A DNA stretch of 64,000 bases from an uncultured Verrucomicrobiota bacterium (GTDB taxonomy: Bacteria; Verrucomicrobiota; Verrucomicrobiia; Verrucomicrobiales; Verrucomicrobiaceae), in the NCBI GenBank assembly GCA_903848465.1, contig CAINGK010000166.1, positions 1 to 64,000 of the forward strand. The letters run 5' to 3'. A model generated the notes under the pieces. The model was given only the letters and a program-made list of their open reading frames with translations, was not told the DNA's origin and ran no database searches. Both the position numbers and the translations under genes were made by a program. The first letter of the stretch is position 1; each line of letters starts with the position of its first letter. Below are positions 1 to 64,000 of the stretch, piece by piece.

Positions 1-2
1 CC

Positions 3-104
3 CTCCTGCGCCTCGTCTCCGCCCTGCTCTGCGAGCAAAGCGATGAGTGGAGCACCGGCAAAATTTACCTCAACATGAACTCCGCTGAACCATCCCAAAC
101 CTGA
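3..104 (+). CDS. IS256-family (mutator type) transposase, C-terminal end only
   Basis: An open frame enters the window at base 3 and stops at 102-104, giving 33 residues. They match the usual end of mutator-type (IS256) transposases: the LVSALL helix, an acidic/Trp segment (SDEWSTG) and the YLNM tail. The rest of the gene lies outside the window. Just after the stop, 109-132 reads as an A/T-rich tract that could be the right inverted repeat, but the left end is not visible so this is a guess. The product would be a DDE transposase that moves its own IS; whether the full copy is intact cannot be told. Confidence 0.7.
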   Translation, partial: LLRLVSALLCEQSDEWSTGKIYLNMNSAEPSQT

Positions 105-139
105 TCGCCACTTTTACAGAATAAAATTTGCGCCGCCCC

Positions 140-210
140 GCCTAAAGGCAGGACTACAATACGCAGTTTAAGTAACGCGCCACGCCATCTGCTTTGCAGA
201 ACTCCATCAC
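140..210. repeat. 71-bp direct repeat, copy 1
   Basis: Bases 140-210 recur at 313-383 with the same length and only a few substitutions. Each copy starts with a small hairpin (GCC-TAAA-GGC here, GCC-TGAA-GGC in the second) followed by an identical tail containing ACTACAATACGCAG. The stretch 105-379 holds no gene I can support. Confidence 0.85.
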
Positions 211-284
211 AAGTGGCGGGCGGCCTTTCAGCGCTCCACGGTAGCAGCAAATGCACACGCGTGACGCAGCGCTGTATTGTAGTA

Positions 285-298
285 CCGGCTTTAGCCGG
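285..298. repeat. Small hairpin repeat CCGG(C)-TTTA-(G)CCGG
   Basis: A 5-bp stem with a TTTA loop preceded by GTAGTA. The same unit recurs at 59701-59714 and 61911-61924, and a variant with changed but still pairing stem bases (CCTGC-TTTA-GCAGG) lies at 12046-12059. It sits between the IS remnant and the DUF2237 gene. Confidence 0.7.
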
Positions 299-312
299 AA
301 TCTGACCTGACC

Positions 313-383
313 GCCTGAAGGCGGGACTACAATACGCAGTTTAAGTAACGCGCCACGCCATCTGCTTTGCAGAACTCCATCAC
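313..383. repeat. 71-bp direct repeat, copy 2
   Basis: Second copy of the repeat at 140-210. Its right end runs into the 3' end of the DUF2237 gene, whose stop is at 380-382, so the repeat supplies the stop codon region. Confidence 0.85.
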
Positions 384-760
384 TCCACATCCTCACCAGG
401 ATCATCCAACGCATGCGCCTTCAAATCCTCAAGATCCACCCACTCAAGCGCGGATTCATGCGTGGCCGAAAGACACACGGGTGGGGCGCAACCCGCATCG
501 AGGGCTTGCTTCCAACGCGTGACGCACAGGCACCAGCGGTCGCCGGGCTTGAGGCCGGGGAAGTCCCATTCAGGAGCGGGCGCAGTGAGATCGTTGCCGC
601 TGAGATAGGAGAAGTTCAGAAACTCATGAGTCGCCTCAATGCAGACCGTGTGCAGCCCGACATCTCCGGGGCCGGTGCGGCAGTAGCCATCGCGGTAGAA
701 CCCAGTCATGGGTTTGCGGCAGCAGCAGGTGAGCGGTTTGCGAAGAACGTTGGTGCGCAT
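380..760 (-). CDS. DUF2237 family protein
   Basis: The 126-residue product matches the small DUF2237 family almost end to end: NVL.KPL at the start, MTGFYRDG and CRTGPGDVGLHTVC near residues 18-40, GNDL at about 55, then FPGLKPGDRWCLC and APPV..SATHESAL before a VDLEDL tail. Homologues are of similar length and have no established function; the conserved Cys residues suggest metal binding or redox chemistry, which is inference only. The gene starts 6 bases after the stop of the PL6 lyase on the same strand, so the two are probably co-transcribed. Its last codon overlaps a 71-bp repeat. Confidence 0.85.
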   Translation of the reverse strand: MRTNVLRKPLTCCCRKPMTGFYRDGYCRTGPGDVGLHTVCIEATHEFLNFSYLSGNDLTAPAPEWDFPGLKPGDRWCLCVTRWKQALDAGCAPPVCLSATHESALEWVDLEDLKAHALDDPGEDVE

Positions 761-766
761 GATGAG

Positions 767-1990
767 TTACTTTTTCCAGGCAGGACCGGTGGCCTCAGAG
801 ATGGAAGGTTTGGCGATGTTGGACAGTTCCTTGGCGGTTTCGTTGTCCTTCATTGTCACGCCATCGGTTGCTGATTTGATTTCGAAGGCTTCGCCCAGTT
901 TGGTCTGAATGTGATTGCCGCTGATCTCGGTTTCAACCGGTGGCAGCACGGCTTTTTTGTCCCCGCCCAGACCGATGAGGATGTTGTGTTTGCAGTTGAT
1001 GAAGGTGTTGTTGATGACCTTGGCGCGCTTCACCTGGAAGTAACCGTTGGGCACGGAATCGGGGATGCCGAGCATGATACACAGCGCGCTGCGCTCGTCG
1101 TCGCCAGTGAGGTTTTCAAAGAGATTGCCGGTGACGACATGGTCTTCGCCAATGATGCGGACACCGCCTGCGCCTTTGGCACCATCGCCGAGGAAGATGT
1201 TGTGCTCCACCATGCAGGCATTGCCATGACGCAGGGTCAGCGTGCCGGAGACGCCTTTGAAAGTATTGCGACGGTAGAGGTTGCCGCAGGATTTGTTGGA
1301 GATGCACTCGGCTTCGCCATCGCATTTCTCAAACAAGTTATGCTCCACAATACAGGCGGCGGTTTGCATCGAGGTCTTGCTGTCGCCGAGGCGAATGGTT
1401 TCGCCGCCGTTCTTGCCGAGCTTCGGGCGCGGGCCGAAGTGATTATGGTCGATCTGGTGCTTGCCCTGATCCTTCGACTCGTTCGAAAGCCACACCACCA
1501 TCGTGGTGCCCTGCGTCGTCTTGCCGGCGATGTAGCAGTGGTCCACACGATTCCGCGCACCGTAGATCGAGACAAACTGGGACGAATCCGTCGAAGCAAG
1601 CTGCGTGTCATTCGTCACCGCGCAGTTGGTGATGCGGCAGTCGCTGGCGAGATGCTTGGAGTCCTGGCGCAATTCGATGACCTGCTCGCCCGTGGGATTC
1701 TGAAACCACAGGCCATCCACCACGACATGCGCCCCGCCAACGGAGAGTCGCGAGCCACCCGTGAAGATCACCTTGCCAGGTGTCTTCGCTTTGATCGTCA
1801 CCGGTTTCGCCTCAGTGCCTTCCGCGTTGATTTTCAAATGGGCATCGGCCCAGGTCCCGTCTTTCAAAACCAGCGTGTCACCCGCTTTCACGTTTTGCGC
1901 TGCAGCAGCAAATGCGGCCGCATCCGCGATGGAGATGTCTCTGGCCAGAGCGGGAAGAGCGAGGGCAAGGGAGAGGAGGGTCAGGCGCAT
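767..1990 (-). CDS. Secreted polysaccharide lyase family 6 (alginate lyase / chondroitinase B-like)
   Basis: I place the start at the ATG at 1988-1990 because it gives a clean signal peptide (RLTLLSLALALPALA, cleaved near residue 17); the open frame extends 73 codons upstream without signal-like sequence. The mature 390 residues are a right-handed beta-helix. Family landmarks are visible: KDGTW (43-47), NGGETIRLGDS (194-204), ECISNKS with the catalytic-type Lys (K233) and TLRHGN with the catalytic-type Arg (R254). These match the Lys/Arg pair of PL6 enzymes, which cleave alginate or dermatan sulfate by beta-elimination. Substrate cannot be told from sequence. It is followed by the DUF2237 gene 6 bases on. 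Confidence 0.85.
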   Translation of the reverse strand: MRLTLLSLALALPALARDISIADAAAFAAAAQNVKAGDTLVLKDGTWADAHLKINAEGTEAKPVTIKAKTPGKVIFTGGSRLSVGGAHVVVDGLWFQNPTGEQVIELRQDSKHLASDCRITNCAVTNDTQLASTDSSQFVSIYGARNRVDHCYIAGKTTQGTTMVVWLSNESKDQGKHQIDHNHFGPRPKLGKNGGETIRLGDSKTSMQTAACIVEHNLFEKCDGEAECISNKSCGNLYRRNTFKGVSGTLTLRHGNACMVEHNIFLGDGAKGAGGVRIIGEDHVVTGNLFENLTGDDERSALCIMLGIPDSVPNGYFQVKRAKVINNTFINCKHNILIGLGGDKKAVLPPVETEISGNHIQTKLGEAFEIKSATDGVTMKDNETAKELSNIAKPSISEATGPAWKK

Positions 1991-2053
1991 ATGCCACCTA
2001 TGAGAGACGGCAGGAGGCTTGACGGCAAGGCAGATTTCCAGCACACTTGCAGC

Positions 2054-2296
2054 ATGACTTCCCTGCCTGAAACCCAAGCGCGCACCAAGCTCCGCCAGTT
2101 GATGGCCGAGACGGCGGATTCGCATGAGCCGATTCAGATCACCGGACGCCAAGGCAATGCGGTGCTCATCTCTGAGGACGACTGGCGCAGCATTCAGGAA
2201 ACGCTGCATCTAATGGCCATTCCCGGCATGCGTGACTCAATCCGCAAAGGCATGAGAGAGCCGCTGTCCAAAGCTTCCAAGAATCCCGGCTGGTGA
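2054..2296 (+). CDS. YefM/Phd-type antitoxin, no toxin partner seen
   Basis: Eighty residues with the YefM/Phd fold: an N-terminal half with Q.R.KL..LM followed by EPIQITGRQGNAVLIS.DDW (residues 25-44) and an amphipathic tail with IPGMRDSIRKGM. Such antitoxins bind DNA through the N-terminus and neutralise RelE/YoeB toxins with the tail. The usual companion toxin would begin within a few bases of the stop, but the next 58 bases carry no start leading to a RelE/YoeB-like protein. The gene is divergent from the PL6 lyase with a 63-bp gap that must hold both promoters. It may regulate an unlinked toxin or be a remnant. Confidence 0.8.
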   Translation: MTSLPETQARTKLRQLMAETADSHEPIQITGRQGNAVLISEDDWRSIQETLHLMAIPGMRDSIRKGMREPLSKASKNPGW

Positions 2297-2354
2297 ATAG
2301 AAGTCACAATGTAGAGACAGAGATTCAATGCACCTTGAGTCGTAGTCCCGAATA

Positions 2355-2732
2355 ATGAAGCTCTTCCCAAAAATTCGCCTTCAGGTGTCTCAAAGTTTAT
2401 TCCGTTTTTCGTGTGGGGCATCGACGTTTGAATTCAAACCCGAAGTTTATCTCGCAGAAGACAGAGTCGTTCTAGCTATCGGATCCCCACCGCTGGAAGG
2501 CAACTTTGCTCGCATGGTTCGCATACTAGATTCAAATGAGAATCACAGCGAGGCGTTGGAAATTTTGGCAATGCTGCTAAGGCACGGCGCGCGAGCTGTT
2601 ATCGGAGGTTGGTGTCTGGGACCACTCACACTACGAATTGCCTGCGATCCATCGGTCAGCGTCTTCTCGTCAGCGGATTGGCGCTTGGCCTCCAGCCAGG
2701 CTGGTGCGAGCAATATCATTTTTGAATCGTAA
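2355..2732 (+). CDS. Hypothetical protein, AT-richer accessory patch
   Basis: The frame encodes 125 residues that I do not recognise. The sequence is mixed alpha/beta in character, with no signal peptide or membrane segment, two Cys (C20, C97) and a glycine-rich spot (GARAVIGGWCLG, about 83-94). Composition is clearly less GC-rich than the flanking genes, which fits recent acquisition. It follows the antitoxin by 58 bases, so a co-transcribed partner role was considered, but nothing in it resembles a known RelE, YoeB, Fic or PIN toxin. It could also be a non-coding accident, since only length and codon texture support it. Confidence 0.45.
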   Translation: MKLFPKIRLQVSQSLFRFSCGASTFEFKPEVYLAEDRVVLAIGSPPLEGNFARMVRILDSNENHSEALEILAMLLRHGARAVIGGWCLGPLTLRIACDPSVSVFSSADWRLASSQAGASNIIFES

Positions 2733-2797
2733 AGAGTCCTGACCTATCGGTAGTTCCAACCGTCCGGTGCCCACTTGCATTCACGGGGCAGTCATCC

Positions 2798-3181
2798 ATG
2801 ATGGCCCCCATGAAACCCAACCTTGTCTGGTTCGACATCCCGGCACTTGATCTTGAGCGCGCCATCCGCTTTTACTCAGCCGTGCTTGGCCGGGAGATCA
2901 AGCAGGAGGTCCTCGGCGGAGTCCCCACGGCCATGCTGCCGACAGCAGATGGTGCTCAGCAGGGCTGCGTGGTGGTGGTGAAGGATTTCAAACCTTCAGC
3001 GGACGGCATCATGATTTACTTCGATGTGAATGGCCGTCTGAAGGAATCCGTGGCTGCGGTGCAGGCGAATGGCGGGACGGTGCAGCAGGATGTGCACTCG
3101 ATCGGTGAGTATGGATTTCGTGCGGAGGTTCTGGATTCTGAGGGAAACTGCATTGCGCTGCATGCGGAGACGGAGGCGTGA
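2798..3181 (+). CDS. VOC superfamily (glyoxalase / bleomycin-resistance-like) protein
   Basis: About 127 residues forming two beta-alpha-beta-beta-beta repeats. Visible landmarks are the opening PNLVWFDIPALDLERAIRFY (5-24), the mid-protein KDFKPSADGIMIYFDV, and the closing EYGFRAEVLDSEGNCIALH. This is the common small VOC protein that works as a metal-dependent dioxygenase, lyase or drug-binding protein; closest relatives are usually annotated only as VOC family. Three in-frame ATGs lie at 2798, 2801 and 2810; the last (MKPNLVWF) also fits the family. It stands alone, with no obvious operon partner. Confidence 0.85.
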   Translation: MMAPMKPNLVWFDIPALDLERAIRFYSAVLGREIKQEVLGGVPTAMLPTADGAQQGCVVVVKDFKPSADGIMIYFDVNGRLKESVAAVQANGGTVQQDVHSIGEYGFRAEVLDSEGNCIALHAETEA

Positions 3182-3265
3182 CTGCTCCCTCGTGCTCGTT
3201 ACAAATGATCCTCGATCGAGAATTCCATCGCCTGTCACACACATAAAATTGGTTCCATTCTTTCC

Positions 3266-3820
3266 ATGCCAATTGCAATACCAGATCTCAGAGTTTTTGA
3301 GTGGCTCGGCAATGACTCGAAAGGAGTGCCATATTATTTGCATCCACTGAATTTGGTCTGGAGTGACGCAGGAGTTGAGCACGACTTGCAGGTTTTCCGT
3401 GGCGCGGCAGACCAGCTTGCTGGTGAATTGGCATACTGGGCGGAAATTATTCGAGATGCCTCTTGGAGGCACTCGTTGGCTGGCTGCACCTGTCTTTTAG
3501 TCAGCCGCCGACACGAGTTCTTCGACGAGCTTTGTCAGCGATTTCGTGACGGCAGTTTCGTTGTTCCACAGATTGCCGTTACTCTCGGCTTGCTTCATGG
3601 GGCAGCCGCTCGCTCATTTTTTGAGTCGTTTTTGAACGAGCCGGATTTGCTCGGTCATCCCAAGCAGGCTGTTTCAGCACATCGAGTTTTAGTGCGTCTC
3701 GGCGCGCAGCCGATTCATAACGTCTCCATCGAATTTTGGCACAATCTTGAACGTGATGACGCGATTGTTGCAGAGAAGGTTGTCACTGCGCAGTGGGATT
3801 TTTGGTCGAGCAGAATATAA
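3266..3820 (+). CDS. Hypothetical protein
   Basis: The 184-residue product is not one I recognise. It is soluble-looking, aromatic-rich (several Trp, e.g. FEWLG, AYWAEI, IEFWHNL) and has a helical middle with RRHEFFDELCQRF. It is AT-richer than the surroundings and ends three bases short of the convergent altronate dehydratase stop, leaving no room for a terminator between them. It could be a contact-dependent or immunity-type accessory gene of the kind often found with this composition, but no motif supports that. Confidence 0.55.
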   Translation: MPIAIPDLRVFEWLGNDSKGVPYYLHPLNLVWSDAGVEHDLQVFRGAADQLAGELAYWAEIIRDASWRHSLAGCTCLLVSRRHEFFDELCQRFRDGSFVVPQIAVTLGLLHGAAARSFFESFLNEPDLLGHPKQAVSAHRVLVRLGAQPIHNVSIEFWHNLERDDAIVAEKVVTAQWDFWSSRI

Positions 3821-3823
3821 GCC

Positions 3824-5473
3824 TCACAAACTCACCCCACGCTTCCACGGCAGAAAGTCATCCTGCCCCAGCGCCACCGCTTTCGGCACATACTCCCCGC
3901 TCGCCGTGGCGATGACCAGTTCCAGCATCTCCTCGCCCATCTGCTCCACGGTCTTCTCGCCGGTGATGATAGGCCCCGTATCAAAGTCGATGAGATCAGG
4001 CATGCGCTTCGCAAGATCACTGTTGGTGGCGATTTTCAGCGTCGGGCACACCGGATTTCCGGTAGGCGTGCCGAGGCCGGTGGTGAAGAGCATCATGTTG
4101 CAGCCGCCGCCGGCGAGGGCGGTGGTGCTTTCGACGTCGTTACCGGGGGTGCAGTAGAGCGTGAGGCCGCCGTGCTGGCGGATGGGCTCGGCGTAGTCGA
4201 GGACATCGACGATGGGGCTGGTGCCGCCTTTCTTGGCGGCACCGGCGGATTTGATGCCGTCGGTGACGAGGCCGTCGCGGATGTTGCCGGGGCTGGGGTT
4301 GGCATCGAAGCCGGAGCCGCAGGCCTGGGCGGCACCTTCATAAGCACGCATGAGGCCGACGAATTTATCGGCGAGGGCGGCAGTGACGCAGCGGTCGCTG
4401 AGGCTCTGCTCGACGCCGCAGAGTTCGGGGAATTCGCTGAGCACAGGCGCACCGCCGAGGGCGGCGAGGAGATCGGCCGTGTGGCCGATGGCGGGATTGG
4501 CGGAGATGCCGGAGAAGCCATCGCTGCCGCCGCATTCGACGGCCATGATGAGATTGCTGAGGGAGCAGGGCTCGCGCGTCTGCTCATTGGCAGCGGCGAG
4601 GTGGAGGAAGGTGTCGCGGATGGCATTGGCCATCATGTCGCGCTCGGATTTGCTCTTCTGCTGCTCGTAGATGAGCAGCGGCTTTTCCAGTTTCGGGTAA
4701 AGCGCGGCCATTTCGCTCTCCAGCAGGCTGACCTGAGCATGCTGGCAGCCGAGGCTCAAAATGGTGGCCCCAGCAACGTTGGAGCTATGGATGTAACCCG
4801 CGAGCAGTCGGCACAGCGCCTGCGCATCCTGCCGGGTGCCGCCGCAGCCGAGGCCGTGCTCCAGGAACTTCACGCCATCGATGTTTTTAAACACACGCGC
4901 GGCGGTGGCAGAGGTCTCCGCTTCGAGCGCAGCGGCTTCGATTTCCGCCTTGGAGGCACCAGCGCGGTGGAGTTCCACCAGGCGCTGCGCGAAGCGCTCA
5001 TACGGCGAAGTTTTACCGTAGCCGAGGCTGCGGGTCAGGGCCTCGCGCATGAAGGCGAGGTTGCGGTTTTCACAGAAGACGAGGGGGATGACGAGCCAGT
5101 AATTCGCAGTACCCGCAGGGCCGACAGAACGTTTGAAGCCATTGAAGGTACGGGTCTTCCACTTGGAAACATCCGGCGGCGTCCAGGTGTAGTCACGCTG
5201 CTTGCCGCTGAAGGCGGAGGTGGCGTGGACGACGTTGTGGGTGTGAATCAGCGCCCCGGTGGCGATGGCCTGCGTGGCTTTGCCAACGGTGACGCCGTAC
5301 ATGGTGATGAGGTCGCCCACCGCGAAGTCATGCGCGGCGAATTTTTGCTTGGCGGGGATCTTTTCGCGCAAGGTCCAGGAGCTGCCGTTCAGGGAGAGGG
5401 CGGCACCGGCGGAGAGGTCAGAAAGCGCGACGATGGCGTCGTCGGCAGGGTGGACTTGGAGGATGGAGGCCAT
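3824..5473 (-). CDS. uxaA: Altronate dehydratase (UxaA/GarD family)
   Basis: The 549-residue protein has the two parts of this family: an N-terminal SAF domain (residues about 1-95, with the metal-type HTHN at 77-80) and the large UxaA catalytic domain, marked by NYWLVIPLVFCENRN (about 124-138), GLGCGGTRQDAQ, ECGGSDGFSGISANPAIG and CPTLKIATN. UxaA dehydrates D-altronate to 2-keto-3-deoxy-D-gluconate in uronate catabolism; galactarate dehydratase (GarD) is a close alternative and cannot be fully excluded. The start ATG is at 5471-5473. A 2-keto-3-deoxygluconate-type kinase lies 9 kb away at 14.3-15.4 kb, which supports the altronate assignment. It is divergent from the ABC transporter gene. 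Confidence 0.85.
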   Translation of the reverse strand: MASILQVHPADDAIVALSDLSAGAALSLNGSSWTLREKIPAKQKFAAHDFAVGDLITMYGVTVGKATQAIATGALIHTHNVVHATSAFSGKQRDYTWTPPDVSKWKTRTFNGFKRSVGPAGTANYWLVIPLVFCENRNLAFMREALTRSLGYGKTSPYERFAQRLVELHRAGASKAEIEAAALEAETSATAARVFKNIDGVKFLEHGLGCGGTRQDAQALCRLLAGYIHSSNVAGATILSLGCQHAQVSLLESEMAALYPKLEKPLLIYEQQKSKSERDMMANAIRDTFLHLAAANEQTREPCSLSNLIMAVECGGSDGFSGISANPAIGHTADLLAALGGAPVLSEFPELCGVEQSLSDRCVTAALADKFVGLMRAYEGAAQACGSGFDANPSPGNIRDGLVTDGIKSAGAAKKGGTSPIVDVLDYAEPIRQHGGLTLYCTPGNDVESTTALAGGGCNMMLFTTGLGTPTGNPVCPTLKIATNSDLAKRMPDLIDFDTGPIITGEKTVEQMGEEMLELVIATASGEYVPKAVALGQDDFLPWKRGVSL

Positions 5474-5561
5474 GATTGAGCAGGAATAAAGCGTGGGCGG
5501 AGGAAGGGAAGGCAGAATTTTGAACTTTGCGCTTTCTGCCAGACCGGGTTAGATCGGGAAT

Positions 5562-7325
5562 ATGCTCGAAATCAACAATCTCTCCCACGTTGTTCCCGGA
5601 AAAGGCAAAGTACCTCTCCGCGTGCTGGAACAGGTCAGCTTCATGGCTCCGGGCGGGCATGTGCTAGCGGTGATCGGGCCTTCGGGCAGCGGCAAGACCA
5701 CGCTGCTGCGCATACTCGCGGGTCTGACAGAGCCGGAGGCTGGCACGGCCACCTTCGGCAAGCGGGATCTCATCAAGCAACCTCTCTACGCCAACCAGCT
5801 CGGCTGGGTGCCTGCCGGAGATGACAGCCTGATCGACCACCTGACCGTGCGCGAAAACCTGATCAGCGCGGCGATGCTGCGCGGTGCCGGACGCACGCGG
5901 GACGAGGTTCTCTCCCGTGTCTCCCATGTGCTGGTGACCGTCGGGCTGGAAAACCTAGCCACCGAGCGCACCTCCACGCTGGCGCTGCCACAGCGCCGCC
6001 GCCTGAAACTGGGCCTCGCACTCGTGGCGGACCCAGTGATCGTGCTATGCGATGATTTCACCGTGGGGCTGGATGTGCGCAGCGAGCGCGAATTTGAGGC
6101 CCTGCTAAAAATGGTGGCCAACGACCGGCCCGACCGCATCGTCATTCACGCCACCGACTCACTGGCCAATCTGGGAGCCTATGACACCGTGGTGGTGATG
6201 CATGAAGGCTACGTGGCCTTCCACGGCCCTGCACGCGCCGTGCCGCACTACTTCACCGTGCCGACCTATGATGAAGTCTATGCCCGTCTGGCCAAACGCC
6301 CCGCGCAGCGCTGGGGCGACTCCTGGATGAAGCACCGCGATGCCTACTATGCCGCATTCAAGCTGGGCAGCGGCGTGGCAGACAAGCTTTCCGCCGCCGA
6401 GGAAGATCCGGGCGATGAAGATCGCACGATCATCATGAAGCAGAAGGGTGATGAAGGTGAAGAGGAGGCCAAAAAGACGGAAGAAGCCGAGGTGCGCCCG
6501 ATCATTCCGCTGCCTGGCATCTTCAGCCAAGCTCAGCACTTGGTGAAGCGCCGCTGGTCCCTGCTCCGCCGCACTCCGCGCGAGTGGATCATGCACTCCT
6601 CGCTGCTGCTAGGTGCGCCAGTTGTCGCCTTCCTCCTGCTGCTGCCCAATTTAAAAGCACTCAAAGAAATGCGTGCTGGCAGCACCGCTGCAGACGTGGT
6701 CTGGCCCGCAGCCTACACCGTCTCGATGATCGTCCTGATCCAGATCCTACTGGTGATGTTCATGGCCCTGCGCCTCGGCGCACGCGAGATCGCTGGCTGC
6801 CGCGCCATTTATGAGCGCGAGCGCATTGGCGGTGTGAGTCCCGCTGCATGGCTCATCGGCACCCTGCTCTTCATGCTACCCGTCATCCTGGTACAGAGCA
6901 TCTGGATGGAGATGTTTTTGGAAACCGTCACTGGCGGGCTGCCGGGCACCGGCCTGGCCAAGCTGCTGCTGCCAGCCCTCTCGGGTGCCGCCTTTGCCGC
7001 CCTCTGCCTGGGCATCTCCGCCAACTCCGGCAGCAAAGAGCGCGCCCACAGCATCTCGCTCACCCTGCTCTGTACCAATGTCCTGCTCTGCGGCGGGCTG
7101 CTCGGCTTTCCGAAAATCCTCGGGCACGTGGTGCATCCCTTCATCACTGCGCATTACGGCTGGTCCGGCATCATCGACTCCCTCGAAAAGACCGCCTACT
7201 TCACGCCCATCGACAAACTGGTGAAGACCTGGTTTGCCACCCCCGATCTGGCGCTGATCATGCTCGGCGTGCATTTCCTGGTCGGCGTGGTGCTGGCCTT
7301 TGTGGGATTGCGTCGGCGTGGATAA
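5562..7325 (+). CDS. ABCG-like half transporter (ATPase-permease fusion) with degenerate ATPase motifs
   Basis: A 587-residue fusion in the order of the ABCG/White type: an N-terminal nucleotide-binding domain (1-225), a charged linker rich in Glu/Lys (about 280-325) and an ABC-2 type membrane domain with about six segments (345-587). Walker A is intact (GPSGSGKTT, 39-47) and the H-loop His is present (H196). Three other sites are not: the Q-loop Gln is replaced (VPAGDD, A85), the LSGGQ-type signature reads LALPQRRR (140-147), and the catalytic Glu after Walker B is Asp (VLCDDFT, D165). It may bind ATP but hydrolyse slowly. Substrate unknown; lipid or polysaccharide export is typical of the group. 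Followed by the GcvH-like gene. Confidence 0.8.
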
Positions 7326-7444
7326 CGCGACGCGCGTCAAACTGGCTGCGCGTTAGCGTGCATGAGTCAAGTATTGTGCCCATGACTCTTGACGACCTTT
7401 TTGCCCACTCCTTGTCTTCTTGACCTCTGGTTCTCCCCTCCCCC

Positions 7445-7924
7445 ATGCCGCTCAATTTCGTCCGCTTCAAGCACGCCCGGTTCTCCGCCCGCTTCCCCGA
7501 CACCTTCCGCTACTCGCGCTCGCACTACTGGATGGCTCCGGTGGAAGGTGAGTCAAATCTCTGGCGGGTGGGCTTCACCAAGTTCGCCACGCGCATGCTC
7601 GGCGAACTCGTCGATTGCGAGTGGAAGCCCGCTGAAGGCGGCCCCGTAGCCCCCGGCGACAACATCGGCTGGGTCGAAGGCTTCAAGGCCGCCTCCGATG
7701 TCTATTGCGTGATGAACGGTGCCTTTGCCGGTGGCAATCCCGAACTCAAAGTCGATGCCTGCATCGTGCGCAGCGATCCCTATGAGCAAGGCTGGCTCTA
7801 CAGCGTGCGCGGCGAACCCGAGGCCGAGTCACTCGACGTGCAAGGTTACATCGACCTCCTCAGCGGCACGATCCAGCGCATGGCAGAAGAGGGCCATGGC
7901 GAAGAGGGAGCGGATGCGGAGTGA
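7445..7924 (+). CDS. GcvH-like lipoyl-domain protein
   Basis: The 159-residue product carries a glycine cleavage H protein-type domain. The core reads WRVGFTKFATRMLGELVDCEW (40-60), then GDNIGWVEGFKAASDVY (71-87), where K81 aligns with the lipoylated Lys of GcvH (usual context ESVKAVSD). The end GNPEL...DPYEQGWLYSV also follows GcvH. It differs from standard GcvH in its first 28 residues and a roughly 30-residue acidic C-terminal tail. No gcvT or gcvP lies nearby; upstream is the ABCG-like gene, 119 bases away. It could be a stand-alone lipoate carrier of the kind seen in lipoate-relay systems. GcvH proper cannot be excluded. Confidence 0.75.
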   Translation: MPLNFVRFKHARFSARFPDTFRYSRSHYWMAPVEGESNLWRVGFTKFATRMLGELVDCEWKPAEGGPVAPGDNIGWVEGFKAASDVYCVMNGAFAGGNPELKVDACIVRSDPYEQGWLYSVRGEPEAESLDVQGYIDLLSGTIQRMAEEGHGEEGADAE

Positions 7925-7962
7925 GGGAAACAGCTATTGCCAATTGAGCGCGCTGAGTCCAC

Positions 7963-8045
7963 AGCGCGGCGTGGACCGCACTCTCCGAGTGCGGTCTCCG
8001 GCCTCCCAGACCGCACATGGAATGTGCGGACCACTCCACGCTGGG
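7963..8045. repeat. Two-hairpin dispersed repeat, copy 1 (convergent gap)
   Basis: An 83-bp unit between the converging stops at 7924 and 8073. It contains CGCACTC-TCC-GAGTGCG, then CCGCACAT-GGA-ATGTGCGG, closed by outer arms GCGTGGA and TCCACGC. Highly similar copies lie at 16766-16849 and 26419-26501, each also between convergent genes. A bidirectional terminator or REP-like element is likely. Confidence 0.85.
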
Positions 8046-8072
8046 CTGCTCGGCAATGGATCTTTCCCAGCC

Positions 8073-11000
8073 CTACTTCCCGAGCAAAAACGCCAGCAAA
8101 TCCGCCATCTGCTCTTTCGTGATCGCAGCTTCGAGACCGACGGGCATGAGGGTGCGGTCGAGGGATTTCATTTCCTTGATGGCACTGCGCGAAATGGTTT
8201 CCTTGGCTCCGCCCATCATGGCGAGCACGATGGCGTCTCCCGTCTCGCTTTGGATCAGCCCAGACAGCGTCCGCCCGTCTTTCGTTTCGACCGTGTAGGC
8301 GCTCCAGCGTGCTTCAAACATGCGGTTGGGATCGAGAATGTCTGAGAGCAGCCCTTCCGGGGGCTTCACCTTCACATCAGAGAGCGGTGGCCCCACATCG
8401 ACACCGAGGCTGCCGTGCTTGTGGCAGGTGATGCAAATGGTGGCAAAAACCTGCTGCCCCTTTTTGGCATCTCCTTTCATCGTGGTGGCGACCATGTAGT
8501 CCTGCACCACTTTTGCGCGGTCGCTGCTGGCTTCGCCGAAGAGCTTTTTCGCGAGATCGGTCATCTCACCCGTGCCGCGCTGATAGCGCCAGCGTGTTTC
8601 CACATCGACCCAGGCGGTGGGAAACTCGCCTTCCTCCATGCGCTTGAACAAATCGAGCGCCGTAGTGGCGTTGGCCGTGAGGATAGGAACGAGGGCGAGT
8701 TTGATCGCGGGTCCGGCCTTGGGCAGCAGTTCATAGATGAGCGGAGCCGTATTGGTGGCGGGGTATTTCTTCAGCAGGGCCAGCGCGGCCGTCGTCAGTT
8801 CCTGGGGCTGGTTCGTGGTGAGCAGGGACTTCACCACCGGCTGCACAGCATCCCATTTGCGCTGGCCGAGCAGAGGCATGACGGCGAGGCGTTGATCGAG
8901 CGGGGCTTTGTTGTCAGCGATGATTTCGTCGATCTCGGATTGCAGGGTGGCGATTTCTTTGGCGGCGGATTCAAAGCCCTGCGGCGGCTTGGTAATGAAT
9001 TCTGCCAGTGACTTCACGCCGAGCTTGCCGCCGGATTTGGGAAGACCTTCGGCGAGACCTTGGAGGAGTGCTGGTTTCCACCAGAGGAGTTTACCAGGTT
9101 CGATCTCGAACGATTGGAGCAGTTCATGAACGTCTTCGATAGCTCCAACCTCCGAGGATTGCCGTGCTAAGGCAAAAAGAAAATCACGCCTAGCAGTAAA
9201 AATTTCAGATGGTTGATTCTTCAATCCTTCTGGTTCTCCTGTTTCTGCGAGAAAATTGGTGAGAGTGGTAAGGTAATTATGAGCCACATAGCCAGCCGAC
9301 GATGGATTCTGAATATTAATGGCTCGATAGAGCCACGCATCACTTGTCATCGCCATGGCTGCGACCTTTGCCATAAACACGCGGGTAAAAGAATCATTCG
9401 CATCAGCATACAAAGCAGACAGTAACGCAGATCTATTCTGAGATGAGATCAGGATCATGAACGGCTTCCTGAGTTCATTTGGAAGGTCGTTCCTGGAAGC
9501 AATGCATTGGAGTACATTCTCAATGTAACCGTCTTCCTCTTGGTCGAGGAAGACCATCCCTAGGCCAGTCCTCGCAGGGTTACGCTCATTTACGAACTTC
9601 AAGACCGGCGCAACGACTGCGTCTAAGAACTGCTCTTTGCTCCCTTTGGCGTTCAGTAACCAGGTCAGGTGCACAGCTTCAATCTTCTTGAGGTCTTCAC
9701 CTCCCAACTTTTTGGCAATCAGTGAAGTGTCGAGAGCCTTTCTTTCCAACAACAGCCTCTGCGCCGTCTCGCGCTGCCATGCGTTCTCGTTCCCAAGCCA
9801 CTCCACGAGCTTCTCAATCCCCTTCGGAGCCGCTTCAATCTTCGGTGCTTTCTTACCCTTCGGTACGACGCGCCAGATGCGCCCCTCGTTTTCGCCCTGG
9901 CGCATGTCGTGGGTTTTGACGAACTCCTCAGGGAAGAAGCGGGCGTGGTCAATCCAGCGGCGGTAGATGTCGCAGATGTAGATGGCACCGTCGGGGCCGG
10001 TGGTGAAGTTCACGGGGCGGGACCATTCATCGCTGCTACGGAAGAATTCGGTGCGGTCACCAACGCGGGTGGCTTTGAGTGAAGCGCCGTTGGGTGTGAT
10101 CTTGTAGCGTGTGACGAGCTGGCCGGTGGGATCGGGGACGAAGACGTTGTTTTTGAGCTCGGGCATGAGCTGGCCGCGATAGACGCCGAGGCCGGAGCAG
10201 GCGGTATTCGTTCCGGCGTGGGCGTCTGCGGTGGTGTGGGTGATCTGCAGCGGGAAGACGCGGGTCTCTGCGCCGAAGGGGGCGATGTCCTCGAAGTTCT
10301 GCGTGATGCCTGCGTGCGGATTGCGCAGCATGGCCTCATAGGGCATGACGGTGAACATGAGGGGATTGCGGTTCGAGCAGTAGAAGTGGTGGCCCCAGTC
10401 ATCAAAGGCACCGCCGTACTGCCCTTTGCCGCCGGTGGGCGTGATCTTGTCGGTGCGCGGGTCCCATTTAAAATTGCTACCGGGGATGTTCACGACATCG
10501 GTGGGGTTGTCGGCAGGATAGATCTCGCGGGCGTCGAGGCCGTTGTTGAAGTGAATGCAGCCATCGAGACCCCAGCGTGGTGCGCTGACCTGAAGCTGCG
10601 CGTGCTTGGGATTGAAGCCTTTGATGAGGGACTTGATCTCGTCCGCCTTGCCATCGCCATCGGTGTCTTTGAGGAAGAGAATCTGCGAGCGCGTAGTGGC
10701 GATGAGGCCGCCGTTGTAAGGCAGCAGTCCCTGCACGTTGTCCATGTGGTCGGCAAACGTCACCGCTTTGTCCATGCGGCCATCGCCATCTTCATCGGTG
10801 AGGAGTTGAATGCGCGAGAGCCAGGGATCGCCGGGATTCGGGGGGCCAAGGGGGTAGTCGCGCATGTCTGCCACATACATGCGACCCTGCGCGTCCCAGG
10901 TGCATTCAACGGGATCGAGCACAAGAGGCTCCGCAGCCACAAGCTGCACTTCATACGGGCCATCAAGCTGAATGCGCTTGAGAGACTCCTCAGGAGATAG

Positions 11001-11882
11001 CGCTTTGGACTGGCCATCGCGCACTGGTCCGATATCGCTACCACCACTGGCCTGGATGGCGCTCCATTTTTCTTTGAATTCGCCGAGGGGATACAATTCG
11101 TAGCGGCGCACCAGCATCTCCGCGCCTTCGGTCTGCAGCAGGATTTTGCCTTCGCTGGGTTTGCAGTCGAAGGCTTCGTTGACCAGCGCGCCATTGACGA
11201 AGTATTGCAGCGTGTCGCCTTTGGCGATGACTTCGAGGCGGTTCCACTCGCCAGAAGGTGACTCGACATCTTCGCGGCCACGGAAGCCGATTCGATCCGC
11301 CCAGTCCACATCGCGGTGCTTCCAATTGATGCGGCCCTTCGTCACGGTCTGGCGGGGCTCGCCTTTCTTCCAGATCTTCTCCTTGTCGCGATCCAGCGTA
11401 AACTCGGAGGAGAGAGAGGTCGTCAGTTCTTTGCCATCGGCGAGTGTGGGCGAGAGCACGAGGATGTCACCCACGCCGCCTTCGATGATCTGCGCCTCGA
11501 TGCTGGCCATCCAGGTATCGGCGTAAGCGCCATGCGGACCGTAGGCGTGGAGGAGGATGCCGTTGTCTTTGGCGGCTTTCTCGCGCTTGCCCCAGGTCTT
11601 GGTGCCCCACTTGAATTCGAGCACGAGATGGTAGTCGCGGAAACTGTCCTTCGTGGCCACATAGCCATACCCACGACCGCTGATGTGGAAGGTGCCGTCC
11701 TTGTCAAAGGTCCAGATGTCCTTGGGGTCATCGTGGAAATCGGCCTTCGGATTGACGTGATGCTCCACGTTGCCAGACTTGATCACCTCAAGCAGGTTGA
11801 TCTTCGCTTTGACGGGTTCAACGGCGGACAGCAGGCCGGCGGAGCAGATCAAAAGCAGGGAGAGGAGTGAAAGAATACGCAT
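8073..11882 (-). CDS. Giant secreted DUF1080 / PVC-type dehydrogenase / HEAT / cytochrome c fusion
   Basis: This 1269-residue protein begins with a signal peptide (LLSLLLICSAGLLSA). Domains in order: DUF1080 (3-keto-disaccharide hydrolase-like, GH16-related fold) about 25-275; a PVC-type membrane-bound dehydrogenase beta-propeller about 300-680, with Asp-rich DTDGDGKADE-type loops; a helical HEAT-like stretch about 690-1100; and a C-terminal cytochrome c domain with one haem site CITCH (1150-1154). Such proteins are expanded in Verrucomicrobia and Planctomycetes and are thought to act in extracellular sugar oxidation or polymer breakdown; no enzyme role is proven. Bases 9100-9735, inside the helical part, are much AT-richer than the rest. 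It converges on the GcvH-like gene. Confidence 0.8.
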   Translation of the reverse strand: MRILSLLSLLLICSAGLLSAVEPVKAKINLLEVIKSGNVEHHVNPKADFHDDPKDIWTFDKDGTFHISGRGYGYVATKDSFRDYHLVLEFKWGTKTWGKREKAAKDNGILLHAYGPHGAYADTWMASIEAQIIEGGVGDILVLSPTLADGKELTTSLSSEFTLDRDKEKIWKKGEPRQTVTKGRINWKHRDVDWADRIGFRGREDVESPSGEWNRLEVIAKGDTLQYFVNGALVNEAFDCKPSEGKILLQTEGAEMLVRRYELYPLGEFKEKWSAIQASGGSDIGPVRDGQSKALSPEESLKRIQLDGPYEVQLVAAEPLVLDPVECTWDAQGRMYVADMRDYPLGPPNPGDPWLSRIQLLTDEDGDGRMDKAVTFADHMDNVQGLLPYNGGLIATTRSQILFLKDTDGDGKADEIKSLIKGFNPKHAQLQVSAPRWGLDGCIHFNNGLDAREIYPADNPTDVVNIPGSNFKWDPRTDKITPTGGKGQYGGAFDDWGHHFYCSNRNPLMFTVMPYEAMLRNPHAGITQNFEDIAPFGAETRVFPLQITHTTADAHAGTNTACSGLGVYRGQLMPELKNNVFVPDPTGQLVTRYKITPNGASLKATRVGDRTEFFRSSDEWSRPVNFTTGPDGAIYICDIYRRWIDHARFFPEEFVKTHDMRQGENEGRIWRVVPKGKKAPKIEAAPKGIEKLVEWLGNENAWQRETAQRLLLERKALDTSLIAKKLGGEDLKKIEAVHLTWLLNAKGSKEQFLDAVVAPVLKFVNERNPARTGLGMVFLDQEEDGYIENVLQCIASRNDLPNELRKPFMILISSQNRSALLSALYADANDSFTRVFMAKVAAMAMTSDAWLYRAINIQNPSSAGYVAHNYLTTLTNFLAETGEPEGLKNQPSEIFTARRDFLFALARQSSEVGAIEDVHELLQSFEIEPGKLLWWKPALLQGLAEGLPKSGGKLGVKSLAEFITKPPQGFESAAKEIATLQSEIDEIIADNKAPLDQRLAVMPLLGQRKWDAVQPVVKSLLTTNQPQELTTAALALLKKYPATNTAPLIYELLPKAGPAIKLALVPILTANATTALDLFKRMEEGEFPTAWVDVETRWRYQRGTGEMTDLAKKLFGEASSDRAKVVQDYMVATTMKGDAKKGQQVFATICITCHKHGSLGVDVGPPLSDVKVKPPEGLLSDILDPNRMFEARWSAYTVETKDGRTLSGLIQSETGDAIVLAMMGGAKETISRSAIKEMKSLDRTLMPVGLEAAITKEQMADLLAFLLGK

Positions 11883-12200
11883 GACGTGAATACGGCGGGG
11901 GTGAGCGTACCATTACGGCACGCACGTCCGCGATGCAGACACGATTGAGGCCAAACTTGGTGCTTTTGTGACAGCGGGGTATTTGTTCTTTGTTATCCGT
12001 TTGCGAGTGCAGAACGCTCGCCTGCCCAGCGTACGTATTGCAGTACCTGCTTTAGCAGGCTCTGGATGGCGCGACCGGAACCGGCTGCTGCGCAGCCGCG
12101 AAGCGAACCCGGGACTGCATTACGCACGCCGTGGCATGCGGAGCGCAGGAGATGCGGCGTTTCCAGAGCGAGCTAAAGCTCGGCAGTACTTTATTCCAGC
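11883..12200. repeat. Intergenic hairpin repeats downstream of nspC
   Basis: This 318-bp gap holds no gene. It carries the hairpin CCTGC-TTTA-GCAGG at 12046-12059, a stem-loop around GCGGCTGCGC-type sequence at about 12085-12100, and a motif ATGCGGAGCGCAGGAGATGC near 12136 that resembles one at 22663. It must also hold the promoter of the giant DUF1080 gene (start 11882), but no clear -35/-10 pair was found. Confidence 0.6.
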
Positions 12201-14126
12201 TCACGAGAGCTTGTTGCGGAAATCCGCATATCCAAACCGCCGCACCACGCGGTACTCCTGCGTTGCCGGATCGTAGATAGCGATGTCAGGATGCGGCACC
12301 CCATTAAAGGTGGTGGTTTTCACCATGGTATAATGTGCCATGTCGGCAAATACGAGACGCTGACCAATGCGTAGCGGCTCCGGGAAGGAGAAGCCGCTCA
12401 GCACATCGCCAGCGAGGCAGGACATGCCGCCCATCTTGTACTCATAGGGGTGTTCGCCCGGAAGTCCCGAACCGAAGATGTACGGACGGTAGGGCATCTC
12501 CAGCGTGTCCGGCATGTGCGCTGTGGCGGAGATGTCGAGGATGACCGTGGGCACCACGCTCTCACAGGCCAGTGGCTCTGGGGCCTCGTCTTCGTCGGGA
12601 AGATCATCGAAGGCCACGCCGAGCACATGCACATCGATGGGAATCAGCGCACCGTTGGGACGACGCAAAAGATTGTCGGGCCGTGCATCCGCCACCTTGA
12701 GTCCATCGGGACGGACATAGGTGTTCTCACGATCCTTGCTAAAACCGAGCGCAGCAAAATACGCATCGATCTCCTCCACACTGGCGTTCTCCCCCAGAAT
12801 GAACGGCTGACTGCTCAGAATGCGCACGCCATCATCCGCCTGCACCACGGCCTCAAAGCGCCAGTCGAGCGCCAGCACGGCATTGCAGGCCAGAATGTTT
12901 TCCAAATAGCCCACCGCGCTGCCACGAGCACCAAAATTCGGCGGCTTGGTCCACTTGAGCACACGACCCGCCACATGGTCCACGCAGACATCGTGCTCCG
13001 AAGCGCCTTCGAGTTCTTCCAATCCTGCGGTGATGAGAGCGAGATCCGCCGCTGTGATCAGGCAGTCGTTTTCACGCGCCCACTCAAGAAGGGATTCGGT
13101 CTCGGCGTGGATCCGCTGCGCCGCATCTGGGTGATCAAGCTTTCCTTCGGCAACTGTGAGGCAGCCACGGAGTCCTGCTGCTGCATGACGCGCATCTGCT
13201 GCCGGGCGAAAGAGTTGAGGACGGGGGCGATCTTGGCCATGAGAGATGTTAGTATGAGTGTTAGCGGTGACAACTGTTGATTTCCGGTCGCCCACAATGA
13301 TGTCCTGCACTTCAGCGATGAGGTAGCCAGTATTCAGGCCTGCGGCTTCGCCGGGCTCGATGTAAACGTCCTTGCCCCACTTCTCGCGGAAGGTGCGCAG
13401 CACGCGGATGAGACGCTCCACATCGTAATCCTTGCGCGTGATGTGGTGACCGCCGCCCATGTTGACCCACTGCACCTGCTCCAGCAGGCGTGGGAAACGT
13501 TTTTCGACAGCAGCCACCGTGCGCTCCAGCACATCGCTGTCCTGTTCGCACAGGGCATGAAAGTGCAAACCTTCGACGCCAGTGAGGTCTTCGCCTTCGA
13601 GCAGGTCGGAACGAATGCCAAGGCGGCAACCCGGCGAGCAGGGATCGTAGAGCGAGACTTCGACCTCGGAGTGCTCCGGGTTCACGCGAATACCCGGACT
13701 CGGCGCATGGCCTACGGCCTTCGCGGCATCGAGCATGGGCTTGAACTTCCGAAACTGTGCCAGGGAGTTGAAGCTCAGATGATGCGAGATGGGAATGATC
13801 TCACGCATCTCCTTCTCTTTGAAAGCGGGTGCATAGACATGCACCTCCTTGCCAAATTCCTGCGCGAGCAACGCTTCGTTCAAGCCGCTCGCGCAGCAGC
13901 CGCTCAAATACTCGCGCATGATCGGAAACACGCTGAACATCGAAAAGCCCTTCAGCGCCAGCAGCACACGGGCACCGGATTCACTCTGCACACGCGCGAG
14001 TTTCTCCATGTTCTTCCGCAACAACGCCACATCCACCACATAGGCAGGCGTCTCGATGGCGTTGATGTCGAATGCAGGAAAAGGCTGCTCGTAAACGTGC
14101 GGAGGAGTGAAGTCAGTGGAGGCCAT
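12201..14126 (-). CDS. nspC: Carboxynorspermidine decarboxylase with a 243-residue internal insert
   Basis: The 641-residue frame is NspC split in two. Residues 1-278 are the PLP barrel, with the Schiff-base Lys in LLALKGFSMFS (K59), HALCEQD (190-196), NMGGGHHITR (222-231) and EPGEAAGLNTGYL (258-269). Residues 522-641 are the NspC C-terminus, with ILDISATAHMPD, the catalytic-type Cys in GGMSCLAGD (C570), and MAHYTMVKTTTFNG. Without the insert the protein would be 398 residues, the family norm. NspC makes norspermidine or spermidine from the carboxy-polyamine in an alternative polyamine pathway. The insert (residues 279-521) separates parts of one active site, so activity is doubtful unless it folds as a side domain. 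No carboxynorspermidine dehydrogenase gene is adjacent. Confidence 0.8.
   Translation of the reverse strand: MASTDFTPPHVYEQPFPAFDINAIETPAYVVDVALLRKNMEKLARVQSESGARVLLALKGFSMFSVFPIMREYLSGCCASGLNEALLAQEFGKEVHVYAPAFKEKEMREIIPISHHLSFNSLAQFRKFKPMLDAAKAVGHAPSPGIRVNPEHSEVEVSLYDPCSPGCRLGIRSDLLEGEDLTGVEGLHFHALCEQDSDVLERTVAAVEKRFPRLLEQVQWVNMGGGHHITRKDYDVERLIRVLRTFREKWGKDVYIEPGEAAGLNTGYLIAEVQDIIVGDRKSTVVTANTHTNISHGQDRPRPQLFRPAADARHAAAGLRGCLTVAEGKLDHPDAAQRIHAETESLLEWARENDCLITAADLALITAGLEELEGASEHDVCVDHVAGRVLKWTKPPNFGARGSAVGYLENILACNAVLALDWRFEAVVQADDGVRILSSQPFILGENASVEEIDAYFAALGFSKDRENTYVRPDGLKVADARPDNLLRRPNGALIPIDVHVLGVAFDDLPDEDEAPEPLACESVVPTVILDISATAHMPDTLEMPYRPYIFGSGLPGEHPYEYKMGGMSCLAGDVLSGFSFPEPLRIGQRLVFADMAHYTMVKTTTFNGVPHPDIAIYDPATQEYRVVRRFGYADFRNKLS
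12564..13292 (-). other. 729-bp insert in nspC carrying a polyvalent-protein-kinase-like reading frame
   Basis: Between codons 278 and 522 of nspC lies foreign sequence. Its first 50 bases look like a leader. An ATG at 13238-13240 in the next frame opens MAKIAPVLNSFARQQMRVMQ, which reads on well for about 32 codons. Near 13145 the coding signal passes into the nspC frame (GKLDHPDAAQRIHAETESL onward), implying an indel. The rest resembles the atypical kinase domain of polyvalent proteins: RVLKWTKPPNFGARGS, LSSQPFILGENAS, and VADARPDNLLRRPNGALIPI, like a kinase HxDxxxxN..D catalytic/metal loop. No transposase, integrase or clear target duplication is present; TGTG borders both ends but excision there would shift the frame. 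Confidence 0.65.
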
Positions 14127-14237
14127 GTAGCGGACGTGAGAAAGGTAAGTTTAAGAGAGGAGAGAGCAGGCTAGCAAATGACGAAGAATTCACCTTCGCG
14201 TTGAAGCGCATCATTCATGCTTGAGACATTCGGACTT

Positions 14238-14286
14238 CATTCGTCATTCGTCATTCGTCATTCGTCATTCGTCATTCGTCATTCGT
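14238..14286. repeat. Seven perfect copies of a 7-bp tandem repeat (CATTCGT)
   Basis: Seven uninterrupted CATTCGT units. The last base overlaps the stop codon of the sugar kinase gene (14286-14288, minus strand), so on that strand the array is the first sequence after the stop. A second 7 x 7-bp array of different sequence lies at 63550-63598, also next to a stop codon. Copy number may vary by slippage. Confidence 0.95.
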
Positions 14287-15362
14287 CACCGCTGCACCTT
14301 CGCATCTCCGCCTTCAGCCAGCTTCTGCACTTCAACAAAAGTCGCCATGCTGGTGTCTCCGGGCGTGGTCATGGCCAGAGCACCATGAGCGGCACCGTAA
14401 TCAACGGCTTTCTGCGCATCGTTTTCCACGAGCAAGCCATGGATGAGCCCGGCGACGAAGCTGTCGCCAGCACCGATACGATCAAGAATGTCGAAGCGTG
14501 GATAATTGCGGCTGCGATGGTAGCTGCCCTTGTGCCAGCAGAGCGCGCCCCAGTCATTGACGTTGGCCGTATGCACACGGCGCAGGGTGGCGGCGATGGT
14601 GTGCAAGTTGGGATACTGCGCGGCGAGCTTTTCCATCATGGGCCGCAGCTTGGCATCCTCAGCAGAGAAGATGTCGTTCGTATCCGTCGGCGTGGAAGAC
14701 GAAACAGGCGGCTCATCGCTCAGCACACCGATCATCACATTCACATAAGGCGCAAGCTGCCGGTTCAGCGCCTGCGATCCCGCAAAGCCACCGCGCTCCT
14801 GCCAGAGGGAGGGGCGGTAGTTCAGGTCATAGCTCACCGTCACGCCATGTTTCTTGGCCGCTTCACAGGCCTGAATGGTGATCTCGGCGGTGGATTCGGA
14901 CAGCCCCGCGAAGATGCCGCCGGTGTGCAGCCATTTGCAGCCGAGCGTGCCAAAGAGATGATCAAAGTCGAAGTCCCCCGGCTTGAGCTGCGAGGCGGCG
15001 CTGTGGCCGCGATCCACGCTGCCTTTGGCACCGCGCACGCCAAAGCCACGCTCGGTGAAGTTGATGGGATTGCGCACGCGTTTGCCCATACCGTCATAAG
15101 GCACCCATTTGATAAGCGAGGAATCCACGCCGCCCTGGAGGATGAGGTCTTCAATGAGGCGGCCGATCTCATTGTCGGCAAACGCCGTCAAAATACCGGC
15201 ACGCAGGCCAAAGCAGCGGCGTGCGCCGCGTGCCACATTGTATTCGCCGCCGCCCTCCCAGGCGGTGAACTGGCGTGAGGTGCGCACGCGTCCCTCACCG
15301 GGATCGAGGCGCAGGAGGACTTCACCGAGGGACAGCAGATCGTAGGCAGGTTGGGCGGACAT
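14286..15362 (-). CDS. kdgK: PfkB-family sugar kinase, probable 2-keto-3-deoxygluconate kinase
   Basis: The 358-residue protein is a ribokinase/PfkB fold: substrate-side WEGGGEYNVARGARR (about 36-50), a central SYDLNYRPSLW typical of KDG kinases (about 190-200), and the ATP/anion-hole motif DRIGAGDSFVAGL near residue 300 with the catalytic Asp. I chose the ATG at 15360-15362 (MSAQPAYDLLSLGEVL) because the family starts just before the DLLSLGE strand; a longer start at 15404 adds 14 unlikely residues. It would phosphorylate KDG to KDPG, using the product of the altronate dehydratase at 3.8-5.5 kb. Other 2-keto or fructose-type substrates remain possible. It lies upstream of nspC on the same strand, 159 bp apart. 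Confidence 0.82.
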   Translation of the reverse strand: MSAQPAYDLLSLGEVLLRLDPGEGRVRTSRQFTAWEGGGEYNVARGARRCFGLRAGILTAFADNEIGRLIEDLILQGGVDSSLIKWVPYDGMGKRVRNPINFTERGFGVRGAKGSVDRGHSAASQLKPGDFDFDHLFGTLGCKWLHTGGIFAGLSESTAEITIQACEAAKKHGVTVSYDLNYRPSLWQERGGFAGSQALNRQLAPYVNVMIGVLSDEPPVSSSTPTDTNDIFSAEDAKLRPMMEKLAAQYPNLHTIAATLRRVHTANVNDWGALCWHKGSYHRSRNYPRFDILDRIGAGDSFVAGLIHGLLVENDAQKAVDYGAAHGALAMTTPGDTSMATFVEVQKLAEGGDAKVQR

Positions 15363-15532
15363 GGCGGGGCTAGATATGAAGCGCGACGGCGCAGTGGCAA
15401 ACAACTATTGTGGGGTGAACGGTGGAGGCAGGGTTTGCCGTTGTTGGCGGTGGTTTGCAGTGGTTTGCGATTGTTGAGCCATAGTAAAATGAAGCTCGCC
15501 AGATGACGCGGTACATTTCATGGTGCTAGACC

Positions 15533-16762
15533 ATGAGCCTCCGACTTCTAACCACACTCGCTCTCGCCACCGCATCCCTGCACGCTGCCGATCTTTATTT
15601 CCCACCGCCCGACAGCGCCGGTGGCTGGCGCGAGGCGAAGGGGGAGAAGGAATGCCGCGAGCTCGGTGGCATGGATCTGGTGAAACTGGAGCCAGCCTAC
15701 ACCATCACCGAGCGCTCCACGGGAAACGGCGGCCTCGTCGTCGTACACAAGGGGTATCTGGTCTTTGAGAAATACTTTGGCCGCGCCAGCCGCAACAGCA
15801 ATCCGGACATGGCCTCCACCGGCAAGGCCTTTTGCAGCATCGCCTGCGGCATCATGCTCCACGAATTCAAAGACAAGATCCCCGAGGGGCTGGACACCAA
15901 GGTCTTCACCGAGAAATACCTGCCCGAAGCCTTTCCGCTGAATGACCCGCGCAAGGCGGACATCACCCTGGGCCAACTGCTCTGCATGACCGGCGGCTAC
16001 TGGGGCGAAGGCCAGACGCCCACCGGCTATGTCAAAGGCGATCCCAAACCCCAGCAGCTCAAGCCAGTGCCAGGACAGAACATCAAAGACCTCGACAAAT
16101 CTTCTCTCAACGTACCACTCTGGACGAATCCGGGCGCAGGGTATTCGTACTCCTCCCCTTCCCCGCACATCGCCAGCATCGTGCTGCGTCATGTCAGCGG
16201 CATGGAGTTGAAAGACTTCATTGATGCCCGTCTCGCCAAGCCCCAAGGCTGGGGCGCGTGGGACTACTGCCTGCATCGCGGCGACTATGTGATGCCTCAC
16301 GCCAATGGCGCGGGCAGCACGGCACTGCATGCCACCGATGCCGTGCGCATGGGCTACTGCCTCGCGCATGGTGGCAAGTGGCAGGACCAGCAGATCGTGC
16401 CGGCGGATTACATCAAGAAGTGCCAGACCTGGAGCCCCTACAATCCGCACACGCCCTTCTCCCTGCAGTTTGAGCACAACGCCGACGGCCACGTGGCCGG
16501 TGCGCCGAAGGATGCGTTTTGGAAATCAGGAGCCGGCGGCTTCTGCCTCTACATCATTCCCTCACTCGATCTCGTGATCTACAAGCTGGGCGGCAAAGAC
16601 GGCCAGTATGACCCTTCGCTGACCCTCATCCCCCAGCCCGAGCAAAAGCATGACCGCGACAACTGGCAGCCGATTCCAGGGAATGCCTTCATGGAGGGCA
16701 GCGGTTCCGCCTCGCTGAACCGCGTACTGGAGATGGTGTGCGCCGCAGTGAGGTACGAGTGA
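15533..16762 (+). CDS. Secreted beta-lactamase-fold serine hydrolase
   Basis: The 409-residue product starts with a signal peptide (LLTTLALATASLHA). The beta-lactamase / penicillin-binding fold is shown by the nucleophile motif STGK (95-98), a Tyr motif GYSYSSPSPH (about 203-212) and a C-terminal SGAGGFCLYIIPSLDLVIY strand. Class C-like hydrolases of this kind include esterases, D-aminopeptidases and lactonases; nothing points to antibiotic hydrolysis. It is divergent from the sugar kinase and convergent with the ClC gene, with a two-hairpin repeat between the stops. Confidence 0.8.
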   Translation: MSLRLLTTLALATASLHAADLYFPPPDSAGGWREAKGEKECRELGGMDLVKLEPAYTITERSTGNGGLVVVHKGYLVFEKYFGRASRNSNPDMASTGKAFCSIACGIMLHEFKDKIPEGLDTKVFTEKYLPEAFPLNDPRKADITLGQLLCMTGGYWGEGQTPTGYVKGDPKPQQLKPVPGQNIKDLDKSSLNVPLWTNPGAGYSYSSPSPHIASIVLRHVSGMELKDFIDARLAKPQGWGAWDYCLHRGDYVMPHANGAGSTALHATDAVRMGYCLAHGGKWQDQQIVPADYIKKCQTWSPYNPHTPFSLQFEHNADGHVAGAPKDAFWKSGAGGFCLYIIPSLDLVIYKLGGKDGQYDPSLTLIPQPEQKHDRDNWQPIPGNAFMEGSGSASLNRVLEMVCAAVRYE

Positions 16763-16765
16763 CCC

Positions 16766-16849
16766 ATCGCGGCGTGGCACGCACTCTCCGAGTGCGGTCT
16801 CCGGCCCTCCCAAACCGCACATGAAATGTGCGGACCACTCCACACTGGG
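16766..16849. repeat. Two-hairpin dispersed repeat, copy 2 (convergent gap)
   Basis: Second copy of the unit at 7963-8045, here 84 bp, starting 4 bases after the serine hydrolase stop and ending 14 bases before the ClC stop. Both hairpins are retained; the second stem reads CCGCACAT-GAA-ATGTGCGG. Confidence 0.85.
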
Positions 16850-16862
16850 GCCACTGCGTTTC

Positions 16863-18575
16863 TCAATCTTCCCCCACATTGCCGTAGGCCAGTTGCGCGC
16901 GCAGCAGATCGTGCAGCGTGACCACGCCGAGCAGCGCCAGCTTGTCATCGCACAGCACGACCATGCCCGCGCGTGAGTCAATGATGCGGGATTGTATGAC
17001 CCGGACGCTCTCCTGGGGATCCACAGTAACCGCAGGCTCAATCTCGGGCTGCGCATTGGAGAGCAGCGCGCGTTCCATCTCATGCCGAGTGAGCACGCCC
17101 ACCACCTTGCCGCCCCGCAGCACTGGAAAATTCGCATACGGATGCCCGTCAAAGGCGGCGCGCATGGATTCGCTGCCGAGGTCCGTCAGAGATTCCGGAT
17201 GGAAGTTGGCAATGGCTGACGCAGGAAGCTGCTGCCAGGCTCCCAGATCGCGTGGAGGAATGATGCGGTTGAGGTGATGGCCGTCCTGCTCGAGCACTTC
17301 CTCATAAAAGTTTGAACGCATCAAGCGGCGGCTGATGGCCTGGCTCACCAAGACGCCGAGCATCAGTGGCAACACGAGGGAAAATTGGTGAGTCATTTCA
17401 AAGACGATCAAAATCCCTGTAACCGGCGCACGCACCACCGCGCCGAGGCAGGCGCACATGCCCACCACGGCCAGCACCACCTGATCCCCCTCATGCAGGG
17501 GCAGCACCATCCGGCCCAGCCCTGCGGCGGCCAGCCCCGCCATGCCGCCAAAAAACAGCGTGGGAGAAAAAATGCCGCCGCAGCCGCCCAACCCGTAGCA
17601 GAGCACGGTGGCGAGCAGCTTGGCCACTAGAAGCAGCGCCGCGAGCTTCCACGCGAGCCTGCCTGAAAGCGCGTCTGAAAGATCACTGTAGCCAAGGCCG
17701 AAGACGCCGAGACGCCCGGTCTGCTTCCAGACCAGCATGCCGATGGCCCAGGTCAGCAAAGCCCCCACCGCAGGGAGTGCCCAGGCAGGAAGACGGCGCT
17801 GCGAGTGAGACCAGCCGCGCAGGTTCAGACTGCCACGCTGGAAGAGCAAACCGGCCAGCGTCGCGCAAGCGGCCACCCAGGGAGTGAGTACATAGACCTG
17901 CCAGCCGGGCTCGTTTGTCACCTCCATCCGAAACGCCGGCTCCGCGCCGAGCGCCCCATGCACCACGAGCGCGCCGATCACCGAGGCCATGAGCACATTG
18001 CCGAGGAAACGGCTGTTCAGATCGCCAATGATTTCCTCCAGCACAAAGGTGACAGCAGCCAGCGGGGTATTGAACGCGGCTGCCAGGCCCGCTGCAGCCC
18101 CTGCCGCAGCGGGCATGCGATGCTTAGCTTTGGCCAGCCCCAGCCGTGTGGCGATGACGGAGCCCATTGTCCCTGCCATCTGCACGGAGGGGCCTTCACG
18201 CCCCAGGCTCATGCCGCTGCCGATGCTCAACGCTCCGGCCACAAACTTCACCCACATGATGCGTGGCGATGACCAGCCAAACTCCTTCCAGTACGCCAGC
18301 TTCAACTGCGGAATGCCGCTACCCGCCGCTGACGGTCCGGCCATGTGCAGCAGCACCCCAGAGGCCAGCGAGGCTGCCAGCATGAGCGCCAGTGTACGCC
18401 AGGCAAACGATTCAGGCGACTGCACCGCCCACGTTTCAAACGTGCTGCCATAGAGGAGCTGGATGCACTGGTGGAAGGCCACAGCGATCCCGCCACCGGC
18501 CACACCATAAATCGCTGTCGCAACATACAAACGGGGCCGCGGCGACAGCTTGGAAAGAAGGCTGCGGAGACTCAT
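16863..18575 (-). CDS. ClC-type chloride channel / antiporter with C-terminal CBS domains
   Basis: From the ATG at 18573-18575 the protein is 570 residues: about 430 of ClC membrane domain, then a CBS pair. Ion-pathway motifs are clear: GSGIPQLK (85-92), GREGP (125-129) with the gating Glu E127, and GGIFSPTLFFGG. The gating Glu suggests a Cl-/H+ antiporter rather than an open channel, although both occur. The CBS part (about 440-570) ends with GVVTLHDLLRAQL and probably binds adenine nucleotides. Longer in-frame starts exist at 18632 and 18644 but add no family-like sequence. It is divergent from the large cytochrome gene. Confidence 0.88.
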   Translation of the reverse strand: MSLRSLLSKLSPRPRLYVATAIYGVAGGGIAVAFHQCIQLLYGSTFETWAVQSPESFAWRTLALMLAASLASGVLLHMAGPSAAGSGIPQLKLAYWKEFGWSSPRIMWVKFVAGALSIGSGMSLGREGPSVQMAGTMGSVIATRLGLAKAKHRMPAAAGAAAGLAAAFNTPLAAVTFVLEEIIGDLNSRFLGNVLMASVIGALVVHGALGAEPAFRMEVTNEPGWQVYVLTPWVAACATLAGLLFQRGSLNLRGWSHSQRRLPAWALPAVGALLTWAIGMLVWKQTGRLGVFGLGYSDLSDALSGRLAWKLAALLLVAKLLATVLCYGLGGCGGIFSPTLFFGGMAGLAAAGLGRMVLPLHEGDQVVLAVVGMCACLGAVVRAPVTGILIVFEMTHQFSLVLPLMLGVLVSQAISRRLMRSNFYEEVLEQDGHHLNRIIPPRDLGAWQQLPASAIANFHPESLTDLGSESMRAAFDGHPYANFPVLRGGKVVGVLTRHEMERALLSNAQPEIEPAVTVDPQESVRVIQSRIIDSRAGMVVLCDDKLALLGVVTLHDLLRAQLAYGNVGED

Positions 18576-18718
18576 GCCTACACCAAGCACAGCTTGAAAA
18601 TCCGTCCACTGGGGATCAGTGCTGGCGGCCATTTTATCACCCATTCCTGAGGCAAACGGCACACTACATTCGATGATTGACAGATCACCGCCCGCTCGCC
18701 TGTTCTCTACCCACCATG

Positions 18719-21487
18719 AAGTTTCGCCCGCTCCTCGCGCTCCTGATCCTTGCCACCGCCACGCTCGCCGCAGAAAAACCTGTAACACCCGCCACGCCCT
18801 CGCCGTGGGGTGATTTTGTCGAGAAGGATTTCCCGTTCTTCAGCAGCGTGCTGGATGCGCGTGAACTGGGCGAAGGCTTCCCGAAGGACAACCTCACGCC
18901 GCGCGGCATCATCCTCAATCTCGGCCACAATCTCTGGGCCTGCTTTGACACCGACCTCCTCCGCATCGCCGCCATCTGGGAAGGCGAGGCGGGGAAGCCG
19001 CCGGTGAGTGCGGATGCACTGGCACCGGGGTCCTACCATGTGGCCGGACAGAAGACGAAGGACGGCCAGGAGTATCTGCCGAAGCCGATTGGCAAGGTGT
19101 GGCTGGCGAATGGGATTTATCCCGGCTGGCAGGTGGGGGAGAAGCCGAACTTTGTAGATCCGCGTGAACCGACACCGAGTCCAGAGGAGGTGGGGAGAGG
19201 GGGCATTCCATACTCTAATTCGCTGCTTTTAGACACCATGGCGGCATCATTCGGCCAGGATCTAAGTTTAAGCTACGATATTGCAGGCATACGGATTCAG
19301 GAACAATGGACTGCCCATGTTGACGGCTCTAAAAAAGAAATCGTTCGGGGCATTGAAATACCGGCCCATGAAGAAACTCTATGTCTTCTGCTTCCATTTT
19401 ATGTGCAAACAAGCCCGATCAGCGAATACCCAAGACTTGGTTATGGACATGCTTCAACGGGTAAAGATGATAAGTTCTTTTCAGCCTATTTAAAGAGCGC
19501 TTCTTTCATTTCTTCTTCTGAAAACAAGCATAACAGCTTTCTGAAGCTTCCCCCGTTAGACAGCCCGTTACGACTTGATATTTCCTCCACAAAAGAAGAC
19601 AGCACCAAGTCTCCATATCATTTTTTTCTTTTCTCATTCCATGAGCCTAGCGATGATGTGAAACTAAAATTGCGCATCGTTAAGGGCAGCACTGACACGA
19701 AGGATTGGCGTAACAAACAAGAAACTGTGGCAAAGCTAGCGTCTTCCACCAAGCCCGACGCCTACGTCATCGACGAAATCCCCCTCCCTCTCGACAACCC
19801 ATGGAAGCGCAATGTGCGCCTCGCGGACCTCGCTTTCCTCAATGACCAGGGCGATGCCGCAGGCGTCACCTTCGATGGCGATGTGTGGCTCATCTCCGGC
19901 TTGAAAGGCGATCTCGACAAAGTCACCTGGAAGCGCTTTGCCAGCGGCCTGCATGAGCCTATGAGCATCGTCGTGCGTGGCAGCGACATCCTCGTCTTTG
20001 ATCGCAATGGCATCTGGAAGCTGGTGGACACGAACAATGACAAGGAGTGCGATCGCTATGAGATGTTCTGCAATCTCTTCGCGCAAACCGCCGAGACGCG
20101 CGAGTTCCCCAACTCCATGAAGCTCGGCCCCAAAGGCGAACTCTACATCTCCAAAGGCGGTCAGGAAGGCACCACCTATGGCAAGCACAACGGCACCGTG
20201 ATCAAGGTGGCTGCGGATGGGAAGTCGATGGAGGTCATCGGCTACGGCCTGCGCCAGCCCTTCATCGGCGTGAATCCGAAAACCGGCCTCGTCACCGCCA
20301 GCGACCAGCAGGGCAACTACGTCCCCTCCACGCCTCTGCACATCATCTCGGATCACCATTTCTACGGCCACCTGCCCACCATCGCGCCGAAGGAAAAATA
20401 CCCAGAGACGATCACGGAACCGCTAACGTGGCTGCCGCATCCAGTGAATCCCAGCGGCGTCACGCAGACCTGGCTTATCGGCGCGAAGATGGGGCCAGTG
20501 AATGATGAGCTGATCCACATCGGCTACAACCGGCCGGAGCTTTTCCGGGTGCTGATGAATTCGCATTTCGAAAAGCCGCAGGCCGCAGTGGTGAGCTTCA
20601 ACCGCAACTTCGACTTCCCCACGCTCAATGCCGTGGTGAATCCGGCGGACGGACAGCTCTATGTCGTCGGCTTCCAAGTGTGGGGCACGGTGGTGAAAAA
20701 GATCAGCGGTCTCGCCCGCGTGCGCTACACCGACAAGCCGCGCGTGTTGATCAAGGAGGTGACGCCGACGGACAAGGGCCTGCTCCTGCGCTTCAATGCG
20801 AAGCTGGATGCGAAGCTCGCAACCGATCCCGACAGCTTCAACGGCGAGCGCTGGAACTACAAACGCACCTTCGAATACGGCTCCCCGCATTTGAAGCTGG
20901 ACGGCAGCAGCGGCCAGGAATGGATGACGGCGAGCAGCGCCTACCTGAGCAAGGACGGCATGAGCGTGCTAGTGGGCTTTCCCGACATGAAGGCGGGCGT
21001 GCATCAGATGCGCATCGGCTGGGGCCTGAAGAGCGCGGACGGTTTGAAGGCCGAGAACACCGCTTACTTTTCACCGTGGGAACTCATGACCTTTGATGCA
21101 AAGAAGGAAGGCTTTGATGAAAACCTCAAGGTCGATCTCACCCCACGCAAAGCCGCCGCCGTGGCCACCGTGAAAGCCACCGCCGAGGAAGGCGAACGCC
21201 TGTATCAGATGTTTGGCTGCATGGCCTGCCACAGCACAGACGGCACGCTCGTCGGCAAAGTGGGTCCCAGTTGGAAAGGCCTGTACGGCAGCGAGCGCGA
21301 GATCGCCAAAGGCCAGAAGGGCAAGTTCAAGGCCGATGAGGCTTATCTGCGCGAATCCATCCTCACCCCAAGCGCGAAAGTCGTGAAGGGCTTTGAAAAG
21401 TTCGACACCGGCATGCCGATTTATTCAGGCATCCTCAACGACTCGCAGATCGAGAGCCTGATTTTGTACATCAAGAGCTTGAAGTAG
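18719..21487 (+). CDS. Large secreted c-type cytochrome, DUF6797-like
   Basis: The start ATG at 18719 gives a signal peptide (FRPLLALLILATATLA) and a 922-residue protein. The N-terminal half contains PWGDFVEKDFPFFSSVLDAR, typical of the DUF6797 domain of PVC cytochromes; the middle (about 360-700) is a beta-propeller with VTFDGDVWLISGL and GLRQPFIGVNP; the C-terminus is a cytochrome c domain with haem site CMACH (834-838) and a possible axial Met in TGMPIYSG. It probably carries electrons during extracellular sugar oxidation, by analogy only. Bases 19205-19740 form an AT-rich island without breaking the frame. It converges on ruvA, with a 281-bp inverted-repeat element in the gap. Confidence 0.8.
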   Translation, partial: KFRPLLALLILATATLAAEKPVTPATPSPWGDFVEKDFPFFSSVLDARELGEGFPKDNLTPRGIILNLGHNLWACFDTDLLRIAAIWEGEAGKPPVSADALAPGSYHVAGQKTKDGQEYLPKPIGKVWLANGIYPGWQVGEKPNFVDPREPTPSPEEVGRGGIPYSNSLLLDTMAASFGQDLSLSYDIAGIRIQEQWTAHVDGSKKEIVRGIEIPAHEETLCLLLPFYVQTSPISEYPRLGYGHASTGKDDKFFSAYLKSASFISSSENKHNSFLKLPPLDSPLRLDISSTKEDSTKSPYHFFLFSFHEPSDDVKLKLRIVKGSTDTKDWRNKQETVAKLASSTKPDAYVIDEIPLPLDNPWKRNVRLADLAFLNDQGDAAGVTFDGDVWLISGLKGDLDKVTWKRFASGLHEPMSIVVRGSDILVFDRNGIWKLVDTNNDKECDRYEMFCNLFAQTAETREFPNSMKLGPKGELYISKGGQEGTTYGKHNGTVIKVAADGKSMEVIGYGLRQPFIGVNPKTGLVTASDQQGNYVPSTPLHIISDHHFYGHLPTIAPKEKYPETITEPLTWLPHPVNPSGVTQTWLIGAKMGPVNDELIHIGYNRPELFRVLMNSHFEKPQAAVVSFNRNFDFPTLNAVVNPADGQLYVVGFQVWGTVVKKISGLARVRYTDKPRVLIKEVTPTDKGLLLRFNAKLDAKLATDPDSFNGERWNYKRTFEYGSPHLKLDGSSGQEWMTASSAYLSKDGMSVLVGFPDMKAGVHQMRIGWGLKSADGLKAENTAYFSPWELMTFDAKKEGFDENLKVDLTPRKAAAVATVKATAEEGERLYQMFGCMACHSTDGTLVGKVGPSWKGLYGSEREIAKGQKGKFKADEAYLRESILTPSAKVVKGFEKFDTGMPIYSGILNDSQIESLILYIKSLK

Positions 21488-21603
21488 GGCGAGAAGACGA
21501 ACATTTGAATCACTAATGTCTGAGTCTGTAAGATACTGTCGCGCATCATCAATCTTCAAAAGCAACCCCGCACAAAATGAAAGCGGGTGCTGCGCAGCCG
21601 TCT

Positions 21604-21884
21604 AAGCCCGGAGGGCTGGCACAACAATAGCCGTGGGTGCTAACCCACGGTAGACCGACCAACCACCGTCACCAAGACGGTGGAACCGCGTAGCGGTGAC
21701 ACAAATCTCCGATCATACCTAGCGCCAGCCAATGTCTAATATCATATTCTCCAACTCCGTCTGGTGCCTGCGGAACGCAGCGAGTTGTGTCACCGCTGCG
21801 CGGTTCATCGGCATTCGACAGGTATATGCCACGCGGTTCCGTGGGTTTCACCCACGGCTACGATGATGCCAGCCCTCCGGGCTT
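21604..21884. repeat. 281-bp nested inverted-repeat element (MITE/REPIN-like)
   Basis: Outer arms of 18 bp are perfect: AAGCCCGGAGGGCTGGCA (21604-21621) against 21867-21884. Inside them are GTGGGT/ACCCAC hairpins (21631-21650 and 21839-21857), a hairpin CCACCGTC-ACCAA-GACGGTGG (21663-21683), and a second 21-bp arm pair (21684-21704 against 21785-21805) with one mismatch. There is no reading frame inside. The outer-arm sequence recurs singly at 61711-61728. It fills most of the gap 21488-21959 between two convergent genes. Confidence 0.88.
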
Positions 21885-21959
21885 ACTGAGACGAAGGGGA
21901 AAGCGTGAGCTTCATCTCAAACCGTGAGTGAAAATGAGTGCCCATTAGTGGTTCAAAAC

Positions 21960-22565
21960 TCAATTCATACTCCGCAGCGCCTCGCGGATGAATTTGTCCG
22001 CCGTGTCCACGCCAGGTTGTTTTGCCAAATCGTTCACGGCTTTGATGGCCTCGCTCTGCTTGTAGCCCAGGGCGATGAGGCCGAGGACGGCATCAGTCTG
22101 CGCCTCCTGCTTCGGATCGTGTGCGCCTTTGGCCGTGCGTGAAGCCTGCCAGGCATCGACGACGCCAACTTTGTCCTTCAACTCCAAGACGATGCGTTCG
22201 GCGGTCTTGCCACCCACGCCTTTGATGCGTGAGAGCGCTTTCACATCGCCACTGATCACTGCATCTTTAAACGCCGCCACGGGCATGCCGCTGAGAACGC
22301 TGAGGGCCATCTTGGGGCCGATGCCGGAGACGCGGTCCATGAGAAGGCGGAAGAGGTCGCGCTCGTCTGAGGTGAAGAAACCGAAGAGGGTGTGGTCGCG
22401 GTCGGTGACGTGGTAGTGGGTGAGGAGCTGTACTTTTTCACCTGGCTGCGGGAGCTTGTCGAAGGTGGTGAGTGGAATGAGAACGAGATAGCCCACGCCG
22501 TTGACGTCAATGGTGGCACGGTGCGGAAGAGCTTCGGCGAGGAGGCCGCGAAGGAAGGAGATCAT
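21960..22565 (-). CDS. ruvA: Holliday junction branch migration protein RuvA
   Basis: The 201-residue product starting at the ATG 22563-22565 is standard RuvA: domain I OB-fold (MISFLRGLLAE...VNGVGY), domain II with two helix-hairpin-helix motifs (VSGIGPKMALSVLSG and IKGVGGKTAERIVLELKDK), a flexible linker, and the C-terminal domain III (AVLGLIALGYKQSEAIKAV) that contacts RuvB. RuvA binds four-way junctions as a tetramer and loads the RuvB motor. Neither ruvB nor ruvC is adjacent. The upstream in-frame extension is composed of repeat-like sequence and is not coding. Confidence 0.97.
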   Translation of the reverse strand: MISFLRGLLAEALPHRATIDVNGVGYLVLIPLTTFDKLPQPGEKVQLLTHYHVTDRDHTLFGFFTSDERDLFRLLMDRVSGIGPKMALSVLSGMPVAAFKDAVISGDVKALSRIKGVGGKTAERIVLELKDKVGVVDAWQASRTAKGAHDPKQEAQTDAVLGLIALGYKQSEAIKAVNDLAKQPGVDTADKFIREALRSMN

Positions 22566-22691
22566 GCGGGCATGAAGGCGGAAGGGCGCAAAGGTGCAAG
22601 CGGAGGTTTGTTTCTTCGGGCTCCCGGGGCACGGCAAAAAAACACCGTTATCCCATCCCGCAAGATGCGGAGCGTGATCAGAAGCGGAGCG

Positions 22692-22720
22692 CCGCACAGA
22701 GGACTGTGCGGACCACTTTG
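22692..22720. repeat. Degenerate half-copy of the two-hairpin repeat
   Basis: Only the second hairpin and flank are recognisable: CCGCACAG-AGGA-CTGTGCGG followed by ACCACT. Unlike the three full copies it lies between two genes on the same strand (ruvA and htpG). Confidence 0.55.
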
Positions 22721-22736
22721 CTGGCACTCATAAATG

Positions 22737-22766
22737 CACTCTGCGGCGATAGTTCACCGCAGAGTG
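22737..22766 (-). terminator. Hairpin 3' of htpG
   Basis: A 10-bp perfect stem (CACTCTGCGG / CCGCAGAGTG) with a 10-base loop, 22 bases past the htpG stop on the minus strand. The sequence after the stem (CATTTATGAG) has only a weak T run, so Rho-independent termination is likely but not certain. Confidence 0.55.
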
Positions 22767-22788
22767 TACCATGGGCTTTTCAGCAGTC

Positions 22789-24627
22789 TTACGCGGAGAG
22801 TTTTTCCATCAGTTTCTGCGTGCGCTCGATGATGCGCTGTGGCTCGTCCAGCAGGCCAGCGGAGAGCAGCGCATTGTCCAGAATCTGCTCGGTGATGAGA
22901 CCGGCGGTTTCGGGATCTTTGACGCGAAGAGCGGAGAGGTTACGGACAAGCTGGTTACGCGGATTGATCTCGAAGATGACCTTCGATCCGGGCATCTCGC
23001 CATCTTTGCCCATGGCCTTCATCATCTGACGGATCTGCGGACTCATCTCGCCTTCAGGCGTCAGCACCAGGGCGGGGCTGCCCACGAGACGCTTGCCAGT
23101 GCGAACGGTTTCTACCTGGGTGGCAAGACGTTCCTTGATCCAATCACAGAGAGAGGTCGCATCCGCTTCCGGGAGGGCCTCGCCTTCGCTAGTGTCTTCG
23201 CCGAGGTCGATGTCAGGAGCGTTGACGGACTTGAGGTCTTTGTCCTCAAACTTGTTGAGACTGGAGATGACGTATTCGTCGATGTGCTCAAACATGTAGA
23301 GCACTTCAAAGCCCTTCGCTTTGAAGGCGGCCACGTAAGGCCCGCTTTCGATGGTGCTGCGCGAGGTGGAAACCTGGTAGTAAATCTCCTTCTGGTCTTC
23401 CTTCATGCGCTTCACGTATTCGGTGAGGCTGACGGTCTCACCCGGCTCGGTCATGCTGGATTCAAAGCGCAGCAGCTTGGCGATGGCGTCGCGGTTGGTG
23501 TAGTCCGTGGCGATGCCTTCTTTGAAGAAGCGGCTGAAGCTCGCGTAGAATTCGTTGTACTTCTTCGGGTCTTCGACGGCTTCTTTGTCGAGGTGCTTGA
23601 GCAGGCGCTTGGCCACCACGTCGCCCAGCTTGCGAACCAGCGCGCTGTCCTGCATGGACTCACGTGAGATGTTCAGCGGCAGGTCTTCGCTGTCGATGAC
23701 ACCACGCACAAAGCGCATCCATTCCGGCAGCAGCTTCTTCGGTTTTGGGTCGATCAGCACCTTTTTGCAGTAGAGACCGACATTGGGTTCCATCTGGCCC
23801 ATGCCGTAGGATTCCATGTTCTGCGTGGGGGTGAAGAGCAGCGCATTGATGGCGATGGGCGACTCGGCCTGAAAGTGCAGGCGGTAGCTCGGATCGTCAA
23901 AGGCGTGCGCGGCGAAGCGGTAGAATTCCGTGTACTGCTCCTCGGTGATGCCGTCCTTCGATTTCAGCCAGAGCGCCTCAACGGTGTTCACGCGCTCGGT
24001 GTCCAGAATGACTGGGAAGCTGACAAAGTTGGAATACTTCTCCAGCACCTGCTTCACGCGGCTCTTCGTGGCAAACTCAGCGGCGTCTTCCTTCAGATGT
24101 AGCACGATTTTGCAGCCACGGGCTTCCTCGGTGGAGTCATCAATCGTGTAGCTGGTGCTGCCATCGCTGGTCCAGACCAGGTGCTCGCCGTCATTGCGCC
24201 AGGAATGCGTGTGGACTTCGACTTTGTCGGCCACCATGAAGGCGGAGTAGAAGCCCACGCCAAACTGACCGATGAGGGAGGCGTCGTTTTGCTTGCCAGC
24301 GTTTTTCAGCGCAGCGGCAAAAGCCTTGGAGCCGGAGTGGGCAATGGTGCCAAGGTTTTCCACCAATTCCGCGCGAGTCATCCCAATGCCGTGATCGGCG
24401 ATGGTCAGCGTGCGTGCGGCTTCATCGGTGGTGATGCTGACTTCCAGCGCGGCGGAGGCGTCGAAGACGTCGTTTTCCGTGAGTTGGGTGAGGCGCATCT
24501 TTTCCATCGCGTCGGCAGCGTTGGACACCAGTTCACGAATGAAGATCTCGCGGTCGGTGTAGAGGCTGTGGATGACGATATCGAGGACTTGTTTGACTTC
24601 GGCCTGGAATTCGTGGGTCTGGCTCAT
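22789..24627 (-). CDS. htpG: Molecular chaperone HtpG (Hsp90)
   Basis: The 612-residue protein starting at ATG 24625-24627 (MSQTHEFQAEVKQVLDIVIHSLYTD...) is a full-length bacterial Hsp90. The N-terminal ATPase shows IFIRELVSNAADA, IADHGIGMT and GQFGVGFYSAF; the middle domain has GVIDSEDLPLNISRE; the C-terminal dimerisation part carries an acidic patch (DIDLGEDTSEGEALPEAD). HtpG remodels client proteins with ATP in the cytoplasm. The in-frame extension to 24861 has no family similarity and overlaps the divergent DUF937 gene. No dnaK or grpE lies nearby. Confidence 0.97.
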   Translation of the reverse strand: MSQTHEFQAEVKQVLDIVIHSLYTDREIFIRELVSNAADAMEKMRLTQLTENDVFDASAALEVSITTDEAARTLTIADHGIGMTRAELVENLGTIAHSGSKAFAAALKNAGKQNDASLIGQFGVGFYSAFMVADKVEVHTHSWRNDGEHLVWTSDGSTSYTIDDSTEEARGCKIVLHLKEDAAEFATKSRVKQVLEKYSNFVSFPVILDTERVNTVEALWLKSKDGITEEQYTEFYRFAAHAFDDPSYRLHFQAESPIAINALLFTPTQNMESYGMGQMEPNVGLYCKKVLIDPKPKKLLPEWMRFVRGVIDSEDLPLNISRESMQDSALVRKLGDVVAKRLLKHLDKEAVEDPKKYNEFYASFSRFFKEGIATDYTNRDAIAKLLRFESSMTEPGETVSLTEYVKRMKEDQKEIYYQVSTSRSTIESGPYVAAFKAKGFEVLYMFEHIDEYVISSLNKFEDKDLKSVNAPDIDLGEDTSEGEALPEADATSLCDWIKERLATQVETVRTGKRLVGSPALVLTPEGEMSPQIRQMMKAMGKDGEMPGSKVIFEINPRNQLVRNLSALRVKDPETAGLITEQILDNALLSAGLLDEPQRIIERTQKLMEKLSA

Positions 24628-24739
24628 GGTTGTGGGGATAAAATGGGGTTGGGGGGTGGGAAGAGTAGCGGAAGGGAGGCGCGGGTCAAGGCGGCTGCGC
24701 CTTGACTTTACCCTCCCCGCCCCCACACTCGCGGCCACC

Positions 24740-25171
24740 ATGGGACTTTTCGATTCACTCGCCAAAAACGCGCTGGGCAGCATGCTCGGCGGCTCCGCCA
24801 AAATGGACCCCGCAGCAATGCTCTCTGGACTCCTCAATGAAGCCGGCGGCCTCAACGGCATGATGGCTCAGTTTGAGAAAGCAGGCCTAGCTGAAACCTT
24901 TTCCTCCTGGGTCGGCACGGGGACGAATCTGCCGATCAACGCCGATCAAATGAAGGCCGCCGTCGGCACCGAAAACCTGCAAGCACTCGCCGGCAAAGTG
25001 GGCATGCAGGTTCATACAGTGCTGCCGCTGCTGACGCAGTTCCTGCCGCAGATCATCGACAAACTGACGCCGCAGGGCCACATCCATGAGAACAACCCCA
25101 GCGGCAGCCAAATTCAAAGCGTGCTGACCAGTGTGATCAGCAGCGGGCTCGGCGGCATGTTCGGGGGCTAA
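24740..25171 (+). CDS. YidB / DUF937 family protein
   Basis: The 143-residue product begins MGLFDSLAKNALGSMLGG and continues with the DUF937 pattern: a Gly/Ala/Met-rich N-terminus, LLNEAGGLNGMMAQFEKAGL, TFSSWVGTGTNLPI, and a helical end with VLPLLTQFLPQIIDKLTPQG. This family (E. coli YidB) has no assigned role; its sequence suggests a small helical self-associating protein. It is divergent from htpG with a 112-bp gap and lies 40 bases upstream of a permease gene on the same strand. Confidence 0.85.
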   Translation: MGLFDSLAKNALGSMLGGSAKMDPAAMLSGLLNEAGGLNGMMAQFEKAGLAETFSSWVGTGTNLPINADQMKAAVGTENLQALAGKVGMQVHTVLPLLTQFLPQIIDKLTPQGHIHENNPSGSQIQSVLTSVISSGLGGMFGG

Positions 25172-25211
25172 AAGCTGTGCCTCGGCTCGAATCCCACACG
25201 TAATCCAGGTC

Positions 25212-26402
25212 ATGCTCCGTCTCGCCCTCAAAATGCTGTTTGGTGACACCGCAAAGTACCTGATGCTCGTCGCAGGTCTCGCGGTGGCGACGTTTTTGAT
25301 GGCGCAGCAGACGGCCGTGTTCTGCGGGCTGATGAACTGGACAAAGTCCACCCTGAAAAACGTCCCCGCCCCCATCTGGGTCGTGGAGGAAAAGGTGGAG
25401 CAGGTCAATGAAACGAATCCACTACTGGACACCGATGTGGCCCGCGTTCGCAGCGTGAGCAGCGTGGCCTGGGCCTCACCGATCTATTCAGGCATCCAGC
25501 GCGTGCGGCTGGAGAACGGGAACTTCAAGATGATCCAGCTCATCGGCATTGACTCCAACACGCTCGCCGGAGCACCCGCAAAAATGTTGGAAGGTGATTT
25601 AATGAAACTGCGCTTGCCCCATTCGGTGATCATTGATGATCTGGGCGTCACGCGGCTGGCACGGAAACGCGGCGACAAGGTAAAGGTCGGCGACATGTTC
25701 GAACTCAATGACCAGGAAGCCCGTGTGGTGGGCATCGCTGACGCCATGACCTCGTTCACCGGCGGCCCCTACGTTTGGACGACCTATGAGCGCGCCCTGC
25801 AATATGTGCCCCCCCAGCGCAAGATGCTCCAGGCGGTCATCTGCGCCCCGCGCGCGGGCGTGAGTCTAGACCAAGCGGTGGCAGACATTCAGCGCACGAC
25901 CGGCCTGAAGGCCTTCGTGAACCGCGAAGCCGGCTTCGGCGAGTTCTGGGCGCAACGCGGCGGCGGCAAGACCGACAACTTTAATGTCTCGACCGTGTGG
26001 TGGTATGTCAAAAACACCGGCATCCCGATTTCCTTCGGCACCACGGTCGTCATCGGTTTGCTCGTCGGCATGGCCGTGAGCTGCCAGACCTTCTATTCCT
26101 TCGTGCTGGAAAACATGCGGCACCTCGGCGCACTCAAAGCCATGGGCGCGTCCAACGGCACGCTCTGCCTGATGCTCATCACACAGGCCTTCACCGTCGG
26201 CATCATCGGCTACGGCATCGGCTTGTTTTTCACGTCCGGCTTCGCCATGGCAGCGCTGAAAAACGAGCAACCGCCCTTTTACATGCCGGAGTTTGTACCC
26301 TTTGCCGTGCTCGGCGTGGTGCTAGGCATCTGCACCCTGGCCGCCCTGCTCGGCATCTGGCGCGTCAGCAAGCTTGAGCCAGCGATGGTGTTTCGGAGCT
26401 AA
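25212..26402 (+). CDS. FtsX/MacB-type ABC transporter permease
   Basis: The 396-residue protein has one N-terminal membrane segment (about 15-35), a periplasmic MacB_PCD-type domain (about 50-260) with LIGIDSNTLAGAP and RVVGIADA, and three C-terminal membrane segments (about 275-295, 325-345, 365-385) in which the FtsX pattern VLENMRHLGALKAMGASNGTL is plain. Such permeases work with a separate ATPase and often an HlyD-type adaptor (DevBCA-like). No such partner is adjacent: the next gene is a complete exporter on the opposite strand. The ATPase must be elsewhere in the genome. Confidence 0.85.
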   Translation: MLRLALKMLFGDTAKYLMLVAGLAVATFLMAQQTAVFCGLMNWTKSTLKNVPAPIWVVEEKVEQVNETNPLLDTDVARVRSVSSVAWASPIYSGIQRVRLENGNFKMIQLIGIDSNTLAGAPAKMLEGDLMKLRLPHSVIIDDLGVTRLARKRGDKVKVGDMFELNDQEARVVGIADAMTSFTGGPYVWTTYERALQYVPPQRKMLQAVICAPRAGVSLDQAVADIQRTTGLKAFVNREAGFGEFWAQRGGGKTDNFNVSTVWWYVKNTGIPISFGTTVVIGLLVGMAVSCQTFYSFVLENMRHLGALKAMGASNGTLCLMLITQAFTVGIIGYGIGLFFTSGFAMAALKNEQPPFYMPEFVPFAVLGVVLGICTLAALLGIWRVSKLEPAMVFRS

Positions 26403-26418
26403 GGCAACCTGAGGCCAC

Positions 26419-26501
26419 ATCGCGGCGTAGAACGCACTCTCCGAGTGCGGTCTCCGGCCTCCCAAACCGCACATGGAATGTGCGGACCACTCCACGCTGG
26501 G
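26419..26501. repeat. Two-hairpin dispersed repeat, copy 3 (convergent gap)
   Basis: Third full copy, 83 bp, between the permease stop (26402) and the exporter stop (26524), again convergent. The hairpins are identical to copy 1 (GCACTC-TCC-GAGTGC and CCGCACAT-GGA-ATGTGCGG). Confidence 0.85.
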
Positions 26502-26523
26502 TTAACACACCGCCCTCTTGCCC

Positions 26524-28305
26524 CTACTCCAACTGCAGCTTCGCCAGCGAACCATACAAACTACCAGGCTTCGCCACAAGTTCGTCGTGCGTGCCGCGTT
26601 CAAGAATGGCACCGGCAGACATCACGAGAATCTGATCGCAACGCCGCACCGTGCTGAGGCGATGGGCGATGATGATACTCGTTCGATTTTCCATCAGCTT
26701 ATCGAGGGCATCCTGCACCAGGCGCTCACTCTCGGCATCAAGGCTGCTGGTGGCTTCATCAAGAATCAAAATGGCCGGATCAGCGAGAATGGCGCGTGCA
26801 ATGGCGATGCGCTGACGCTGGCCACCAGAAAGCTGCGTACCGCGATCACCCACCAGGGTTTGGTAGCCTTCAGTGAGGCTGACAATGAAATCGTGCGCGT
26901 TAGCTTTCTTCGCCGCGCTGATGATCTCCTCCTCGGTCGCCTCGGGTTTGCCATAGGCGATGTTCTCCTTGATGCTGCCACCAAACAGGAGCACCTCCTG
27001 CGGCACCAGCGCGAGATTGCGGCGCAGCGTGGTGAGCGAGAGTTCGCGAATCGGCTGACCATCAATGCGGATTTCGCCGGTGGTCGGATCGTAAAAGCGG
27101 AACAGCAACGCCACACTCGTGGATTTGCCCGAACCACTTGGCCCCACCAGCGCGATGCGCTGCCCAGCCTTGGCCTGCAAATTGAAGTCACGCAGCACCA
27201 CGGCCTCAGGACGCGTGGGGTAGGCAAAGCTGACATCATGCATGTCGATCTCCCCTTTGAAGCGCTGTTTCGAAGCACCTGCCGTGTCATCCGGCTCCGT
27301 TTGATCACGCAAGATTTCACGCACACGCTCGGTCGCCCCGAGCGCCCTCTGGAGCTGTGTGATCAGTTCAGGAAACTGCACGAACGAGGCTGCGATCATA
27401 CCGCTAAGCCCGGCGAACTGCGTCAGTTCCTCCTTGCCGATGCCGCCATCGTTCAGCATGCGCATGGCATACCAGGTCACGAGGATCAAGGCCACGCTGA
27501 AGGCGAAGATGATGAACGCGATGAACGAGGCCCGCGGAATCGCCGCACGCAGCACGGTGCGCAGGTATTCACTGAGGTTCTTGTCATAGCGGGCCAGTTC
27601 ATAGGCCTCATTGCGGAAGGCTTTCACGCTCACGATGCTTTGCAGGCTCTCATCCACCACCACCTGCGAGGCGGCGAGGTTGTCCTGCGCGCGCTTCGTC
27701 AGCTTGCGAATGCGCGAGCCGAAAATGGCGATCATCACGATCACCACAGGAATGGTTCCCACCATGAACAGCGAGAGCTTCACCGACATGTTCAGAATCA
27801 GCACCAGACAGAGAGTCAGCATCACCGTGTGCCGGATCAGCATCGGGATCGTGACCACCAGCGTCTCGCGCATGGCCTCGACATCGTTGGCCAAGCGCGA
27901 GGCCAGTTCGCCGACTCGGCGCTGGTTCAGCGTCGCCATCGGTAGCCGGATGATGCGGCTGAAAGTGTCCAGCCGCAGGGCTGCGAGCGCTCGCTCGGAC
28001 GCCTTCGCAAACAACAGGATGCGAAAGAACGCGATCACCGCCTGCACCGCCACGATGCCAACGAGGAACCAGGCGCTGCGATTGAGTTCGGCCATCCATT
28101 CCGGTCCGTGGGCACCACCGATCCCCCGTCCGGCCACAGCGGCCAGTTCTTTGATAAACACGATCGTCATGCCACCCGTGATCGCCAGCGCGATCAGCGC
28201 CGGGATGAACACGTTGTTGTGCGGACGCAGGTAGGTCAGGAAAAAGCTCGCGTCTTTCCACGCTGCACGGTCCCACAATTTTTTACTCGCTCGTTCTTCA
28301 GCCAT
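26524..28305 (-). CDS. MsbA-like ABC exporter (membrane-ATPase fusion)
   Basis: The 593-residue protein is a type IV ABC half-exporter: six membrane segments in residues about 30-330, then an ATPase domain with Walker A GPSGSGKST, LVPQEVLLFGGSI at the Q-loop, an intact LSGGQRQRIAIARA signature, Walker B ILILDEATSSLD and the H-loop in IIIAHRLSTV. All catalytic residues are present, unlike the ABCG-like protein at 5.6-7.3 kb. It would work as a homodimer exporting lipid A, lipids or drugs. The start follows the stop of the upstream 729-residue secreted protein by 15 bases, suggesting an operon. Confidence 0.9.
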   Translation of the reverse strand: MAEERASKKLWDRAAWKDASFFLTYLRPHNNVFIPALIALAITGGMTIVFIKELAAVAGRGIGGAHGPEWMAELNRSAWFLVGIVAVQAVIAFFRILLFAKASERALAALRLDTFSRIIRLPMATLNQRRVGELASRLANDVEAMRETLVVTIPMLIRHTVMLTLCLVLILNMSVKLSLFMVGTIPVVIVMIAIFGSRIRKLTKRAQDNLAASQVVVDESLQSIVSVKAFRNEAYELARYDKNLSEYLRTVLRAAIPRASFIAFIIFAFSVALILVTWYAMRMLNDGGIGKEELTQFAGLSGMIAASFVQFPELITQLQRALGATERVREILRDQTEPDDTAGASKQRFKGEIDMHDVSFAYPTRPEAVVLRDFNLQAKAGQRIALVGPSGSGKSTSVALLFRFYDPTTGEIRIDGQPIRELSLTTLRRNLALVPQEVLLFGGSIKENIAYGKPEATEEEIISAAKKANAHDFIVSLTEGYQTLVGDRGTQLSGGQRQRIAIARAILADPAILILDEATSSLDAESERLVQDALDKLMENRTSIIIAHRLSTVRRCDQILVMSAGAILERGTHDELVAKPGSLYGSLAKLQLE

Positions 28306-28320
28306 GTTCGTTTTCTACTT

Positions 28321-30510
28321 CTACTCCACGCGCACGGTCCAGCGCTGCGTGGGTTTGTCGGTCAATTCCAGGACACTCAAGCTCTCCGCATCATCGCCCT
28401 GACGGCTGCTGCGGGTGAGGAAATAATCACGCCCGCCGCCGCTGAGGCGCACGTTCAGGCCCACCTGACTGTTGTCGTTTCCCAAGGCCCATTCGTGGCG
28501 GTAGAGGTAGCTTTTCGGCAGTGCGATGGTCAGCCTACGGCCACCACCGGCGGCACTGCTCAGAGAGGCCTGGATTTCTTTCGCCTCAAACACCGCCGCA
28601 TAGCCGCTGCCAAACGCCCAGGGCGCAATTGGATCGACCATCGCCTCGCCATCGGCCGCTTTGCCAGTGATGCGCAGCGCCGCCGTAGCCCCCGGCATCA
28701 GCCGCTCGCCGTAGCTACGTGCGTCGAGATTCAGCAGCAGCTCAAACCCCTTGCCCGACGAGTCGTCCGCGAGACTTACCCCAGATAGATCGAGTGTTAA
28801 AAACAGCTTCAAGCTGTCAGCATCCGCGCGCAGCGTCACGGCGCTTTCCTGCCCGTCCGCAGCACTCATGGGCACCGTCTCCTTGAGTCCCATGTTACGA
28901 GTGATTTCCAGGTTGCGGTCAAACACCTGCTTCACACCGCCGGAGTTCACGGTCAGCTTCAGCGGCAGCACCTGACGCCGAGGTGTCTTCCCTTCCGTCG
29001 GCAGCGGCAGCGCCAGCTTGAGCACCTCGGAACCACTGGCCTCCAGAGAAATACTGCCCTCCTGCGATTTGCCTCCCCAGTTCGACTCCCACTTAGCGGA
29101 CAGACTGGCTCCACTGCTGTTTTCAATTTCGAGTTCCGGTGCAAACTCCTTCTCCTGATTGAATGCCGCACGCACATTCCAGGTGAGGCTGAGCGGCTGC
29201 AGCGGCACCACAATGTCCTCGATGCGCGACAGATTGCCCGCGATCACGAGCACCGGCAGCCACATTTCGCCGTCGGTCAGCGGCAGAAAGCCGGTGTCCG
29301 TGATGGCATAATTCACCTTCACCGTCTGCTTGGCACCAGCCGCCAGCTTGACCTCGGGGTTCGTATCCTTGGGGTCGATTCCGGCAGGCACCAGCGGCAG
29401 CAGCGTCAGAGCCAGGGCCTCGCTCCGGGTGTTGGCCAGCGTAAATTCCAGCATCAGCCCACCCTGCCCTGTCAGCGTGGCTTTGGCAGCGCTGATCTGC
29501 CACGGCACAGTGGGTGCGCCCTGCATCACATCCTGGAACAAGAGACGACCCAGCGCCGCGTGCGTGGCCGTGGTTGGCGTCGCCACCTTGTCAGCGGGGA
29601 CAGGGTTCAGGAGGCCTTGATAGGCCTGCACTAAAGCCGGGAACACCTGATCCGGCCCCGTCGCACCGGGAGGAGTTTCGAGCAGCCGGGATAAATCGCC
29701 CAGGTCCGAGAAGATGATTTCCGCCTTCTTACAGGCCTCCCGCAGCACGCTGGCAGGCCCACGCGTGAGCGCCAGACTGGCCTCCTCCGGGTCCGCCGCC
29801 TGCGGTATTGGTCCGGCAACGATGACTTCGAGCCGCCTGCCGCGTGCCGTGTCCAGCAGACTGCGAAACGCCGCCGCCACATCCGCCGCAGGCACTCCCG
29901 CCAGCCCATCTTCCAGTCCTTGCGCGACTAGCACCAAATCCGGCTGTCCTTGAAAGCCCACCGTGGCCAGCGCGGAAGCCGCCGAGATGATGCTCGACGC
30001 ACGTACCGGCTGGATCAAAATTTCCGGCCCCAGCACCATGGATTCCTTGGCACGCAATTTGTCGCCGGGCCGTACCACTCGCACGCCCCCGGTGTAGTAA
30101 AACTGTGCCGCCAGCTTGCTCGCAAACTCACCGGCAAAACTTTTCAGCAGCGGGTCCACGCCAGCCACGCCCTGCGCACCATCGAGAATCGCGTCTCCCA
30201 GCACCACGATCTGCACCCGCTCACGTCGGGTAAGCTTCAGCAGCGTCTGCGGTAGAAACTTCCGCCAGCGCTCCCGCTGCACGGAGGAAAGATCGAAATA
30301 GGTCTGCGGCTGCACCACCTGCGAAGGCAGCTTCACCTCGATGGCGAGCGCCGCCGCCTGTAGCGCCGGCAAATCCGGCAATTTTTCAGCGGCAGGCGCA
30401 GGGGCGGACGACACAGGTGCCTGCGCCGACGGTGCCTGCGCGCGGACACCAGTCATGCCCAGCAGCGCCAGAGCGCCGAGGATTGGGTATGTCTTGCGGT
30501 TGGAAAACAT
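28321..30510 (-). CDS. Secreted protein with SGNH-hydrolase-like N-terminal domain
   Basis: The 729-residue protein has a signal peptide (ILGALALLGMTGVRAQA) and a Pro/Ala-rich linker. Residues about 98-290 look like an SGNH/GDSL hydrolase: block I reads VQIVVLGDAILDG, where the nucleophile Ser expected after GD is Ala (A107), and PDLVLVAQGLEDGL and LEVIVAGPIPQA occupy later blocks. The rest is beta-rich with Ig-like stretches. The missing Ser suggests a binding rather than hydrolytic role. It probably forms an operon with the exporter 15 bases downstream, which would fit an envelope-polymer function, but that is inference. Confidence 0.6.
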   Translation of the reverse strand: MFSNRKTYPILGALALLGMTGVRAQAPSAQAPVSSAPAPAAEKLPDLPALQAAALAIEVKLPSQVVQPQTYFDLSSVQRERWRKFLPQTLLKLTRRERVQIVVLGDAILDGAQGVAGVDPLLKSFAGEFASKLAAQFYYTGGVRVVRPGDKLRAKESMVLGPEILIQPVRASSIISAASALATVGFQGQPDLVLVAQGLEDGLAGVPAADVAAAFRSLLDTARGRRLEVIVAGPIPQAADPEEASLALTRGPASVLREACKKAEIIFSDLGDLSRLLETPPGATGPDQVFPALVQAYQGLLNPVPADKVATPTTATHAALGRLLFQDVMQGAPTVPWQISAAKATLTGQGGLMLEFTLANTRSEALALTLLPLVPAGIDPKDTNPEVKLAAGAKQTVKVNYAITDTGFLPLTDGEMWLPVLVIAGNLSRIEDIVVPLQPLSLTWNVRAAFNQEKEFAPELEIENSSGASLSAKWESNWGGKSQEGSISLEASGSEVLKLALPLPTEGKTPRRQVLPLKLTVNSGGVKQVFDRNLEITRNMGLKETVPMSAADGQESAVTLRADADSLKLFLTLDLSGVSLADDSSGKGFELLLNLDARSYGERLMPGATAALRITGKAADGEAMVDPIAPWAFGSGYAAVFEAKEIQASLSSAAGGGRRLTIALPKSYLYRHEWALGNDNSQVGLNVRLSGGGRDYFLTRSSRQGDDAESLSVLELTDKPTQRWTVRVE

Positions 30511-30655
30511 GCGGACGCTATCTCAGCGAGACCGGCGGTACCTGCAACCGAGGAGTGGAGTGATGCATGAACCTGCCAACGGTGAGGCGCTAGAACGGCA
30601 GGGAGCCGTCCAGCGCCGAAATCCCCGTATGAGACAGCACTTCAGCCGAGCTCTG

Positions 30656-31165
30656 TCACTTCTCGACGGCTTTCAGCGACTTCATGAACGCCTCAAACTT
30701 TTCACCCTGCTCTTTTGGCAGTGTCGATGGATTTTCCAAGATGAAGTTCCCGATAATGGAGCGGTCCTTCCCGGCTTTGAAGAGCACCATGATGATGACC
30801 ACGGGGCTGTCCTCAACCGTACCGGTATAGGTGGACGTATAGCCCGTGAGGCCGTCGGCGATCTGCTCTTTCGGAGCATCCACTTCCTTGGCATCCTTGA
30901 ATTCCTTCACCATCGCCGGCAGCATGACTTTAAAGATCTCCATCGTGGCCTCAGCCTCGGTTTCGCCGAAATTGATCGAAACCCGCTCGTCATCGGAGTT
31001 GATGGAGATGCTGCCATCCTTGGGGTCCACCTCGCTGGTCCACTTGGCGGGTATCTCATATTTGAGGACGGGGGCCTTGGCAGGAAAGGTTTTCTCATCA
31101 GCAGCATTTGCCGGGAGAAGAGAAAGAGTGAGGAGTCCGGCAATCAGGCAGAGAGAACGTTTCAT
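30656..31165 (-). CDS. Small secreted hypothetical protein
   Basis: The 169-residue product starts with a clear signal peptide (LCLIAGLLTLSLLPANA). The mature part is beta-rich and begins LKYEIPAKWTSEVDPKDGSI, a pattern like PsbP/DUF1795 proteins that bind membranes or ligands in the periplasm; it ends FEAFMKSLKAVEK, also common there. I cannot name the family with confidence. It is divergent from the alcohol dehydrogenase and downstream of nothing obvious; the 145-bp gap to the SGNH-like gene carries no strong hairpin. Confidence 0.65.
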   Translation of the reverse strand: MKRSLCLIAGLLTLSLLPANAADEKTFPAKAPVLKYEIPAKWTSEVDPKDGSISINSDDERVSINFGETEAEATMEIFKVMLPAMVKEFKDAKEVDAPKEQIADGLTGYTSTYTGTVEDSPVVIIMVLFKAGKDRSIIGNFILENPSTLPKEQGEKFEAFMKSLKAVEK

Positions 31166-31314
31166 AATGTTGTTGAATGATTGTTAGCCACCACGAAGCG
31201 GCAGCCTTGTCACTGAACTTCGAGCGGGGCCAAGCCAAATCAAGCAGTTCTGACGCGCTACAACTCTATGAACGTATTGCTTGCCCGTGCGCCCGAATGC
31301 TCTCTCATCCCACC

Positions 31315-32430
31315 ATGTTCACCCTCGCCCCCGCTGCCGTATTGTATGAAGACAAGCAACCTCTGCGCATCGAAGAGGTGCGCGTACTGCCGCCCCAGCC
31401 AGGTGAAGTGACCGTGCGAATGAAGGCCGCAGGGGTCTGCCACAGCGATCTGCATGTGATGAAGGGAGACCTTTCCATGCCGATGCCCATCATCCTCGGC
31501 CATGAGGGCAGCGGTGTCATCGAAGCCGTGGGCGCAGGCGTCACCGCCGTGGAGGTGGGCGATCATGTGATCCTCGTCTGGCGCGGCTCCTGCGGGAAAT
31601 GCGAGTACTGCAGCAGCGGCCGCCCGGCGCTGTGCGACATGGGCACCGCCATGCGCTTCACCGGCCTGATGCCCGATGGCACCACCCGCTTTCAGAACTC
31701 CGCTGGCGAGAGCATCCGGCATTACGCCGGGGTTTCCGCCTTCTCCTCCCTCGCCACCATGCCGCAGGCCTCGGTGGTGAAGATCCCCAAAGAGTTCTCG
31801 TTTGAAAAAGCGGCGCTCATCGGCTGCGGCGTCATCACCGGCGTAGGCGCGGTGGAGCGTGCCGCCAAAGTGCAGCCCAACAGCACCGTGGCCGTGATCG
31901 GCTGTGGCGGCATCGGTTTGAACATCGTGCAAGGTGCCCGCATGGCTGGGGCGCGGCAGATCATCGCCGTGGACAAATTCAGCCGCAAAGAGGGCGATGC
32001 CCGCCAGTTCGGTGCCACGGACTACGTGGACATCAACGCGGGCGATCCCGTGCAGGCCATCAAAGACCTCACCGATGGCAAAGGCGTGGACTATGCCTTC
32101 GAAGCCTACGGCTCCGGCAAAACCGCCGAGCAGGCCTTTGATGCGACGAAAAAGGGCGGCATGTGCGTGATGGTGGGCATCACCAGCGCAGCGGACCGTG
32201 CCTCCATCAATGTGAACCAACTCGTCTATGCCGAGAAAACCCTGCGCGGCAGCCTCTACGGCAGCACCCAGCCGCGCACCGACCTGCTACTGCTCATCGG
32301 CATGCACCAATCCGGCCGCCTCATGCTGGATGAACTCGTCACCAAACGCTACCCGCTCTCCGAGATCAACGAAGCCTACGACGCCCTCCAACGCGGCGAG
32401 GTGGCGCGGAGTTTGATTGTGTTTGATTGA
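31315..32430 (+). CDS. Zinc-dependent alcohol dehydrogenase (MDR, class III-like)
   Basis: From the ATG at 31315 (MFTLAPAAVLYEDKQPL) the protein is 371 residues. Catalytic zinc ligands are in AAGVCHSDLH and GHEGSGVIEAVG; the structural zinc has its four Cys in CGKCEYCSSGRPALC; the Rossmann motif is VAVIGCGGIGLNIVQGA. This matches class III / AdhB-like enzymes that oxidise alcohols or S-(hydroxymethyl)glutathione with NAD. An upstream in-frame start at 31177 adds 46 residues that do not fit the family. It ends 5 bases before the convergent Tat-secreted protein, so there is no room for separate terminators. Confidence 0.9.
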   Translation: MFTLAPAAVLYEDKQPLRIEEVRVLPPQPGEVTVRMKAAGVCHSDLHVMKGDLSMPMPIILGHEGSGVIEAVGAGVTAVEVGDHVILVWRGSCGKCEYCSSGRPALCDMGTAMRFTGLMPDGTTRFQNSAGESIRHYAGVSAFSSLATMPQASVVKIPKEFSFEKAALIGCGVITGVGAVERAAKVQPNSTVAVIGCGGIGLNIVQGARMAGARQIIAVDKFSRKEGDARQFGATDYVDINAGDPVQAIKDLTDGKGVDYAFEAYGSGKTAEQAFDATKKGGMCVMVGITSAADRASINVNQLVYAEKTLRGSLYGSTQPRTDLLLLIGMHQSGRLMLDELVTKRYPLSEINEAYDALQRGEVARSLIVFD

Positions 32431-32435
32431 GACTT

Positions 32436-33941
32436 TTACCCTATCGCCCGCTTCAGCGCATTCTGCGTGATGCGCTGCACCCGCGCATCCGGCCCATGCG
32501 GGCGTGAAAAGTGGCTCCAGGGAATCATGTGGCCGGGCGGGTCGCTGAGGCCCTGGCTCCAGAAGATGGTGGTGGCGTTGAAGACGATGTTGTTCTTCGG
32601 GCCTTCGTACAGCGTGGCGGCGTATTTACCGAGACGTGTCCCCCCAGCCCAGACGTTGCCTTCAGCGACGACTTCAAGCCCTGCCCGCGCGGTGTCGGGT
32701 TCTCCATGAAATTCCCATCCCACGAGGCCGGGGATGCTCTCACCCTGCTTCATGCCAGTGCCTGCAAACAGCCAGTGCTCAGGCTTCGCGCAGGTCCAGT
32801 CACCACCGCCATTGAAGGGCACGATGGTGCGCGCGCCGATGATGTCGCGCTCATCCGGCCCGGGGTTTTCAAAGGGTCCGAGCACTTTGGAGTACGCCTC
32901 CTTCTCCTCCTCGCGAAATTCGCCGTAACAAGTCTCGCGAGTGAGCCGTCGGTTGGCCGCGCCTTGGACGTTCGGCGTGAACGGCGTGACCATATAAACA
33001 TCGTTCGCGGAGAGCCAGAGCACGCTCAGACCATCAGCGATGGCCTGCTTGACGTTGGCGTACTGCCGCAGGTCCCAGTACTCATCGTGGCCCACGCTGA
33101 TCATCGTTTTGACGCGGGCGAGGTTGGCGGGATTGAGGTTATCCACGTTCGAGCAGTAGGTCACGTCGTAGCCTTCCTTTTCCAGCCAGTAGCACAGCGG
33201 ATATTCCCACAGCAGAAACTCGCCGCTGCCCATGCTCTGCGGGTTGTCAAAGATCTGCACATACTTGCCGTAGGGCCGGTCAAAACTCACGCTGACACCA
33301 GGCGCATGCGCAGCGCGCGGATCGGTGTAGAGCGATTCATTGACCGGCCAGCGGTTGTAGGCCTGCCAGGTGTTGTCGCTGAACTGAAACAGAATGTCGG
33401 CAGGGCGGTCGTCCGTGACGATGAAAACAAGATAGCTCTGCCAGTAGGGTTTGTCGGCGGCCTCAGGCACGGTGCTCAACCGCCCAAGATACACACCGCT
33501 GGGCCAATCATCTGGAATCGTGAGCGTGGTGGCGGCTTCCCACTGGCACTCGCGCAGGCGCTTGTCTCCCATCTCGGGCACGGCTTGTTCTTTGCCTTCG
33601 AAGGGACCGAGCGTCGTCATCAACCGCGCGCCAACCCCGTCGTAGTACCCCATGCGAAAGACGTCGATGGTAAATTTCGCCACCGGCTTCGTGCTGACAA
33701 AAATTTCGAGCTTCTCCCCCGCTTTGACTGACTGCCGCGAGCAGTAGCCTTCAATGAGCGAGGTGCGGTACGATTTGGCACCATCTGGCCGCATGCGCGT
33801 GAGCTGAAAACTCGCACCGGGTTTCGCGTTTTCGGTTTTGATCAGGTCAGGCTGACGCGAAGCGGCAGGAGCAGCAGACAAGAATGTCCGCCCTGCAGCA
33901 GCGGCGGCGCTGGTGGTCTTGATGAAGTCGCGGCGGTCCAT
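32436..33941 (-). CDS. Tat-exported N,N-dimethylformamidase large-subunit-like protein
   Basis: The start at 33939-33941 gives a twin-arginine signal (MDRRDFIKTTSAAAAAG). The 501-residue protein matches the C-terminal domain of N,N-dimethylformamidase beta subunits: IEGYCSRQSVKAGEKLEIFVS, FRMGYYDGVGARL, NTWQAYNRWPVNESLY, GHDEYWDLRQYANVKQ and the ending TTIFWSQGLSDPPGH. In DMFase this domain forms the large subunit around a Tyr/Glu-ligated iron site. Secreted relatives in Verrucomicrobia and Actinobacteria have no proven substrate. It stands alone on this strand. Confidence 0.78.
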   Translation of the reverse strand: MDRRDFIKTTSAAAAAGRTFLSAAPAASRQPDLIKTENAKPGASFQLTRMRPDGAKSYRTSLIEGYCSRQSVKAGEKLEIFVSTKPVAKFTIDVFRMGYYDGVGARLMTTLGPFEGKEQAVPEMGDKRLRECQWEAATTLTIPDDWPSGVYLGRLSTVPEAADKPYWQSYLVFIVTDDRPADILFQFSDNTWQAYNRWPVNESLYTDPRAAHAPGVSVSFDRPYGKYVQIFDNPQSMGSGEFLLWEYPLCYWLEKEGYDVTYCSNVDNLNPANLARVKTMISVGHDEYWDLRQYANVKQAIADGLSVLWLSANDVYMVTPFTPNVQGAANRRLTRETCYGEFREEEKEAYSKVLGPFENPGPDERDIIGARTIVPFNGGGDWTCAKPEHWLFAGTGMKQGESIPGLVGWEFHGEPDTARAGLEVVAEGNVWAGGTRLGKYAATLYEGPKNNIVFNATTIFWSQGLSDPPGHMIPWSHFSRPHGPDARVQRITQNALKRAIG

Positions 33942-34200
33942 GATGAAGGCATACGGACGCAGGCGACCATGTTTAGCGTCAATACCGCCAAGCATGCACT
34001 TGGGAGCCAAGCAAGCGCGCCAGCGTCTGAACTGCGGTGACAGAGATGCACGGCGCAAGCCCGCATCGGCGGCACCGCTTTCGCGGGGTCCAGCGTGCTG
34101 TCCGGCCACAGCCCTCTATTCGGCCTGCGAAAGCAGCAGCACTTCGATTGGTGCAGAGCGCCCCCCCCAGCCTGCGAAAGCGGCGTCGCGCCTAGGCTTG

Positions 34201-34350
34201 CCGCACGCACTCCAAGACGCTTCGCGCTCGCGTGAGCGCAGGGGCTTCCTGCTGCGCGACAGCGTTTTGGAGTGCTCCAGCCCTCTGGAGCTTTCCGTGG
34301 GCCTGAGGCCGTGCGAAAGCGCCGAAGGACCGCACGCACTCCAGACGCTG
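34201..34350. repeat. Intergenic repeats upstream of the DUF1553 gene
   Basis: Within the 582-bp gap 33942-34523 a CCGCACGCACTCC(A)AGACGCT unit occurs at 34201-34221 and again at 34330-34350, with an inverted relative (AGCGTTTTGGAGTGC) at 34261-34275. CCTGCGAAAGC also repeats nearby (34122, 34172). Open frames through here are by-products of composition. The gap must also hold the divergent promoters of its flanking genes. Confidence 0.6.
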
Positions 34351-34523
34351 CCGCGAGCCTTCACCCTCTGGTAAGTTTGAGCCCACATCTTGCCAAGACT
34401 TCGACTGCATGGTCACAGCCAAGCAACCATCCCCGTCATCCAGATCGGAATATTTGCACTGCCGCGTCGAAACACCGAATGATGATGAGAGAGCGCACTT
34501 CTCCTTCGTTTCCTCTTCACCGT

Positions 34524-37337
34524 ATGACACGCATCATTGCTTCTTTCGTTCTTCTGCTTGCTGCCTCGCTCCAAGCTGAGGACGCCACGTCCCTTTTCGT
34601 GCGCCGCGTGTGGCCACTCTTCCAGGAAAAGTGCCTCGCCTGCCACGGCAATGACGAACAAAAAATCAAAGGCGGCTTCGACATGCGCACGCTGCAAAGC
34701 ACCCTCAAAGGCGGCGAAAGCGAAAAGCCCTCCATCGTCCCCGGCAAACCAGAAGAAAGCCCCCTCTATCTCGCCTCCACCCGCCAGCACGAGGATGATT
34801 GGGACGCCATGCCGCCGAAGGAAGCAGACAAACTCTACTCAGAGCAGTTGAGCTGGATCAAAGACTGGATCACCGGCGGTGCCCCATGGCCGGATGAAGC
34901 CAAACGCAGCGCCCTAGCAAAAGCCAACGCCGACAAATGGAGCGCCGAAGACGGCATCACCGTAAAAACCACCGGCGCACTCTCCCCCGAATGGGCCAAC
35001 CGCCGCTACAAGCCGGAAGGTCTCTGGGCCTATCAACCCGTGAAAAAGCCAGCGGTCAAAAGCGCCAACGCCATCGACGAACTGCTCGCCCTGCACCTGC
35101 CCGAAGGCGTGCAACCCGCGCCCGCCACCGATGCCCGCACCTTCATCCGCCGCGCCACCTTTGACCTCACCGGCCTCCCACCCACCCCCGAAGAAATCAC
35201 CGCCTTCGAAAAAGAGTTCATCCAGGATCAAGCCTCCAGCATCCAGCATCTAGTCAGCCGCCTGCTCGCCTCGCCGCACTACGGCGAGCGCATGGCCCGC
35301 CACTGGCTCGATGTCACCCGCTACGCCGACAGCAGCGGCTTCGCCAACGATTACGAGCGCGGCAACTCCTGGCGCTACCGCGACTACGTCGTACGCAGCT
35401 TCAATGCCGACAAACCCTACAACCAGTTCATCAAAGAACAGATCGCCGGTGATGAAATGCATCCCGACAATTCCGAAACACTCATCGCCACCGGCTTCCT
35501 CCGCATGGGCCCCTGGGAACTCACCGCCATGGAAGTCGCCAAGGTCGCACGCCAGCGCTTCCTCGATGATGTGACCAACAGCGTCGGCGAAACCTTCCTC
35601 GCCCACTCCCTCCAATGCGCCCGCTGCCACGATCACAAGTTCGACCCCGTGCCCACGCATGACTACTACTCCATGCAGGCCTGCTTCGGCACCACCCAGC
35701 TTGCCGAACGCCCCGCCCCATTTTTGCCTTCGGAAAACACCACCGGTTTCGATGAAAGCAAATACCTGGAAACACGCCGCATCGAACACATGACCATGCT
35801 CGCCCGTCTTGACGACAAGCTGCTCGCCAACTCCGAGAAATGGTTCGCCGCAAAGAAGCTCGACCACAGCGCCTGGGACAAAGCCGTAGCCTCCGCTCGC
35901 GCCTTCATCGCCAACGGCGGCAAAATGAAGAAGAACCGTAGCTTCACCGGCGTCTTTGAAACCGCCCGCACTGCGTTGCAGAAGCAAAACATACCCGAAG
36001 ACCAATACCCGCCCAAGCTCGTCGGCTTCGCACCGGAGGACTACGGCAACGAACGCGTCGCGCGCAAAGGCCTCGAACGCCTGAAGTGGGAACTGGAACG
36101 CTACGAACCCTTTGCCTTCAGCGTCTATGATGGCCGCACACCACAGGTCACCAGTATCTACCAGCCAGTTCGCATGCCCCAGGACCGCATGACAAACGGC
36201 GAACTAGAACAAACCGCCATCCTCGGCGGCGGCGATCCCTTTTCACCCACCAAACCCGTGAAACCCGCCGCCCTGTCCGTACTCAGCAGCGTCGAGTTTC
36301 CCGATGCCATCGTTGGCCGCCGCACCGCACTGGCCAATTGGATCGCCAGCAAAGACAACCCGCTCACCACCCGTGCCATCGTCAATCGCCTCTGGCTCTG
36401 GCACTTCGGCCAAGCCATCGCTGGCAATCCCAACAACTTCGGCAGCACCGGCAAAAAGCCCACGCATCCCGAACTCCTCGACTGGCTCGCCGCCACGCTG
36501 GTCGAGAAAAACTGGTCCCTCAAAGAACTGCATCGCCTCATCATGACCAGCGCCGCCTATCAGCGCAGTTCGGCATTCACTGGCAAGTTAACCCACGAGG
36601 AAGCCGAGAAATCCTACGCCGCATTCAAACCCCGCCGCCTCATGGCCGAAGAAATGCGCGATGCCATGCTCAGCATCACCGGCGAGCTGAACCCAACACT
36701 CGGCGGCATTCCCAACCGCCCCGAGATCAACATCGAAGTCGCCATGCAGCCACGTCAGGTCATGGGCACCTTCGCCTCCGCCTGGGTGCCCAATGCGAAG
36801 CCCGCGCAGCGCCACCGCCGCAGCCTCTATGCCTTGAAGATTCGCGGCGTGCGCGATCCCTTCATGGAAGTCTTCAACGAACCCGGCCCCGACTTCTCCT
36901 GCGAAGCCCGCGATGTCTCCACCGTCACGCCCCAGGTCTTCAGCCTCTTCAATGGCCAGGCCAGCTACGACCGCGCACTCGCTCTCGCAAATCGCGTGAT
37001 GAAGGAAAAGCCAGCCGATGTGATCACCCGCCTCTTCCAGCTCACCTATGGCCGCCCACCCTCCGCCGCCGAAAAATCCGCCTGCACCACCCACTGGCAG
37101 GACATGGTAGCCCGACAAACCACCATCGCCTTCAAACAGCCGCAGCCACCGCTCAGTGTGAAACGCGATGCAGTGGAGGAAAACACCGGCGAAAAATTCA
37201 GCTTCCAGGAAAAGCTCCCCGGCTACGCCGATTTCATCCCCGATCTCCAACCCGCCGATGTCGATGCACAAACGCGTGCGCTTGCCGATGTCTGCCTCGT
37301 CCTGCTGAACTCGAATGAATTCGTTTACCTCTACTGA
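34524..37337 (+). CDS. Secreted DUF1549/DUF1553 (PSD1) cytochrome-type protein
   Basis: The ATG at 34524 opens a signal peptide (TRIIASFVLLLAASLQA) and a 937-residue protein. Order of domains: planctomycete-type cytochrome c with haem site CLACH (37-41), DUF1549 (about 170-370, with FIRRATFDLTGLPPTPEEI, ARHWLDVTRYADSSG and CARCHDHKFDPV, a second CxxCH), then DUF1553 in the C-terminal half (WHFGQAIAGNPNNFG, SAAYQRSS, LFNGQAS). The family is typical of Planctomycetes and Verrucomicrobia and is normally followed directly by a DUF1501 gene; function is unproven, perhaps sulfated-polysaccharide oxidation. Here the DUF1501 gene is 6 kb further on, beyond a restriction-modification pair. Confidence 0.9.
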   Translation: MTRIIASFVLLLAASLQAEDATSLFVRRVWPLFQEKCLACHGNDEQKIKGGFDMRTLQSTLKGGESEKPSIVPGKPEESPLYLASTRQHEDDWDAMPPKEADKLYSEQLSWIKDWITGGAPWPDEAKRSALAKANADKWSAEDGITVKTTGALSPEWANRRYKPEGLWAYQPVKKPAVKSANAIDELLALHLPEGVQPAPATDARTFIRRATFDLTGLPPTPEEITAFEKEFIQDQASSIQHLVSRLLASPHYGERMARHWLDVTRYADSSGFANDYERGNSWRYRDYVVRSFNADKPYNQFIKEQIAGDEMHPDNSETLIATGFLRMGPWELTAMEVAKVARQRFLDDVTNSVGETFLAHSLQCARCHDHKFDPVPTHDYYSMQACFGTTQLAERPAPFLPSENTTGFDESKYLETRRIEHMTMLARLDDKLLANSEKWFAAKKLDHSAWDKAVASARAFIANGGKMKKNRSFTGVFETARTALQKQNIPEDQYPPKLVGFAPEDYGNERVARKGLERLKWELERYEPFAFSVYDGRTPQVTSIYQPVRMPQDRMTNGELEQTAILGGGDPFSPTKPVKPAALSVLSSVEFPDAIVGRRTALANWIASKDNPLTTRAIVNRLWLWHFGQAIAGNPNNFGSTGKKPTHPELLDWLAATLVEKNWSLKELHRLIMTSAAYQRSSAFTGKLTHEEAEKSYAAFKPRRLMAEEMRDAMLSITGELNPTLGGIPNRPEINIEVAMQPRQVMGTFASAWVPNAKPAQRHRRSLYALKIRGVRDPFMEVFNEPGPDFSCEARDVSTVTPQVFSLFNGQASYDRALALANRVMKEKPADVITRLFQLTYGRPPSAAEKSACTTHWQDMVARQTTIAFKQPQPPLSVKRDAVEENTGEKFSFQEKLPGYADFIPDLQPADVDAQTRALADVCLVLLNSNEFVYLY

Positions 37338-37339
37338 CC

Positions 37340-37440
37340 CGTAACGATGCACGCGATGATGCCCATGCTCACTGGAACGAGTCATACAAGTGTAGCCGCA
37401 TTCACCAGAATGCGGATTGCCGTTCGGCTGCATTGTTACG
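37340..37440. repeat. Inverted-repeat element after the DUF1553 gene
   Basis: It begins 3 bases after the stop codon. Outer arms CGTAACGATGCA and TGCATTGTTACG pair with one mismatch and enclose a perfect hairpin CCGCATTC-ACCA-GAATGCGG (37396-37415). It probably acts as a terminator or marks a repeat insertion. The remainder of the gap (37441-37634) shows no gene. Confidence 0.65.
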
Positions 37441-37634
37441 GCTGAGCCAGCACAACCTTTGTTCAGCGTTTTACAGAGCGTTCTTGCACTTCTTCCGGCG
37501 CTTGGCTACCATCGGACTTCCTCGCCATTTTTAATCCCACGAATGACCTTCTGACCACCCATACATAAACCAATTCGCGTAGCTTCGGCTGCTGTCCGTC
37601 TCGAAACCTAGGAAATTTCGCAAACACAGGACAT

Positions 37635-37675
37635 GCGCTCAAAGCACGCCCCGAATGGGGGCGTGTTGAAAGCGC
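37635..37675. repeat. Palindrome upstream of the modification gene
   Basis: A perfect stem CACGCCCC-GAATG-GGGGCGTG at 37645-37665, extended imperfectly by GCGCT-type arms on both sides. It directly abuts the larger inverted repeat that follows. Confidence 0.7.
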
Positions 37676-37767
37676 TCCTGTGTGGGCCTTCCTAGGTGCC
37701 TGAGACGGGGCGTGTGTAGGCACGCCCCTCATCGTATTCAGGCACCCAGGAAAGGGTTCACACAGGA
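37676..37767. repeat. 92-bp inverted repeat immediately upstream of the modification gene
   Basis: The left end TCCTGTGTG...CCTAGGTGCCTGA pairs with the right end TCAGGCACCCAGG...CACACAGGA, and the centre is a perfect GGGGCGTG-TGTAGG-CACGCCCC hairpin (37707-37728). The same 8-bp stem sequence occurs in the neighbouring palindrome. It ends 11 bases before the first possible start codon of the mod gene, so it could act on mod expression. Confidence 0.75.
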
Positions 37768-37778
37768 CAGACCTCCCA

Positions 37779-39761
37779 ATGACAGGGCTGATTCGCACGC
37801 AGCGAACAGCCATGCCTGCAAACACAGACAAGGACGCCACTGCGTCCTTCCGCTGGGGACCGGCCAGTCCCCATCCGCTTTCCTTGATGCGCACCGAACT
37901 GGTGTGGGATGGCAAATACGACGAATACGGTAACCGCCGCGAGGTGGACATCGCCGCGTGGTCACTACCCATGCAGAAGATCGAAACCGTCGATGAACCA
38001 CGCCAACGCGCCGAGGCCGAGGGCCAGATGGAGCTGTTTGAAAAGCAGCTCGGTGGCAGGAAGCGCGATGACTTCCGCAATCGCCTCATCTGGGGCGACA
38101 ACAAGCTGGTCATGGCCAGCTTGTTGAAAGAGTTCAAAGGCAAAATCGACCTCATCTACATCGACCCGCCGTTTGATGTTGGCGCGGACTTCACGATGGA
38201 CGTGCCCATCGGCGATGGGAAGGAAACCGTGAGCAAGGACCAATCGACCTTGGAGATGGTCGCCTACCGCGACATGTGGGGCAAGGGCACCGACTCGTAT
38301 CTGCACATGATGTATGAGCGGCTGACGCTGATGCGAGAGCTTTTGTCCGAGACAGGCTCACTCTATGTTCATTGCGACTATCGAGTTACTGCCATGCTAA
38401 GGATGATCCTTGAGGGTGTGTTTGGGAAGGACAACTATCTGAATGAAGTGATCTGGCACTACAGGAGCGGCGGCACACCCGAGAATCAATTTGCCTTCAA
38501 ACACGACACAATTCACTACGTCTCAAAATCTCAATCTTGGTATTTCGACGTGGACGCCGCAGGGGTTGCGCGTGGAGCTGAAAAACGCAACAACATGAAG
38601 CGTGAGGTAGATGAGGACGGCAGAATATATTTCACCATCAAATCAGCGGGCCGGATTTATCGTTATTATGAGGATGAAAAGATGGCTCCGCCTGATGTTT
38701 GGACTGACATTAGCCATCTCCAACAAAAAGACCCAGAACGGGTTGGTTACGCGACACAAAAACCAGAAAAACTTCTGGAAAGAGTCATTCAAGCAAGCTG
38801 TCCAGAAGGTGGCTTGGTTGCTGATTTCTTTGGAGGCAGTGGGACAACGGCTGCTGTAGCAGAAAGACTGGGGAGACGCTGGATCATGTCTGACCTCGGG
38901 CGCTTTGCGATTCACACGAGCCGCAAGCGCTTGATCGAACTCCAGCGCAAGCTTCACATTGAAGGCCAAACTTATCGTGCCTTCGACGTTCACAACCTGG
39001 GCCGCTACGAACGGCAGTGGTGGCAGAAGGATCGGCTGAAAGGCGCTGAGGAGGAGCATCGCCGCGTGGTGCTGGAGTTCTTCAAGAGCGAAGTACTGAC
39101 CTCACCACCGAATCCGTTGCTGCATGGGCGCAAGGCCGGGGCCTTCTGCCATGTGGATGGCATTGATGGCCTGTTCACACGCGATGAGGCTCGCGCAGTC
39201 GCCGAAGCCGTGAGGAGTGCGGGCGGGCGCGAGGTGTTCTGCCTCGCGTGGGAGTTTGAGATGGAACTGCGCACCTTCACGCTCGCGCTGGAAGCCGAGC
39301 TGGGCGTGAAGATGAAGCTGGTGCCGATCCCACGCGAAATCATGGAGAAGAACCGCAAGTCACCGCCACCGTTTCTGGAGATGGCGGTGCTGGAAGCGGA
39401 GGTCGTGGTCAGAAAAGCTGAAAATGGAAAGCAGAAAGCAGAAATGTGCTGCGATGTGAAGCTGATGAAGTTTCTGCCCTCACTCTCCGAAGTGCCTGGC
39501 AAAGAACTCGAAGCACTCATGGAACGGGCGGTGAAAAGCGGCATGGATTTCATCGACTTCTGGGCGGTGGACTTCGACTGGCACCCGGATAAGCCTTTCA
39601 ACCATGACTGGCAGGACTACCGCACACGGAAGGATCGTAGTCTGAAGACGGTAAGCGATGCCGGGCATGTCTATGCCAAACGCGGCAAGCACACGATCTG
39701 CGTGAAGGTCGTGGATGTGTTCGGCTGCGATACAAGCATCACACTGGAGGTGGGAGCATGA
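37779..39761 (+). CDS. Type III-like adenine-specific DNA methyltransferase (Mod)
   Basis: A 660-residue beta-class N6-adenine methyltransferase. The catalytic motif DPPF (129-132, in DLIYIDPPFD) comes before the AdoMet motif ADFFGGSGTT (348-357), the order expected of type III Mod proteins. The segment between them (about 190-345) holds the target-recognition region and is clearly AT-richer (bases 38340-38870). A later start at 37812 (MPANTDKD) is possible. The C-terminal quarter (FNHDWQDYRTRKDRSL) is shared by stand-alone Mod-like partners of helicase-nucleases. With the Res gene downstream it would protect host DNA by methylating one strand of an asymmetric site. Confidence 0.9.
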   Translation: MTGLIRTQRTAMPANTDKDATASFRWGPASPHPLSLMRTELVWDGKYDEYGNRREVDIAAWSLPMQKIETVDEPRQRAEAEGQMELFEKQLGGRKRDDFRNRLIWGDNKLVMASLLKEFKGKIDLIYIDPPFDVGADFTMDVPIGDGKETVSKDQSTLEMVAYRDMWGKGTDSYLHMMYERLTLMRELLSETGSLYVHCDYRVTAMLRMILEGVFGKDNYLNEVIWHYRSGGTPENQFAFKHDTIHYVSKSQSWYFDVDAAGVARGAEKRNNMKREVDEDGRIYFTIKSAGRIYRYYEDEKMAPPDVWTDISHLQQKDPERVGYATQKPEKLLERVIQASCPEGGLVADFFGGSGTTAAVAERLGRRWIMSDLGRFAIHTSRKRLIELQRKLHIEGQTYRAFDVHNLGRYERQWWQKDRLKGAEEEHRRVVLEFFKSEVLTSPPNPLLHGRKAGAFCHVDGIDGLFTRDEARAVAEAVRSAGGREVFCLAWEFEMELRTFTLALEAELGVKMKLVPIPREIMEKNRKSPPPFLEMAVLEAEVVVRKAENGKQKAEMCCDVKLMKFLPSLSEVPGKELEALMERAVKSGMDFIDFWAVDFDWHPDKPFNHDWQDYRTRKDRSLKTVSDAGHVYAKRGKHTICVKVVDVFGCDTSITLEVGA

Positions 39762-39832
39762 ACCGGAGCGATGACAGAATCATGGTGGACAAAATCATTG
39801 CCAATCCGCCGCCGATCCAAACTGATTTCTGA
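39758..39832 (+). CDS. Possible 24-residue ORF overlapping the mod stop
   Basis: ATG at 39758 overlaps the mod stop (ATGA) and encodes a 24-residue peptide MNRSDDRIMVDKIIANPPPI... ending at 39832. The arrangement is that of translational coupling, but the DNA is part of a repeat pattern (GACAGAATCAT and GACAAAATCATT units), so the frame may be accidental. Confidence 0.3.
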   Translation: MNRSDDRIMVDKIIANPPPIQTDF

Positions 39833-39858
39833 TGATTCTGTCCTTAATGATTTTGTCA
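39770..39858. repeat. Paired inverted motifs between mod and res
   Basis: GACAGAATCAT (39773-39783) and GACAAAATCATT (39788-39799) are followed in inverted form by ATGATTCTGTC (39832-39842) and AATGATTTTGTC (39846-39857). The spacing allows either long imperfect pairing across the gap or protein binding to four half-sites just ahead of res. Confidence 0.6.
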
Positions 39859-39874
39859 CCAATTCTTTCTCACC

Positions 39875-42800
39875 ATGCCTGAAGCCCAAACCCTGACCAT
39901 CAAGACCGAATCGCTCGAACCGCTGTTCGCCGCATGGGATGAGCCGACGAAGCATCGCGTGCGTGCCGAGAGTGGTGTGGGTGCGGATGAACGGCAGGGC
40001 CGCAGGCCAAGCGGCATCGGCATCGCACAGAACCTGCGACCTGAGGTGAAGATGTGGCGCGAGTCGTTCTATCCGGGTGCCAGTGACACGTCACGTTATC
40101 TGCTGAATCACTGGTTTGGCCGAGCGCACAGCGTGGGTGGGAATGAGTTCCGCTATTACTTCTGCCAGCGTGAGGCGGTGGAGACGCTGGTGTATTTGAA
40201 GGAGGTGCGTGGCGTGGACTGCCTGTCACAGCTCATCGCGGAGTTTGGCGGTGCGTATGCTGAAACGGCTGCGCTGGGCGTGACGGAGGAGGAAGATGCC
40301 TGGAGCCGCTACGCCTTCAAGATGGCGACTGGTTCCGGCAAAACCAAGGTGATGAGTCTCGCCATCGTGTGGAGCTACTTTCATGCGTTGCGAGAGAGCG
40401 ATTCACCGATGGCGAAGCATTTCGTCGTGGTGGCTCCGAACCTGACGGTGTTTGAGCGCTTGAAGGAAGACTTCAAACCGGAGGGCGGTGGGCCGGACAT
40501 CTTTGACAACGACCCGCTGATCCCGGTGGAGTGGCGTGGTGACTGGAACCTGACGACCGTACTGCAAGACGAGGCCAGCGGTGCCAACACCGGCGGCACG
40601 CTGTACCTGACGAACATTCACCGGCTGTTCGACAACAGCCGCAAACGCGAGAGCGGCGAGATGCACGACTGGATGGGACCGACCGTCAGCAAGGCCAATG
40701 CACTGGACACCAGCGCCGCTTTGCGGGAGCGCATCACGGGCCATCAGCGGGTGATGGTGCTCAATGATGAAGCGCACCACGTCTGGGACCCGGATTCGGC
40801 ATGGAACGAGGCGATCAAGTTTCTGCACGACACCATCCGCAAGCGCGCCAACGGCGGACTCGTGGCGCAGCTCGATTTCTCCGCCACACCGAAGGACAAC
40901 AAGGCGAACTACTTCAAGCACATCGTCTGCGACACACCACTGGGCGAGGCGGTGGACGCGGGCATCGTGAAGACGCCAGTGATTGGCTCCGTGGGCAAGC
41001 TGATCGAACAGCACACAGACAATGCGTCGCACCGATACGAGATGCACATCAAGCTGGGGTATGAACGCTGGCTGAAGAGCCGGGATGAATGGCTCAAGAG
41101 CGGCAAGAAGCCGCTGCTCTTCATCATGTGCGAGAACACCAAGGCTGCGGATGAAATCACGGCACGGCTCAATGGCGATGCCGTCTTCAAAGAGCTGAAT
41201 GGCAGGACCATCAACCTGCACACGAACCTGAAGGGCAAGGTCAAGAAGATCGGCACTGGGGCGAGTGCTCGTGAGGAGTTCGTGGAGAGCGACAAGGACA
41301 TCAGTGACGAAGACCTGAAGGCACTGCGCAAGCTGAGCCGCGAACTCGATGGCAACAGCAGCCCGTATTGCTGCATCGTGAGCGTGCTGATGCTCAGGGA
41401 GGGCTGGGACGTGCGCAACGTGACAACGATTGTGCCGCTGCGCCCCTACAGCTCGCCAGCCGGCATTTTGCCAGAGCAAACGCTGGGCCGCGGCCTGCGC
41501 CGCATGACTCCGCCGGGACAGGCTCATGAAGTTGTGGCCGTGGTGGAGCATGAGGCCTTCGCGCGGCTCTATCGCGACGAGCTGGCGCAGGAGGGATTGC
41601 CGCTGGAAACCGTGGACGTGACCAACGTGCCGACCACGACGATCTCGATCTACCCCGACACGACGAAGAAGGACGCGCCGGCGCTGGACATCCTGATCCC
41701 ACGTCTGACCGCTGCCAGCCAAACCTTGCCCGTGCTGGGAGCGATCACAGAAGCGGAAGTGCGTGCGGCCTTCAGCCCCTACAAGCCGCTGCCGCTCGGC
41801 TCCCTCGGTCCCACCGAACTCAACTACCAAGAGCGCCACCTCATCAGCGGCCAGCTCGTGGCTGAGATGAAGGTAAACCTGGCACTGCTGGAGTCAGGTG
41901 TTGGCGCGGTGTCATTCTTTGTTCAGGAACTGGAATACGTGTGCAAAATCAAGAGCACGCATCAGGTGCTTGCCCCGCTCGTGCAGTTCTTCCTTGAGCA
42001 AGTGCTCTTTGGTGGCGGGCATTCACTCTTTGATTCCGCGCTCGCGTCGAGGCTGTCGGCAGGTGATGTGCGCGAACATGTGCGTGCCGTCTTTGTGCCG
42101 CTCATTCGTCAGAAGACTGTGCAGCAGCAGACGCGTGAGAGGGAGGCCACGCCCGTCTCCGTAACGTCTTGGAGACCCTTCCAAGTGACCGTGAGCGAGC
42201 GCCGCCCGGTGCAGCAGTCGCCACGCACGATATTCAATCTGGTGACATGCAACCGCACGCTGGAGACGACTTTTGTTGGGTGGTGCAGCAGTGCCTCCGA
42301 TGTCGCTGCCTTCGCCAAGAACGCCGGGCCGCAATGCCTGCGCATTGACTACCTCTCGGATGGGATGCGGCTGGCCTTCTACACGCCGGATTTCTTTGTC
42401 CGCATCACGCCCGGCAACTACTACCTCGTCGAGACGAAAGGGCAGGTGGACAAGGACGTGCCGATCAAAGCCCGCGCTGCGGTGGAGTGGTGCAAGGCCG
42501 CATCCACGAAGCTGGTGAAATGGGAATATGTGTTCGTGCCCGAAGGCGTCTTCCAGCGCTTCCAAGGCCACACGATTGCCGAGCTGGTGCGCACGTGTGC
42601 GCCATCGCTCAATGACCTGATCAACGAGAAGAAATTTCAGGATGAAATGCCCTTGTTCGCGAATCAAGGCTTGCTGGAAGCGAAGGTAGCAGAGACTCAG
42701 GCCATCGTTGATGACACGCTGCTCGCCAACCTGCCGGAACGTCTGCGCAAGGCGGCGGATGAAGCCATCTCGCTCTACCGTTTCTTTGAGAAGAAGCAGG

Positions 42801-43294
42801 GCGTGAATTACGCGCCCGTTTTCACGGCGTTGCTCGGTGTCGTCGATGAAGCAGCCAAAGGTTTGATCATCCAGAAACTCACCAAGCACATGCCGAACAA
42901 CATGGTCTCGCAGAAAGACTGGTTCGACCCTTACCTCGCCAGCATCGACTCCAAGATGCACCGGCACTATCAGGAGATGGGCCGGAACTTGAAGAAGACG
43001 CTCGTCTTCAAAACCGGCGTGTCACCACTCGGCCTGCTCAGGAACGCGCTCGACTACGCGTTGCACGACAATGCAAAGCTCACGGGTGTGTTTGAAGACA
43101 TCAAAGCCGAGTTCCACTTCCCGGAAGCGAAGACATTGCTGGCCGAGGCGAAAGCCATCAACGATTTCCGCAACACTCGCGTCGCCCATCAGGAGAAGCC
43201 GCTGACCAATCCCGCCGAAGCAAAGACAGCTCTCATTCAGTGGGTGCAGGGCTTGGGCAGGCTGTGGATGGCTGCCAAGGCTGCTCACGGGTGA
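39875..43294 (+). CDS. Type III-like restriction enzyme, helicase-nuclease (Res)
   Basis: A 1139-residue superfamily 2 helicase with a C-terminal nuclease. Walker A is TGSGKT (152-157), the DEAH box is NDEAHHVWD (297-305), motif VI-type sequence is EQTLGRGLRRM, and the nuclease is a PD-(D/E)xK type with YTPDFFVRI and LVETKG (about 835-855). The tail has FRNTRVAHQEKP. It resembles the group of large DEAD/DEAH restriction endonucleases annotated with stand-alone Mod partners rather than classic EcoP1I Res, but the general architecture is the same: ATP-driven translocation followed by cleavage of unmethylated DNA. It lies 113 bases after mod and ends 43 bases before the DUF1501 gene. Confidence 0.9.
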   Translation: MPEAQTLTIKTESLEPLFAAWDEPTKHRVRAESGVGADERQGRRPSGIGIAQNLRPEVKMWRESFYPGASDTSRYLLNHWFGRAHSVGGNEFRYYFCQREAVETLVYLKEVRGVDCLSQLIAEFGGAYAETAALGVTEEEDAWSRYAFKMATGSGKTKVMSLAIVWSYFHALRESDSPMAKHFVVVAPNLTVFERLKEDFKPEGGGPDIFDNDPLIPVEWRGDWNLTTVLQDEASGANTGGTLYLTNIHRLFDNSRKRESGEMHDWMGPTVSKANALDTSAALRERITGHQRVMVLNDEAHHVWDPDSAWNEAIKFLHDTIRKRANGGLVAQLDFSATPKDNKANYFKHIVCDTPLGEAVDAGIVKTPVIGSVGKLIEQHTDNASHRYEMHIKLGYERWLKSRDEWLKSGKKPLLFIMCENTKAADEITARLNGDAVFKELNGRTINLHTNLKGKVKKIGTGASAREEFVESDKDISDEDLKALRKLSRELDGNSSPYCCIVSVLMLREGWDVRNVTTIVPLRPYSSPAGILPEQTLGRGLRRMTPPGQAHEVVAVVEHEAFARLYRDELAQEGLPLETVDVTNVPTTTISIYPDTTKKDAPALDILIPRLTAASQTLPVLGAITEAEVRAAFSPYKPLPLGSLGPTELNYQERHLISGQLVAEMKVNLALLESGVGAVSFFVQELEYVCKIKSTHQVLAPLVQFFLEQVLFGGGHSLFDSALASRLSAGDVREHVRAVFVPLIRQKTVQQQTREREATPVSVTSWRPFQVTVSERRPVQQSPRTIFNLVTCNRTLETTFVGWCSSASDVAAFAKNAGPQCLRIDYLSDGMRLAFYTPDFFVRITPGNYYLVETKGQVDKDVPIKARAAVEWCKAASTKLVKWEYVFVPEGVFQRFQGHTIAELVRTCAPSLNDLINEKKFQDEMPLFANQGLLEAKVAETQAIVDDTLLANLPERLRKAADEAISLYRFFEKKQGVNYAPVFTALLGVVDEAAKGLIIQKLTKHMPNNMVSQKDWFDPYLASIDSKMHRHYQEMGRNLKKTLVFKTGVSPLGLLRNALDYALHDNAKLTGVFEDIKAEFHFPEAKTLLAEAKAINDFRNTRVAHQEKPLTNPAEAKTALIQWVQGLGRLWMAAKAAHG

Positions 43295-43337
43295 ATGCGT
43301 GTTATTTTCCGACACTCCGAGCGTTTAAGCGGGGAGA

Positions 43338-44774
43338 ATGAAGCCTGCTGTGAAAACATCCCCCTTCCCCTGCGCCGGTTCTCGCGCACTGCATGCGCCC
43401 ACGCGCCGTGAGTTTGTCTATGGCCTCGGCACCTCCCTCGGCAGCGTCGCTCTCACCTCCCTGCTCGCCGCTGAACAAACCGGCCCTCTTGCCCCCAAGG
43501 CCCAGCAAATCCCCGCCAAGGCCAAGAACTGCATCTTCCTCATGATGGAAGGCGGCCCCTCCCACATCGACACCTTCGATCCAAAACCCATGCTGGATAA
43601 GCTCCACCTCAAGGAGTTCACCCGCGAAGGAAAACAAAAATCCGCCATGGAAAGCGGCAAGCGCTACTACGTGAAGTCCCCCTTCAAGTTCGCGCAGCAC
43701 GGCCAGAGCGGCGCGTGGATGAGCGAGCCCTGGCAGCATCTCGCAGGCGTGGCGGATGAGCTGTGCTTCTTTCGCGGCTGCCAGGTGGATTCCGTGAATC
43801 ACCCCACCGCCATGTATCAAATGAACTGCGGCAATCGCTTCGGCGGCGATCCCGCCCTCGGTGCCTGGGTCACCTACGGCCTCGGCTCCGTAAATCAAGA
43901 CCTGCCAGGCTTCATGGTGCTCCCGGAGATCAGCTACCCTCAAGGCGGCAGCGCGAATTGGAGCAATGGCTACCTCCCCGCACAATTCCAAGGCACCCCT
44001 CTGCGCCCCAAAGGCTCACCCATCCTCGATCTGCAACCGCCTCAAGGCATCGCGTCCGATCATCAACGCGCCAATCTCGATCTCCTCGCCCAGCTCAACA
44101 CCCACCACGCCGAAGCCCACCCCTGGCACGACGAACTGCGCGCACGCATGCACAACTACGAGCTCGCCTTCCGCATGCAGACTCAGGTCCCCGAAACTCT
44201 AGACCTCAGCAAAGAAGACGAAAAAACCAAAGCCATGTACGGCATCGGCAGCGATGCCACCGACGCCTTTGGCCGCAAATGCCTCCTCGCGCGCAAGCTC
44301 GTGGAGAAAGGCGTGCGCTTTGTGCAGCTCTACGCTGGCACCTGGGACAGTCACGACTACATCGAGCGCGCCCACGGCAATCTCATCCACCAGGTGGACC
44401 AACCCATCGCCGCCCTCATCAAAGACCTCAAACAACGCGGCCTGCTCGAAGACACCCTCATCGTCTGGTGCGGCGAATTCGGCCGCACCCCGGACAACGG
44501 CGTGCGCGGCGGCACCGCCTACGGTCGCGATCACAATCCCAAAGCCATGACCGTCTGGCTCGCCGGCGGCGGCGTGAAAGCCGGGCACACCATCGGCAGC
44601 ACCGATGATCGCGGCATGGAGGCGGTCGAAGAAATCCATCACGTCCGCGATCTCCACGTCACCCTGCTGCGCCTGCTCGGCCTCAACGACAACAAACTCA
44701 CCTTCTACCATGCGGGCCGCTTCAAACAGCTCAGCCAGTTCGGCGGCCAGGTGATCGAGAAATTGATCGCGTAG
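43338..44774 (+). CDS. DUF1501 family secreted protein (sulfatase-like fold)
   Basis: The 478-residue protein has a Tat-like start (TRREFVYGLGTSLGSVAL) and the DUF1501 pattern: CIFLMMEGGPSHIDTFDPKP (about 56-75), the central SYPQGGSANWSNGYLPA, and the C-terminal LIVWCGEFGRTPDN...GRDHNP and LGLNDNKLTFYHAGR. The fold belongs to the alkaline phosphatase/sulfatase superfamily, with Asp/His ligands likely in GRDHNP. It is usually encoded directly after a DUF1549/DUF1553 gene, as a secreted pair; here the pair is separated by the restriction-modification genes. Activity unproven. Confidence 0.9.
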   Translation: MKPAVKTSPFPCAGSRALHAPTRREFVYGLGTSLGSVALTSLLAAEQTGPLAPKAQQIPAKAKNCIFLMMEGGPSHIDTFDPKPMLDKLHLKEFTREGKQKSAMESGKRYYVKSPFKFAQHGQSGAWMSEPWQHLAGVADELCFFRGCQVDSVNHPTAMYQMNCGNRFGGDPALGAWVTYGLGSVNQDLPGFMVLPEISYPQGGSANWSNGYLPAQFQGTPLRPKGSPILDLQPPQGIASDHQRANLDLLAQLNTHHAEAHPWHDELRARMHNYELAFRMQTQVPETLDLSKEDEKTKAMYGIGSDATDAFGRKCLLARKLVEKGVRFVQLYAGTWDSHDYIERAHGNLIHQVDQPIAALIKDLKQRGLLEDTLIVWCGEFGRTPDNGVRGGTAYGRDHNPKAMTVWLAGGGVKAGHTIGSTDDRGMEAVEEIHHVRDLHVTLLRLLGLNDNKLTFYHAGRFKQLSQFGGQVIEKLIA

Positions 44775-44813
44775 CATTTGAGCATTCCGGCCTTTCTGCC
44801 ACGTTCACATATC

Positions 44814-46337
44814 ATGCTGAAGAAACTCATCATCGTCCTCTGCCTCGGTGCCGCCGTCGGCGCCGCCTGGGTCGCGTTGAAACCCGCCAGCACCAGCTCC
44901 GCACCACTCACGGTCTTCTGCGCAGCAGGCATGAAAAAGCCGGTGGAGGCCATCGCCGCTGCTTATCAAAAAGACACCGGCACCGAAGTCCGCCTCCAAT
45001 ACGGTGGCACCGGCACCCTGCTCAGCCAGCTCAAGATCACCCAGCAGGGCGATCTCTTCATCGCCGCCGATGACGGTGCCCTAGCCGATGCGAAGAAACT
45101 GGAAGTCACCCGCGAGGAATTCCCCCTCGTCATCCAAAAGCCCGTGCTCGCCGTCGCCAAGGGCAATCCCAAACACATCGACAGCCTCGCCGCTCTCAAG
45201 AACCCCGACATCAAACTCGCCCTCGCAAATCCCGAAGCCGCCAGCATCGGCCGCGTGGTGAAAAAACTGCTCGGCCCCGAGTGGGACCCGCTGGCCGCGA
45301 AAGCCGCCGTGATGAAACCCACCGTCACCGAAATCGCCGCCGATCTCTCCCTCGGTGCCGTCGATGCCGCCATCGTGTGGGACTCCGTCGTCCCGCAGTT
45401 CAAACTGGAGATCGTGCCGCTGCCGGAGCTGGCCAAGCATGAAGAACACGCCACCGCAGCCGTGCTGACCTTCAGCCAGCACCCCGCTGAGGCACTGCGC
45501 TTTGCCCGTTACCTCACCGCCCCAGAAAAAGGCGGGGCCATTTTCCAAAAGCAGGGCTTCAAAGCCGTGCCCGGAGACAAGTGGGCCGCTGTGCCAGATC
45601 TGATCATCTACAGCGGCGGCGTAAACCGTCTCGCCATTGAAAAACTCCTCCAGCAGTTCGCCACTCACGAAGGCATCACCATGACCACCGTGTTCAATGG
45701 CTGCGGCATTCTCTGCGCCTCCATGAAGACCATGGGAGACAGCAGCAATCCCAAGTTCCCCGACGTCTATTACGCCTGCGATGTCTGCTTCGTCCCCCCA
45801 GTGGCAAAAGAATTCCCCGAAGCCATCATCCTCACCGAAGCCGAAATCGTCATCGCCGTCCCCAAAGGCAATCCGCAAAACATCCACACGCTCGCAGACC
45901 TCGCCCGCCCTGGCCTGCGCGTCGGTATCTGCAATGCCGAGCAGTCCACCATCGGCTTTCTCACCCGCTCCATGCTGAAGTCCATGAATCTCTGGGACAG
46001 CGTGAGCAAGAACGCCTCCTCCCAGGTGCCCACCGCCGATTTCCTCGTCAATCAGATGCGCACCGGCTCCCTCGACGCTGCCGTGGTCTATGGCATCAAC
46101 ATCCACCACGACCCCGCCCACTTCGATGCCATTCCCCTTCCCGCAGACAAATCCAAAGCCGTGCAGCCCTTCGCCGTGCGTCATGATTCCCCATACCAGC
46201 AAATGTCACACCGCCTACTGACCTTTCTGCGCCAGCAGCGCACCACCTTCGAAAATGCCGGCTTCGTCTGGAAAGGTAATTCCCCTTCCATTAAAAGCGC
46301 CGACATCGTCCTGCCGGAGTGGTTAAAGCAAAAATAG
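44814..46337 (+). CDS. Tandem ModA-like substrate-binding protein (two fused domains)
   Basis: The ATG at 44814 gives a signal or anchor (LIIVLCLGAAVGAAWVAL) and 507 residues containing two ModA/type 2 periplasmic-binding domains. Domain 1 (about 30-265) has LTVFCAAGMKKPVEAIAAAY, LFIAADDGALADAKKL and a closing RYLTAPEKGGAIFQKQGF. Domain 2 (about 270-507) repeats the plan with IIYSGGVNRLAIEKLL, VYYACDVCFVP, VIAVPKGNPQNIHTLADLA and LDAAVVYGINI. ModA proteins deliver molybdate, tungstate or other oxyanions to an ABC permease, but no modB or modC lies here. The second copy has several Cys near the binding site (GCGILCAS, ACDVCF) that typical ModA lacks. Confidence 0.8.
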   Translation: MLKKLIIVLCLGAAVGAAWVALKPASTSSAPLTVFCAAGMKKPVEAIAAAYQKDTGTEVRLQYGGTGTLLSQLKITQQGDLFIAADDGALADAKKLEVTREEFPLVIQKPVLAVAKGNPKHIDSLAALKNPDIKLALANPEAASIGRVVKKLLGPEWDPLAAKAAVMKPTVTEIAADLSLGAVDAAIVWDSVVPQFKLEIVPLPELAKHEEHATAAVLTFSQHPAEALRFARYLTAPEKGGAIFQKQGFKAVPGDKWAAVPDLIIYSGGVNRLAIEKLLQQFATHEGITMTTVFNGCGILCASMKTMGDSSNPKFPDVYYACDVCFVPPVAKEFPEAIILTEAEIVIAVPKGNPQNIHTLADLARPGLRVGICNAEQSTIGFLTRSMLKSMNLWDSVSKNASSQVPTADFLVNQMRTGSLDAAVVYGINIHHDPAHFDAIPLPADKSKAVQPFAVRHDSPYQQMSHRLLTFLRQQRTTFENAGFVWKGNSPSIKSADIVLPEWLKQK

Positions 46338-46504
46338 TTTAGCACAGCAGCCGCAGCGCCCGGCCGTAGGTTGGGTGTGTTTGGCGTCCATCGCATCCCC
46401 ATCCACCACAGCCGCCTTCGCCAAACCGCCCGACTTCGAGAGCGTTAGTACGCCATGGAGTCTGCTACCTAGAAATAGAAGGGGCGTGCTAGCGCCACAC
46501 CCAT

Positions 46505-47638
46505 CTACTCCGCCACCTGCAGCACCTGCTCCAGACCACTTGCCATCAGATCGTGCTGCCAGTTCATGAGATGACTGGCCGGATGACCGTCAACCACGAG
46601 TTCCTCAATCGTCGCACGAGATCCGAGCAACGAAGGCTCGATTTCAAGCTCTAGCGCCACTTTCTCACGATGGGCACAAAGCTTGTCGATTTGATCTCGC
46701 TGCGCGTCACTCAGGCGGCCTTTGGTTTTCTTCGCACGTTGCGGCCAGTCAGCCGCAGTGGAAGCCGTAATGGCCGCCACAATGTCGAAAAACTCCTTCT
46801 TCCAGCGCGGACGCCAGCCATTCGGCGGATTCAGCGACTGGTCGGCTTCAAACTGCTCGGCATAGGCCACCATCTGCTTATTGGACATGATCTTGAAGCA
46901 CGGGGTGTCCCGCTCTTTCGCGATGCCTTCACGCCATTCCCACATGCCTTTCAGAATCGCCAGCCCTTTGGGGTGCAGTCGGCCACAGCCCTGCACGCGC
47001 CAGGGATCTTCACGCGCCACATTGTCTCGCGCAGCCACGTCTTCCTGCAACGAAAGGCAGCTTTGATGAAACCAGTCTTCTCGTCCCTTTGCTTTAAGAT
47101 CAGCCACGAACTTCTCCGCGATCGGCAGCAAATAGCGCACATCATCCACCGCATAGGAAAGCATGTTCGGCGGCAGCGGGCGGCGGCTCCAGTCTGCTTT
47201 TTGCGAGGCTTTGCAGAGATCCAGATCAAAGGCGTTTTTCACCAGGGCCGCGAGGCCAAACTGGCGCGCACCCAGCAGACGCGCGGCGATCTGCGTGTCG
47301 CGAATCACCTTCGGATTCCAGTCATAGGTACGCCGCAGCATCGTCAGATCATAGTCAGCGCCATGAAACCACAGTTCATGCGCATCCAGCAGTTCCAGCA
47401 AAGGGGTCACATCCGCGATGGCCAGCGGGTCCACTAGGGCATAGCGCCCGGCGCAGTTCACCTGCAAGAGGCAGAGCTTTTCGTGGTAATGATGCAGGCT
47501 GTCCGCCTCGGTATCGAGACAGCAGCGCTTGTCCGGGCTTTCCGCCAGCCAAGCTCGCATCTGGCCAACCCATTGGTTCAGATGCTCAGGGGTGTCGATG
47601 AACTCGTAGTCCTTCGGTGTTGTTCCTTCCTCGTTCAT
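46505..47638 (-). CDS. rnd: Ribonuclease D
   Basis: A 377-residue DEDD exonuclease plus HRDC domain. The Exo I motif is CCLDTEADSLHH (D42, E44), Exo II is WFHGADYDLTML, and Exo III is SYAVDDVRYLLPI. The HRDC helical domain follows in the C-terminal half (RERDTPCFKIMSN-type and RLSDAQRDQIDKLCAHREKVA). RNase D trims the 3' ends of tRNA and other stable RNAs. Its ATG overlaps the rho stop by four bases (ATGA at 47635-47638), so it is translationally coupled as the last gene of coaE-rho-rnd. Confidence 0.93.
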   Translation of the reverse strand: MNEEGTTPKDYEFIDTPEHLNQWVGQMRAWLAESPDKRCCLDTEADSLHHYHEKLCLLQVNCAGRYALVDPLAIADVTPLLELLDAHELWFHGADYDLTMLRRTYDWNPKVIRDTQIAARLLGARQFGLAALVKNAFDLDLCKASQKADWSRRPLPPNMLSYAVDDVRYLLPIAEKFVADLKAKGREDWFHQSCLSLQEDVAARDNVAREDPWRVQGCGRLHPKGLAILKGMWEWREGIAKERDTPCFKIMSNKQMVAYAEQFEADQSLNPPNGWRPRWKKEFFDIVAAITASTAADWPQRAKKTKGRLSDAQRDQIDKLCAHREKVALELEIEPSLLGSRATIEELVVDGHPASHLMNWQHDLMASGLEQVLQVAE

Positions 47639-49086
47639 TTCAGGCCCATGAGGAGGATTTCCGCATTGTTGCTGGTGCGGTTGATGTTGCGGATGAGCAT
47701 CTCAAGAGCCTCGACGGCAGGCACGGCAGCAAGCTGTTTGCGCACCTGAGTGACGCGCCGGAATTCGTCCGGGTGGTAGAGCAGGTCATCACGCCGCGTG
47801 CCTGATTTGAGCAAATGAAGTGCGGGGTAAATCCGGCGCTCGGAGATTTCACGGTCCAGCGTGGCCTCCATGTTGCCGGTGCCTTTGAATTCCTCAAAGA
47901 TCACCTCATCCATGCGGCTCTCGGTTTCGATGAGCGCGGTGGCAATGATCGTGAGGCTACCGCCTTCTTCGACATTGCGGGCAGCACCGAAAAACTTTTT
48001 GGGCTTTTGCAGCGATTTGGTGCCGACCCCGCCTGACATGATGGCTCCTTTGCCCCCCTGCATAGCGTTGTAACCACGAGCGAGACGCGTGATGCTGTCC
48101 AGCAGGATGACCACGTCCTTTTTCATTTCCACCAGACGGCAGGCGCGCTCACGCACGATCTCCGCCACTTGGCTGTGGCGCTTCGGACTTTCGTCAAACG
48201 TGGAGCTGTAAATCTCGCAGCCCTGCACCGTTTCTTCGAAATCGGTAACTTCCTCAGGACGCTCATCGAGCAGGAGCACAATGAGGGCGATCTCCTTGTG
48301 ATTTTGCGAAATGGATTTGGCGATGTCTTTCAGGATCACCGTCTTGCCCGAACGCGGCGGAGCGCAGATAAGACCGCGCTGCCCTTTGCCCAGCGGGGCC
48401 ACGAGGTCAAGAATACGGGAACTCACCGCGCAGGGCTTGGCCGTTTCGAGAATGATGCGCTTGTTGGGGAAAGTGGCCGTGAGTTTGTCGAACTCGATGG
48501 GGGTCTCCCATTTATCAATGGAAATACCTTCCACCTCGGTGATGCGGTCGATCGCCAGGTATTTGTCCCTGTCCTTCGGGGCCTTGGCAATACCTGCAAT
48601 TCTCTGGCTCGCGCGCAGATTGAATTTCCTGACCAGGAACAAGGGGACGAAAACATCCTCCGGCAACGGGGTGAAGCTGTATTTCGGGTAACGGATCAGC
48701 CCATAATTATCCGTGCCGATTTCGAGCACTCCCTCGACCTTGAGGCGAGTTTTGTGCTCAGCGAGCCAGGAACACAGGTCGTAAATAAGTTGGTGCTTCG
48801 TGCGGCTGGCATTCAGGCGGAAACCCACGGTTTCGGCAAGTTCCAGCAGTTCTGCGAGCGAGGAATTCTGGAGGTCATTGATCGAGACTTCCTCTGGGAA
48901 CGGCGGCTGGGCACCATCCGTCCGCTGCGGCTCGGCAGCATGGGTGGGTGGGTGGGCCAGCGCTGCGCCTTCGGGCTGCGGCGCGGGATTCACCAAGGAG
49001 GACTCGGCAACAGGGGTAGCTTCCGTCACTTCAGGGGCGGGGGGTGCCGCAACCATGGCGGGGGATTCGGTAGATAGATCGTTCAT
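47635..49086 (-). CDS. rho: Transcription termination factor Rho
   Basis: A 483-residue Rho with a roughly 70-residue Pro/Ala/Glu-rich N-terminal extension before the usual Rho_N helices ([18 protein letters not shown]) and RNA-binding domain ([19 protein letters not shown]). The ATPase has the P-loop APPRSGKT (242-249), Walker [18 protein letters not shown], the Q-loop [23 protein letters not shown] and the R-loop ending [15 protein letters not shown]. Disordered N-terminal extensions are common in non-proteobacterial Rho and may alter RNA binding. It overlaps coaE upstream (ATGA at 49083-49086) and rnd downstream by four bases each. Confidence 0.97.
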
Positions 49087-49685
49087 GCTTGCAAGAGTGG
49101 ACTTGCCAGCGTCAGCACCTGGGCTTCAAGAGAGGCCAGAGAACCATCATTCCAAATGACGGCATCTGCTCTTTCGACCTTGGCTTCGATGGGCCATTGG
49201 GCCTCCAGGAACTTGTGAACGGTCTGTTCGTCGAGCCCCCGGGTTTCCATCATCCGCCTGACCTGCACCGACCGGCTGGAAGCCACCACGATGACAAGGT
49301 CTGCTGAAACTGTACCGCCAATCTCATAGTGGAGGGGGACTTCCGCAAGGAAAAGATTCACCCCAGCCGTTTCAGCCTCACTACGGGCCTTTTCGAGTGC
49401 CGCAAGCACGGGTGGGTGGAGGATGCCCTCCAGTTGCCTGCGCAGCACGGGGTCTGGTAAAACCACCTCACGCAGCCATGGGCGGTTTACCTCGCCAGAG
49501 TGCGTCTGCGCCTGCGCGCCAAATGCCGCCACCAGTTCGCTACGGGTTGATTCGCGCCTCACCACTTCCGCCACCGCTACATCGGCGGAGAAGCAAGGCA
49601 GAGGCGGGGAAAATTGCTGCTGCAATAGCGTTATAAATGAGCTTTTACCACATCCTGCACCGCCTGTGATCAACCAAGATTTCAT
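49083..49685 (-). CDS. coaE: Dephospho-CoA kinase
   Basis: The 200-residue protein is a P-loop kinase with WLITGGAGCGKSSF (P-loop GGAGCGKS, 8-15), the CoaE-typical CFSADVAVAEVV, LREVVLPDPVLRRQLEGILHP, and VPLHYEIGGTVSADLVIVV. It phosphorylates the 3' ribose hydroxyl of dephospho-CoA, the last step of CoA synthesis. It is the first gene of the coaE-rho-rnd operon, each junction being an ATGA overlap. The 136-bp gap upstream holds the terminator of the pilus-like operon. Confidence 0.92.
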   Translation of the reverse strand: MKSWLITGGAGCGKSSFITLLQQQFSPPLPCFSADVAVAEVVRRESTRSELVAAFGAQAQTHSGEVNRPWLREVVLPDPVLRRQLEGILHPPVLAALEKARSEAETAGVNLFLAEVPLHYEIGGTVSADLVIVVASSRSVQVRRMMETRGLDEQTVHKFLEAQWPIEAKVERADAVIWNDGSLASLEAQVLTLASPLLQA

Positions 49686-49752
49686 TGCAATAAAGACTTT
49701 AAAATGAGCCTGCTGTCTGCGAACCGGCTGAAATAACCGGTCGAAAACAAAT

Positions 49753-49782
49753 CAGGCAGGATGCTCAACGCAATCCTGCCTG
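49753..49782 (-). terminator. Rho-independent terminator of the Amuc_1098-1102-like operon
   Basis: A perfect 10-bp stem (CAGGCAGGAT / ATCCTGCCTG) with a 10-base loop. On the minus strand it is followed by ATTTGTTTTC, a T-rich tail, about 40 bases past the secretin stop. Confidence 0.8.
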
Positions 49783-49821
49783 AAATGAGTTCACACCAAG
49801 GTGAGAGATAGACCGCTACAG

Positions 49822-52479
49822 TTATTTCGGACCAGCCACTGTGGGCAGAAGGGCATTGCCGCCTGCGCCAGGGGCAGCAGCGTCAGTGACGGTTGCAGTT
49901 GGGTTAGCAGGCTTGACGCGCTGGCCGGAGGGGTCAATCAAGTGAGCCGTCACAAAGATCATCAGGTTGCGTTTGTAGTGCTGCTCTGACTCGCTTTTAA
50001 ACAGGCGTCCCACGAAGGGGAGGTCACCAAGGATCGGCACTTTATCCTGCACATCCTGCACGTCTTCGCGGATCAGGCCACCGAGAGCAACGGTCTGTCC
50101 GTCCCAGATGGAAACCCCGGTAGTCACCTTACGCACCGAGAACACCGGCTGATTGATGATGTTCGGCGTGATCAGACGTTCAGGCGTACTGATCGGAATG
50201 TAAGCGCTGGTACCCACCACGGTCGCTGCGATGGCCGTGCCAAGTTGGATGGGCAGAACTGACTGGCTGGATGGTGAATAAATGGGAGAGCCGTAGTTAA
50301 CGAATCCATCAAACTCCACCACTTCAGGGGAGAGGGTCAGCTCAATGGTGTTGCCATCAGCACCGACGGTAGGCTCGGCCTCAAGACGAACCCCAGTCTG
50401 GCGCATTTCAAAGGCCGTTGGAGTTGTCGGAGTGGCAATCTGAGTACCACCGCCGCCGCCGCCACCGCCAAGGTTAAGACCACCACCGCCCTGTGGCAGA
50501 CGTGGAGGGTCAAATTCGGTGGGATAAATAAACTCACGCGTCACTTCCATGGTGGCACGAGTACCACTCTTCGTCGTCACACTGGGGGCGCTCATCAAAT
50601 CAACGCCCTTTTTCTGACTCAAGCCACGCAACACCGTCTGGAACTGCGGATTGCTGAAAACGCCAGCTGTGGACAAAATACCAGGGGCCACACTGTTGGT
50701 GCTAGTGGTTGAACCCGTGGACAACAGGTTGTCAATGCTGCTGTTGCCAATGGCATATCCACCGCTGCGGTTTCCCGAGGTGATAGACCCGCCGCCATAA
50801 GGGTAGGGTGCTGTGGTGCCAGCAGGAACAGTACCAGCAACCGCACCAGTTAAAGGCAGAGCAGGAAATACGTTTACCATTTGGCCAGGGTTGTTCGGGT
50901 CACTAACTGACTGCGGCAGAGTGGTATAGTTGGTTACGAACGGATAATTGGCAGCGTTGTATGCGTTGCCATTGCCAGTGCTACCACCACCCACGAAAAC
51001 GTTTTTGTTCAAGCCCGCAGCACCCAAGAGCCAGTCAAAGCCGAGTTCTTCCGTGTTTTTCTGCGTCACTTCGACAAATTTGGAGGTGATGACCACCATC
51101 TTTGGGGCGGATTTGGTGATTGATTCCACATACGCTTCTGCGAGGTCCAGGTTGGGCTGGGTATTTCTCACCACCAACTGAGAAGTGGCAGGGTTATAGC
51201 TGGCAGAGGACCCTTCAGGGAATGTAATACCTGCTGCTTCAAGAATCTGCTTGGCAGACTGTCGTGCAATCAGTCGGCTACCGCCGGCAGGAGCTGCAGC
51301 ACCAGCGGCGAAAGGATCTGCGGCAGCAGCAGGTGCAGCACCGCCACCACCTGCGTCACCACCACCATTGCTCAAGAAATCTGGGGGCACACGATAGCTG
51401 CGGGTGTACTGTTCACTGGCATTTTCAGAAAGCGGCACCACCAAAACAGCGTGCGCTTCCACCTTGTACTTCATCTGGGCCAGTTCCGTCACATAGCGGA
51501 GCGCCTCAGACATGGGTACATCTTTCAAATCCAGACTGATGGAGGCGTTGCTGGGAGCCTCGCCCTGGCGGAGAATGATGTTGACCCCTTTGACCGCGCC
51601 AGCGTCGGTAAAAGTGTCCAAATCACGGCTTTTAACACGCAAGTACTCGATGGCCTCATCAATGGTAACACCCTGAAACTGCACCGTCGGGAAAATGATC
51701 TTGTTCATTTTTTCCGACAAGTAGGCACCTGGGCTGCGTCCCACACCATAATCAAAGGTCACTCCCCCGCCCTGGATCGGCACCTTGTCTTCCCATGCCT
51801 CCGCCACTTGGGAAAGCATTTTGGAACGTTGGTGGTCGTAAGCTGTTTTGAAATAGGCTTGGCGCTTACGCTCGGCATTTTCCATGCCACGACGGGCAGA
51901 GCTGTTATAGGGGTCCGTCCGCAAAACATCCTGATACTGGGCGATGGCTGAATCATAGTTGCCGATTTCAACCGAACTGTTGCCGAGCAACAGCCCTTCC
52001 TGCACTTTGGCCACATTCGACACGTGCTCTGCCGTGAGTGCAGGCGGCCAGCGGTCCGGGTCATCCAACTCACGCAAAAAGGTGGCGGCGGCTTTGTGCC
52101 CTGGAATAATGACGATGGCACCTTCCAGCAATTCCCGAGCTTCCTTGTAATTGCCCACTTTCGCACGTTCTTTGGCCACAGCCACACTGCAGTCAGCATA
52201 TTTGAGTTGCGCCAGATCCATCCAGTCCCGTGTCAGCGGAGCGTTAGGGGGGAGAGAATCAATGGCTTTATTGTAGGACTTGAGCGCACCATCGTACTCG
52301 CCTTCGCTAAAAAGTTTGTCGCCGCGATCCATTGCCGTACGCGCATCCTCAATACGGGCATAACGACGCGCGATTTCGCGATTAGCCATTCCAGAAGGGC
52401 TTTGGGCCAGGACGGTAGGCGCAGCCGTAGTCAGGGCTAGAAGGGAAAGGTTGAACACCAGACGGGAGGGATGGGTCAT
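49822..52479 (-). CDS. PilQ/GspD-type secretin, Amuc_1098-like
   Basis: The ATG at 52477-52479 (MTHPSRLVFNL) opens a signal peptide ending near LAQS and an 885-residue protein. Order: TPR-like repeats (about 45-190, with AKVGNYKEARELLEGA and EIGNYDSAIAQYQDVL), an STN/N0-like domain (FPTVQFQGVTIDEAIEYLRV), a Gly/Ala-rich linker, an N1-type domain (SAKQILEAAGITFPEGSSAS), then the secretin barrel with QKKGVDLMSAPSVTTKSG, long Gly-rich loops and the closing VALGGLIREDVQD...VPILGDLPFVGRLFKS. It should form the outer-membrane ring of a type IV pilus-like machine. The TPR front end matches the Akkermansia Amuc_1098 group. It is the last gene of the operon. Confidence 0.9.
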   Translation of the reverse strand: MTHPSRLVFNLSLLALTTAAPTVLAQSPSGMANREIARRYARIEDARTAMDRGDKLFSEGEYDGALKSYNKAIDSLPPNAPLTRDWMDLAQLKYADCSVAVAKERAKVGNYKEARELLEGAIVIIPGHKAAATFLRELDDPDRWPPALTAEHVSNVAKVQEGLLLGNSSVEIGNYDSAIAQYQDVLRTDPYNSSARRGMENAERKRQAYFKTAYDHQRSKMLSQVAEAWEDKVPIQGGGVTFDYGVGRSPGAYLSEKMNKIIFPTVQFQGVTIDEAIEYLRVKSRDLDTFTDAGAVKGVNIILRQGEAPSNASISLDLKDVPMSEALRYVTELAQMKYKVEAHAVLVVPLSENASEQYTRSYRVPPDFLSNGGGDAGGGGAAPAAAADPFAAGAAAPAGGSRLIARQSAKQILEAAGITFPEGSSASYNPATSQLVVRNTQPNLDLAEAYVESITKSAPKMVVITSKFVEVTQKNTEELGFDWLLGAAGLNKNVFVGGGSTGNGNAYNAANYPFVTNYTTLPQSVSDPNNPGQMVNVFPALPLTGAVAGTVPAGTTAPYPYGGGSITSGNRSGGYAIGNSSIDNLLSTGSTTSTNSVAPGILSTAGVFSNPQFQTVLRGLSQKKGVDLMSAPSVTTKSGTRATMEVTREFIYPTEFDPPRLPQGGGGLNLGGGGGGGGTQIATPTTPTAFEMRQTGVRLEAEPTVGADGNTIELTLSPEVVEFDGFVNYGSPIYSPSSQSVLPIQLGTAIAATVVGTSAYIPISTPERLITPNIINQPVFSVRKVTTGVSIWDGQTVALGGLIREDVQDVQDKVPILGDLPFVGRLFKSESEQHYKRNLMIFVTAHLIDPSGQRVKPANPTATVTDAAAPGAGGNALLPTVAGPK

Positions 52480-52579
52480 AAGGCAGACTGACAATTTTTT
52501 GTGGTAAAGAGAGATTACTAACAGATGAGGGCGATCTTTGGCGAGTTAAATCTTTGCTCGAAAGAAAAAAGCGTGGTTA

Positions 52580-53575
52580 TCAGCCCTGCTTGATTTCGAT
52601 GGTTGCACTGGTTGGCTTGCCATCTGGACCAAGGGGGGAAATGGTGACTTTGTCTTCCTCCAATTTGTGGATGAAGAAGGTTTTGCCAAGGCCGGGAAGT
52701 TGGAAAGTCCCTCCGTCTTTGACACCGGGAATGACCTGGCGCTTTTTCCATCGAAACTCGAATTCGGCCTCATAATCCGCCAAATTCACCTCTTTGCCCT
52801 CCTCCAGCTCGAATTCCTTCTTGGTGGACAAATCAAGCATTGTCAGAATAAAAGCCTCTTTGGGGCCAAACTTTGTTTCAATCGTGGCTTTCTTTGAGGA
52901 GAGGATTTTGAAACGGGTCGTGCCTTTGTCGAAGCCAAATTCTTCGTTGATCGGCTTGAAGACGCTGCCCTTGGTCGGCACCAGACGCGTGATCTGAAAG
53001 GTGGTGCCATCACTGCCCGGCTTCAACTGTAGGATGTAGTCATGGCTAATACGCCTGCTGAGGAACAGCTTGTTGGTGAAGGGCGGCATGGAGTTGGCAT
53101 CCCGCGGATCGGTCCCAGCATTGAATTCTTCCAGATTCCAGAAACCGTCACTGTCTGCGTCCAGATCGCCAACATTCGGAGAGAAGAGGTTGGGCAGCGG
53201 CTCTTCCGGTGGGCTTTTGGTCGTATCCCCGGTGAGAAAAATATTCGTCATGGGATCACGCAGCTTCGGCTCCGGCAGCAGGAGATCGAACAGTTTGGCA
53301 TCCTTCATCACCAGCAGCACCGATTTGTTCAGCGGTACCGCTTTGCCATTTCGCGCCGGCGAAAGCCAAGAGTACTTTTTCTTCATGGTGTCCGTTGCGT
53401 CATCCACCTTCTGCTTGTCAGGTGCATTGAGATCATTCTTGGATGTCCCTTGCTGCAAGATCAGACTCTCCTCAAACCCCTGTGATTCGAAAATCAGGAA
53501 TACCGCCACTAAGATGGCGATGAGCGAGGAAATGATCAGAATGGTTTTTTCGTAGTTGCCCTGTCGGTTCTGCAT
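52580..53575 (-). CDS. Amuc_1099-like envelope protein
   Basis: The 331-residue protein has one N-terminal membrane segment (TILIISSLIAILVAVFLIF, about 11-29) and an extracytoplasmic remainder. A calcium-binding-type loop DLDADSDGFWNLEEF followed by GTDPRDANS (about 137-160) is conspicuous; it resembles thrombospondin type 3 / EF-hand-like loops. The last third is beta-rich (GTFQLPGLGKTFFIHKL). By position between the secretin and the Amuc_1100-like gene it corresponds to Amuc_1099; function unknown, perhaps a periplasmic linker in the pilus-like complex. Gaps of 35 and 100 bases separate it from its neighbours. Confidence 0.78.
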   Translation of the reverse strand: MQNRQGNYEKTILIISSLIAILVAVFLIFESQGFEESLILQQGTSKNDLNAPDKQKVDDATDTMKKKYSWLSPARNGKAVPLNKSVLLVMKDAKLFDLLLPEPKLRDPMTNIFLTGDTTKSPPEEPLPNLFSPNVGDLDADSDGFWNLEEFNAGTDPRDANSMPPFTNKLFLSRRISHDYILQLKPGSDGTTFQITRLVPTKGSVFKPINEEFGFDKGTTRFKILSSKKATIETKFGPKEAFILTMLDLSTKKEFELEEGKEVNLADYEAEFEFRWKKRQVIPGVKDGGTFQLPGLGKTFFIHKLEEDKVTISPLGPDGKPTSATIEIKQG

Positions 53576-53610
53576 GATGCTGTAAGGCTGCGGATTTTAA
53601 TAAAATGAGA

Positions 53611-54582
53611 TCAACGTCCAGGGGCGGGCACCTGAGCCGCAACGCCTCTGGCGCCGTCCAAAAATTTGACCAAGTCAATTTCAAGCCGGACTTTCAAGGC
53701 TTCATTGCCAAAGACTGATACCGTATCCACCGGCGCTGGGGGCGGGGGCTTGATTTCATCCGGCTGTTCTTTGGCCGTCTCTGTCGTACCAGTGTTGCCA
53801 CCTGTTGGAATGGTCTTGTTCGGCAGCCTGACCTCTGAGCGCAATGGCCCGTCCTGCCGCTGGTTTTCAATGCGCAGCAGCCGTAAATTGGTGAAATAGG
53901 GCATGTCTGACGGGGATGCAAGGCGGCCTACCAATAACTGTAGCTTCCCCTGGTCCAAGGTCAGCACGGCCGAAATCTGCCGTTTCTCGAGAATCGCCGC
54001 AGACACAGGCTGCTGCTGCCCCTGCGAGGCCGAAGCCGCCTGTGTTTCCACGGCCAACTTCGAACGCTGCAATTCATCCAACGAGTGGACATTGCATTTC
54101 AGGAAGAGCTTCACCAGTTCGTCCATGGCGTCCAGATAACCGGAAAGCTCGGTGGCGGCGGCATCGGAGATGGGCAGGTTTTTGGTGTAATCTTCAAAGC
54201 CGAAGGCAAAATCCGCAGGAAGCTGCATTTTCGACTGCGTCGCCTGGCGAACCTCGGATATTTTGGTTTTGAGCTTCGACTGAAATTCAATGTCCTTGAT
54301 CGGTGTGACCGGCGGCTGAAGGATGAGTAGCGTTTTGCCCAGACGATCCACCACCTGCGCGTAGTCATCCACCAGCTTTTTCTTGGCATCAAGATTGGGC
54401 TGAGTGGGAGCCAGCCGCGCGCCCTCCAGAGCAGCCACCTGACTGCCTACACCGAGGTAGCCCTCCTTGGTTTCCTCATAGGTACTCCATGCATCATACA
54501 ACAGATAGCCGAGGGCCAAGGAGCCGACGATGATGACGCCAAGAATGGCGGCCAGGGGTTTGTTTTCACGTATCCAGTCCAT
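53611..54582 (-). CDS. Amuc_1100-like inner-membrane-anchored pilus-associated protein
   Basis: The 323-residue protein has a short cytoplasmic start (MDWIRENKPLAAILGV), one membrane segment (about 10-30), a coiled-coil stretch (about 35-75) and two alpha/beta subdomains. Compared from memory with Amuc_1100 of Akkermansia (317 residues), the same anchor opens the protein, and corresponding segments include YLDAMDELVKLFLKCNVHSL, the strand before LLRIENQRQDGP, and VFGNEALKVRLEIDLVKF near the end. Its fold is PilN/PilO-like. A Pro-rich loop (KPPPPAPVD) precedes the last strand. Amuc_1100 is known as an immunomodulatory envelope protein; a host role here would be speculation. It starts 5 bases after the PilM-like gene. 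Confidence 0.82.
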   Translation of the reverse strand: MDWIRENKPLAAILGVIIVGSLALGYLLYDAWSTYEETKEGYLGVGSQVAALEGARLAPTQPNLDAKKKLVDDYAQVVDRLGKTLLILQPPVTPIKDIEFQSKLKTKISEVRQATQSKMQLPADFAFGFEDYTKNLPISDAAATELSGYLDAMDELVKLFLKCNVHSLDELQRSKLAVETQAASASQGQQQPVSAAILEKRQISAVLTLDQGKLQLLVGRLASPSDMPYFTNLRLLRIENQRQDGPLRSEVRLPNKTIPTGGNTGTTETAKEQPDEIKPPPPAPVDTVSVFGNEALKVRLEIDLVKFLDGARGVAAQVPAPGR

Positions 54583-54587
54583 GTTCT

Positions 54588-56342
54588 TTATTGGAATTGC
54601 AGAGGCTTGCGCAGAGGCATTTTAATCTCGAAGTGATAGGCGTAGCGGTCTTCCTCCACGCCGCTGTCCACCTTCACATAATTATCACGTTTGGTTTCAA
54701 AATCCGGCATGTTGAAGGCATCCAGTTTGGCCAGCTTGGCGGCGAAATCATAGACCACCTTCTGTTCACCTTCGGTGTTTTTACGGTACAGACCGCGCAG
54801 ACGCAGTTGGTACACCGGCGCAGCCTGCTCTGCAGTCTTGGTGGTGTTGGAGTTTGACGAATTGTTCGAATCTTTGTCATTACCCCAAAGCGGCTTCGTA
54901 ATGGGCTTCCCATCCTTGAGCACCTCCACGACCGGCAGCCAAATGAGATCATTGTCAAACTGCTGATTGAGGTCATTCAGCAGGCGCACCCACCAGGAGC
55001 GGTCGGTCACGGCCTGCTCCAACTGGGAACTGCGCACACGCAACTCTTCCTGCCGGTTGTCGAGCAGGCGAATTTCATTCGCCAACGCACTCAGTTGTGA
55101 GTTTTTAAACTGCAACTGCGAAGAACGCGCTTCGACCAACTCATTGGCACTCTTGAACCAAAAGATCGAAGCTCCCAGCGCACCCATGAGGCAGAGTCCG
55201 GCCAGAACCAAGGCTGGCGCACGCCGTGCTGCGTCACGTGAGGCAGCCATTGCATCTGGAATCAGTTCGATCTCACAGGGGCAGGACCCCATGCCGCGCA
55301 AGGCCAGACCGACAAGCTCTCCCAGCGCCGGCGCATCAATCTGTGCCGCATCTGCGTTCACGGCGCGATCCGTCTGCACGCCGCGCAGACCGTTAAAGAG
55401 TTCCACCGGCAGCTTCAGTTTTTCCGTGAAAAACTCGGCGATGTAGCCAGCCGCCGATCCACCCCCGGCGAGGAAGACGCGCTTCGGCGCACTGCCGCCC
55501 TGCTGACTGCGGTAAAAGGTGATCGTGCGCATGATCTCGGCATGCAGCCGAGTCATCGAGTTGCGCATGACCTTGGACATGGCGTTGACACCTTCATCCG
55601 GGTGGTCCTCCACCGCTCCGCCCAAGGCGACAAAGCCCTGCGACTGCTTCTGGCGCTCGGCCTCAGCAAACGGAACGCCGAATTCCTTGGCAATCGCATT
55701 GGTGACGGCAGCTCCGCCGACCAGCAGATTCCGAGTGAAAAAGCGCTCGCCATCAATGAACACCAAGTTTGTGGAACGGGCACCCATGTCCACAATCAAC
55801 GCAGGCTCATCCATATCAGGATAGCTGTAGCGAAAGGCATTGTACAGCGCCAGTGGCCCCACATCCATGCCCACCACCTTGACGCCGCTGTCCACCACCT
55901 CTTGGTGCATCTCGTTCAGCGGCTCAGATTTCATGGCGGCCAGCACCACTTCGATTTCACCTACATCGGACTTCTCGACGATCTCATAGTCCCAGGAGAC
56001 TTCATCCAACTGCCACGGAACATTCTGCCGCGCCTCAAACTCCACGATCTGCGCTAGCTTGTCGGCCTTGACGGGCGGCAGCTTCACGAAGCGGCTAAAC
56101 ACCGGATGACCGGGGATGGAGCACCATACCTTCAGCCCCTTGATCTTCAGCTTGGTGACGAGTTCTTTCAGCGCCAGCTTCAACTGCGGCAGGCGGCTGA
56201 CATCCACCGAAGGATCGCCATCCAATTCCACGATTTCGTAGCGCTTCAGAATAAGGTCCCCGCCCGGTGTCTTGCCGAAAAATGCTCCGCTGATACGCTG
56301 GGAACCAAGACTGATGACTGCTATGCTTTTTGGGTCTGCCAT
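54588..56342 (-). CDS. PilM/PilN-like fusion protein, Amuc_1101-like
   Basis: The 584-residue protein begins with a PilM actin-like ATPase (IAVISLGSQRISGAFF, phosphate-binding VDMGARSTNLVFIDGERFFTRNLLVGG at about 180-206, and VFLAGGGSAAGYIAEFF). A membrane segment (LVLAGLCLMGALGASIFWF, about 370-390) follows, then a coiled coil and a PilN-like periplasmic domain (QLSALANEIRLLDNRQEELR, VYQLRLRGLYRKNTEGEQ). A PilM-PilN fusion is the arrangement of the Akkermansia locus. It would anchor the pilus platform to the inner membrane. The gap to the downstream Amuc_1100-like gene is 5 bases. Confidence 0.87.
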   Translation of the reverse strand: MADPKSIAVISLGSQRISGAFFGKTPGGDLILKRYEIVELDGDPSVDVSRLPQLKLALKELVTKLKIKGLKVWCSIPGHPVFSRFVKLPPVKADKLAQIVEFEARQNVPWQLDEVSWDYEIVEKSDVGEIEVVLAAMKSEPLNEMHQEVVDSGVKVVGMDVGPLALYNAFRYSYPDMDEPALIVDMGARSTNLVFIDGERFFTRNLLVGGAAVTNAIAKEFGVPFAEAERQKQSQGFVALGGAVEDHPDEGVNAMSKVMRNSMTRLHAEIMRTITFYRSQQGGSAPKRVFLAGGGSAAGYIAEFFTEKLKLPVELFNGLRGVQTDRAVNADAAQIDAPALGELVGLALRGMGSCPCEIELIPDAMAASRDAARRAPALVLAGLCLMGALGASIFWFKSANELVEARSSQLQFKNSQLSALANEIRLLDNRQEELRVRSSQLEQAVTDRSWWVRLLNDLNQQFDNDLIWLPVVEVLKDGKPITKPLWGNDKDSNNSSNSNTTKTAEQAAPVYQLRLRGLYRKNTEGEQKVVYDFAAKLAKLDAFNMPDFETKRDNYVKVDSGVEEDRYAYHFEIKMPLRKPLQFQ

Positions 56343-56399
56343 GCTGGGTAAGGTGAAAATCGCTGATCAACTAAAATCTGAAAGGTCGCTCGCAGTGGC

Positions 56400-57032
56400 T
56401 CATTTGGGCCTGATGGCCAAATCATAATCGCCGAACACATTCGCGAAAGGCGTCTGCATTTTATTAAGCAGCAATCCACTCACTATCGCAAAAGTATCTT
56501 TGTTTTCCCACCAGGCGGATTTGCCGATGCTTGATTTCGCGGCGACGACCTTGCCTTCGGCAAGAATTTCCACTCCCCAGCCCTGAATGTCAGAAGAGGC
56601 GGTCACATAGTCCTTTTGGAAAATGGCCTTGAGGGCTGCTGGCGAAATGTAAGCCAGTGCATGGCAGGGTTCATCGGCAGGAATGTCCACCAGATCCAAT
56701 GTGCCGGTGAGCACCTCACGCTTGCCTTCTTTGGTCATGTGCTGCAGCGCCACGTAAATGTTCATTTGCAGACCAGGATAGGTCCCCTTTCTGCCACCAG
56801 CGTCTTCCGGCAACTTGATGTCAAACTCGACATCCACCTCGACCCAATTCTTCGGCGTCCAGCGCTTCATCTTGACGTTCGTCACGCTGAGCATCGGCGT
56901 CTGCTGCTCATCCACCTGCACGCTTTTGATTTTCACTTTCACCGAAGGCGGTTTTTCGGCAACCCCAGGAACTTGCGCCTGGAGGGCACTGGTCACGAGA
57001 AGAGAGGCGAGAATCAAACGGATTGGTTTCAT
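56400..57032 (-). CDS. Amuc_1102-like secreted protein
   Basis: The 210-residue protein has a signal peptide (LILASLLVTSALQAQ) and a beta-sandwich-like mature part with VKVKIKSVQVDEQQTP, NWVEVDVEFDIKLP, GLQMNIYVALQHMTKEGKREVL and an ending with TPFANVFGDYDLAIRP. It corresponds by position and size to Amuc_1102, a structurally characterised immunoglobulin-fold protein of the Akkermansia pilus locus. It is the first gene of the operon; a hairpin (CCCTGC...GCAGGG, 57081-57099) lies in its leader. Function within the complex is unknown. Confidence 0.8.
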   Translation of the reverse strand: MKPIRLILASLLVTSALQAQVPGVAEKPPSVKVKIKSVQVDEQQTPMLSVTNVKMKRWTPKNWVEVDVEFDIKLPEDAGGRKGTYPGLQMNIYVALQHMTKEGKREVLTGTLDLVDIPADEPCHALAYISPAALKAIFQKDYVTASSDIQGWGVEILAEGKVVAAKSSIGKSAWWENKDTFAIVSGLLLNKMQTPFANVFGDYDLAIRPK

Positions 57033-57454
57033 GGATAAGACTGGTTGTTCCGGGAATTTAAAAGTTTTATCAGCAAAACACCCTGCGCATCAAGCAGGGA
57101 TTCGCAGAAAGTCGCGAAAACAGCCCCCTGCACTGAAAATTCCCGCTTTAAACGGCAGTAATGGCCCCAAACCCAGCAATCGTTGAGCAGTCCGCAGGCG
57201 CATTAACGCATTTACACGTGGCTCGGAATGAATGTGACGTGTCCCTTGCAAGCACTCCGTGATGGACTCCCCACCAGAAAAACCAGCCACTCCAGTAGCA
57301 ACAGTGGTTTCGTTTCTGCGGTTCATTATATTGAGAGAGAGGTAAATTGAAGGGAGCGCGGAGTCTGTGACAATCCCGTCGAAGTGCAAGCGAAAGACAG
57401 GCGGGGATTTCATGAATATCTCAGGCTTGTGCAAGCGCGGCTTTGGAGCCTAAA
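57033..57454. promoter_or_regulatory. Divergent intergenic region of the pilus-like operon
   Basis: This 422-bp gap separates the pilus-like operon (minus) from the sugar-binding lipoprotein (plus) and must hold both promoters. A hairpin CCCTGC-GCATCAA-GCAGGG lies at 57081-57099, about 50 bases ahead of the Amuc_1102-like start; on the minus strand it is followed by TGTTTTGC, so it could be an attenuator. No convincing -35/-10 pair was found. Confidence 0.4.
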
Positions 57455-58600
57455 ATGTCGTTAACCATGTCGTTCCCCTCCGCCACCCTCGCCGCCCTAT
57501 TATTTGGCACCGTCTTCATGACCGCCTGCGGGCGGTCGGGGTCTCCAGATATTGAATCAACCATCGTCGCCCTCGAAAAAGAGAACCAAAAGAAAATCGC
57601 CAAGCCGGAAAGCAGCCCTGTCGAAAAAACAGCCCCCGTCACTCCCAAGGGCCTTTTGGCAGCCACCGGCCTTGCGGCCAAGGACGAACGTGCGGAAATC
57701 ATTCTCCTCCTGCCTGACGCCCGCATCCCCATGCAGGATTTCCAGCGCAACGGCCTCGCCATGCTCGTCGGCAGACAGGCTGGCTATCATCTAACTTCCA
57801 GCGATGCCGCTGGCAGCGGCGCTCAGCAGATCGAGCAGTTTCGTCAGGCCATCGCCGCCAAGCCCGCCGCCATCATTATCAGCCCCATTGATCCTCCTGC
57901 GGTTGCCGCCCTCATCGTCGAAGCGCAAACCCATGGCATCACCGTCATCGGCCTCGACAAACGCATGCTCAATGAAGGCTGCGCCAGCATCGTCTTCAGC
58001 GACCAGCGCCGCGTCGGGCGCATGGCCGCAGACGCCGTCGTCGAAGCCCTCAAACGCAAAGCCGCCGAAGACAACCGCGCCGAGATCGCCGGTCGCGTCG
58101 TCCAACTGCGCGGCGTAGCCGACAGCTACTCCACCAACGAGATCGCCGAGGGCTTCGCCGAAGGCCTGCGCACCCAGTCCGGTGTCATCCTCGTCCACGA
58201 TGCACCGGCAGACTGGACCACTGAAAACGGCACCAAGCGCACCGCCGAAGCCTTCAGCCTCCAAAAAAACTTTGATGCCATCTATGCTCACAGTGACGCC
58301 ATCGCCGTCGGTGCGGCCAAAGCCGCCGAAACCGCCGGCCAGCGCGAAAACATCTTCATCATCGGCACAGACGGCCTCTCCGGCCAGAAGCGCGGCCTGG
58401 ATCTCGTCCGGCAGGCTGAACTCGACGCCACCGTCGTTCAGCCTGCCTTGGTCGATCTCGCCCTCCAGATCATCATGAAGCTGCGCACGGACAAAACCTT
58501 CAAGCCGCAGCCCTCCTATGAAATTCTGCCCGTCTTGATCATGCCCCGGAATGTGGAGCAGTCATTCATCAGCGGCACCTACACCCTGCCCCAGTTGTAA
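57455..58600 (+). CDS. Sugar-type periplasmic binding lipoprotein (Peripla_BP_4)
   Basis: From the ATG at 57455 the protein has 381 residues with a lipoprotein signal whose Cys lies in FMTACGRS. The mature part is a LacI/RbsB-type binding protein: IILLLPDARIPMQDFQRNGLAM, AKPAAIIISPIDPPAVAALI (the DPPA pattern of ribose/galactose binders), VIGLDKRM, GVADSYSTNEIAEGFAEGL and FIIGTDGLSGQKRGLDLV. It would deliver a sugar or autoinducer to an ABC transporter, but no permease or ATPase is adjacent. A further ATG at 57467 is possible. It is followed 13 bases later by the YdjY gene. Confidence 0.82.
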   Translation: MSLTMSFPSATLAALLFGTVFMTACGRSGSPDIESTIVALEKENQKKIAKPESSPVEKTAPVTPKGLLAATGLAAKDERAEIILLLPDARIPMQDFQRNGLAMLVGRQAGYHLTSSDAAGSGAQQIEQFRQAIAAKPAAIIISPIDPPAVAALIVEAQTHGITVIGLDKRMLNEGCASIVFSDQRRVGRMAADAVVEALKRKAAEDNRAEIAGRVVQLRGVADSYSTNEIAEGFAEGLRTQSGVILVHDAPADWTTENGTKRTAEAFSLQKNFDAIYAHSDAIAVGAAKAAETAGQRENIFIIGTDGLSGQKRGLDLVRQAELDATVVQPALVDLALQIIMKLRTDKTFKPQPSYEILPVLIMPRNVEQSFISGTYTLPQL

Positions 58601-58613
58601 CCTTCACACTGCC

Positions 58614-59357
58614 ATGTTACGCCCACTCGCCGCCACCGTCTTGCTCCTCAGCACCCTCACGCACCTACAGGCGCAGGACGCCACTGCGCCAAAGCCGGAC
58701 GCCAAAGCCCAGCTCGAAGCCGCACAGAAGCTCGTCAAGCAAGTCTCCCCCGGTGTCTATGATCTCAACGGCATCCAGATCACCGCCGCCACCCGCGAGC
58801 TGCGCATCCCCTGCGACATCCTCCATCAAAAGCTCCCCATCGAGTACGCCCTCTGCCATGAGACCGGCGAGAAAGTCCATGAAACCATCCTGGAGACCAA
58901 GGTGAAGCCCATTCAAATCCAGCTCGCCCTCCTCCTCGCCAATTACCAGCCCGCCACCCTCGGCATCCTCGAAAAACTCGATCCCAAGGAAGAGCGCCCC
59001 TACAAAGACAAGGACACCGAACCCAAAACCCCCGGAGCCAACCGCCTCGCCATCCACGTCGAATGGAAAGACGGCAACAAAACCAAAAACGTCCCCCTCT
59101 CCGACTTCATCCAGGACGTGGATAAACGCAAAACGCCCCCCGACCTCGACACCTGGATCTTCAACGGCTCCATCATCGACGAATCCGGCTTCGCCGCCGA
59201 GCAGACCGGCTCCATCATCTCCACCTACGTGGACCGCGCCGCCATCATCAACTCCGCCGCCAAAGGCAACCACCGCGACGACCTCTGGATCAGCCTGCCC
59301 GCCAACATCCCCGCCGAGGAAACCAAAGTCACCCTCATCATCACTCCCGCGAAGTAG
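58614..59357 (+). CDS. Secreted YdjY-domain protein
   Basis: The 247-residue protein has a signal peptide (PLAATVLLLSTLTHLQAQ) and a YdjY-type domain: GVYDLNGIQITAATRELRIP, LPIEYALCHETGEKVHETIL and IQIQLALLLANYQPATLGIL. YdjY domains are frequent in PVC bacteria and of unknown role. Near the end AAKGNHRDDLWISLPANIP suggests a binding surface. It begins 13 bases after the sugar-binding lipoprotein, so the two are probably one operon. Codon third positions are almost all C or G. Confidence 0.75.
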   Translation: MLRPLAATVLLLSTLTHLQAQDATAPKPDAKAQLEAAQKLVKQVSPGVYDLNGIQITAATRELRIPCDILHQKLPIEYALCHETGEKVHETILETKVKPIQIQLALLLANYQPATLGILEKLDPKEERPYKDKDTEPKTPGANRLAIHVEWKDGNKTKNVPLSDFIQDVDKRKTPPDLDTWIFNGSIIDESGFAAEQTGSIISTYVDRAAIINSAAKGNHRDDLWISLPANIPAEETKVTLIITPAK

Positions 59358-59566
59358 CACGCTGCGGCAGCATGACCACACCCAATGTTCCCACACGAAT
59401 CGCTCTGGATTTGATTCTGATTCGCGGTCATTCGCGCTCATTCCTCTGCATTCGCGTGAAAGATCAAACCGCCTCCACCGGCGCTTTCATCTTGCCTCCC
59501 ACCTGCAGTACTACAGCCAGTAAAGAACAGATTCCATCTCTGCCCCCTCTGCCTCTTTGCCCCTCC

Positions 59567-59806
59567 CGAATAACATCCGCGCACTCTTGAGGCTCTTCTG
59601 AGTACGTTGTTCGGGGTTCGCTTCGCGGCTTCGCAGCAGCCCGTTCCGGAAGCTCCACATCGCCCCAGATCTGAAACCAGCCAGCGCACGTTTTGTAGTA
59701 CCGGCTTTAGCCGGAATCTGGAAAGCTTACTTCGTGCAAACCGCTCCCAAATACCTCCGGGTTACCCTTCGTTCCACAATCAAGCTGCCTTGAGTTCAGG
59801 TGCTCT
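59567..59806. repeat. 240-bp direct repeat, left copy
   Basis: Bases 59567-59806 match 61777-62016 over exactly 240 bp, with scattered substitutions and no gaps. The unit contains TACGTTGTTCGGGGTTCGCT, the GTAGTA-hairpin CCGGC-TTTA-GCCGG, and GAATCTGGAAAGCTTA. With its partner it flanks the alpha/alpha-barrel gene. The rest of the 59358-60099 gap shows no gene. Confidence 0.88.
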
Positions 59807-60099
59807 GCGGCAACCCGAGCCTTCCCCAGGCTCGCCATACCGGAAATCCGCTTCGCACACCCTTCTCCGGTCAAAAAGTAGCCACCGCAGCCAAGCCATG
59901 GACAAGAAAACAGGCACGAGATTGCTTCTGATTTTCCGTCTGTTCCGTGTATTCCGTAGGCCTACATCTCCGGCCCGCGAACTACCGCTGGTCAAAAAGC
60001 GCCCACCTCCCTCACGGCATGGTCAAGAATCGTCCCTCCCACAAGACGTCCCCCTTGCCCGTTGACGCCGCCCTCTTTTCACATCCAGTTACCAGTACC

Positions 60100-61263
60100 A
60101 TGAAAATCCCCACCTTCCTCCTCACCCTGGCGCTCGGCACCGCCACCGCCTTCCCCCAGGCCGCCACCCAGGTCGCCCGCAACGAATCCCTCAAGCAGGA
60201 GCTCCGCCTCAGCGTCGAGCGCGGCCTCAATTTCCTGCGCTCCAAACAAAACCCCACCACCGGCCAGTGGGGAGAGGCCGAACCCGTCGCCATCACCGGC
60301 CTCGGCATCATCAGCTTCATGCTCGACCCCAACCGCAAGCCCAGCGATCCCGTCCCCGCTGAAGTCGAAAAAGCCACCAAGTTCCTCATCACCAACGCCA
60401 AGCCCGATGGCGGCATCTACATCAAAGCCCGCGGCAACTACAACACCGCCCTCGCCCTCACCGCACTCCTCCTCAACAACAAGCCAGAGAACGAAGAGGT
60501 CATGCTCAAAGCCCGCCGCTACCTCGTCCACAACCAGATCGACACCGACGAAAAGGGCAAGCAGGACAACCCCCTCGATGGCGGCATCGGCTACGGCGAC
60601 GACAAAGGCATGCACGCCGACCTCTCCAACATGACCTTCGCCCTCGAAGCCCTCTACTACTCCCAGGCCCTCCTCGCCGACAAAGGCGACGCCGCCAAAA
60701 ACGAGCCCCAGCTCAACATCAGCGCCGCCATCGACTTCATCCAGCGCTGCCAAAACCGCCCCGCTAGCAACAAATCCAGTTGGGTCAGCAAAGACCCCGA
60801 CGACGCCGGCGGCTTCATCTACAACCCCGTCGAAACCCGTGGGGCCAAAGTCCCCAACCCCGACGGCAGCATCTCCCTCCGCAGCTACGGCAGCATCAGC
60901 TACGCCGGCCTCCTCAGCTTCATCTACGCCGGCCTCGACAAAGACGACCCCCGCGTCAAAGCCGTCATCGAATGGCTGCAAAACCACTACAACCCCGACG
61001 AAAACCCCGGCCTCGGCGCCGCCGGCCTCTACTACTACTACCAGACCATGGCCAAGGCCCTCAGCATCGCCAAGATCGACTTCATCAAGACCAAAGACGG
61101 CAAGCTCATCGACTGGCGCGCCGACATCACCCAGAAACTCCTCGGCCTCCAAAAAGGCGACGGCTCCTGGTCCAACGCCGAAGGCCGCTGGATGGAATCC
61201 GACCCCGTCCTCACCACCAGCTACATCCTCATGGCCCTCGGCCGCATCCATCAGACTCTATAA
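60100..61263 (+). CDS. Secreted prenyltransferase / squalene-oxidase repeat (alpha/alpha-barrel) protein
   Basis: The ATG at 60100 gives a signal peptide (TFLLTLALGTATAFPQ) and 387 residues. Repeats of the prenyltransferase/squalene-cyclase type are visible: SVERGLNFLRSKQNPTTGQWGE (about 38-58), VEKATKFLITNAKPDGGIY, NPLDGGIGYGDD, VIEWLQNHYNPDENPG and LLGLQKGDGSWSNAEGRWME. Catalytic DxDD-type acid motifs of true cyclases are not present, and the protein is exported, so it is probably not a terpene cyclase. Verrucomicrobia and Planctomycetes encode many such secreted barrels of unknown role. It is flanked by 240-bp direct repeats. Confidence 0.82.
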   Translation: MKIPTFLLTLALGTATAFPQAATQVARNESLKQELRLSVERGLNFLRSKQNPTTGQWGEAEPVAITGLGIISFMLDPNRKPSDPVPAEVEKATKFLITNAKPDGGIYIKARGNYNTALALTALLLNNKPENEEVMLKARRYLVHNQIDTDEKGKQDNPLDGGIGYGDDKGMHADLSNMTFALEALYYSQALLADKGDAAKNEPQLNISAAIDFIQRCQNRPASNKSSWVSKDPDDAGGFIYNPVETRGAKVPNPDGSISLRSYGSISYAGLLSFIYAGLDKDDPRVKAVIEWLQNHYNPDENPGLGAAGLYYYYQTMAKALSIAKIDFIKTKDGKLIDWRADITQKLLGLQKGDGSWSNAEGRWMESDPVLTTSYILMALGRIHQTL

Positions 61264-61470
61264 AAGTTGCCCCGTTGCGCCGCAACGGGTTCAGGCCTCA
61301 GCCCCTCCGAGTATATCAGGGTTCGCTTCGCGGCAGCCCGTCCGGTTCTAAGCACGTTGTTCGGGCTTCAGCCCGTTCCGGAAGCCCCGCATCGCCCCAG
61401 AGCGACGAGTCCTCCGTAGCTCGTAGAGCGAAGGAGGAAGCCCATGCTCTTCGAGCAAGAAACAGCCTGC

Positions 61471-61638
61471 TAGACCAGTTCTCAAAAAGATTGTCATTTT
61501 GATCCGGCGAGCGCGGCGGCCCCAGTGGCAAGGCGGGAGCGCCGCTTGCTATTCAAAGATAACAGGCAAGCGACTAACGCAGCCAATGGGGCCGCTCCGC
61601 CGCCGGGCAATGGGACAAGATTTTTGAGAGCTGGTCTA
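61471..61638. repeat. Inverted-repeat element with about 53-bp arms
   Basis: The left arm (61471-61524, starting TAGACCAG.TCTCAAAAA) pairs with the right arm (61587-61638, ending GAGAGCTGGTCTA) with several mismatches. Between them a short pair CGCTTGC / GCAAGCG (about 61543-61572) adds a central hairpin. No gene is inside. It looks like a small non-autonomous element. Confidence 0.72.
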
Positions 61639-61710
61639 AACGGAAATGAGTTTTGCGAACCTCCATACCATCTCATGCCATCCATGCACCTCACTCACAC
61701 CCAACTCCGC

Positions 61711-61757
61711 AAGCCCGGAGGGCTGGCACAACAATAGCCGGGGGTGCCCCCCCGGAA
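61711..61757. repeat. Single arm of the 281-bp inverted-repeat family
   Basis: AAGCCCGGAGGGCTGGCA at 61711-61728, then ACAATAGCCGGGGGTGC, matches the left end of the element at 21604. A second element piece, ACCGCGCAGCGGTGACACAA, lies at about 62030-62049. Confidence 0.7.
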
Positions 61758-61776
61758 ACCACGCCCCTACCTCTCA

Positions 61777-62016
61777 CGAATAACATCCTCGCACTCTTTA
61801 GGCTCTTCTGAGTACGTTGTTCGGGGTTCGCTTCGCGGCTTCGCAGCAGCCCGTTTCGAAAGCTCCGCATCGCCCCAGATCTGAAACCATCCAGCGCACG
61901 TTATGTAGTACCGGCTTTAGCCGGAATCTGGAAAGCTTAGTTCGTGCAAACAGCTCTTAAATACCTCCATGTTACCCTCCGTTCCGCAATCAAGCCGCCC
62001 TGAATTCAGGTGCTCT
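61777..62016. repeat. 240-bp direct repeat, right copy
   Basis: Ungapped match to 59567-59806. It lies 513 bp after the barrel gene. Sequence from 61264 to 62176 otherwise consists of shorter repeats (for example GGGTTCGCTTCGCGGC at 61319 and 61818) without a supportable gene. Confidence 0.88.
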
Positions 62017-62176
62017 CGAACCCCAGAGAACCGCGCAGCGGTGACACAAAAACACCGCCGCACCAAAAGACGCCCAAGCACCCAAGAAAGCAGTTTTAAA
62101 AAATCGCCCTCCACTCGTCTCTACCTCCACACATCAGTCTCGACACCACACCACCGCATCCGGTAATCTCACCGGC

Positions 62177-62904
62177 ATGTCATTCCGCGCCTGCTGCCGC
62201 CTCTTGGCGCTCCTCCTCGTCTTCACAGTCTCTCTGCAAACGGCGAAGGCGCAGTTCCAAACGCGCACCTTCAAAGTCACCCCTGATTTTCTCGCCTGGG
62301 AAGCCACCACTAAAACAGCGGCCGCAAAAACGACCTCGTCCACCAGTCCCAACGCAGATCCCTTTGGCCCTGATCCGGCTCCGGCAACCTCACTCCCGGA
62401 CGATACACCACCCACGCATCCAGTCTCTGCCAGACAAACCCTCGAAGCCGTCGGCCTCACTTTCCCCGAAGGTGCCAGCGCTAGCTTCAATCCGTTGACT
62501 GGAATCCTCACCGTCACCAATTCGCCGGAGAATCTCGTTCTCGCCGCAGCCTACACACAGGCATTGCATGAACAAGAACCCGCCACTGTCGCCTACACTC
62601 TTACCGTCATCGAAGGCCCGGGCGAGCTCATCCGCCAGGCCAACGCCACAGCACCCTCTCCGCCGAATACCACACCGCCCCACCCTACGAACACCGCGAA
62701 CACCTCATCGACACCCACGGCCGCCGCCTCGAATTCCCCCTCACCGATTACTTCACCGCCAGAACTACCACCGGCATCACCATCCCCTCCGGCTCCGCCC
62801 GCCTGCTCTCCCTCTACAAACCCACCGGCAAACCCGAGTTCGACAAAGAAGACATCCTCCAAGCCATCTTCATCACCTGCGACATCCTCCGCCCCGGAGA
62901 GTAG
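62177..62904 (+). pseudogene. Secretin-N-domain-like secreted protein, frameshifted
   Basis: The first 158 codons encode a signal peptide (LLALLLVFTVSLQTAKAQ), a Pro/Thr-rich linker and a domain, SARQTLEAVGLTFPEGASAS...LTGILTVTNSPENL, closely like the N1-type domain of the secretin at 49.8-52.5 kb (SAKQILEAAGITFPEGSSAS). After LIRQANA the frame turns into Pro/Ser junk to a stop at 62989. Moving to the third frame at 62653 gives convincing coding sequence (TLSAEYHTAPPYEHREHLID, then DKEDILQAIFITCDILRPGE) ending at TAG 62902-62904. So one indel near 62650 breaks a protein of about 240 residues. There is no slippery heptamer, so programmed frameshifting is unlikely. It lacks the secretin barrel. 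Confidence 0.65.
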
Positions 62905-63070
62905 TCCAGTTGCGCCGCAACTGGACTCCCCTCAAACGCACCGCCGTTCATCAGCCCCTCCAGATCTGAGTACGTTGTTCGGGCTTTAGCCCGTCTGGTT
63001 AAAGCACACTCAACAACTGCGCCTTCAAGGCAGCAAAGCCTGCCACTCTCACATGCCCTGTCCAGGCCCC

Positions 63071-63123
63071 ACATCCTCCAAGCCATCTTCATCACCTGCG
63101 ACATCCTCCACACCGGAGAGTAG
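63071..63123. repeat. Duplicated 3' end of the frameshifted gene
   Basis: Bases 63071-63123 repeat 62852-62904, including the stop codon, with two mismatches in 53. It is a fragment of a second copy, with no upstream coding sequence of its own. Confidence 0.85.
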
Positions 63124-63189
63124 CCTCGCCCGGCAAAGTCAAGACCACCCCGCCAATAATAATACCACCCCATACCACCACCTCCTATC

Positions 63190-63471
63190 CCAATTCCGTG
63201 TATTCAGTGTATTCCGTGGTTAAAAATTCCGCCCCCACTGCCTCCGGCCATTCCCTTGCTCACCATTCCTTTGCCAAAAACAAACGCCTCCTATCGCTCA
63301 CCCATCCTCTCAACGCCCCACTCCCCTGTCCCAATTCCGTGTATTCAGTGTATTCCGTGGTTAAAATTTCCGCGCCCACTCCCCTCCGTCCATTCCCTTG
63401 CTCACCATTCCTTTGCTAAAAACAAACGCCTCCTATCGCTCACAGATCCTCTCAGCATCCCATTCCCTCTC
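63190..63471. repeat. Two tandem copies of a 141-bp unit plus a partial third
   Basis: Copy 1 is 63190-63330, copy 2 is 63331-about 63471, each starting CCAATTCCGTGTATTCAGTG and including CCTCCTATCGCTCAC. A partial third copy with TTCCGTGTAATCCGTGGTT follows at about 63488-63530. A related TTCCGTGTATTCCG piece occurs near 59941. No gene is present in 62905-63607. Confidence 0.85.
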
Positions 63472-63549
63472 CGATCCGGCATCCGTGCATTCCGTGTAAT
63501 CCGTGGTTCAACTCCGCCCCGCTCCGCGTCCTCCAAATCACTCGCGACC

Positions 63550-63598
63550 CAGCATCCAGCATCCAGCATCCAGCATCCAGCATCCAGCATCCAGCATC
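63550..63598. repeat. Seven perfect copies of a 7-bp tandem repeat (CAGCATC)
   Basis: Seven perfect CAGCATC units followed by one altered unit (CAGCACC). The array ends 9 bases from the stop of the minus-strand gene at 63608, mirroring the position of the 7 x 7-bp array at 14238-14286. Confidence 0.95.
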
Positions 63599-63607
63599 CA
63601 GCACCCC

Positions 63608-64000
63608 TCACTCCCCAAACTCCGTATAATGCCTCCGCCTCGGCGGCTCCGTCACCATCGCCTTCTGCTTCCACAACGTCGCCAGATGCAGATCCTTCTC
63701 GCAGCCCACACCTTCCTGATAGCACTGAGAAAGGCTCTTCATCGCCTCCACCACGCCCTCTTCAGCCGCAGCCTTGATCGCCGCAAAGCCCGTTCTCCTC
63801 TCCTTGGTCGTCTGCCCATGATTCAGCAGCACCATGCCCGCCAGATTCCGCGCCGGCGGAAACTTGTCCACCACGCGTGACAGCGTATCATAAACATCCT
63901 GCCACAGCGCAGGCGCGTGCTCCGCTTTGCGCCACAGCAAATGCGCAACCAGATAAGCCTCCAGCGGGTGCTTGGAGCGCCGCATAAACGCCAGTGCCAG
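63608..64000 (-). CDS. Sel1/TPR-like repeat protein, C-terminal part (runs off the window)
   Basis: The frame stays open to the last base, so the N-terminus is outside; an internal ATG at 63983-63985 is not necessarily the start. The visible 130 residues contain a Sel1-like repeat (AAIKAAAEEGVVEAMKSLSQ, then CYQEGVGCEKDLHLATLWKQKA) preceded by helices with HLLWRKAEHAPALWQDVYDT. Sel1 repeats form solenoids for protein-protein contacts. The stop is next to a 7-bp tandem array. Function unknown. Confidence 0.65.
   Translation of the reverse strand: MALAFMRRSKHPLEAYLVAHLLWRKAEHAPALWQDVYDTLSRVVDKFPPARNLAGMVLLNHGQTTKERRTGFAAIKAAAEEGVVEAMKSLSQCYQEGVGCEKDLHLATLWKQKAMVTEPPRRRHYTEFGE

Follow-up and report, generated by a model that had tools for sequence, protein, structure and literature searches.

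A single open reading frame in the 64 000-nucleotide stretch of uncultured Verrucomicrobiota DNA analysed here (the window) carries a kinase-like segment between the two halves of an NspC protein. What is this insert, and what keeps it in frame inside a host gene? The initial annotation left two answers standing: a captured gene belonging to a mobile family that inserts in an unusual way, or a disabling insertion in polyamine synthesis that happens to stay open.

The interrupted nspC gene and its kinase domain

The nspC fusion ORF (12201–14126, minus strand) is open for 641 codons, giving a 641-residue product, and matches the NCBIfam nspC model (TIGR01047) in two stretches with 466.6 bits (cutoff 409). 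NspC is carboxynorspermidine decarboxylase, an enzyme of polyamine synthesis. Codons 1−278 (13293–14126, minus strand) encode the PLP barrel, which ends in QDIIV and aligns with residues 5−258 of PDB 9eaf_A; the 3′ part (12201–12563, minus strand) encodes the C-terminal sheet domain (PF00278; VPTVILDISATAHMPD, ending in KLS before the stop) and aligns with residues 264−376, placing the insertion point between residues 258 and 264 of this solved structure. Between the two parts lies a cassette of 729 bp (12564–13292, minus strand) that keeps the nspC frame open. As the annotation had calculated, removal of its 243 codons leaves 398 residues, equal to the uninterrupted NspC of congeners (397−398 residues), which has a short loop at this point. 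Because that native loop varies (EAPVPTAILD, ASDIPTAILD), the junctions are placed only to within a few codons. The joint frame is indeed open throughout, and profile searches agreed that the insert contains no transposase. With no repeats found at the boundaries either, a transposon or insertion sequence was rejected. The insert also lacks an end-to-end palindrome, and its GC composition does not contrast with that of the host gene. Two repeats lie nearby: a perfect 7-bp tandem repeat (TCATTCG, 7.4 copies) at window positions 14237–14288, just upstream of nspC, and an intergenic, REP-like repeat downstream of it (11990–12195). The latter has approximately 20 partial matches elsewhere in the genome, among them window positions near 59614 and 61824.

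The proposed kinase-like similarity was borne out by profile search. Fusion residues 341−499 (12630–13106, minus strand) match Kinase-PolyVal (PF18762) with an E-value of 4.9e-9, and the insert alone scores above the curated cutoff (E 6.2e-10; 39.7 bits, cutoff 27). The expected catalytic residues are Lys391 in RVLK, Asp480 and Asn485 in DARPDN and the metal Asp498 in PID; among aligned copies they are conserved in 121 of 121 (K), 123 of 126 (D), 124 of 126 (N) and 123 of 124 (metal D) cases. E99, K113, Q162, D202, N207 and D220 are invariant in a diverse alignment (A4), E99 and Q162 being matched by position, not structure, to the Glu before strand 2 and the Gln of the last N-lobe strand. The AlphaFold prediction for the complete fusion was too poor for use (pLDDT 55); the insert was modelled with a pLDDT of 76.7 and a predicted kinase-like fold that stops soon after the metal Asp. 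Its best structural neighbours are protein kinases, OspG, NleH and HopBF1 among them, with Z-scores of up to 8.1 that perhaps reflect only the common kinase arrangement and Foldseek E-values above 0.001. Searches of the kinase sequence against solved structures gave no credible match.

Substitution rates speak against a disabled gene. Estimates of dN/dS are 0.04−0.13 for the NspC host halves in the nspC pairs tested and 0.03−0.36 for the kinase core; on these values, both the host halves and the kinase core are under purifying selection. Together with the kept catalytic residues, this makes a disabling insertion very unlikely. The second of the two initial readings is thus not supported, the fusion gene being moreover the sole NspC match in its genome. 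One LigA-borne relative (L230, in genome G129) has lost both its catalytic residues and the small-ORF ATG described below, and is a pseudokinase.

Distribution across host genes

Alignment with intact NspC proteins revealed that the insert is far from universal. A first search found it in four of 34 congeneric genomes with a detected NspC, the source genome included; the others are intact, which rules out an ancient, fixed NspC domain. The same nspC site is occupied in ten genomes: these four, three more genus-wide and a further three order-wide, the last from other genera of the same family. In a contig labelled Akkermansia muciniphila (L126, CAMCWM010000219.1), both nspC and the insert are almost the same as in the window genus, and the record is probably mislabelled.

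A cassette of the same kind lies in frame within the NAD-dependent DNA ligase LigA in approximately 45 genomes of another family and one of a third family. Here the insertion point falls between stretches ending RTIRSIPLEL and beginning LEVRGEIF, corresponding to the gap between residues 161 and 163 of the E. coli LigA structure (2owo_A). The NspC and LigA insertions thus both fall in short loops. Simple repeats of the AAAATTC type, read in frame as KIQNSKFKIP, were observed in the LigA loop (L158, positions 3573–3600; L201 and other LigA loci). They are present even in a LigA copy without the kinase, and this loop is perhaps a general insertion hot spot.

Other hosts are rarer. In one genome the cassette occupies the N-terminal domain of GlgB, compared congeners being intact; in this copy a TTG may serve as kinase start, and the frame is truncated upstream where the contig stops. 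Fusions to the C-terminus of an oligopeptide/dipeptide ABC ATPase (DppD/OppD; L076, L082, L084, L085 and L151−L154) occur in at least eight genomes from several genera. Remaining relatives are part of large, prophage-like polyvalent proteins or are free-standing. Searches of phage and plasmid collections yielded no match, and viral contigs yielded one, on a contig equal in length to that of the G018 polyvalent copy. Beyond the order, a sample of the phylum contributed nothing but weak relatives. In the source genome no second copy of the exact insert is present, but the kinase family has five loci there in all. Four more of its members (L117−L120, on G000 contigs 122, 58, 191 and 54) are free-standing genes, the first three with an overlapping small ORF in the +1 frame. 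Overall, the structure recurs in more than 50 genomes, and since independently assembled genomes share the in-frame arrangement, it is not an assembly artefact.

The small overlapping gene and its predicted promoter

The annotation had noted that the insert carries its own leader and ATG (13238–13240), followed by a short stretch in another frame. The leader and start codon proved real: the ATG at 13240 opens an ORF of 60 codons in the +1 frame relative to nspC and the kinase (13058–13240, minus strand, stop at 13058–13060; MAKIAPVLNSFARQQMRVMQQQDSVAASQLPKESLITQMRRSGSTPRPNPFLSGRVKTTA), which is conserved in other copies. The stretch in another frame is likewise present, but it appears to be more than a stretch, namely a second gene with its own predicted promoter. 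A +1-frame ORF of like pattern, encoding 60−75 residues across copies, overlaps the kinase N-terminus in nearly all kinase loci examined.

Conservation of the +1 frame was scored against a null in which the synonymous codons of the kinase frame were randomized in 23 divergent copies, a procedure that does not fully remove shared ancestry. Z-scores in the overlap were 18.8, 31.9 and 19.7, falling to approximately zero over most of the remaining kinase, and the first two overlap windows contain no stop codons where about 10 were expected. Synonymous change is suppressed too: across the ten pairs tested, dS is much lower in the overlap than in the kinase core (e.g. 0.05 versus 2.58, and 0.00 versus 0.30). 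The codon randomization and the suppressed synonymous change together rule out the +1-frame ORF as a by-product of kinase conservation; judged by these patterns, it is a gene in its own right, under purifying selection. Its product, which contains a conserved R-R-N/S-G-S, has no family match in Pfam, PHROGs, NCBIfam or PADLOC.

A predicted sigma70-like promoter, TTGTCA-16-TAACAT (13246–13273, minus strand), ends 5 nt upstream of the small-ORF ATG and is the sole promoter-like site in 12900–14300. Of 33 LigA copies, 30 have TTGAC ahead of the small ORF (29 of them at −36 from the ATG), against 3.5 under a codon-shuffle null (maximum 9), and a TA-rich second hexamer follows 17 nt beyond it, about 7 nt before the ATG. 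Enrichment of the promoter beyond codon choice reaches z-scores of 8.0 for NspC and 12.7 for LigA; it is also seen in polyvalent and free-standing copies and is weaker in the DppD copies. The −10 element is weaker in NspC copies than in LigA. A trivial origin of TTGAC from a conserved Val-Asp was ruled out, because the overlapping codon encodes V, I, L or F while TTGAC is unchanged. The position of the promoter would suit leaderless or near-leaderless expression of the small ORF, and promoter and start codon together suggest that it is expressed, so that both kinase and small protein would be produced.

The kinase itself has no start codon near the small ORF in any of the LigA (33 of 33), NspC (9 of 9) or DppD (8 of 8) copies, which implies that in these contexts translation through the host gene is the sole route to the kinase. 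More than half of the free-standing copies have a kinase start, sometimes 4−7 nt upstream of the small-ORF ATG.

Movement between genomes and the nature of the cassette

The first of the two initial readings, a captured gene of a mobile family, is upheld by the patchy distribution, by the copies in LigA, GlgB and DppD and by evidence of transfer independent of the host gene. In the kinase tree, sequences that share an insertion site fall together (38 rows for LigA, with support 100; 10 rows for NspC, with support 95). AU tests set the two histories against each other: nspC rejects the kinase groupings (p = 9e-4 and 6e-4), and the union of genome G068 with G028 and G066, as found for nspC, is in turn rejected by the kinase (p = 6e-56). 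The nspC flanks of G068 are approximately 90–98% identical to those of G028 and G066 up to both boundaries. These boundaries are sharp: within the insert, identity to the same two genomes drops to about half, and G011 and G014 are the closer match. Site clustering combined with conflict between the trees indicates that cassettes pass from one species to another at the same site, leaving the host flanks behind.

For LigA, presence of the cassette on the tree requires 16 changes, at least 10 of them forced by well-supported branches. One host pair gave a marginal tree test (p = 0.038) and another group was not significant, which leaves NspC as the main support for movement. Some of the patchy presence in LigA is due to loss: G293 retains a scar in which the promoter and small ORF are kept and the kinase core is gone, and in G358 only the promoter end is left. 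These scars point to losses by in-frame deletion, and because of them gains and losses in LigA are not separated. No mobility enzyme (nuclease, transposase or recombinase) is encoded by the cassette.

The anatomy of the cassette, the selection on it and its movement, as read from sequence comparison, lead us to consider it probable that the insert represents a mobile cassette of two genes, double-coding and resident in frame within the genes of its hosts. One layer is a minimal kinase domain of the polyvalent type in the host reading frame, the other a protein of 60−75 residues in the +1 frame, preceded by the internal sigma70-like promoter from which it would be separately expressed. The host protein would remain unspliced and functional, bearing the kinase in a surface loop, and the small protein would act as the cognate regulator of the kinase, resembling an antidote or pseudosubstrate. 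This role is suggested by the gene arrangement and by a few decayed copies in which the kinase is broken and the small ORF intact; the reverse decay is rare, the kinase also being the longer target. We favour a cassette that is selfish or addiction-like. Its place in a needed gene would shield it from deletion, since no loss other than a precise, in-frame one is tolerated, and scars of such losses do occur. Spread would probably proceed by recombination between occupied and empty alleles; no nuclease for homing in the strict sense is encoded.

We regard it as unlikely that the cassette is instead a domesticated regulatory or immune domain. The kinase would then have been recruited into NspC, LigA, GlgB and DppD as an integral sensor, or a decoy, of infection or stress. 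It would phosphorylate the host enzyme or a partner, the small protein would serve to trigger or inhibit it, and host selection instead of selfishness would keep it in place. Purifying selection on the kinase core and its catalytic residues would suit such a role, as would relatives in prophage polyvalent proteins (PMC5512222), but the patchiness, the repeated change at one site, the LigA scars and the host-independent transfer better fit a dispensable mobile cassette, and a PADLOC search gave no defence-family match.

It is quite improbable that the roles are divided the other way, the small protein being a mobility factor for target recognition or recombination and the kinase its cargo, in a minimal homing cassette. 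Whatever the context, no other part of the cassette is as constant as the small ORF, which also outlives the kinase deletion in G293, and copies recur at the same sites. Yet its product has no nuclease, recombinase or other family match, and mere cargo would have no need of purifying selection on the kinase core.

An intein or self-splicing intron, removed at the protein or RNA level, is very improbable, even though a same-site, in-frame, patchy and horizontally moving insert in essential genes is their population pattern. No Hint domain was matched, and the boundary residues (V-G...C-E-S) provide neither a Cys/Ser start nor a His-Asn end. There is no Rfam match up to an E-value of 1 in 12100–14300; the insert is always in frame, which is not required of introns, and its ends differ between sites. 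A decaying or artefactual insertion, open by chance, can be considered negligible: some contigs are MAG-derived and the exact insert is single-copy in its genome, but more than 50 independently assembled genomes share the structure, with low dN/dS in the host halves and kinase core.

If the insert is a mobile, double-coding cassette, then essential coding sequence can house selfish or domesticated DNA that is not spliced out, and a second gene can be nested there in a different frame. LigA, a core replication enzyme, appears to carry the kinase in dozens of species. Double coding is clear in several cases here, with selection that can be measured, and how in-frame mobile elements come back to one site with no nuclease becomes a directly testable question.

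No description of the arrangement was found in the open literature (subscription papers and preprints were outside the scope of the search), and several known systems share parts of it. Kinase toxin–antitoxin modules, such as those of the HipA type, pair a kinase with a small, separately expressed protein. The cassette likewise has two overlapping genes, one of them small and with its own predicted promoter, and includes copies in which the kinase is broken and the small ORF intact. Unlike HipA-type modules, its frames are nested, its kinase appears to be translated only via the host gene and its small protein belongs to no known family. Inteins and homing introns occupy fixed sites in essential genes, are patchy and horizontally moving, and their copies cluster by site. 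The cassette differs from them in having no splicing domain, ribozyme or homing nuclease, and the insert appears to stay in the protein.

Rickettsia palindromic elements are also mobile, lie in frame in unrelated genes and are translated with the product (PMC10969869). Residence in the unrelated genes NspC, LigA, GlgB and DppD is similar, but those elements are palindromes of approximately 150 bp encoding one peptide, whereas the cassette spans approximately 730 bp, combines an enzyme domain with a separately started second gene and recurs at one site. The kinase belongs to the same family as the Kinase-PolyVal domains (PF18762) described by Iyer et al. (2017) from prophage polyvalent proteins, which are short kinases that lack a C-lobe and conserve the catalytic residues (PMC5512222). 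These were already known in Verrucomicrobia, and cassette-like recombination into the main locus was suggested by those authors (PMC5512222). A search of that text, in which the words ‘inserted’ and ‘overlap’ are absent, gave no description of residence in frame within housekeeping genes, of an overlapping gene in the +1 frame or of an internal promoter. We see an even chance that the insert represents a new class, a non-splicing, in-frame mobile cassette whose kinase would exist only inside core enzymes of the host, the essential DNA ligase among them, and would be checked by a nested small protein with its own promoter. The cassette would spread between species into identical sites, as inteins do. 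A nested gene with a predicted promoter of its own, movement into the same site and an apparent lack of splicing form a combination absent from polyvalent-protein kinases, Rickettsia palindromic elements and inteins.
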